From contig JAJYDE010000043.1 in NCBI GenBank assembly GCA_021777755.1, forward strand, positions 1-34,790: a stretch of DNA of 34,790 nucleotides, read 5' to 3'. The number at the start of each line of letters is the position of its first letter. Within the stretch, counting starts at the first letter, position 1. The notes below the pieces were generated by a model. The model made no database searches, had not been told where the DNA came from, and worked only from the letters and a program-made list of their open reading frames with translations. Shown one piece after another: positions 1-34,790 of this stretch. Origin of the DNA: Deltaproteobacteria bacterium. Lineage in GTDB: Bacteria > Desulfobacterota > Syntrophobacteria > Syntrophobacterales > Syntrophobacteraceae. A program made the translations under genes and the position numbers.

Positions 1-594
1 AAACCCGAAGAGTACCATCTGGTAGTTGAACCATTCGAGCCGGGAAACACTGGGCAGTAAACCCAGCGGGCCCTTTTGCGGATCATCGGTTTGGTCGGAA
101 AATTTTTTTCTCACCAGGTAGAGCGCGCTCAAACCAAAGGAGACGGCAAAGGCCGAATAACCCAGAAAACAGGTCACCACATGTGCAATCAGCCAGTTGC
201 TTTTAAGAGCCGGAACGAGGGGCTCGATCCTTGAATCGACTCCTTTGGAAAAAGAGGCGTAGGCCATGGCCAAAAATGAAAACAGGGCCGGGAAAACCCC
301 GAGTGCCCGTTGCCGTATGCGCCATTCAAATATCAGGTAGATAAACATTATCGCCCAGGAAGCAAAGACTAGCGACTCGTACATGTCGGCAAGCGGAATA
401 TGTCCGTAGCCCATGCGGTAGGACTCGGCCCAGCGCAGCCCCAGCCCCGCGCTCTGAACGAGCAGGGCCGCAACCCCCGTGACCGTGCCCGCCTTTAGAA
501 GCGGCTGATAATGGAAGATGACCCCCGAAAGATAGCAGAGGGTGCAAAGGAAAAATATGAAAGTAGTCAGACTGAGCAAAAAAGAACTTGTCAT
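1..594 (-). CDS. ccsA: CcsA/ResC-type cytochrome c biogenesis protein, 3'-truncated by window edge
   Basis: The N-terminal 198 codons are present; the gene runs off the left edge. Its ATG (594-592) overlaps the resB stop codon in a TGATG junction, so the two are translationally coupled. The protein opens with a hydrophobic segment (about residues 4-28), followed by further membrane helices. A segment reading SNWLIAHVVTCFLGYSAF carries the histidine expected in a CcsA helix. In System II cytochrome c maturation, CcsA/ResC works with ResB to move heme across the inner membrane and attach it to apocytochromes. The heme-handling WWD motif and C-terminal half lie outside the window, so the assignment rests on the helix pattern, sequence resemblance and the resB partner. 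Confidence 0.9.
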   Translation of the reverse strand, partial: MTSSFLLSLTTFIFFLCTLCYLSGVIFHYQPLLKAGTVTGVAALLVQSAGLGLRWAESYRMGYGHIPLADMYESLVFASWAIMFIYLIFEWRIRQRALGVFPALFSFLAMAYASFSKGVDSRIEPLVPALKSNWLIAHVVTCFLGYSAFAVSFGLSALYLVRKKFSDQTDDPQKGPLGLLPSVSRLEWFNYQMVLFGF

Positions 595-1997
595 CAAAGC
601 CCCTCATTTTCTGAATTCGCCACGCCCTCTTGAGAAACGGGAAGGCTTTTCAGCCGCTTTTCCAGGGTGGTGCGCAGTTCCCGGAATTGCTCCTCGAAAA
701 CCTGCGGATTGCGGCTCGCCCTGCCTGCAAGGGTCACGACGGTTTTTTCCCTCTTTTCATCGACTTCGATACAAACCCACAGTTTCTTATGGCTCGAATA
801 GAAGGTCAACCCTATTGCGAGGGTAAGAAGGATGAAGCCTCCCCACACCATCAAGACGCCGGGGTCCTTTTTTACTTCCAGCCCCGTAAATTGGCCCTTT
901 TCGGTCTTGGTTACCCGCACATGGTAGTCGCCGATAACGTTTCCGTGAAAGGCGGGCTGATTTACCAGGATCCAGCGGGCGGGAAAGTCCTTTTTCTGTC
1001 CGACTTTGCCGTATGCCAGTTCGATCGCCGCACCCACCCCCATGAAATTATCCCGGTAATCGGCCACAAAGAGCAGATGGTCGTCGCCAGGGATCGTCAC
1101 CGGTTGCTCGAAGGGCAAACCCATGGAGATCTTTTTCTTCGAGGCCGGATTGGTGAGTTCGATGGTCGCCTGTTTCAAAAAAGTACCGTAGTTGGCCTGA
1201 TAAAAGGTGATGCCCCGGTAGTTGAGGGGGTGGTTGACAAGGACCGACCGGCTCAAAACTTTTTTGCCACCTTCGATCACCTCGAGCCGGCTCTTGTACT
1301 CCCTTGGGGCGCCCGACTTGTAGAAGGACACGTTGAACTTGTCGCAGCGGACGTAAAACGGAAGTTCAAGCGCCTTTTCCCCGTCGGCCAGCATGACGGT
1401 GCGCGAGGTCTCGCCCTCTCCCAGGTTCATGTTCCCCTTAAACCCCAGGCTCGATCCCACCAGGGCTCCGGCAAGGATCACCAGCACGCTCAAATGGACC
1501 ACGTGCACCATGAGCCTGCTCCATCGCCCGGTTTCCTTGAAGGCGCACCAGGCTCCGTTTGCCTCGACGGGGGTAAGAGGACCGAAGGATTTGCCCACGA
1601 GCTCTTCGACTTCCCCGCGCGCTTTTTCCAGCGGCAGTGTTGTGGGCAGGGTGAAGCTCTGGGCAAATTTTAAAAGTTTTCGCGAATCAAAATGCGTCTC
1701 GGGCTTGTTGAGAAGTCGAATGGTCTTTGGGAGCCTGTCGAGAGTGCAGGCGACAAGATTTGCGCACAACAGCAGGAGCAAACCGGTAAACCAGGGGCAG
1801 TGGAAAACATCGTTCAGCCCCAGCAGGTCGAGCATGGACCCGATCGCCGGTCCAAAATGGACTTTGAGCTCCGCGAGGCTTTCTCCACGGGGCAAAAGGG
1901 TCCCCACCACCGAAGCCGCGGCCAAAAGAAGGAATAGAAGCAAGGTAAGTTTAACAGATGTTAGCAGGCGGAAAACCGCATTTTTTTCTTTGGACAT
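594..1997 (-). CDS. resB: ResB-family cytochrome c biogenesis protein
   Basis: 467 residues, normal for bacterial ResB/Ccs1. Four membrane segments are visible: about 13-33, 66-86, 163-185 and near 385-405. A large extracytoplasmic domain lies between the third and fourth helices, as in the family. ResB binds heme and forms the System II cytochrome c synthetase with CcsA, encoded immediately downstream with a 1-bp stop/start overlap. The ATG at 1997 follows only a weak GAG-type ribosome site. The Nudix gene upstream (77-bp gap) is probably in the same transcript. System II implies that the organism makes periplasmic c-type cytochromes. Confidence 0.93.
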   Translation of the reverse strand: MSKEKNAVFRLLTSVKLTLLLFLLLAAASVVGTLLPRGESLAELKVHFGPAIGSMLDLLGLNDVFHCPWFTGLLLLLCANLVACTLDRLPKTIRLLNKPETHFDSRKLLKFAQSFTLPTTLPLEKARGEVEELVGKSFGPLTPVEANGAWCAFKETGRWSRLMVHVVHLSVLVILAGALVGSSLGFKGNMNLGEGETSRTVMLADGEKALELPFYVRCDKFNVSFYKSGAPREYKSRLEVIEGGKKVLSRSVLVNHPLNYRGITFYQANYGTFLKQATIELTNPASKKKISMGLPFEQPVTIPGDDHLLFVADYRDNFMGVGAAIELAYGKVGQKKDFPARWILVNQPAFHGNVIGDYHVRVTKTEKGQFTGLEVKKDPGVLMVWGGFILLTLAIGLTFYSSHKKLWVCIEVDEKREKTVVTLAGRASRNPQVFEEQFRELRTTLEKRLKSLPVSQEGVANSENEGL

Positions 1998-2074
1998 CCG
2001 GTGATAGCTCTCCAGGTTTTCGGGGATTTTAGAATGTCAACAATAACCCGCATATACGTTCCAGGCAACAGCCG

Positions 2075-2521
2075 TTACGGAAACTCCCCCAGCTCTTCGA
2101 GAAAAGGCATGAGCAGACAATCGGCCCTGGTCAATGCCAGCCCCTTGAGCTCCGACAGGGTTGCCCATATGAGGGCGACATGTTCTTTGAGGCACAAAGT
2201 CCCCCCCCGGATTTCGCACCAGTAGGCGTGCAGGTCCACTTCAAAGCCCGGTTCGCGCCGCGAAACGGCTTTAAAGAGAGCCCCCACCTTTATATCCAGG
2301 CACAGCTCTTCCCGAATCTCACGAACCAGAGCCTCTTCGAGTCCCTCACCGGGTTCGACCTTGCCGCCGGGAAATTCCCACAAAAGCCCGAACTTTTTCT
2401 CGGGTGGCCGCCTGGCGAGGAGCAAGCGTCCCTTTGAAGATATAAGGGCCGCAGTTATCGCCACAGGAACTCCCAAGGTTTCCTTCACGAAAGGACTCCG
2501 CCAAAAACGGGAAAAATCCAT
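2075..2521 (-). CDS. Nudix hydrolase, MutT-like
   Basis: A Nudix box is clear: GGKVEPGE, then seven residues, then REIREEL, supplying the metal-binding glutamates. The usual glycine after EEL is a cysteine. The preceding LLARRP...GLLWEFPGG stretch is typical of MutT-type 8-oxo-dGTP diphosphatases, so nucleotide-pool sanitation is likely, though substrates vary in this superfamily. The start is uncertain: ATG 2578, ATG 2521 and GTG 2464 are all in frame. Only GTG 2464 has a nearby GGGAG ribosome site, and it would begin right at the fold; 2521 is given as a compromise. It is probably first in the resB-ccsA transcription unit. Confidence 0.85.
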   Translation of the reverse strand: MDFSRFWRSPFVKETLGVPVAITAALISSKGRLLLARRPPEKKFGLLWEFPGGKVEPGEGLEEALVREIREELCLDIKVGALFKAVSRREPGFEVDLHAYWCEIRGGTLCLKEHVALIWATLSELKGLALTRADCLLMPFLEELGEFP

Positions 2522-2628
2522 CACAGGGGCACCAAGGACACAAAAAGGGTAGTGTTTTTGAGCGACCGGGCAGGCCATGGCCGATCAAAAGATCAGGCCT
2601 TCGGCCAACCGGGAATCGAATGCCCTTG

Positions 2629-2657
2629 TTGCGTCCAGGTGCATCTGATATTACAAT
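2629..2657 (+). promoter_or_regulatory. Sigma-70-like promoter for the flavoprotein gene
   Basis: TTGCGT (2629-2634), a 17-bp spacer and TACAAT (2652-2657) lie upstream of the GTG start at 2708. The -10 overlaps that of a promoter on the other strand. Seen by eye only. Confidence 0.5.
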
Positions 2658-2682
2658 ATAAAATTTCGACTGGATAGGACAA
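2655..2682 (-). promoter_or_regulatory. Divergent sigma-70-like promoter for the nudix-resB-ccsA unit
   Basis: On the minus strand TTGTCC (2682-2677), a 16-bp spacer and TATATT (2660-2655) point toward the Nudix gene. Its -10 shares three base pairs with the -10 of the plus-strand promoter, so RNA polymerase could probably not occupy both at once. Confidence 0.5.
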
Positions 2683-2707
2683 TTGCATATCTGTGAGGGG
2701 AATCGTG

Positions 2708-3631
2708 GTGGAATCCGAATTTGACGTGGTGATACTCGGAAGCGGTCCGGCAGGGTTGCAGGCCGCCGTGCACGCCGCCAGGGCGAGGGCCAAAACGGCG
2801 GTCCTCGGCAAAGCGAGGAGCAGCGCGCTCTACAGGGCACATGTCGAAAACTACTGTTGTTTGAATGATACCGTTTCGGGAGAATCCATCCTGAACGAGG
2901 GAAGGCGTCAGGCGGAAAAATTCGGGGCGCTTCTAATCGACGAAGACGTTGTTCACATCGAACAGCTTGAGGACGGAAGGTTCCGTGTGGAGCTCGAATC
3001 CGAAGACACCCTGCTCGTGCGGAGCGCTATTTTGGCCATGGGCATCTCGCGAAACCGTTTGAATGTTCCGGGCGAAAAGGAGTTGCTGGGCAGAGGCGTG
3101 AGTTACTGCGTGGACTGTGACGCCAATTTTTTTCGCAACCGTGTGGTCACCGTCGTCGGAAACGGAAGCGCAGCCGCGGCCGGAGCCTTGCGGATGCTTG
3201 TCGTGGCCACTGAGACTCACCTGGTGTGCGACTCATTGGACGTTGCGGAAAAACTGCGCTATCAGCTCGAAAGCAGCCGCACCCGGCTCCATTTAGGACG
3301 CAAGGTCTCCGGCATTGAGGGAGACAGCGAAGTTCGGGCCGTCTTGCTCGATAACGGGGAAAAGATAGAAACCAGCGGGGTTTTCGTCGAACTGGGAGCC
3401 AAGGGGGCGATCGAACTGGTGACCGGGCTCGGGGTCGCCCTCGACTCCGAATCGATGCGCTTCGTTGCGGTGGGCAAAAAGCAGGAGACCAATGTGCCCG
3501 GTCTCTATGCGGCCGGAGACATCTGCGGTCCGCCCTGGCAGATAGCCAAGGCGGTGGGCGAGGGCTGCGTGGCGGGACTCGAAGCGGCCGCATATGCGCG
3601 CAAGGCGTCAGGCAAACCGGCGCAAGGCTAA
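2708..3631 (+). CDS. Thioredoxin-reductase-like FAD/NAD(P) oxidoreductase
   Basis: The layout is that of low-molecular-weight thioredoxin reductases: an N-terminal FAD-binding GSGPAG (about 11-16), a redox-active CVDC (about 134-137) in the position of CATC, a second dinucleotide fold starting VVGNGSA, and a C-terminal FAD motif GLYAAGDICG. About 307 residues, a normal length. It probably transfers electrons from NAD(P)H to a disulfide substrate. No thioredoxin gene is adjacent, so the partner is unknown. The GTG at 2708 is preferred because GAGGGG (2695-2700) sits 7 bp upstream; GTG codons at 2693 and 2705 are alternatives. The CVDC variant and weak nucleotide-binding motifs leave open a related ferredoxin/flavodoxin-type reductase. 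Confidence 0.85.
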   Translation: MESEFDVVILGSGPAGLQAAVHAARARAKTAVLGKARSSALYRAHVENYCCLNDTVSGESILNEGRRQAEKFGALLIDEDVVHIEQLEDGRFRVELESEDTLLVRSAILAMGISRNRLNVPGEKELLGRGVSYCVDCDANFFRNRVVTVVGNGSAAAAGALRMLVVATETHLVCDSLDVAEKLRYQLESSRTRLHLGRKVSGIEGDSEVRAVLLDNGEKIETSGVFVELGAKGAIELVTGLGVALDSESMRFVAVGKKQETNVPGLYAAGDICGPPWQIAKAVGEGCVAGLEAAAYARKASGKPAQG

Positions 3632-3688
3632 GAGGCGCCGGGGGCGAAATCGAGGTTCACTAAAAGTATATCCATTTTAAGATTTGGG

Positions 3689-3731
3689 TTGAATAGAGTC
3701 ATTTCTTGAGATTACAATCCGAGGGATTGTA
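3689..3731 (+). promoter_or_regulatory. phoU promoter with overlapping palindrome
   Basis: TTGAAT (3689-3694), an 18-bp spacer and TACAAT (3713-3718) form a sigma-70-like promoter. The -10 lies inside a perfect inverted repeat, TACAATCC-GAG-GGATTGTA (3713-3731), a good position for a repressor operator. It does not resemble the E. coli Pho box. Confidence 0.45.
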
Positions 3732-3790
3732 GTGTGCGCCCGCAAGCCTTGTCCTGCGGCAATCTTAATTTGTTTTGGAGTCCGTGTTCG

Positions 3791-4480
3791 ATGGAAACCA
3801 GGTTCAGTTCCGGTCTCGAAGAACTCCAGATGACTATCCTGCAGATGGCGGCTCTTGCCGAAGAAGCGCTTCGAAGGGCCACGAAGGCTCTTTTGCAAAG
3901 AGATGACAGCCTGGCGAGGAAAGTCTTGGAAGAAGACAGACAAATCGATCTGCTCGAACTGGAAGTGGACCGCCACAGTCTTCGGCTGCTTGCCTTGGGG
4001 CAGCCCATGGCGCGGGACCTGCGGTTTATCATAGGCGCTCTTAGAATAGCCGTGGAACTCGAGCGCATAGGCGATCAGGCCACCAATATAGCTCGAAGGG
4101 CTATCAGCCTCAACAGCCGCCCTCCCCTGCCTCGCAACGGCGCCCTCGAGGAACTGGCCGACACCGCTCTTGTCATGCTTCACACCGTAATCTCCTCCTT
4201 TGTAAACCAGGACACCGACATTGCCACCGATGTGTGCAAAATGGACGACGTGGCCGACCAACTCCATTCCACCATTCTGAAGGATGCTCTGGCTTATATG
4301 GCCTGCGAAGCCCCGGCGGTGGAACGATCCGTTCAGACGATCAACGCCGCCAAGAGCCTTGAGCGGGCAGCCGACCAGACCACCAATATTGCTGAAAGCG
4401 TGATTTTTATCGCCAAGGGGGTCAACATCAAGCATCACTGCCAGGAACGGGAGCAGAAGACAGGCGCGGGTAACGGCTAG
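3791..4480 (+). CDS. phoU: PhoU-family phosphate transport regulator
   Basis: 229 residues with the two PhoU repeats. Each carries the characteristic helix pattern: ELERIGDQATNIARRAI in the first half and SLERAADQTTNIAESVIFI near the C-terminus, whose acidic residues bind metal clusters in the family. PhoU restrains the PhoR/PhoB system and the Pst phosphate transporter. No pst or pho genes are in the window, so this is a stand-alone copy. ATG 3791 is chosen for its GGAG 10 bp upstream and because PhoU proteins begin near this MxTRF segment; an upstream in-frame start at 3734 would add 19 unlikely residues. A hairpin terminator follows, separating it from sixA. Confidence 0.93.
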   Translation: METRFSSGLEELQMTILQMAALAEEALRRATKALLQRDDSLARKVLEEDRQIDLLELEVDRHSLRLLALGQPMARDLRFIIGALRIAVELERIGDQATNIARRAISLNSRPPLPRNGALEELADTALVMLHTVISSFVNQDTDIATDVCKMDDVADQLHSTILKDALAYMACEAPAVERSVQTINAAKSLERAADQTTNIAESVIFIAKGVNIKHHCQEREQKTGAGNG

Positions 4481-4481
4481 C

Positions 4482-4511
4482 AAGGCCGCCGATTGAGGCG
4501 GCCTTTCCTTC
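4482..4511 (+). terminator. Hairpin terminator after phoU
   Basis: A perfect 9-bp stem, AAGGCCGCC (4482-4490) with GGCGGCCTT (4497-4505), has a 6-base loop and is followed by a short T-rich tract. The T-run is weak, so read-through into sixA is possible. Confidence 0.6.
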
Positions 4512-4563
4512 AAGCGAAAATCCTTCCTCCCGGGGGGCCTGGTTACCGAAAGGAGGGCAAAAG

Positions 4564-5028
4564 ATGGCGCTCTACCTCGTGCAGCATGGCAGAAGCCTCC
4601 CCAAAGAGCAGGACCCCGAGCAGGGCCTTTCTCCGGAGGGATTTGCCGATGTGCGCCGCATTGCCGGGGTGGCCGGCGCCTACGGGATAAAACCCGCGGC
4701 CATCGTGCACAGCGGGAAAAAACGAGCGATGCAGACCGCCCGAATCCTTTCCGAAGCCCTTCTCGGGGATGGTGGAAAAACCGAAGCGCGCCCTGGCATG
4801 GGGCCCCTCGATAATGTCGCCGCGGTTGCCGATAGGGTCGAACCCGGCGATGACATCATGATGGTGGGACATCTGCCTTTCATGGAAAGGCTTACCGGGT
4901 TGCTGGTCGCAGGCTTGAGCGAAAGGGTCGTCTTCAAATTCCAAAACGGCGGAATCGTCTGCCTCGACAGAAATCCCGATTGCCGATGGTGGCATATAAA
5001 ATGGGCGCTTATGCCCCGGATCTCATAG
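4564..5028 (+). CDS. sixA: SixA-like phosphohistidine phosphatase
   Basis: 154 residues of the histidine phosphatase (phosphoglycerate mutase-like) superfamily. The catalytic His8 sits in VQHG, with Gln instead of the more usual Arg, and the second catalytic His103 is in VGHLPF. An HSGKKRAMQTA segment supplies the phosphate-pocket arginine region. SixA removes phosphate from histidine phosphotransfer or PTS proteins. Its substrate here is unknown. ATG 4564 follows a strong AAAGGAGG site. It heads a run of five closely spaced genes and lies just after phoU, so a phosphate or phosphorelay theme is possible but not shown. Confidence 0.87.
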   Translation: MALYLVQHGRSLPKEQDPEQGLSPEGFADVRRIAGVAGAYGIKPAAIVHSGKKRAMQTARILSEALLGDGGKTEARPGMGPLDNVAAVADRVEPGDDIMMVGHLPFMERLTGLLVAGLSERVVFKFQNGGIVCLDRNPDCRWWHIKWALMPRIS

Positions 5029-5070
5029 GCAAAGCAGGCCGGGCTCTTCGCGGGAAAAGGGAGATAACAG

Positions 5071-5913
5071 ATGGGCGCCGAAAAAATCCGGGAATCGGCG
5101 ATTGCCGGGACCTGGTATAGCTCCGATCCGGTCATGCTGCAAAAGGAACTGGCCGGATACCTCGACCGGGCGGACAAGCCGGTCCTGGACGGAGAACTAG
5201 CCGGTCTTGTCGTCCCTCATGCAGGCTACATCTATTCGGGCGGCGTGGCCGCTCGCGCCTACAAACTTCTTTCCAAGGACATGTTCGACAGGGTGCTCAT
5301 CATGGCCCCGAGCCACAGGGCCGGATTCACCGGAGCGAGCATCTCGGTTGCCGATGGATACCGCACCCCTCTGGGGGTAGTGCCGCTCGACCGCCATTTG
5401 ATCGAAGAGTTGCGAAAACACGCAGATATCATAGGATACAATCCCGGCGCCGAATCGGGCGAGCATTCCCTGGAAATCCAGCTTCCATTCCTGCAGTCGG
5501 TGCTGGGAAGTTTCCGGCTCACGCCGCTCCTTGTCGGCACGCGCGCTCCCGAGTTCTGCATGAGGCTCTCGGAGGCCGTTGCCGGGGTCTGCGGTCAACA
5601 TCGCGTGCTGCTGATCGCCAGCAGTGATCTTTCCCACTACCACCCCGATGAAACGGCAAGGCGACTTGACGGGGTATGTTTAAAGCTGCTCGAAGCGTTG
5701 GATCCCCACAAACTGGCCGAGGAAGTGGAAAACCGCGGAACCGAGGCCTGCGGGGCGGGGCCGATGATAACCCTGATGCACGCGTGCAAAAAGCTTGGCG
5801 CCAACAGGTGCAAGATCCTGCATTACGCCACCTCGGGCGATGTGACGGGCGACCTTTCCGGGGTGGTCGGCTACGCGGCGGCGTCCATCTGCAAGGGGGC
5901 CGAAAATGGGTGA
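5071..5913 (+). CDS. amrB: MEMO1-like protein (AmmeMemoRadiSam system protein B)
   Basis: 280 residues matching the MEMO family throughout. The putative metal/active-site residues are present: His50 (VPHAGY), His82 (APSHR) and Cys227 (EACGAGP). The family segments GEHSLEIQLPF and SSDLSHYHPDE are also there. Human MEMO1 binds metal through His49, His81 and Cys244, which these three residues match by position. The bacterial function is not settled; it is usually encoded with AMMECR1 and a radical SAM protein. The start follows AAGGGAG, and the last 8 bp overlap the AMMECR1 gene, indicating coupling. No radical SAM gene of that system is nearby. Confidence 0.93.
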   Translation: MGAEKIRESAIAGTWYSSDPVMLQKELAGYLDRADKPVLDGELAGLVVPHAGYIYSGGVAARAYKLLSKDMFDRVLIMAPSHRAGFTGASISVADGYRTPLGVVPLDRHLIEELRKHADIIGYNPGAESGEHSLEIQLPFLQSVLGSFRLTPLLVGTRAPEFCMRLSEAVAGVCGQHRVLLIASSDLSHYHPDETARRLDGVCLKLLEALDPHKLAEEVENRGTEACGAGPMITLMHACKKLGANRCKILHYATSGDVTGDLSGVVGYAAASICKGAENG

Positions 5914-6487
5914 GCATAAAGCGACTGTGACCAGGAAAGCCGGAGTGGACCTTGGCTTTAGCGCCGAAGAAAAGCAAAAGCTGCGCGAGTTGGCCCTTGG
6001 CGCCATTCGCGCCCGATGCCTGGGGCTGGCGATGCCCGAAGTTCACATCGATGAGCCTCGGCTCAAAGCGCTCGGGGCCGCTTTTGTCTGCATCCACAAG
6101 GGCCGCGAGCTTCGCGGATGCATCGGAATGCTCGAAGCCCGCACGCCCCTTTGTGAAACGGTGACACGCATGGCCGTGGAGGCCGCATTCGGCGACCCTC
6201 GATTTTGCTCCCTGGACTCCGGGGAACTCGACGCGATAGACTTGGAGATATCGGTCCTCACCCCGATGCGGCCTGTTGGCGAAATCTCGGAAATCCAAAT
6301 CGGCAAACACGGTCTTTTCATTCGAAAGGGATTTCGGGCCGGACTTTTGTTGCCGCAGGTCGCAACCGAACACGACCTCGACGTGGAACGGTTTCTCCAA
6401 TGGACGTGCCACAAGGCCGGGCTGCCTGAAGGAGCCTGGAAAGACAAAGATATCGAAATATTTGTCTTTTCCGCCGACATATTTTGA
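5906..6487 (+). CDS. amrA: AMMECR1-domain protein (AmmeMemoRadiSam system protein A)
   Basis: 193 residues with the signature LRGCIG (69-74), preceded by FVCIHKGREL and followed by the conserved AAFGDPRF and LDLEISVLTPM-type segments, as across the AMMECR1 family. Biochemical function is unknown in bacteria. The ATG at 5906 lies within the end of the MEMO1-like gene (8-bp overlap), so the two are made together. The next gene starts about 15 bp downstream behind its own strong ribosome site. Confidence 0.92.
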   Translation: MGEHKATVTRKAGVDLGFSAEEKQKLRELALGAIRARCLGLAMPEVHIDEPRLKALGAAFVCIHKGRELRGCIGMLEARTPLCETVTRMAVEAAFGDPRFCSLDSGELDAIDLEISVLTPMRPVGEISEIQIGKHGLFIRKGFRAGLLLPQVATEHDLDVERFLQWTCHKAGLPEGAWKDKDIEIFVFSADIF

Positions 6488-6502
6488 ACCAGGGAGGCCG
6501 TG

Positions 6503-7045
6503 ATGGGCCGGGTGCTTTTTTTTACCGAATGCAGGCGAAAAATTGTCGCCAGGAAGGGTTTTGATTCCTGGCGGCGCCGTTTCGGAATCTGCTTTGACCA
6601 AAACACCTCCGTCCACGACCTCGATGCCCGGGTTGTAAGGCACCTCGTCCGGGGAAACGAGGATTCATCCTCGGCTTTCTACGAGTTGATCATGAGAGTA
6701 AAGGGGTTGGGCCACGCCGCAAGGTTTCATTTCCTCGATACCGGCGCCAAGATGTGTGTGACCGACATCACGATCTTCCTGCTCGACCTTGTCCGATTCG
6801 AGGCCATGTTCCGGCTGGGCTGGCTTGAGGATTACCACTTTCTCAAGGTCCCGCTGCTCGACATCATCGAGGATTTCCAGGACAAATTCGCCCAATCCAG
6901 GCACACCTCGCCGGTTCTTTCCAACAAACATCCGCTCTACCGCGAGTATGCTTCGCAATTCGACTTCGACCGCCAATCCTACATCCGAAGACTCATTCCG
7001 GAGGCAATCAAGACCTTTTGCGATCCGGGAGACGATATAGGATAG
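6503..7045 (+). CDS. Uncharacterised protein in the MEMO1/AMMECR1 operon
   Basis: About 180 residues with no family I can name. The N-terminus is basic; the middle contains a hydrophobic stretch (CVTDITIFLLDLVRFEAMF) that looks like an amphipathic or buried helix rather than a clear membrane anchor, and there is no signal peptide. The ATG at 6503 is chosen because AGGGAGG (6491-6497) is spaced 5 bp away; a GTG at 6500 is too close. It sits between AMMECR1 (15-bp gap) and the phospholipase-like gene (6-bp gap), so it is almost certainly co-expressed. Frame and spacing support a real gene; function is open. Confidence 0.75.
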   Translation: MGRVLFFTECRRKIVARKGFDSWRRRFGICFDQNTSVHDLDARVVRHLVRGNEDSSSAFYELIMRVKGLGHAARFHFLDTGAKMCVTDITIFLLDLVRFEAMFRLGWLEDYHFLKVPLLDIIEDFQDKFAQSRHTSPVLSNKHPLYREYASQFDFDRQSYIRRLIPEAIKTFCDPGDDIG

Positions 7046-7051
7046 CTCCGG

Positions 7052-7924
7052 ATGCCCAAAGAGCGCTTTCATGTATTTCTGGCCAGCCAGCTTCTCGGGG
7101 GGGCCAATCCCGGGCTCCGGCTGGACATACCCGCTTTTTTCGTCGGCGCCGTTTCACCGGACATCTTTTATTACGACTTGCCCTTTTTTTACCTGAGCTC
7201 GATTAGCGACCGGCTTCACAGCCTGATCGAGCGGGAGGGAACCGGCCCCATTGTCGACTGGCTCCAGGGAAAACCGCTCGAAGAAGGCAATAGCGAAGCG
7301 ATTTCCTGGGGGCTCGGCCTGGCAAACCATTTCATGGCCGACGCGCTGTGGCATCCGCTGATAGAGGAATTGAGCTCCGAGCAACCACCGAGCGTGATGT
7401 ACAAGGGGGCGGAAAGGCTTTCCACGATAGAACGCCACAGACTGCTCGAATCTGAAATCGAGGCCTTCTGGTTTGCCAAAATCCCGGGGGCGAACAAAAA
7501 AAACTACCTGCCGCCCGATTTTAGCGCCAATCGGGCTCGTCTTACTCTGATCTTCTCCCACTATCGCAGCTTTCTCGACTTCGTGGGCCGCCTCGGCCCG
7601 AAACGCTCCTCGACCGGCCCCGCTCCCATGGCCCCGCCTTCGGAAGAGCGGATCACCCGGTGCCACCTGTCTCAGAACTTTCTGTTAAGGCTCTTTGCAA
7701 GCCGGGTGGCGGGAAGTCAAAGAAACCGGCTGCTCCATTTCCCGCCAACGCGCTCCTTGGGGGTGCTGGTAACGCCTCGTCGTCCCATCCTGCCCGAACC
7801 GTTCTCCAAGGTGATGCCGGAGGAGCGCAATCCTTTCAGCGACTTTTTCATGAATCGGGCGCTTGATTCCATGAAAGCCGAGTGGGACATGCTCTTGCAA
7901 AGGATGAGCATAAAACTGCCATAG
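7052..7924 (+). CDS. Zinc-dependent phospholipase C-like protein
   Basis: 290 residues. The N-terminal half resembles the zinc-dependent phospholipase C/S1-P1-like domain family (PF00882): GAVSPDIFYYD, followed by LANHFMADALWHPLIEE, with His93, Asp97 and His101 as likely zinc ligands. There is no signal peptide, unlike secreted phospholipases, so a cytoplasmic hydrolase is more likely and true phospholipase activity is uncertain. The C-terminal third is basic and unlike anything I recognise. It begins 6 bp after the preceding stop, ending the sixA-to-phospholipase gene run. Confidence 0.75.
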   Translation: MPKERFHVFLASQLLGGANPGLRLDIPAFFVGAVSPDIFYYDLPFFYLSSISDRLHSLIEREGTGPIVDWLQGKPLEEGNSEAISWGLGLANHFMADALWHPLIEELSSEQPPSVMYKGAERLSTIERHRLLESEIEAFWFAKIPGANKKNYLPPDFSANRARLTLIFSHYRSFLDFVGRLGPKRSSTGPAPMAPPSEERITRCHLSQNFLLRLFASRVAGSQRNRLLHFPPTRSLGVLVTPRRPILPEPFSKVMPEERNPFSDFFMNRALDSMKAEWDMLLQRMSIKLP

Positions 7925-8018
7925 CCGCGCGATACCCGGCCGCAGCGAACTTGACGGCAAGTTGGAGCTTCTTAACTTTGTTTAAATTGTTCAAAGCGCA
8001 TATATGAGAGGAGACAAG

Positions 8019-8231
8019 ATGAAAACATATAAATGGCTGTTTCCGGTTTTTGTCATGGCGTTGACGCTTGCATTGGCGGGCGGCGCGGTATTTTCCACAA
8101 ATGCAACGGCCCGATGCGTTGTCGCGCAGCCTTCCGCCCATGCTCGCACAAGTGGTTCTTCCGTCAGCACCCACCCGGACTATGAGGCGGGCTTGCCATC
8201 ATTTCTGACTTGTCCTTTCTGCCGCGGTTGA
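8019..8231 (+). CDS. Small exported peptide with C-terminal CxxC
   Basis: 70 residues. A typical signal sequence (KTYKW, then a hydrophobic run to about residue 25, with likely cleavage at a small-residue site) precedes a roughly 40-residue polar tail ending TCPFCRG. ATG 8019 has a strong GAGAGGAG site 5 bp upstream, which rules against the ATG at 8004. A TTGACG hexamer at 7951 may be part of its promoter. The mature peptide has three cysteines, two in CPFC, suggesting a disulfide or metal site. I do not recognise a family. It is alone, facing the prkA-like operon. Confidence 0.6.
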   Translation: MKTYKWLFPVFVMALTLALAGGAVFSTNATARCVVAQPSAHARTSGSSVSTHPDYEAGLPSFLTCPFCRG

Positions 8232-8240
8232 GGCACGGTG

Positions 8241-8285
8241 GATACCCGCCCGCTCACCACGCGAGATTCCAACCGGACGGGTATC
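8241..8285. terminator. Inverted repeat between convergent genes
   Basis: GATACCCGCCCG (8241-8252) pairs with CGGACGGGTATC (8274-8285) with one mismatch and a 21-base loop. It lies between a plus-strand stop at 8231 and a minus-strand stop at 8314, so it may end transcription from both sides. No T-tract follows, so rho-independent function is unproven. Confidence 0.4.
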
Positions 8286-8313
8286 AGCCCGCAATGATCT
8301 TCCGAAACCAGCC

Positions 8314-10611
8314 TCACTGCTCCGTGAATTTTTTTGCCAGACCATTGTCGATCACGTACAGGCACACTTCCTTGGCGCTGTTTTCGGAGTAGCCGAAGCG
8401 GGCCCTGAGATTGCCCATGAGCAGGGAGACGTCCTCCCGGATCCGCTTGTCGTAGGTCTTGAAGCTTTCGGTCATGTAGTCTTTGACGGCGCCTCTGAAG
8501 TTGTCGTTTTTGAGGAAGGGATCGAGCACGTTTTCTTTCAGGTTATGGACATAGCGATCGTGCAGCGATTGATACAGGCCGGTTTGCGTAACATGTTTTC
8601 CTTCGATAAGAATCTCCCGGGCAAGGGTTTTGGAGGCGTAGATGTTTTGGGCCTCCTTTCGGAAAGCCTTGCGTTTTTCGGCCGGCGAACGATTCCCCAA
8701 AACTTTGCCCTCGATGGCGTCGAAGAGTTCCTCGGTTATTTTCAGCTCCTCGTTGGTATAGTGGCATTTCTGCGTCTGGCCGATTTCGAAGTTCACCGCG
8801 AACAGATAATTTTGAATCTGCCGGGAAATGTTTTCTTCATTGTAGTCATAGAGCGCTTCCTTTACCTCCTGCAGGATCGTATAGTCGTAGAGGGCGCTGA
8901 GGGCATCGAAAAAATCGGGTGCCACGGGCCCCTCCGCGCAGCAGTGCTTTTTGAAATAGATGTTCAACATGGCCATGGTGATGGGCTTATCCTTTTTCAT
9001 GTAAGCCTGGTAGAACTCGTTGAACATCCTGATCGAATCTCTTCCGGTAAATCCTCTATCCCCTTCGGACTCGGATTCGGCAATGATTTTGCGCCTCTTT
9101 TTCGCCGTGAAATTTTTTCGGTCCTCCTCGGAGAGCCAGGCGGGGATAACCCCGGCGTAAATGTCCATTTTTAGCAGCAAGAGATTCCTGTCGCAATAAT
9201 TGCGATAATGCCCCGGGTCGGGTATCCACTCGGCCATGGCCGTGGATTGGGGATTGAGTCTGGAGGAAATGATTATTTTAGCGAAATTTTCCAGGACCCT
9301 GGGAAGGAAATATTTTTGTATTTGATTGCCGAAGATGTTCTTATAGATTTTTATTTCAGTATTATAATCTAGCACATAAGGTATTTTCACATAGGTGATG
9401 CGATCCGCAAAAGACTGGGTATCCGAAATGTTCTCACGATCTTCGGGATTCATGAGGGCGAAGAAAAGCGAATTGACATTTTCCTCTATGGAATCGACTT
9501 TATGGACTCCCTCGCTTATGATTCCATGTAAATTGCCGAACCGCTCCTTGTTATGGTCCTTGATGTCCATTACGGCGTAGATGCCGTTATTGGTGTTGGC
9601 ATACCTGGAATAGAGGTAGCGCACTCTATTGCTGTCCATGAGCAGAGTATTGAGTTGGTTCTGGATATGGTCATCGCTTACGATATTCATTCTGTCGGGT
9701 CTATCACCGGGGTTGAATACGCTGATGCCCGTTCCGAGCCTCCTGTTGAATAGAGTTCTTCGGGCAAACACCATTTCGAAGACCTTCGACGGCGAGTCCA
9801 GAATATCGAGAAGGGCGTGGTATAAAGACTGGCAGATCGTACAGGGGCTGTCTTTAAACACCCATTCGTATTGTTTGTGAGAGAAGAGCTTGTGTTTGAA
9901 GGACCTGTCGGCGATCAAGGCCTCGAAGAAATCCTTGCGGTATGCCTTGGGAATCAGGAGCAGTGGACTGTCGTGGCTCGGGCAGGCGATTTCGAGCCAT
10001 TGTTTGCCTGCAAACTCCGCCGGCGCGGATTCGGGCGGTTTAAACTCTCCGGCGGAGCGGTCGACGATGTTTCGCAACTGCTCGACAAGAAGCTGCGCGG
10101 TCTGATCGGTCCCGTTTCCCAAAAGTTTTCTGTTAAGCCGCCAAACGGTTTCATAGCTTGCCCCTTCATCGGTTTCAGAATATTTTTCAAATTTCATCAG
10201 CACGTTGTTTAGAAACGTACTCTTTCCGCACCCGTGGGGTCCCTCGAAAATGTAGATTCTGTTTTGCCTGATACCGCGCCTGAAGGAGGAGATATGTTCC
10301 ATAAGCCTGTTTACGAAAAGGCGGTCACCGAAAAAGGGCCGGTCGGTTCCCTCTTCCAAAAGGCGGCTGCAGTCATAGGGGACGTACTTGATCGATTCGG
10401 GATCATCGGGGTATTCATCGACACCCAAATCGATGTAGCTGTGCATCATGTCATAGAACATCTGGAAGATATTGCGGAAGATACGTTCGGGGAAGGCGAC
10501 CGCAAGATCGATAAAGTCCGGGAAACTCAAAAGGGTTCTGCGTCCCCGTTCTTCTATTTTGGCGCAAAGTTCGCCAATGGCGCGTCGTCCATTTTCCATT
10601 TCAAACTCCAT
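8314..10611 (-). CDS. Second PrkA-type AAA+ serine kinase-like protein
   Basis: 765 residues. An N-terminal extension of about 95 residues precedes the PrkA AAA+ core. The P-loop GPHGCGKST lies at about 124-132. PrkA-family landmarks follow: a CPSHDSPLLLIP segment, a Cys pair in SPCTIC, then the ISVFNPGD and YVKIPYVLDYNTEIKIYK stretches that parallel YeaG. The C-terminal part is helical and charged. E. coli YeaG and Bacillus PrkA are serine kinases with an AAA+ fold; activity here is inferred. The ATG overlaps the spoVR stop codon (TGATG), so the two are coupled. It is clearly diverged from the operon's first PrkA and is not a recent duplicate. Confidence 0.85.
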   Translation of the reverse strand: MEFEMENGRRAIGELCAKIEERGRRTLLSFPDFIDLAVAFPERIFRNIFQMFYDMMHSYIDLGVDEYPDDPESIKYVPYDCSRLLEEGTDRPFFGDRLFVNRLMEHISSFRRGIRQNRIYIFEGPHGCGKSTFLNNVLMKFEKYSETDEGASYETVWRLNRKLLGNGTDQTAQLLVEQLRNIVDRSAGEFKPPESAPAEFAGKQWLEIACPSHDSPLLLIPKAYRKDFFEALIADRSFKHKLFSHKQYEWVFKDSPCTICQSLYHALLDILDSPSKVFEMVFARRTLFNRRLGTGISVFNPGDRPDRMNIVSDDHIQNQLNTLLMDSNRVRYLYSRYANTNNGIYAVMDIKDHNKERFGNLHGIISEGVHKVDSIEENVNSLFFALMNPEDRENISDTQSFADRITYVKIPYVLDYNTEIKIYKNIFGNQIQKYFLPRVLENFAKIIISSRLNPQSTAMAEWIPDPGHYRNYCDRNLLLLKMDIYAGVIPAWLSEEDRKNFTAKKRRKIIAESESEGDRGFTGRDSIRMFNEFYQAYMKKDKPITMAMLNIYFKKHCCAEGPVAPDFFDALSALYDYTILQEVKEALYDYNEENISRQIQNYLFAVNFEIGQTQKCHYTNEELKITEELFDAIEGKVLGNRSPAEKRKAFRKEAQNIYASKTLAREILIEGKHVTQTGLYQSLHDRYVHNLKENVLDPFLKNDNFRGAVKDYMTESFKTYDKRIREDVSLLMGNLRARFGYSENSAKEVCLYVIDNGLAKKFTEQ

Positions 10612-12239
10612 CACAGCAGTATCCTCGAAAGGCGCCTGTTTTTCATGGTGTAGAGCACCCTCTGCTGAGGCGGCTCCATCTCCGCGGGAGGGTGTGCCTC
10701 ACCGGGATGGATTTCACGCGCCCTTTCGACGGGCTCCGAGGTTTCGAGCTTTACCGGAGCGCCCCACAGGTATTCGATACCCATCATCGTGTTGGCGATG
10801 AACTCTTTTACCAGCGGTTTCCCCTCGAAACGGTGGTTGAGGTAGAGGCAGTTATCCTCCGTGTTGGACCGGTCGACTTCTATGAAGGGAGGATGATAGA
10901 GCTGTTCGAGGAGCATTTGCCGGTACTGCCCCGCTTCCCTGCTGCGAACGTAATACTCGCGGGTCCCCTTGTCGGGGTTGATTCTGATGCCGGTCACAAA
11001 GAGTTTGTGGCGATCGACGAATTGCTGGTCCACAAACCTGTTCAGGAACATGAAATCATCGTAATCTTCCCTGACTCCGAAGATATAGTCGAGGCCCGAA
11101 CCGGTGGCTTTATCGTAGTCGCGGCGAAGGCCGCTGTCTTGGATCCTTTGGAAATCGAAGGAGATCCTGCCCTTGTCGGCCATCTCTTCGATGTGGCTGA
11201 AAAGCCTCATCCCCAGGGCATACGGGTTTATGCCCACCCTTGGCAGGGAAGTGACGAAGGCATTTATCCGGGCAAAGCCCACCTCGTTGCCGCTGATGCG
11301 GTCGTCTAACAGGAAAAGCTTCTCGTGCCAGTAGCTGGCCCAGCCTTCGTTCAAAATTTTTGTGCGTATCTGGGGCTGAAAATAGAGCGAGGTCTTACGA
11401 ACTATTTCGATTACCGACTGCATCCAGCGGTTTTCTTCCGCTTGCAGGAAAGGGGAATTGAGCAACAGGAATTCAAGGAGATCCCGGGCTTGCCTTCGCC
11501 CCTTCCTTTTGTGTCTTCCGAAAAGAGCTTCAAATTCCGGATAAGTCCTTATGACCTGCGAGAAAAACAAGGTCTCGGCCATTTCGCCGTATTGGCGTAC
11601 CGCTTCGTTGTAGCGGTCGATCTCCTTCAAGTATTCGATGAGGTTGACATTTCGGACGGACTGCAGAAAAATGTCGAAGTAGAAATCGAGCTTTACCGAA
11701 GTCTTGATTTGCTGAGACTGGTTGATTTCGGACAGCTCGGAATGGAACCCCACGAGGTTGTCGATGCTGCGGCTGAATTCGATCACGTAGTCGACCCAGC
11801 GCCCCTTTTCGGAGCGAAGCATGGCTATGGCCCGCTTGTCGGAGAGGGCCCGCCCGGCGAAATCTTCCCCCCAGGTGTGTTTGAAGAACATGTTGTTTTG
11901 GAAAAAATCGATGTGGCCCAGCACGTGATAAAAAATCATCACATTCAGCCAGTCGGGATTGTTGTCGTTATAAAACGAGATGGCCGGGCGCGTATTGATG
12001 ACCGTCTCATAGGGGTTATTGGGGTAGAGTTCGTAGCGGCCTTTTTCCTTTAGCACTTCGATGTCGTTTACCCAGTAATCGTAGAGGGTGGGGATCATGT
12101 GCTTGGAGGAAAGCTCGATCAGGTCCTTATTGGTCACGATGTATTCGAGCGTTTCGTCTCCAAAGCGCAGCCCGCAATTTCGGGCTCGCTCCTTGCACCC
12201 TTCCATAATCTTCTTGGTGTGCTGATTGATTAGCTCCAT
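10611..12239 (-). CDS. spoVR: SpoVR-family protein
   Basis: 542 residues, recognisable by the N-terminal YDYWVNDIEV and the MIFYHVLGHIDFFQNN block, with histidines typical of the family, and a following WGEDFAGRALSDKRAIAMLR region. The C-terminus is Pro/Glu-rich. SpoVR is needed for cortex formation in Bacillus, but most proteobacterial homologues belong to non-sporulating cells and travel with PrkA and DUF444; the biochemical role is unknown. It lies 15 bp after the DUF444 stop, and its own stop overlaps the next start. Together these show a single operon. Confidence 0.93.
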   Translation of the reverse strand: MELINQHTKKIMEGCKERARNCGLRFGDETLEYIVTNKDLIELSSKHMIPTLYDYWVNDIEVLKEKGRYELYPNNPYETVINTRPAISFYNDNNPDWLNVMIFYHVLGHIDFFQNNMFFKHTWGEDFAGRALSDKRAIAMLRSEKGRWVDYVIEFSRSIDNLVGFHSELSEINQSQQIKTSVKLDFYFDIFLQSVRNVNLIEYLKEIDRYNEAVRQYGEMAETLFFSQVIRTYPEFEALFGRHKRKGRRQARDLLEFLLLNSPFLQAEENRWMQSVIEIVRKTSLYFQPQIRTKILNEGWASYWHEKLFLLDDRISGNEVGFARINAFVTSLPRVGINPYALGMRLFSHIEEMADKGRISFDFQRIQDSGLRRDYDKATGSGLDYIFGVREDYDDFMFLNRFVDQQFVDRHKLFVTGIRINPDKGTREYYVRSREAGQYRQMLLEQLYHPPFIEVDRSNTEDNCLYLNHRFEGKPLVKEFIANTMMGIEYLWGAPVKLETSEPVERAREIHPGEAHPPAEMEPPQQRVLYTMKNRRLSRILL

Positions 12240-12254
12240 TGCCTTGGTCCCGCG

Positions 12255-13577
12255 TCAGGAAAGTAGTTTTCTGATTCCCTCTATGAGCCGGACTTCCGTT
12301 GCGCTCTCGCCAACATTGTCCATTCGAATCGCCTGAGGAAATTCTTCGAGAAGGCCGGAGCCCGACAGATACTTTTCCACAACCGATGAGCCCCCGAGGT
12401 TCGATCCCGCGATGGTGACGCCCACCCTGTTGGCGTAGGCGAGAGTTTTTCTGATTTGGGGAAGCGTGTTTTGCCCCTCGGAATCCCAGTCGTCTCCGTC
12501 GGTGCCGTGGAAAACGTAGATATTGTAGTCCCGGGCAAGGCTTTCGGCCTCGACGATCTCGTTTACCAGCCGGTAGGCCGACTCGACCCGGGTTCCGCCC
12601 GCCACGATGGAGTTGTAGTAGGAGTAGAAATCGGGGACTTCCTTTGCCGTCGTATCATGGAGAATGAATCTGGTTTCCACCTGTCTTTCATACTGGTAGA
12701 GAAGCCAGCTGTAGATGAGCACGTGCTGGGTAACCACGGCCTCGGTGGGCTCACCGGCCATCGAACCCGAATAATCTCTCAGAAAAAAGATCATGGCCTG
12801 CGATTCATAATCCTTTTCCTTCGAAAGAATGCGGTAGACTTCGTCCTGGGGGGAAACCAGGAACTGCGAAGGGTCGATTTCCCCGTCATGAGCGATTTTG
12901 CCAAGACTGATATTGGTCTGGATGATTTTTTTAAGAGTGGCCTTTTTATCGAGCAACTGTCCGTTTCTGTCATGCCTGTCGGTCAGATCGTAGGTGTAGC
13001 GGGTAAGCGAGCGTTTCGAGCCCTTGTTTTTCAAATTGGGCAACTCGAATTTTTCCCCCAGGACTTTTCCAAGATCGTAGGCGCTCGATTCGATTTCATG
13101 CTCGGCGCCTTCCCCCTGGCCCGGCCCCGAACCCGAGCCTTCCCCGGAGCCATCGGCGGGCTCCTCTCCAATCACCTCCCCTTCTTCTCCTTGGCCCGTT
13201 CCGCCCGAGGAACTCTCTTCCCCCGGCTCCCCACCCCTTATGTCATGGATGAATTTTTCCTCAACCGTTGTGGGGACCAGGATGATTTTGTCCTTGCCTC
13301 CCCGGCCGGGCTTGACAAGCCTTCCGACTCGGATCTTTCGCGGAAAACCGTCTATTTCGCGCTGCTTGTCGCGTTCCAGGAGTTCGTCGATGGCGCTAAG
13401 GCTTTGAACGTGAGAAGCTAGGGAAGGCGATGAGTTTTGAATAAAAACCATGTCTCCACCCCAAAAGGCCAGGTCCTGAGCCCGAGGGCCAAAACCGGCC
13501 GGTTCGCTCGTTTGCTTCGCACGGTCCGAATGTTCTTCGGTCTTGATTTCAGCGGAATCGAAAATTCCTTTTTCCAT
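12255..13577 (-). CDS. DUF444/YeaH-like von Willebrand A domain protein
   Basis: 440 residues, close to E. coli YeaH. The N-terminal part carries a Gly/Glu/Ser-rich low-complexity linker, then a von Willebrand A-like domain with the metal-site motif RDYSGSM (DxSxS) and later conserved GGTRV and HGTDGDDWDSEG segments. YeaH is encoded with the kinase YeaG and is induced by starvation stress; it may act as a substrate or scaffold. ATG 13577 is chosen because AAAGAGG lies 6 bp upstream; an in-frame TTG at 13607 lacks a site. A 39-bp gap separates it from the first prkA. Confidence 0.92.
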   Translation of the reverse strand: MEKGIFDSAEIKTEEHSDRAKQTSEPAGFGPRAQDLAFWGGDMVFIQNSSPSLASHVQSLSAIDELLERDKQREIDGFPRKIRVGRLVKPGRGGKDKIILVPTTVEEKFIHDIRGGEPGEESSSGGTGQGEEGEVIGEEPADGSGEGSGSGPGQGEGAEHEIESSAYDLGKVLGEKFELPNLKNKGSKRSLTRYTYDLTDRHDRNGQLLDKKATLKKIIQTNISLGKIAHDGEIDPSQFLVSPQDEVYRILSKEKDYESQAMIFFLRDYSGSMAGEPTEAVVTQHVLIYSWLLYQYERQVETRFILHDTTAKEVPDFYSYYNSIVAGGTRVESAYRLVNEIVEAESLARDYNIYVFHGTDGDDWDSEGQNTLPQIRKTLAYANRVGVTIAGSNLGGSSVVEKYLSGSGLLEEFPQAIRMDNVGESATEVRLIEGIRKLLS

Positions 13578-13616
13578 GGGACGCCTCTTTGCCGTTTTTC
13601 CTGCCAATCACCCGGT

Positions 13617-15683
13617 TCAGTTCTCATCGGTTTTGGTGCAAAAGTATTCCACGGTTTTCTGGGCGCAGGTCCGGCAGTATCCCAGCTTTTCGAGCATGGC
13701 GTTTATAATGCGGTCATAGAGCTTCTGGTTTTCCTCGTTTGTGCGGTTGGCAAGGGCCCCTATCAGGCTGCCCGCCCCGGCGATATCCGATTTCAGCCGC
13801 ACATCGGTGACCGCTTTCACCAGTTCCAGATTGTCCATGAAATCGTAATCCCGATCGGTGGACATCTTCTGGCCGTAAATTTTGCGGATCGAGGTCCTGA
13901 AGGATTCCATCTGTTCCCTGGTCTTTAGCCCGAGCCGGTCTTCGACGCTTTGAATGTAGCGCTCGTCGATCTTTAGGGCCTTGAGTTCCCCGGTTTGCGG
14001 GTTTTTGTATTTCCACATGCGGTCGGGGCCGAGGTCCTCGGCGTCTATTCCGATTATCATGTTGACGTAGTTCATCACGTCTTTGCGGATGGCGTGGGGC
14101 TCATCCATATAGGCGTTGAACATCTCGGTCATGATCCGTTCCCGGTAGAGCCCCTTGGCGATGTTGAGATCGTCGAGAAACTTCGCCCGATCATTTACCT
14201 CCGAAACATAATCCAGGATCACCCGCTCGATGGACCTGAAGATGTCGTAGGCGAACATGCATTGCCCTTCGTTGGTCTCAGAGGTTTCCATGAGCAGTTG
14301 GACGGCCCTGCCCAGATTTCGCTGCCCCAGTCCCTTCTGGCCGAACCTCTTGGTGATATCGGCCTCATGGTTTAGCGAGTCGATCACCTCGGCAAGCGTC
14401 TTTATGCTCTTTTCCCCGGCGACTTCCCCGGCCGCGAGCTTCATCGTTTCGATGGGAGTCAGTTTTTCGGACTTGGGCAGCCGGCTCAGCACCACGGCCG
14501 CGGATGCGGCGCTGTTGAGATTGGGGTCCTGATGGAGCTTTTCCTTGGTCAGGGTCGTTTTGGCCTCGCTGCCTATGGCATAGGAGGTCAACTTTTCCTG
14601 GAGGCGGTAATCGGTGTTGTGGGCCACGTAGCATATCCTGCACCGATCGACGATGGGCGCCTCTTCTTTTTCCGCAAGGAACCTGTTGAATTCGGAGTTG
14701 TTGCTGGTGGCGATGATAAGTGTGTCGATGGGCCAGCGAAAGCCGTCGATTTCTATGTTCCGGTTCTGGATAACCCCCAGGTAGACCTGGACGAGGTCTT
14801 TTTTGTTCTTGAAGATTTCATCGCTGAAGTGGATGCCTCCCCCCGCGACCCGGGCCAGGGCGCCCCGCCTCAGATCGAACCGGTAGGGGTTGTTGAGATC
14901 CGAGATGTGCAGCAGCCTCTGGATCGATTCTTCTCCCAGAAGATCGACCGCCGATGAAGTAATCTTGTCCTTGGCCGAATATTTGCCGGTCATTGTGCCC
15001 ATGCTTTCGCTCAGGGGAACCGGCACGACTTCAAAAAAGCCGAGCAGCTTTTCGAGATCTCCCTTCGCATAGTCCCTTATCTCGTTCATGATGTAATCGC
15101 TGCATGCCCCGAGAGGCCTGAAGCTGAGATAGAGCTTTTCGATCTGTTCATCTGAAAACCCGGCCGATTCGGACAGAAACCGCCTGTTTTTCTCACTGGA
15201 CTCGAAAATATTCATGGCCAGGATCATGGGGTCTTCGAAGGTTTGAGACTGTAGGGACCTTATTTTGCCGTAGCTGCCAAGAGCCGCCAGGTTCTTGATG
15301 TTGAAGGTGTATCTGCGGTTTTCCTCGCGAGCCACAAAATTGCGGTACAGGGCGCACAGATAGTCGACGAAGAAGGTCTTTCCGTTGCCGGGTTCGCCAA
15401 CAAGGACGTAAGCCATTTCCCTCGATGAACCCCCTTCGGCGGCATCCTTTACGAACGAGACAAAACTGTTGATCTCGTCATACATTCCTATCACGTGTCT
15501 GGGCAAGGTCCGGAAGATCTTGAAATCATAGGTGCTCTTGCCGTTTACCATCACTTTTTCCGTTGCCAAGTGTTCATCGAGGATCATTCTGGCAACGGCC
15601 TGGTAGGCGTTTTCAAAACGTCTTTTCCCCTGCCTCACCTGCTCGATATGATATTGAAGGCTTCTGGCGTTGTTCGATTCCAT
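13617..15683 (-). CDS. prkA: PrkA/YeaG-family AAA+ serine kinase
   Basis: 688 residues. The Walker A motif GEPGNGKT (about 96-103) opens the AAA+ core. A GGGIHFSDEIFKNKKDLVQVYL block and an IIATSNNSEFNRF sensor segment match YeaG-type proteins. The C-terminus ends in a Cys cluster, CRTCAQKTVEYFC, resembling a half zinc-binding site. PrkA proteins phosphorylate serine in partner proteins under starvation. ATG 15683 has an AGGAG site 6 bp upstream, and family N-termini begin near this segment; in-frame starts up to 15755 exist but are less supported. It is first of four genes, followed by DUF444, spoVR and a second prkA-like gene. Confidence 0.92.
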   Translation of the reverse strand: MESNNARSLQYHIEQVRQGKRRFENAYQAVARMILDEHLATEKVMVNGKSTYDFKIFRTLPRHVIGMYDEINSFVSFVKDAAEGGSSREMAYVLVGEPGNGKTFFVDYLCALYRNFVAREENRRYTFNIKNLAALGSYGKIRSLQSQTFEDPMILAMNIFESSEKNRRFLSESAGFSDEQIEKLYLSFRPLGACSDYIMNEIRDYAKGDLEKLLGFFEVVPVPLSESMGTMTGKYSAKDKITSSAVDLLGEESIQRLLHISDLNNPYRFDLRRGALARVAGGGIHFSDEIFKNKKDLVQVYLGVIQNRNIEIDGFRWPIDTLIIATSNNSEFNRFLAEKEEAPIVDRCRICYVAHNTDYRLQEKLTSYAIGSEAKTTLTKEKLHQDPNLNSAASAAVVLSRLPKSEKLTPIETMKLAAGEVAGEKSIKTLAEVIDSLNHEADITKRFGQKGLGQRNLGRAVQLLMETSETNEGQCMFAYDIFRSIERVILDYVSEVNDRAKFLDDLNIAKGLYRERIMTEMFNAYMDEPHAIRKDVMNYVNMIIGIDAEDLGPDRMWKYKNPQTGELKALKIDERYIQSVEDRLGLKTREQMESFRTSIRKIYGQKMSTDRDYDFMDNLELVKAVTDVRLKSDIAGAGSLIGALANRTNEENQKLYDRIINAMLEKLGYCRTCAQKTVEYFCTKTDEN

Positions 15684-15750
15684 CTCCAGCTCCTGGCTTA
15701 CGATTTTTGGGCCGTTATGCATCAGACTCTCTAGGGTCGGCCACATGGGA

Positions 15751-15766
15751 TTCAATATTTATGCCA
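15751..15766 (-). promoter_or_regulatory. Sigma-54-like promoter element upstream of prkA
   Basis: On the minus strand TGGCAT-AAATA-TTGAA resembles the sigma-54 -24/-12 pattern (TGGCAC-N5-TTGCA), but the -12 GC is GA. It lies about 70 bp upstream of the prkA ATG. In E. coli the yeaGH genes have been linked to sigma-54, which makes the match notable; by sequence alone it is imperfect. Confidence 0.35.
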
Positions 15767-15785
15767 TACAGGCAATGCGGTTATC

Positions 15786-15807
15786 GGGGAAATACCCCGT
15801 TGCGGGG
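15786..15807. repeat. Nested inverted repeats upstream of the prkA operon
   Basis: GGGG (15786), CCCC (15795) and GGGG (15804) form two alternative short hairpins, 20-55 bp upstream of the sigma-54-like element. Possible regulator site. The rest of 15767-16076 holds no gene I can support. Confidence 0.3.
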
Positions 15808-16076
15808 CATGATCCGAAACTAGCCCGGGGCAGGCGAAACAGGGCTGCGAAAAACAAATTGTCGCCTCCCCCCCGGCAGCCCCGGCAGGACATTTTCTTG
15901 ACGCTGCGGGATGGATTCGCCCGGGAACCTGGCGCTCCATCGGCATATCTTGACCGGGAGGCTCGAAAATTTCCGAATGGCCTGGTCGATATGATACATG
16001 AACTTGCCGGTTTTGCCCAAGAGCAATTCCACCATCATCCGAAATTACAAACGATAGATGTCATGGATGTCAATAA

Positions 16077-16921
16077 GGGGAGCGGCCTGCGCGGGATTTG
16101 ACCCGCAAAAGGCACAAGTACTTCATCGGAGGCCTCGATCCTTGCGCTTCCATCGAGTTTGCCCGCGGTTGCCAATGGGATTGCTCCTTTTGCGGCGCAT
16201 GGACTTTCTACAATCGGACCTATCGGAGCGTGGCCCCGGAGATCGCCGCGCAAAATTTGGCGGCCATAAGCGAACCCGATGTGTTCATTACCGATGATGT
16301 CGCCTTGGTTCATCCCGAGCAAGGTTTCGCAATCGGCGGGGAGATTGAGAAGCGCGGGTTGCGCAAGAGGACCAATACGGGAATCAATTTCAGGGCGTTG
16401 GAAGCGGCCAGGAAGATAGGGCTGGTCGTTGCCCTCAACATCATTGCCGACCCGGACCGGGATGAAAATCGATTCGAGACGGTGCGCAACTGGGCGATGG
16501 ATGTCCCCGAAATAGTCCCCCTGACGGTGAAAACTCCTTACACCGGCACGGAAATCTGGTTCAAGCAGGCCCCGGAACTTACCACACTCGGTTATCGCCT
16601 GTTCGACATTCAGCATGCCGTCGTGCCAACAAGGCTTCCATTGAAGAAGTTCTACGAGGAACTGGTGCGTACGCAGGCTGTTCTAAACCGAAAACATCCG
16701 GGATCGAGGGGCCTGCGGGATGACTTCGGAATGGCGGCCGCACTAGCTTTTCAGGGGCAGACGAATTTTATCAACATGTTGTGGAAATTCAAAAAAGCGT
16801 ATCATCCGGCACGCCAACTAGCAGACCATGGGCGGCAAATCCGATACCGGCTCACCCCCCCCCGGCAAAAACCGCCCCGCCGCCTTCCCGCAAGGCCGCC
16901 TATATTCACGAAACGCACTGA
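16077..16921 (+). pseudogene. Decayed HpnR-like B12-binding radical SAM gene
   Basis: The readable part begins RPARDL, the join between the B12-binding and radical SAM domains of HpnR-type hopanoid C-3 methylases. It continues with KYFIGGLDPCASIEF and the cluster motif CQWDCSFC (Cx3Cx2C). Three lesions are seen. The B12 domain is absent, with a TAA at 16074 just upstream. About 45 residues that the family carries after GLRKR are missing, the frame resuming at INFRALEAARKIGL. At a 9-C run (16855-16863) the frame slips: one more C would give a short tail ending at TGA 16919-16921, like the family C-terminus. The identification as HpnR rests on remembered family sequence; any close B12 radical SAM methylase is possible. 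Confidence 0.65.
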
Positions 16922-16943
16922 TGGAACAGCAAGGTTTTCAACA

Positions 16944-18113
16944 TCAGCCCATGGTCCTCCGATATTCCTGGTCCATTTTCAACCCCTCGATATCAGTTGT
17001 TTTTTCACCGCGAGAGGATTTGATCCGATCGATGTTTCTTTTTACGACCGCGCGCCGGTTTGCGAAGGCGAGAGCGGTTTCCTCCGAGACTCTGCCCCGC
17101 TGGTAAAGCTTGGAAATGTTGGCGTCGAAGGTGGTCCATCCCTGGTGTTCGGATTGTTCCATCATTTCGTAGAAAGTCTTGCCCTCGGCTTCACCGTTCA
17201 TGATAGCCTCCTGGACCCTGAGGCTTGAGCCCATGATTTCGAGGGCCGGAACACGCCCGCCGCTCACTTTGGGCAGAAGTCTCTGAGAGATTATCCATTT
17301 CATGCTGTCGGCCAGGCGAATACGGATAAGCCGCTCCTCATCGAGTTCAAACATGCCCACGATGCGGTTGACAGCCTGACCGGCATCGGTAGTATGCAGC
17401 GTGGTCAGCACAAGGTGGCCGGTTTCGGCCGCGCTCAGTCCGATTTCCACGGTCTCGCGATCACGCATTTCCCCGACCAGTATGACCTTGGGGGCCTGCC
17501 TCAAAGCGGCGCGCAGGCCGTTTGCAAAGGTATCGAAATCCAGACCCAGCTCGCGCTGATTGAAGGTGGCCTTGAGCTGCGGATGGACGAATTCCACCGG
17601 ATCTTCGAGAGTCACCACGTGGTAGGGATACCGTGAATTGATTTCGTTCAAAATCGAGGCCAGGGTGGTTGTCTTTCCGCTGCCGGTCGCACCGGTGACA
17701 AAGACGATTCCACGCTTTTCATCGGCAACCTTTTTGAGCACCGCAGGCAGTCCCAGTTCGTCCACCGTAAGGATCCGGGTCGGGAGCTGCCGCATGGCGA
17801 TCGAATAGGTGCCGCGTTGGGAAAAGATATTGACACGGAAGCGGGCCCGGCCAGGCAGGTGATAGGATATGTCGCACGATCCGGAGTTAAGGAGTTGCCG
17901 AATGCCGCGGATGTCGCCGCCCACCAGGTTCATGGCTATGGTTTCGGTGTGAAACGGGGTCAGGGTGTTGATGCCAAAATTTTTACACACCTGCCTTAGC
18001 AGGCCGTCGACCTCGACTTGCATGGGTTTGCCCACAGTGAAATTGATATCCGATGCAGTGGGATTCTCATCGAGAATACCCGTCAGAAGCTCATCGAGTT
18101 CTTTCTGTCTCAT
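16944..18113 (-). CDS. PilT/PilU-type twitching motility ATPase
   Basis: 389 residues with all PilT landmarks: Walker A GATGSGKTTT (about 141-150), Asp box TLEDPVEFVH, Walker B ILVGEMRDRET and the His box TGHLVLTTLHTTDA. It lacks an N-terminal domain of PilB type, so it is a retraction-type ATPase. The closing segment is extended and basic. ATG 18113 follows a purine-rich GGAGGAAGGA site; an in-frame start at 18257 would add 48 unrelated residues overlapping the upstream gene. It lies 79 bp downstream of a second PilT, with no pilin, PilB or PilC gene nearby. The family also includes PilU. Confidence 0.9.
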   Translation of the reverse strand: MRQKELDELLTGILDENPTASDINFTVGKPMQVEVDGLLRQVCKNFGINTLTPFHTETIAMNLVGGDIRGIRQLLNSGSCDISYHLPGRARFRVNIFSQRGTYSIAMRQLPTRILTVDELGLPAVLKKVADEKRGIVFVTGATGSGKTTTLASILNEINSRYPYHVVTLEDPVEFVHPQLKATFNQRELGLDFDTFANGLRAALRQAPKVILVGEMRDRETVEIGLSAAETGHLVLTTLHTTDAGQAVNRIVGMFELDEERLIRIRLADSMKWIISQRLLPKVSGGRVPALEIMGSSLRVQEAIMNGEAEGKTFYEMMEQSEHQGWTTFDANISKLYQRGRVSEETALAFANRRAVVKRNIDRIKSSRGEKTTDIEGLKMDQEYRRTMG

Positions 18114-18192
18114 GATCGTCCTTCCTCCCTCGCACCAGGCAGCCGCGGGCTCTGCCATCCGGCGCGCCCCTCGCCCTGGCGAAACGCGGCCT

Positions 18193-19275
18193 CTAGACCT
18201 CGGTAAAGTCCTGAGGAGGCTCGGTAAGGTATTGGCGAAACTTATCCTTGTCCACACATTTCATATAGGCTTCAGCCGGGTCGATTCGGCCCGCCTTGAG
18301 GTGAGTGGCTATGGCATCGTCCAGGGTCTGCATGCCGTACTTTTTCCCCGTCTGAAGCGCCGAGGGGATTTGATGGGTCTTTGATTCACGAATCATGGCC
18401 CTTACCGCATGGGTTGCTATCAATATTTCGAGAACCGCGATGCGCCCCTTGACATCGACACGTTTAAAAAGCGCCTGCGAGACTACCGCCCGGATACCGT
18501 CGGCCAGGGTCGAACGAATCTGCGCCTGTTCGCCAACGGGGAAGACCTCGATGATGCGGTCGATGGTCTTCGGGGCGCTCTGGGTGTGGAGAGTGGAAAA
18601 AACGAGATGGCCGGTCGCGGCCGCCTCGACGGCCAGACGGATTGTCTCCAAATCCCGCATTTCACCCACCAGGATTATGTCGGGGTCCTCGCGCAGTGAG
18701 GCCCGAAGCGCCGCGGAAAAAGTCCGCGTGTGCGTGCCGACTTCCCGGTGATTTATCAGGCAGCTCTTGCTCGTATGGACAAACTCTATGGGGTCTTCGA
18801 TTGTGATTATGTGCTCTTTTCTCTTGCGGTTGGCCTCGTCGATAATCGCGGCAAGCGTTGTGGACTTGCCGCTTCCGGTGGGGCCGGTCACCAGAACGAT
18901 CCCCCGGGGCAGAAGGGCCAGCCGGTTTATGACCGCGGGAAGGCCAAGCTGCTCGACCGACAAAATCTCGCTCGGGATCTCCCGGAAAACCGCTCCGATC
19001 CCGTTTTTTTGAATGAAAAAATTGACCCTGTAACGGGCAAGCCCCGGGATTTCATAAGCGAAATCGAGGTCGCCGGTTTCCTCGAATATCTTGACCTTGT
19101 CCTCGGGGGTGATCTCGTAGAGCATCGTGCGCAATTCGTCGTCGTCGAGGACCCTGTATTTTACCCGCTCCAAATCGCCTCGAATCCTCAAAACCGGCTG
19201 CTGGCCCGAAACCATGTGCAGGTCGGAAGCCTTCTGTTCGTTCATGAGCTTGAAAAAAGCATCAATTTTAGCCAT
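18193..19275 (-). CDS. pilT: PilT-type twitching motility ATPase
   Basis: 360 residues. It starts MAKIDAFFKLMNEQKASDLHM, close to canonical PilT N-termini, and carries Walker A GPTGSGKSTT (about 131-140), Asp box TIEDPIEFVH, Walker B ILVGEMRDLET and TGHLVFSTLHT. The C-terminal RESKTHQIPS resembles PilT's AIRNLIRE-type motif. PilT powers type IV pilus retraction. The ATG at 19275 has AAGGAGAG upstream; GTG 19362 would start near the -10 region of the predicted promoter, so it is rejected. It is first of a two-gene unit with the other PilT-type ATPase. Confidence 0.93.
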   Translation of the reverse strand: MAKIDAFFKLMNEQKASDLHMVSGQQPVLRIRGDLERVKYRVLDDDELRTMLYEITPEDKVKIFEETGDLDFAYEIPGLARYRVNFFIQKNGIGAVFREIPSEILSVEQLGLPAVINRLALLPRGIVLVTGPTGSGKSTTLAAIIDEANRKRKEHIITIEDPIEFVHTSKSCLINHREVGTHTRTFSAALRASLREDPDIILVGEMRDLETIRLAVEAAATGHLVFSTLHTQSAPKTIDRIIEVFPVGEQAQIRSTLADGIRAVVSQALFKRVDVKGRIAVLEILIATHAVRAMIRESKTHQIPSALQTGKKYGMQTLDDAIATHLKAGRIDPAEAYMKCVDKDKFRQYLTEPPQDFTEV

Positions 19276-19376
19276 GCGCTCTCCTTGGCCAGTTGCGGAA
19301 TTCGGAATCCGCCACAGGGATATTCGACAATTCCGTCCAATAGCTTTAAGCCGACCTTGCACATTATTATCTGCTC

Positions 19377-19404
19377 CTTATAGCATCAAAAAGCGATCGG
19401 ACAA
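19377..19404 (-). promoter_or_regulatory. Promoter for the pilT pair
   Basis: Minus-strand TTGTCC (19404-19399), a 16-bp spacer and TATAAG (19382-19377). The -35 hexamer and spacing equal those of the predicted nudix-resB promoter. Transcription would start near 19370, inside the upstream alternative reading frame, supporting the start at 19275. Confidence 0.5.
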
Positions 19405-19488
19405 AACTGCTTTCATCACGGCAAAACAGACATTTTGGAAATTCTGGCGACCGCTGTTCACGCCAACTTGCGCACACGCCGGCAAACG

Positions 19489-19516
19489 TTGTAAATATCC
19501 CCAGTTGTGCTATATT
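19489..19516 (+). promoter_or_regulatory. Promoter for the first polycationic protein gene
   Basis: TTGTAA (19489-19494), 16-bp spacer, TATATT (19511-19516), about 80 bp before the ATG at 19597. The divergent pilT promoter lies about 100 bp to the left; nothing else is seen in 19276-19596. Confidence 0.5.
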
Positions 19517-19596
19517 CGCCCGCGACAATCATGCTCGACAAAAAACCGACGGGATTGAAAGCCCCGCCCGAAAGGCTTTCACACAGAGGAGATTCC

Positions 19597-20478
19597 ATGA
19601 GATTTCGCAATATGCTCATGTTGACGGTTTTGGTATCCATTCCACTTCTTTTGGCGCCCGGCTGCTTTGCCGCCGACACAACGCCAAATGGCCCGGCCTC
19701 CAACCAGGAGCAGACCAAAGCACCCCCTCAAGGGCAGCCCCAGCCCCCCGCACAGGGCCAAAATCAGGGCCAGGTGAACGACAAGGTTCGCCAACTCCAG
19801 GAACAATATCAGCATCTGTTGAAACACGAGTACAATCCTTCCAACTACCATCCGCAAGCCACCGGCAAGCCTTCTTTCAATAAACCCGGCTGGCTGAACC
19901 ACTCCAAGCATCGGGCCGCAAAAAGGGGTTCCCGCCACCATCGAAAATACAGCCGTCACGGGCGAAAGTCCTACAGACACGGGAAGCGAAGAAGCGGTAA
20001 ATTCGCGCTGAGCAGCCATTCGAAAAAAGCGACCCGCTCTCATGCCCTGTCGAGGAAAACCAGATCGGCCCGAGGTTCAAAGGCCGCGGGGCGCAAATTC
20101 CATAAACGCTCGAAGATGGCTTCCAAAAGGCGAACCTCAGCCCGCCATTCGGCCGTCAAGAAATCACGCGGGAAATCGTCGAGACACCACAGGGCCACGA
20201 CCCGCAATTCGCATAAACGTCCCGGAACCTCCTCGAAAAAGAACGCTTCAAAAAAGCGAGCTTCGGCAAAACATTCGGCCACCGGAAAATCGAAGTCCGC
20301 CTCGGACCGCGGACGGGCCGCAACCCATCGAGCATCGGCCAAAAAAACCCGCCGCGGACACAACTCCGCCAAAGCCGCCCATCCAGGAAAAAGTGGTAAA
20401 AAGAAGGGCATCGGGAGCCGCAAAGCCCGGCGGAATTCGGGCAAGTCCAAGAGCGGAGAAAAAAAACATAAAAAGTGA
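19597..20478 (+). CDS. Exported, extremely basic Lys/Arg/Ser/His-rich protein
   Basis: 293 residues of unknown family. An N-terminal signal sequence (hydrophobic 6-20, likely cut after CFA near 25) is followed by a Pro/Gln-rich linker to about 60, a short helical region (about 60-80), and then roughly 190 residues made almost entirely of Lys, Arg, Ser, His, Ala and Gly. Two degenerate 42-residue repeats begin ASKRRTSARHSA (about 175) and ASKKRASAKHSA (about 217). Composition resembles histone H1 tails, but the signal sequence places it outside the cytoplasm. ATG 19597 follows AGAGGAG. It precedes a second, shorter polycationic exported protein. Confidence 0.7.
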   Translation: MRFRNMLMLTVLVSIPLLLAPGCFAADTTPNGPASNQEQTKAPPQGQPQPPAQGQNQGQVNDKVRQLQEQYQHLLKHEYNPSNYHPQATGKPSFNKPGWLNHSKHRAAKRGSRHHRKYSRHGRKSYRHGKRRSGKFALSSHSKKATRSHALSRKTRSARGSKAAGRKFHKRSKMASKRRTSARHSAVKKSRGKSSRHHRATTRNSHKRPGTSSKKNASKKRASAKHSATGKSKSASDRGRAATHRASAKKTRRGHNSAKAAHPGKSGKKKGIGSRKARRNSGKSKSGEKKHKK

Positions 20479-20592
20479 TTATTTGGCAAATTCTTAATTT
20501 GTATATTTTAGATTTTATCCTTAAAATGTTTGCCGTGGTTTAACTCTCTCAAAGAGGCAAGATTATTTTTCAGGAGGAAAGGAGTTCACAAT

Positions 20593-20901
20593 ATGAAGGG
20601 TAAGGTTCTTTCGATCGTTACCGCTGTTTTGTTCGGGGCTTCCATGGCTGTATGCCCTATCGCAATGGCTCAGGAAACAACAACTCCGCCGGCCATGCAG
20701 CAACCCGCTACAACCCCGGCTCCCGCCGCGGCGCCCGCTAAAAAGGCTCCCAAGAAAAAGAAGGCTGTAAAAAAGGGAAAGAAATCCGTCAAGCGCGTCA
20801 AGCACGTCAAGCACGTCAAGCACATGAAACATCACGCCAAGAAGCACTCCAAGAAAAAGGCCGCCCCCAAGAAACCCGCGGCGCCTGCAAAAGCGGAGTA
20901 G
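20593..20901 (+). CDS. Small exported Lys/Pro/Ala-rich basic protein
   Basis: 102 residues of unknown family. Signal sequence to about residue 26, ending IAMAQ, then a Pro/Ala/Thr linker, a Lys-rich block of about 50 residues, and a Pro/Ala/Lys tail. It includes a run of KHVKHVKHMKHH. ATG 20593 follows a strong AGGAGGAAAGGAG site. The 114 bp upstream are AT-rich and probably hold its own promoter, though no clean hexamers are seen. It ends at a strong bidirectional terminator. Linker and tail resemble its upstream neighbour, so the two may share a role in binding nucleic acid, polysaccharide or the envelope surface. Confidence 0.7.
   Translation: MKGKVLSIVTAVLFGASMAVCPIAMAQETTTPPAMQQPATTPAPAAAPAKKAPKKKKAVKKGKKSVKRVKHVKHVKHMKHHAKKHSKKKAAPKKPAAPAKAE
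20788..20823 (+). repeat. 9-bp tandem repeat inside the small basic protein gene
   Basis: GTCAAGCGC followed by three exact GTCAAGCAC units, giving repeated Val-Lys-His/Arg triplets. Slipped-strand changes in copy number are plausible. Confidence 0.75.
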
Positions 20902-20956
20902 TTTCGCGCAAAAAACTGAAGCTTCTTTGAGAGATTGTAAAAATCAGGGCTGCAAG

Positions 20957-21004
20957 AAAGCCTGCCTTTCGACCCCGTGTCGGAAGGCAGGCTTTATTTT
21001 TTTT
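20957..21004. terminator. Strong bidirectional terminator
   Basis: AAAGCCTGCCTT (20957-20968) pairs perfectly with AAGGCAGGCTTT (20984-20995), with further pairing toward the loop, followed by a run of Ts to 21004 for the plus strand. The selA stop codon (20996-20994) lies in the stem, so both convergent units end here. Confidence 0.85.
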
Positions 21005-22409
21005 CGATCATACGTTCGAAGGCCTCGGCGATTATTTCCTCTTGTCCCGTAATCAGGGTGCGCACGTCCATTATGAAATGGCCGGATTCGATTCTGCCGA
21101 TGACGGGCGGATCAAATCCACGCAGAAATTCTTCGATCCGGTTTGCGCTAAATTGGCCGGAGCGAACCGCCACGACGGAAGTGGGCAAATCCCGGGCGGG
21201 AAGAGAGCCCCCCCCGACTTGAGAGAAACCGGAGCGAACTTCGATGTGCAAAACCCTCTCGCGGTCGGCCGTATCGAGGAGCGCGGCAAGTTCGGCGGCC
21301 CGCCGGCCGAGTTCCTCCACGGAAATGGCGATCATGCGCAATGTTGGAATTTTCTCCAGGGCCTGCCGCTCGTCCCTGTAGAGCCTCAGAGTCGATTCCA
21401 AAGCGGCCAGGGTCATCTTATCGACGCGCAGCGCCCGGGTGATGGGATTTTTCCGGCACTTTTCGATCAAATCCTTCCTGCCGACCATGATGCCCGCCTG
21501 GGGACCGCCAAGCAGCTTATCTCCGCTAAATGTCACCAGGTCCGCGCCAGAGCGTAGCGCCCCCCCGACAGTCGTCTCGCCGCTCAGCCCGAAAGGCGCC
21601 AGATCGATCAAACAGCCGCTTCCCAGATCCTCGACCACGGGCAGGCCGTGTTGGCGCCCGAGGGCCGCCAGTTCCTCCATCGCCACCTCACTGGTAAAAC
21701 CCACAATCCGGTAATTGCTCGTGTGGACCTTCATCAGCATGGCCGTCCGGTCGTTGATGCCGGACACATAGTCTTTCAAATGAGTACGGTTGGTCGTACC
21801 CACTTCTTTTAAAATCGCCCCGCTTGCGCTCATGACATCCGGGATCCGGAAGGAACCGCCAATCTCGACCAGTTGGCCCCGTGAGACAACGACCTCGCGG
21901 CCGGCGGCCAGAGTGTTCAGAGCCAGGAAGACCGCTCCCGCGTTGTTATTTACCACCAGGGCGGCCTCCGAGCCGGTGAGTTCGCGAAGAATCCCCTCGG
22001 CATGAACATATCTCGACCCTCGTTGGCCCTTTTGCAGATCGTATTCGAGATTGTTGAAACCGCGGCAAATCGTCTCAAGCCGGGTCAGGGCTTCCTCGGG
22101 CAGAAGGGAGCGGCCAAGATTGGTGTGAATCACTATGCCCGTGGCATTTATCACCGGGCGCAATGTGTAAGCCGCGAGCCGGTCCGCGCGCCGCGCCACG
22201 GACTGCCCCAGTTCATCGGCCTCAAAGGCTGGCAAGGGGCCGGCCCCGAGTAAAATCCGCTTGCGCATCTCGCCCAGTTCCTCGCGTACAGCGTCCAGGA
22301 CAATCCCTCTCGGATGGCGTGCGAGTGCCCCCCTTACAGCTTCGAACTCCAGGACGCGGTCAACGCCCGGTATTTGCCTGAGTAGCTCCCTTACCTCTTT
22401 ATCTCCCAC
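20994..22409 (-). CDS. selA: L-seryl-tRNA(Sec) selenium transferase (selenocysteine synthase)
   Basis: About 471 residues, aligning by eye along its length with E. coli SelA: RPVINATGIVIHTNLGR, EVVVSRGQLVEIGGSFRIPDVM, EVGTTNRT and the pyridoxal phosphate lysine in SGDKLLGGPQAG (about 298). SelA converts seryl-tRNA(Sec) to selenocysteyl-tRNA(Sec) using selenophosphate, so this organism makes selenoproteins. The start is uncertain: GTG 22409 has GGAGG 6 bp upstream and is preferred; GTG 22427 has no site but would add six residues. selB, selC and selD are not in the window. Confidence 0.95.
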   Translation of the reverse strand: MGDKEVRELLRQIPGVDRVLEFEAVRGALARHPRGIVLDAVREELGEMRKRILLGAGPLPAFEADELGQSVARRADRLAAYTLRPVINATGIVIHTNLGRSLLPEEALTRLETICRGFNNLEYDLQKGQRGSRYVHAEGILRELTGSEAALVVNNNAGAVFLALNTLAAGREVVVSRGQLVEIGGSFRIPDVMSASGAILKEVGTTNRTHLKDYVSGINDRTAMLMKVHTSNYRIVGFTSEVAMEELAALGRQHGLPVVEDLGSGCLIDLAPFGLSGETTVGGALRSGADLVTFSGDKLLGGPQAGIMVGRKDLIEKCRKNPITRALRVDKMTLAALESTLRLYRDERQALEKIPTLRMIAISVEELGRRAAELAALLDTADRERVLHIEVRSGFSQVGGGSLPARDLPTSVVAVRSGQFSANRIEEFLRGFDPPVIGRIESGHFIMDVRTLITGQEEIIAEAFERMIEKK

Positions 22410-22603
22410 TTCCCGCCTCCGCAACACTCATGTTAGAAATACACGCCTTTATATCACAAGCCTGTGGGTCCCGCCATGTTCGGGGTCGGGCCAAAACTTG
22501 TTTTCGCTCTTGGAAACACCATGTCCGGAAGCGAAACGATCGGCTTGCGGCCCACGGGGCTCTGCTCCCGGTGGATTTGAAAATTCCAGCGCGCGCCAAC
22601 ATG

Positions 22604-22612
22604 TGGTATAAT
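22604..22612 (+). promoter_or_regulatory. Extended -10 promoter for mfd
   Basis: TGGTATAAT is a perfect extended -10 (TGnTATAAT), 65 bp before the mfd start. No good -35 is present, as is normal for this class. The rest of 22410-22677 shows no other gene. Confidence 0.6.
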
Positions 22613-22677
22613 GAAGGTTTAAATTGTACTGCTTGTAAAAAATTGAGTTTCCGGCGGGGTTTTTCGGGAAAGAATTA

Positions 22678-26268
<3,591 letters not shown>

Positions 26269-26360
26269 AAGTGACAAGACGCGGTAATGCCTGTCGCGCA
26301 AAACCTTCAATGTCCGGTCACTGTTCGCCATTCAACACTAAACGCTTTTGCGAGGCAGGT

Positions 26361-27341
26361 ATGAACCTTTTTCAGAGGACCCGAATTGTTTTTTTTGGCA
26401 TGCTTCTTGCTTTCGCCCTTCTCGGCTCGGCGCGAGCCGAGGTCGTGGATCGCATCGTGGCCAACGTCAACGGACAAATAATCCTCTACAGCGATCTGCA
26501 AAACCAGATTGCGATTTTGAAAAAGAGAGTGCCCAAAATGGACCTGAGCACTCCGGAAAAACAGTCCCAAATCGAGCATGCCGTCCTCGATCAACTGATC
26601 CAGCAAAAGCTTGCCGATATGGAAGCCAGGCGGCTCAAAATCGTGGTGAGCGATGCCGAAGTAAACGCCAGGATTCAGGAAATCATGAAGTTGAATCATT
26701 TGGACAAAGAACAGCTGAAACAAAAACTGGCGGCCAACGGCGACTCCGTCGCCAACATGCGCAAGCAGATAAAAGAGGGCATTGCCCGCCAGGAACTCCT
26801 CCAGCGGGTGATTAAATCCCAAGTCGTTGTCACAGACCAGGAGGTCGACGCTTATCTGAACGCACGAGGAGGGCAACTCGACGATGGCGCCACGAATTCA
26901 AAACAGATTCGTTTGGCCCTGATCGAACTCCCCTTCAAAGGGGAAAACGCCTCCCCCGCGGAGGCCAAAAAAACAGGTCTCAGTCTTGTGAAAAAACTTC
27001 AAGGCGGAGCCGATTTTGCCGCTTTGGCGCGCAAATATTCCAAGGGACCCGCTGCGCAGTCCGGGGGAGATATCGGTTTTATGGACCCCGGGGAGATGGC
27101 CCCTTTTATAGCCAAGGCCGTCGAGGGACTCCAAAAAGGCCAGGTTTCCAAACTGGCGCAGGGTCAGGATGGATATTATCTTGTAAAAGTGCTTGACGTG
27201 ACGAACAAGCATATTAATATGTCACCGCCCGCTTCGCGGGAAAAGGTGCGTCAGATACTCTACGAGCAAGCCATGCAACACAAGTACGAACAATGGCTGA
27301 AGAAGCTTGAATCCAAAGCTTTCATCCAGATTTCCCTCTAG
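26361..27341 (+). CDS. SurA-type periplasmic chaperone / peptidyl-prolyl isomerase
   Basis: 326 residues. Signal sequence to about residue 26 (LLGSARA cut site), then a SurA N-terminal core (VVDRIVANVNGQIILYSDL), a long helical segment and one parvulin domain (about 185-285) with AALARKYSKGPAAQSGGDIGFMDPGEM. E. coli SurA has two parvulin domains; this one has one, as in many deltaproteobacterial forms. It should fold outer-membrane proteins in the periplasm. ATG 26361 follows GAGGCAGGT; the frame is open further upstream to 26265, but those residues lack a signal. The HTH/RodZ-like gene follows after an 18-bp gap. Confidence 0.9.
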   Translation: MNLFQRTRIVFFGMLLAFALLGSARAEVVDRIVANVNGQIILYSDLQNQIAILKKRVPKMDLSTPEKQSQIEHAVLDQLIQQKLADMEARRLKIVVSDAEVNARIQEIMKLNHLDKEQLKQKLAANGDSVANMRKQIKEGIARQELLQRVIKSQVVVTDQEVDAYLNARGGQLDDGATNSKQIRLALIELPFKGENASPAEAKKTGLSLVKKLQGGADFAALARKYSKGPAAQSGGDIGFMDPGEMAPFIAKAVEGLQKGQVSKLAQGQDGYYLVKVLDVTNKHINMSPPASREKVRQILYEQAMQHKYEQWLKKLESKAFIQISL

Positions 27342-27359
27342 GCGAGGGGCCGTGATTTG

Positions 27360-28337
27360 ATGGAAGAACTTGCCGGATATCTTAAAAGAGAAAGGGTTCA
27401 TCGCAATCTTACGATTGAAGCCCTTTCAAAACTGAGCGGCATCAGTGCGTCGATGCTCCAATCGTTTGAAAATTGCGACTTCGAACGGTTCGGCGCCTCG
27501 ATTCTGCTGCGTAATGCCGTCCGCGCCTACTGTAATGCTTTGAATCTGGACTCGGAGCCGCTGCTCAAAAAGTTCTCCTCTCAGATCGAAGCGTGCAATC
27601 TTCAGGAAGCGGGGATAGAAAGATACGGGCGGCTGCGCAAAACGTTGTTTAAACGCCGGAAAATGGTGGCGCTGCCCCTTTTTGTTTTCTTTCTTTCTTC
27701 GACCGCGGTTTTCTTCGGCGGCGAATGGATCTCCCAGAGACGCTCAAGGCTCTTTGCTCCCCCCCCCGGGGCAAACAGGCTCCTCTCTCAGCAAAGCCTA
27801 CCCGCCGAACTGCAGAAGTCACCGACCCGCACACCCCCGAAACGGCCCGGCAAAACCATCTCCGAGCAGGTTCAAACGGCTCGCGCCAACTCGGCCGCCA
27901 TGAATTTTGAAGCTCAAAAACCGGCTGAAAACTCCGGTGTTGCCGCCAGCGACCCGGACCGGACAGCGGGAACATTCACCGGTTCGGTCGACAAGGCGGA
28001 TCTGGCGCAGTTTCCCGTGGGAAATCCCGCCGCGGATGTCCTCCCTGGCGATGGCGCCCTCCAGAAGGCCGAAGCCCATACCCTCAACAAGTTCGCCGTC
28101 CAGGCGGACAGCACCGTTTGGATTCAGATAAAAATCGACGATCAAAAACCCCGCTCGGAAATGCTCCATCCCGGAGACCACAAGGAATGGGTAGCCGCGA
28201 AAACCCTCGAGGTTGTCATCGGCAACGCCGGCGGCGTACGCATGCAATGGAACGATCAGCCGCTCAATGCCCCTCATGTCGCCGGGCGCGTTTTGCGATT
28301 CCGCCTGCCCGATTATGCCGCTTCGACCCCCGGCTAA
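27360..28337 (+). CDS. RodZ-like membrane protein with N-terminal HTH
   Basis: 325 residues. A Cro-type helix-turn-helix (about 4-75: LTIEALSKLSGISASMLQSFE), a basic stretch, one membrane helix (about 102-121), a low-complexity Pro/Ala linker and a C-terminal domain (about 244-320) of the DUF4115 type found in RodZ. RodZ links MreB to the cell wall machinery and helps set rod shape; the family also includes transcription-regulator-like proteins. The linker contains a 9-C run in frame. ATG 27360 is chosen over TTG 27357; GAGGGG lies 10 bp upstream. No mre genes are nearby. Confidence 0.8.
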   Translation: MEELAGYLKRERVHRNLTIEALSKLSGISASMLQSFENCDFERFGASILLRNAVRAYCNALNLDSEPLLKKFSSQIEACNLQEAGIERYGRLRKTLFKRRKMVALPLFVFFLSSTAVFFGGEWISQRRSRLFAPPPGANRLLSQQSLPAELQKSPTRTPPKRPGKTISEQVQTARANSAAMNFEAQKPAENSGVAASDPDRTAGTFTGSVDKADLAQFPVGNPAADVLPGDGALQKAEAHTLNKFAVQADSTVWIQIKIDDQKPRSEMLHPGDHKEWVAAKTLEVVIGNAGGVRMQWNDQPLNAPHVAGRVLRFRLPDYAASTPG

Positions 28338-28459
28338 CACCACACAGGTCCCCCGACCGCAAAAAAGGAGCGGCAAAGCAAGACGAGGCGCTTTTCTCAT
28401 TCCCGCTCTCCGCTCCATGGCGCCCCGAATACCGTTTCGGGTTCTATTGCTCCCAAGCC

Positions 28460-28633
28460 CTAGCTTCGCTTGAATATGCAGGATGCGTAAGTCTTTTTTC
28501 CAACGTCGTCATGGCAGTAAGAGCAGGATTTCACTTTCCATTCCCTCGACTTGCCGTTCAGAAAATCGCTGAACTCCCGGTCGAAAGAAGCCGCATCGGC
28601 CGTGAACGTTTCGAACCTGTATTTGTCTTCCAT
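28460..28633 (-). CDS. Small 57-residue Cys-containing protein
   Basis: Not recognised. MEDKYRFETFTADAASFDRE begins an acidic/aromatic N-terminal half; the C-terminal half contains KVKSCSYCHDD and later YASCIFKRS, so three cysteines and a histidine could bind a metal. The ATG is preceded by AAGGAGG 7 bp away, an excellent ribosome site, and a sigma-70-like promoter lies just upstream. It runs opposite to its neighbours and overlaps neither the rodZ-like gene nor the GH57 start. Short length alone would be weak evidence, but the ribosome site, promoter and codon pattern together make it likely real. Confidence 0.65.
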   Translation of the reverse strand: MEDKYRFETFTADAASFDREFSDFLNGKSREWKVKSCSYCHDDVGKKTYASCIFKRS

Positions 28634-28647
28634 CAAGAACCCTCCTT

Positions 28648-28692
28648 GTACATTGTACTATTTAAACATAAAATGGCCGGGGTTGATGTCAA
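28648..28692 (-). promoter_or_regulatory. Promoter and palindrome for the small Cys protein
   Basis: Minus-strand TTGACA (28692-28687), 16-bp spacer, TATGTT (28670-28665). The perfect palindrome GTACA-T-TGTAC (28648-28658) covers the predicted start site and could be an operator. Confidence 0.5.
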
Positions 28693-28798
28693 TGCCGCCC
28701 GAGCCCCGGACCGGCCGAGTTGGCTGGAAAATCGACTCCGCGGGTTGTACAATTACTATCGACATTACACCCCTCATGCCCCCCCAGGGAGGAACCCG

Positions 28799-31339
28799 GT
28801 GAGCGACCTTTCCGAAAAAAAATACGTTTGCGTTCACGCCCATTTCTACCAGCCTCCCCGTGAAAACCCGTGGATAGAAGAAATCGAACGCGAAGATTCC
28901 GCCGCTCCGTATCACGACTGGAACGAACGTATCCATCTGGAATGCTACCGGGCCAATACGGCCGCACGACTGGTCGATGAGCGGAATCGAATTTTGAATC
29001 TGGTCAACAACTACCGCTACCTCAGCTTCAATTTTGGTCCGACCCTGATAAGTTGGATCGAGCGCCACCACCCATGGGTCTACAAAAACATTTTGGACGC
29101 GGACCGGCACAGCGTGGATGCCCTGGGCGGCCATGGCAACGCCATGGCCCAGGTCTATAATCACATAATTATGCCTCTGGCAAACCGGCGCGACAAGCTG
29201 ACCCAGATTCGCTGGGGAATTGCCGATTTTAAGCATCGCTTCGGCAGAGCTCCGGAGGGGATGTGGCTGGCCGAAACCGCCGTGGACCGGGAAACCCTCG
29301 AATTGCTCGCGCAGGAGGGAATCAAATTCACGATCCTTTCACCCTATCAAGCTCTGCGATGGCGCTTTCAAAAGGCGGATACCCGCTGGCGGGAGGCTTC
29401 CGGAGGGGCCATTCCAACCGGGCGGGCCTACCGCTATCCATGCCCTGGCGGCAAGGATCTCCACATCTTCTTCTACGATTCCGCCCTGGCCCACGGGATC
29501 GCTTTCGACCGTCTGCTCGAACACAGCTCCAGGTTCCTGGGACAGATCGACCGGTCATGGTCCGAGCGCGCCCCGACCGGTGAGCCGTGGCTGGTCAATA
29601 CGGCAACCGACGGGGAGACCTACGGCCACCACTTCAAATTCGGCGATATGGCCCTCGCCTCGGCCTTTAACGCACTAAGAGGCGATCCTTCGGCTCGAAT
29701 CGTCAACTACGGGTGGTTTCTCGACACATTCCCGGTGGTGGCCGAGGTGGAAATCATCGAGCGTACCGCCTGGAGCTGCGCTCACGGAGTTGGCCGCTGG
29801 AGCGATGATTGCGGCTGCCATCTGGGCGGCGAACCGGGATGGAATCAAAAATGGAGGGCGCCCTTGCGCCAGGCCTTCGACTATCTGCGAGACGCCCTCG
29901 CCGAGCATTTTCAGACACGTATGGGCGAGCTTTGCAACCAGGACCCCTGGGAGCTAAGAGACGGCTATATCGAAGCAATCCTCGACAGGAAAGGACCGGG
30001 GGGCGAACGCTTTCTTGCCTCCCGTCTCGGGGCCAAAGCGCGCTCTGTGGAGGCGGTGCGCTTCCTCCAACTTCTCGAGATGCAACGGTTTGCCCTTTTC
30101 ATGTACACCTCGTGCGGATGGTTTTTCGACGAAATCAGCCAACTTGAGGCCGTCCTGGTACTCAAATACGCCGCCATGGCAATCGATCTGGCCGCCAGGA
30201 CCGGTTCGCCCGATCTTCTGCCCGCTTTTCTTAAGCTGCTGGAGGCCGCTCCAAGCAACCTGCCCGAGTACGCGAACGGGGCGAAGGTGTTTACGACAAA
30301 GGTTGTCTCCGAACAGGTGGACATGGAAAGAGTGGCTGCAAGCTATGCCATCGAGTCCCTTTCGACCCGCAGGCAGATTCGAATCTACGCCTACGAGGTT
30401 TTACCCCAAAAAGAAGAAGACCTCGCCGCAGGCCCGATCAACTGCCAATATGGACTTGTCAGGGTCAAAGACCAAAGAACCCTGGAGGAGCGGGATTTCA
30501 TTTACGCCGTTGTCCACTTCAGTGGTCTGGACTTCCGCTGCTCGGTAAAATCCCCTCTCCAAGGCGATTACGACTCTATTCTGGACGCCCTCCAAAACGC
30601 CATAGAAGAGCAAAGCACGATCAAGTTGGTCCGGGTCCTCGATGATAAGTTCGGGCCCGATTATTACGGGCTCGAACACGTTCTAAAGGATCTGCGGGCA
30701 AGGATCTCCCTCGAGATCGGCGCAAAAGCCCTCGAGGTTTGGACGGCGCTGCACAGAAGCCTCTTTGCCAGCCACAAACCCCTGCTTCTTTCGCTTCGGC
30801 AGTGGGGCATCAAGATTCCCGCCGATCTGGAGGCCGCCATGCAGCGCGTTTTGAGCGAGGAGGTCGAACTGCTTGCCGAAAAGCTCATAGCCCACGAAAT
30901 GGAACCGGCTCATCCCGGCGCACCCTGGGATTCGACCGATTTTTATTTCCGGGTGCACATGGCCAGGCTTGACGCCGTTTGGGAAGAAACCAAATCTTGG
31001 GGTGTGCCCCCCGACCTAGAACATGTATCGGGAAAGCTCGGAGGCTTTCTTGTCGAACTTTTTTTGAAGCTGACAAATACATTCGATGAAGCCGATGCGG
31101 GCCGCCTCTTCAGACTCCTCGGCCTTTGTCGAAAAATGGGCGTAAGCCCCCGGGCCTGGAAGCTCCAGACGCTTTATTTCGATTTCGTGACCAAGGGGGT
31201 TGAAAACCCTGCGCTTCCGGCCAAAATCAATCGAATTGAAGCGTTTGCAAAGGAACTCGACACCATGCTTAACTGCCGGTTCAGCGCGATGTTTTACGAA
31301 GGTGAGCCCCTCGGGCACCGCGGCTCCGTTCCCGGATGA
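28799..31339 (+). CDS. Glycoside hydrolase family 57 / DUF3536 protein
   Basis: 846 residues. The N-terminal GH57 barrel begins VCVHAHFYQPPRENPW; the likely catalytic residues are Glu159 in GMWLAETAVD (nucleophile-like) and Asp271 in NTATDGETYGHH (acid/base-like). The long C-terminal half matches the DUF3536 extension in domain length and by appearance. GH57 enzymes act on alpha-glucans (amylases, branching enzymes, glucanotransferases); the precise activity of the DUF3536 branch is not known. No signal peptide, so cytoplasmic, perhaps glycogen metabolism. GTG 28799 follows AGGGAGG by 5 bp. The frame is open back to 28118, but that part overlaps the upstream gene and is rejected. Confidence 0.85.
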   Translation: MSDLSEKKYVCVHAHFYQPPRENPWIEEIEREDSAAPYHDWNERIHLECYRANTAARLVDERNRILNLVNNYRYLSFNFGPTLISWIERHHPWVYKNILDADRHSVDALGGHGNAMAQVYNHIIMPLANRRDKLTQIRWGIADFKHRFGRAPEGMWLAETAVDRETLELLAQEGIKFTILSPYQALRWRFQKADTRWREASGGAIPTGRAYRYPCPGGKDLHIFFYDSALAHGIAFDRLLEHSSRFLGQIDRSWSERAPTGEPWLVNTATDGETYGHHFKFGDMALASAFNALRGDPSARIVNYGWFLDTFPVVAEVEIIERTAWSCAHGVGRWSDDCGCHLGGEPGWNQKWRAPLRQAFDYLRDALAEHFQTRMGELCNQDPWELRDGYIEAILDRKGPGGERFLASRLGAKARSVEAVRFLQLLEMQRFALFMYTSCGWFFDEISQLEAVLVLKYAAMAIDLAARTGSPDLLPAFLKLLEAAPSNLPEYANGAKVFTTKVVSEQVDMERVAASYAIESLSTRRQIRIYAYEVLPQKEEDLAAGPINCQYGLVRVKDQRTLEERDFIYAVVHFSGLDFRCSVKSPLQGDYDSILDALQNAIEEQSTIKLVRVLDDKFGPDYYGLEHVLKDLRARISLEIGAKALEVWTALHRSLFASHKPLLLSLRQWGIKIPADLEAAMQRVLSEEVELLAEKLIAHEMEPAHPGAPWDSTDFYFRVHMARLDAVWEETKSWGVPPDLEHVSGKLGGFLVELFLKLTNTFDEADAGRLFRLLGLCRKMGVSPRAWKLQTLYFDFVTKGVENPALPAKINRIEAFAKELDTMLNCRFSAMFYEGEPLGHRGSVPG

Positions 31340-31355
31340 CACACCGTCGTGTGTC
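31338..31355 (+). terminator. Hairpin after the GH57 gene
   Basis: GACACAC-CGTC-GTGTGTC, perfect 7-bp stem immediately at the stop codon. A second smaller hairpin (GGCTG-TTTTT-CAGCC) follows at about 31363. No long T-run, so termination is possible but not certain. Confidence 0.45.
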
Positions 31356-31414
31356 TTCGTGCCGGCTGTTTTTCAGCCCCGGAACGAATCGGCCCGGACC
31401 TTGAGGTGTTGAAT

Positions 31415-31443
31415 TTGGTGGCCGAACCGTATTACACTATAGT
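31415..31443 (+). promoter_or_regulatory. Promoter for cooT
   Basis: TTGGTG (31415-31420), 17-bp spacer, TATAGT (31438-31443), about 90 bp upstream of the ATG. Confidence 0.45.
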
Positions 31444-31531
31444 CTTCGAGATCCCGACCCGGCGGGTTGGGGACCATTTTTGAATTCCGCACCCCATCGC
31501 CGGGGTGGAGATTGGAAAAGGAGTTGGCCTT

Positions 31532-31717
31532 ATGTGTGAAGCTAATGCGTACCTGCTAAAAGATGGCAAAGAGGAATTGATCCTGGAGGCCGTCGACAAG
31601 GTTGAAAACGCTGAAGACGGGCTTAGAATCGAAAACATCTTCGGGGAGCGCAAAGTGATTCAGGGACGAATCCGCAGCATGTCGCTGGTCGAGCACAGGA
31701 TAGTTATCGAGTCGTAG
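31532..31717 (+). CDS. cooT: CooT-family nickel-binding protein
   Basis: 61 residues beginning MCEANAYLLKDGKEE; in characterised CooT the Cys2 of MCE binds nickel at a homodimer interface. In Rhodospirillum CooT helps supply nickel to carbon monoxide dehydrogenase. No CODH or hydrogenase genes are in the window, so the client is unknown. Such small CooT proteins occur across anaerobes. ATG 31532 follows AAGGAG by 9 bp; an upstream in-frame start at 31505 would bury the essential Cys2 and is rejected. Confidence 0.88.
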   Translation: MCEANAYLLKDGKEELILEAVDKVENAEDGLRIENIFGERKVIQGRIRSMSLVEHRIVIES

Positions 31718-31739
31718 GGGACGGGGAACCCGCCACCTT

Positions 31740-31773
31740 GGCGCCCGACTCTTGCCCTTTCTTTTCGGGCGCC
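31740..31773 (+). terminator. Hairpin downstream of cooT
   Basis: GGCGCCCGA (31740-31748) pairs perfectly with TCGGGCGCC (31765-31773) around a 16-base pyrimidine-rich loop, 22 bp after the cooT stop. No T-tract follows. Confidence 0.45.
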
Positions 31774-31893
31774 TTGCACGGCCTGTGCATATGTTCCAGC
31801 GAACCCCTCACTCCTTCAGGCCGCATACCGTCTCGATTGCGGATCGGAGGGTTTTCCGGTGTTCCTTTCAAATTTAAAGGACCAAGGGCAGCC

Positions 31894-32465
31894 ATGAGCG
31901 AAGCTGTAAAAAAAGGAGCAACCTACCAAGACCTCCTCAGCATCCTGGAAAATACGACCGCGAAATCGTAGACGGGGAATTATTCGTTTACCCAAGACCA
32001 TCCAGAAAGCATATAAGCGCGGTTTCCTCCTTGGGCTACGAAATCGGACCCGCCTATCAGTTCGGCAAGGGTGGACCGGGCGGTTGAATCATCCTGATTG
32101 AACCCGAGCTACAACCGGGAGAGCATATCCTCGTCCCCGACCTGGCCGGGTGGAAACAGGAACACCATCCCGAAGAAGAGCCGTGCAATTCGATCACCCT
32201 GGCGCCGGATTGGGTCTGTGAAGTGCTCAGCCCCAAAACAGCCGGGTACGATCGAGTTAAAAAAATGGCCAAGTACGCCACATTCGATGTCGGATATGCC
32301 TGGCTACTCGATCATGGACTCACAACCTTGGAAGCCTGCAAACTCGAATCCGGCCGCTGGCTTCTGCTGGCTGCTTACGAAGGTGAGGGAAAAGTGCGGG
32401 TGGAACCTTTCGAGGAGGTGGAAATCAATCTCGGGGTTCTTTGGCGAAAAACTTTCCGAGTCTGA
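31894..32465 (+). pseudogene. Uma2-family (DUF820) endonuclease-like pseudogene
   Basis: The translation starts MSEAVKKGATYQDLLSI and, allowing one missing base near 31960, continues into the Uma2-type EIVDGELFVYPRPSRKH core. An in-frame TGA at 32085-32087 replaces the tryptophan of GGW in GGPGGW, after which LIEPELQPGEHILVPDLAGW and DWVCEVLSPKTA follow to a stop at 32465. The protein is otherwise full length, so the loss is recent: one frameshift and one nonsense codon. Uma2 proteins have a PD-(D/E)XK nuclease-like fold and unknown roles, often in mobile or repeated copies. Confidence 0.85.
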
Positions 32466-32504
32466 CCTGGACAGCTCCTCATGCCCCTTTGGACACACTG
32501 AAAC

Positions 32505-32897
32505 AGCGATACGCTCGTCGTGCCGAAACTGGATCGGTTGGCTCGCTCCGTTCCCGACGCACGCGCCATCGCCGACGAACTGGTCGCGCGCGGCGTCAAA
32601 CTGGCTCTGGGGGCAAGCGTCTACGATCCGGCCGATCCCATGGGCAAAATATTCTTCAACATTCTCGCCACCTTTGCCGAGTTCGAGGCCGACCTTATTC
32701 GCATGCGCACCCGCGAAGGCATGGCGGTCGCCCGCGCCAAAGGAAAACTGCGCGGCAAAAAGCCCAAACTGTCCGACAAACAACAAAACGAGTTGCGTCG
32801 GAGGTACGACACCGGTGATTATTCCATCAGAGATCTCGCGGCAATCTTTTCGGTATCAAGACCAACGGTCTACCGAACCCTCGGCCGTGCCAAATAG
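32505..32897 (+). pseudogene. 5'-truncated serine recombinase (resolvase/invertase)
   Basis: The reading frame resumes at SDTLVVPKLDRLARS, the middle of the resolvase catalytic domain, and runs through FFNILATFAEFEADLIRMRTREGM to a C-terminal helix-turn-helix (SIRDLAAIFSVSRPTVYRTL). The N-terminal strand bearing the catalytic serine (YxRVS) is missing; the sequence directly upstream belongs to the Uma2 pseudogene, so the break is a junction. It cannot recombine DNA as it stands. A GTG at 32520 could still yield a DNA-binding fragment. Confidence 0.85.
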
Positions 32898-32973
32898 CAC
32901 TCAAAAACCGCGCCATTTAGCGATCAAAGTCACAGATCGCGGGCCTTGATCGCGGCTTCGAGAATAGTGCATC

Positions 32974-32997
32974 TAAGCGGACTTTTAAGCGGACTTA
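32974..32997. repeat. 12-bp tandem repeat upstream of fic
   Basis: TAAGCGGACTTT followed directly by TAAGCGGACTTA. It lies between the recombinase fragment and fic and may be the end of a lost mobile element or a regulator site. The remainder of 32898-33073 contains no gene; a TATTTAAATA palindrome lies close to the fic start. Confidence 0.6.
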
Positions 32998-33073
32998 TTC
33001 AGGGACGTCATGTGACTTGAAGCCCGTGTAAATCGATGCTACATATGTATTTATTTAAATACGGGATGAGGCT

Positions 33074-34297
33074 ATGAAAGCGGACATTGAAACGGCGGAT
33101 AAAGATCGAGGTGAGTCAATTTCATTGGCGGAGCCTTTACTGATCGGCTCAGACTCGCGTTTTCGTGGCATCCTGACAGATCTTGCTCTGGAACTGGCGC
33201 AAAAATCTGCCGGGTTTCGGCGCAGCCTGCCGGAGAGCCTGCTGAGGTCCCTTGCCGATTTGGTGCGCGCAATGAATTGCTATTACAGCAACCTGATCGA
33301 AGGGCACGACACTCACCCGGTCGATATCGAGCGCGCACTGAAACACGACTATAGCAAAGATGCTAAAAAACGCGCTCTACAGCTCGAAGCACAAGCGCAT
33401 GTCACCGTTCAGAAATGGATCGACAATGGCGGCCTTAACGGACGCACGGTCACAAGCGAGGGCATTCGGGAGATCCATCGCCGGTTCTGCGAGTTGTTGC
33501 CCGAGGATCTGCTGTGGGTGGAGGACCCGGAAACGAAGGAACGTGAGCGAGTCGTCGCCGGCGAACTGCGAAAGAAAGACGTTAGAGTTGGCCGGCATAT
33601 CGCCGTCAGTCCCGGCGCCGTGCCGCGCTTTTTGAGGCGCTTCGAGGAAGTTTACAATCGCCCAGGCAAGACGGATTCGATCCTGGGCGCCGCGGCGGCG
33701 CACCATCGGTTCGTGTGGATTCACCCGTTTGTTGACGGCAATGGGCGCGTTGCACGCTTGATGACCCATGCGATGCTGCGGGAAACGCTCGATACCGGCG
33801 CCCTCTGGTCGGTGGCGCGAGGCCTGGCTCGCAAAGCGGGTGATTATAAGAGGTACCTTGCCGCGTGCGACAGCACCCGTCGCAACGATCTCGATGGGCG
33901 CGGCAATTTGAGCGAAGAAGCTCTTGCGGCATTCACAAGGTTCTTTCTCGAAATCTGCATCGAACAGGTTGAATTCATGGAAAGCCTGATGCAGCCGGAT
34001 CGCCTGCGGGCGCGCATCCTTCTTTGGGCCGAAGAAGAAATCAAGGTCAATGCTTTGCCGCCCAAGTCAAGCAGTATCCTCGAAGCTGTGCTCTACCGGG
34101 GAGAGCTACCTCGTGCCGATGTCGCCGGCGTTGTAGGGGTGGGCGAGCGCCATGCGCGCCGTATTGTCTCGGCGCTAATCGGGCGAGGCGTGCTCGGCTC
34201 GGAGAGTCAACGTGCACCGCTTCGCCTTGTCTTCCCGGCGACACTCGCCTCTCGCTGGATACCGGGATTGTTTCCCGAAAAGGTAAATATGGGGTGA
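33074..34297 (+). CDS. Fic-family protein (class II, self-inhibited)
   Basis: 407 residues with the complete catalytic motif HPFVDGNGR (217-225), so AMP transfer (or related nucleotidyl transfer) to a hydroxyl in a target protein is likely. An N-terminal inhibitory motif SNLIEG (72-77), fitting (S/T)xxxE(G/N), precedes it, defining the class II arrangement in which the glutamate blocks the ATP site. The C-terminal region (about 334-375) looks like a winged helix. The target is unknown; no antitoxin partner is needed or seen. It is intact although both sides carry decayed mobile genes, suggesting horizontal acquisition. ATG 33074 follows GATGAGG. Confidence 0.9.
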   Translation: MKADIETADKDRGESISLAEPLLIGSDSRFRGILTDLALELAQKSAGFRRSLPESLLRSLADLVRAMNCYYSNLIEGHDTHPVDIERALKHDYSKDAKKRALQLEAQAHVTVQKWIDNGGLNGRTVTSEGIREIHRRFCELLPEDLLWVEDPETKERERVVAGELRKKDVRVGRHIAVSPGAVPRFLRRFEEVYNRPGKTDSILGAAAAHHRFVWIHPFVDGNGRVARLMTHAMLRETLDTGALWSVARGLARKAGDYKRYLAACDSTRRNDLDGRGNLSEEALAAFTRFFLEICIEQVEFMESLMQPDRLRARILLWAEEEIKVNALPPKSSSILEAVLYRGELPRADVAGVVGVGERHARRIVSALIGRGVLGSESQRAPLRLVFPATLASRWIPGLFPEKVNMG

Positions 34298-34557
34298 AAC
34301 CAGACAAAAAGGGAGAAATCCCCACGCCCTTGAAAGTTAAGCTGGAAACTAGTTCAAAAGATCGGAGCCATAAAGATTAAGTTGCACGTCGAGACTCCAT
34401 CCGCAGGAACTCACCCTTGCGCAGACGACCGGAGCCATGCTCCCGTCCATGCGTTTGTCTCACAATCTCAAGACCTTCGGAGAAAGGCGTTTTGATACTA
34501 ATTTGCGTTCAAGATTTTACTCGATGGGTTGCGCCGCACTCCACCCATCCCACGATT
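34298..34557. other. Region without a supported gene
   Basis: About 260 bp between fic and the IS66 remnant. I see no gene, clear hairpin terminator or promoter; probably scrambled mobile-element sequence. Confidence 0.5.
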
Positions 34558-34790
34558 CGCGTCTGCGGGACAAATCCCGGCATCCGCCTGCTGGGCTGCT
34601 TTTCCCACGCTTGTCGAAATTTTGTAAAAGTTATCGATGCGCGCGGCAAAGCGGCAAAGAATCAGCCGGGCAGTGCCGAAGTTGCCCTGGATTATATCGG
34701 ACAGCTCTACAAGGTCGAAAAAATCGCCAGGGAGAGGCAACTCTCGGCCGAAGAGATTGTTGCCTTGCGCAAAGAAAAGGCGATTCCGGT
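34558..34790 (+). mobile_element. IS66-family transposase remnant, runs off window
   Basis: In the frame containing 34561 the translation reads VCGTNPGIRLLGCFSHACRN and continues with an AEVALDYIGQLYKVEKIARE stretch to the right edge, matching the central-to-C-terminal part of IS66-type (TnpC) transposases. The 5' half, including the N-terminal zinc-finger region, is absent and the left boundary is uncertain. Within FSHACRNF a usual Arg is Cys, a sign of drift. Whether the 3' part is intact cannot be seen. Confidence 0.7.

Follow-up and report, generated by a model that had tools for sequence, protein, structure and literature searches.

Our analyses show that a member of the Syntrophobacteraceae carries a single minus-strand operon, transcribed in the order prkA-A, DUF444, spoVR and prkA-B, in which two diverged PrkA-type genes flank DUF444 and spoVR, and that this four-gene set is standard in its group rather than a local oddity. 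The data directly support the existence of this module, its conservation, an ancient split between its two PrkA proteins and the differences in their motifs. We propose, with a confidence that stands about midway between doubt and conviction, that it may be an AAA+/VWA remodelling module in which PrkA has been split into two obligate partners that would act jointly with DUF444 on SpoVR. The role of PrkA/YeaG has been disputed for decades, as a kinase, a protease or neither. A lineage in which PrkA is divided between two obligate partners would, if real, provide a handle on which of its motifs serve hydrolysis and which serve structure, as well as on which of the two partners pairs with DUF444 and which with SpoVR.

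Gene content of the operon

The window, that is, the whole stretch of 34,790 nucleotides of DNA that was analysed, had previously been described from its letters alone. ORF positions and Pfam matches agree with that sequence-only reading on the four minus-strand genes, the outer two of PrkA type around DUF444 and SpoVR, and both P-loops that it had named (GEPGNGKT and GPHGCGKST) are read in the sequence. The operon comprises the following features:

15751–15766, minus strand: sigma-54-like -24/-12 element TGGCATAAATATTGAA, ~68 bases before ATG 15683
13617–15683, minus strand: PrkA-A, PrkA-family AAA+ ATPase (PF06798 4e-37, PF08298 1e-15)
15375–15398, 14817–14819 and 13638–13676, minus strand: P-loop, Walker-B Glu codon and C-terminal CxxC...C of PrkA-A (motifs invariant in 36 orthologues)
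12255–13577, minus strand: DUF444 (YeaH-type) VWA-like protein (Pfam DUF444 8e-32, NCBIfam PRK05325 2e-202)
10611–12239, minus strand: SpoVR (YcgB-type) protein (Pfam SpoVR 2e-57)
8314–10611, minus strand: PrkA-B, second, diverged PrkA-family AAA+ ATPase (PF06798 4e-45, PF08298 5e-10)
10216–10242, 9973–9984, 9832–9843 and 9565–9567, minus strand: P-loop, zinc-type CPxH, CxxC and Walker-B-position Asp of PrkA-B (motifs invariant in 49 orthologues)

The coupling of the second PrkA-like gene to spoVR, already noticed in the first reading, is visible at the junction, where the start of prkA-B (ATG 10611) overlaps the spoVR stop as TGATG; the same overlap is found in five close relatives and a short gap in most others. 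Two open frames extend further upstream, that of DUF444 to TTG 13607 (span 12255–13607) and that of PrkA-A to TTG 15755 (13617–15755). For PrkA-A, the start is probably ATG 15683, which is preceded by AGGAG, because TTG 15755 sits within the promoter-like element and close relatives start at this ATG. The two inner proteins retain the motifs of their families: the metal-site motif DxSxS...T...D of the DUF444 VWA domain is conserved as DYSGS / GGT / TDGDDWD (74 sequences), as are the His/Glu motifs HV..H and NEGWASYWHE of SpoVR (63 sequences).

Elsewhere in the window, the plus strand carries a pair of overlapping genes for Memo and AMMECR1 (5071–6487), and a tandem pair of PilT/PilU-type (T2SSE) ATPase genes lies on the minus strand (16944–19362). 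A radical-SAM-like ORF (16098–17228) has a weak match and seems cut on its N-terminal side, and another ORF (19507–20478) codes for a protein with a signal-like N-terminus, a long tail rich in Lys, Arg, Ser and His, and no Pfam match.

Two PrkA homologues with different motifs

Both PrkA-A and PrkA-B score above the Pfam cut-off of 25 bits with the two PrkA models (128.6 bits with PF06798 and 57.9 with PF08298 for PrkA-A; 155 and 39.3 for PrkA-B), and both fall far under the 576 bits that NCBIfam PRK15455, the model of ordinary PrkA/YeaG, has as its curated cut-off (49.2 and 23.2 bits, respectively). Judged by these profiles, they belong to the PrkA family, yet both lie outside the ordinary PrkA/YeaG equivalog. 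Profile comparison gave E-values of 7e-27 for PrkA-A and 1e-35 for PrkA-B against ordinary PrkA, and of 1e-4 for A against B, the link of each to ordinary PrkA thus being much clearer than their link to one another. In searches of PDB sequences, PrkA-B matched 9xip, a PrkA structure, and nothing credible was found with PrkA-A.

The P-loop, the sensor Asn and the Arg just after it are invariant in PrkA-A (36 sequences) as well as in PrkA-B (49). At the Walker-B position, which was assigned from alignments rather than from a solved structure, Asp-Glu is found in all 36 PrkA-A sequences, Glu in ordinary PrkA and Asp in all 49 PrkA-B sequences; in these alignments, PrkA-B is a diverged PrkA homologue without the Walker-B Glu of ordinary PrkA. 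Each of the two proteins shares a different cysteine motif with ordinary PrkA: the zinc-type CPxH...CxxC insert is present in PrkA-B and missing from PrkA-A, and the C-terminal CxxC is present in PrkA-A and missing from PrkA-B. The C-terminal cysteine cluster that had been singled out as distinctive is therefore an ordinary PrkA trait. Likewise, the 95-residue N-terminal extension attributed to one of the proteins does not exist, since PrkA-B has 123 residues ahead of the P-loop, as against ~95 in PrkA-A (counted from ATG 15683) and ~100 in an ordinary PrkA.

Distribution and gene linkage

A scan of named genomes with PrkA-A retrieved 462 relatives, and the best 80 of these were used for the study of loci. 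Nearly all of the best 80 of 462 are labelled as deltaproteobacterial or Desulfobacterota, with a few records labelled otherwise, and they range from Syntrophobacteraceae and Desulfacinum to Desulfobacterales and Geobacter. The order A-DUF444-SpoVR-B occurs in 58 of these 80 loci, which come from many families of the phylum, and most of the remaining loci stop at a contig edge. The neighbourhood survey suggested in the sequence-only reading thus recovered the second PrkA in the same four-gene order, and the novelty attached to this gene is largely lost: it is common, and a two-PrkA set has been reported in haloarchaea (PMC3102087). Within the limited open literature, we found no paper on the Desulfobacterota two-PrkA cassette.

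In a hit-list tally over 395 genomes of the phylum, the A/B pair occurred in 26, a second two-PrkA cassette in 4 and ordinary PrkA alone in 23; this sample overlaps the phylum sample used for the co-occurrence test, and layout was checked at locus level. The second cassette (type II: PrkA-DUF444-SpoVR-PrkA) was observed in four genomes (L047, L048, L049 and L046), and there, too, the last PrkA carries Asp in the Walker-B position. That ordinary PrkA and the A/B cassette exclude each other was considered and rejected: their overlap in the phylum sample is about that expected by chance, and 6 of 11 genomes in the window's genus (G000, G334, G335, G339, G341 and G342) have both. The window's own genome carries an ordinary three-gene cluster on another contig. 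A mobile origin was rejected as well, with only three distant plasmid PrkA proteins found in the PrkA-B search and only distant PrkA in Thermus phages in the PrkA-A search. One of these phages, YS40_Isch (L148:1626-7752), encodes DUF444, SpoVR, a 616-residue protein and PrkA in a row, the 616-residue protein having no PrkA match and no family assigned.

Six genomes (G254 and G297–G301) have a disrupted or reordered operon. All six nevertheless encode B and SpoVR at other sites, and this retention is good evidence for a joint role of the four proteins. At one locus (L091:10004-13162), a lone PrkA-A gene adjoins a DUF58 gene, B and SpoVR being found elsewhere in the same genome.

The position of the breaks bears on an alternative that we consider possible, if short of an even chance, namely that one pathway uses two distinct homo-oligomeric AAA+ machines, one built of A and acting with DUF444, the other built of B and acting with SpoVR. 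Gene order sets each PrkA beside its supposed partner, and in at least one genome, G299, a break between DUF444 and SpoVR has left the pairs A-DUF444 and SpoVR-B, which fit two separate machines equally well. G298 shows a similar split, but this may be an assembly fault, as B is cut by the end of a contig, with its tail ~10 kb away from the copy of A-DUF444. Against two machines, G300 has its break between SpoVR and B, in G254 every junction but A-DUF444 is broken, and a self-sufficient motor would be expected to have the Walker-B Glu that PrkA-B lacks.

Kinases or AAA+ machine

The sequence-only reading saw in the two proteins a kinase pair, or a kinase-substrate relay around DUF444. Two diverged PrkA-type proteins are indeed there, but as kinases they are weak candidates, and we regard this reading as improbable. 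In its favour are the family name, the description of PF06798 in Pfam as "kinase C-terminal domain" and the in vitro kinase activity of E. coli YeaG, as reported in work that PMC4664914 cites. However, the P-loops and Walker motifs are those of an AAA+ domain, and PrkA from B. anthracis, once purified, showed negligible activity as a kinase or as a protease (PMC13001217).

Structure prediction, which had been proposed for each of the two proteins, yielded an AAA+-like AlphaFold2 model for PrkA-B (pLDDT 81.7), with a C-terminal half made almost entirely of helix, which may also speak against a kinase; the prediction for PrkA-A had a pLDDT of 46, and the fold comparison covers the PrkA-B model alone. 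This model resembles ORC, NorQ, ChlI, clamp loaders, Clp and other AAA+ proteins (Z ~9-11, VIA-align), NorQ and ChlI being tied with many other AAA+ chains. The PrkA structure 9xip is absent among the fold matches listed, and Foldseek gave no match at E<=0.001. There is no protein kinase among the 50 fold matches listed, which barely cover the C-terminal part and so do not demonstrate the absence of a kinase fold there. Overall, the pair is more suggestive of a two-subunit machine for protein remodelling than of signalling kinases.

Phylogeny and selection

The existence of two clearly diverged PrkA types was borne out by phylogeny. In maximum-likelihood trees, PrkA-A (support 100/100), PrkA-B (99/98 and 100/100) and ordinary PrkA (98/97 and 97/97) form separate clades joined by very long branches, and A and B are ~16% identical; on these trees, the A/B split is ancient and each type is a separate old clade. 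A candidate grouping, which would join PrkA-B and the second type II PrkA in one clade, has a p-AU of 0.24, and the placement shifts once A is omitted. PrkA-B evolves faster than its partner, with 49–60% identity to its orthologues versus 73–80% for PrkA-A, and, as measured against close loci, it is under purifying selection (dN/dS ~0.06–0.08, with dS near saturation).

That PrkA-B might be a recent, decaying duplicate of PrkA-A or of ordinary PrkA, the outcome that would have undone the original observation and that its faster evolution and missing Walker-B Glu might suggest, can be dismissed with near certainty, because A, B and ordinary PrkA fall in three separate deep clades; low dN/dS, the invariance of the P-loop, zinc-type insert, sensor and Arg residues in 49 PrkA-B orthologues, and the retention of PrkA-B even where unlinked also speak against it.

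Upstream promoter-like element

The sigma-54-like element noticed upstream of the operon is ordinary by composition alone (12 matches to the pattern in the window versus 15.4 expected), and its -12 part reads TTGAA instead of the consensus TTGCA. Comparison with relatives was more favourable to it. The element is the sole conserved block in seven aligned upstream regions of close relatives, and 16 of 56 upstream regions have a sense-strand site at p<=0.05, compared with 1 for the antisense strand, these loci being related and hence not independent. The sigma-54 gene (rpoN) is present in the window's genome. A sigma-54-type (starvation) promoter upstream of prkA-A is plausible; in E. coli, yeaGH is bound by NtrC and required in sustained nitrogen starvation (PMC4664914).

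A putative two-subunit PrkA machine

In the mechanism that we propose, the four genes would function as a unit, an enlarged version of the PrkA-DUF444-SpoVR (YeaG-YeaH-YcgB) stress/starvation system, possibly expressed from a sigma-54-type promoter, in which the single PrkA AAA+ ATPase would be replaced by two obligate partners. In favour of such a system, E. coli YeaG mutants in Walker A and other sites were unable to complement (PMC4664914). One of the two partners, PrkA-A, has the catalytic Walker-B Asp-Glu. The other, PrkA-B, has an intact P-loop with Asp in the catalytic position and is probably either a slow ATPase or a regulatory or structural subunit; the Asp is compatible with retained hydrolysis and does not prove its loss. 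A and B together would form an AAA+ assembly, for which we infer a joint ring, and this assembly would dock the VWA-type DUF444 protein via the metal site of the latter. We also infer its activity, the part played by SpoVR and the starvation trigger: under nutrient limitation, it may remodel SpoVR or a client bound to SpoVR. In a more specific form, to which we give tentative credence, the module would be a hetero-oligomeric PrkA machine made of a hydrolysing A and an obligate ATP-binding B with a fixed Walker-B Asp, driving a DUF444 VWA adaptor on SpoVR, the features of a single PrkA being divided between both.

Comparison with known systems

The families clustered in the window are the same three as in E. 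coli (YeaG-YeaH-YcgB) and Bacillus (PrkA-YhbH-SpoVR), the E. coli module having a stress and starvation role (PMC4664914). Unlike in this ordinary module, there are here two diverged PrkA proteins, both outside the ordinary clade, rather than one. The cassette also resembles MoxR AAA+/VWA pairs, such as NorQ-NorD (PMC13036017), in setting an AAA+ gene beside that of a protein with a VWA-type metal site; NorQ and ChlI, each of which has a VWA protein as its partner, are among the fold matches of the PrkA-B model, tied with many AAA+ chains. By contrast with MoxR pairs, PrkA has a long C-terminal domain and the module has two AAA+ proteins plus SpoVR. No MoxR Pfam match was found in the window's PrkA proteins, and the resemblance to NorQ-NorD is one of anatomy, which does not establish membership. 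In gene content alone, the cassette is like the haloarchaeal cluster, each combining two PrkA-like genes with single DUF444 and SpoVR genes. According to PMC3102087, this combination is always present in haloarchaea and its PrkA-like genes are neighbours, whereas the PrkA genes of the window bracket DUF444 and spoVR. The two-PrkA form thereby extends beyond haloarchaea and is widespread in Desulfobacterota.
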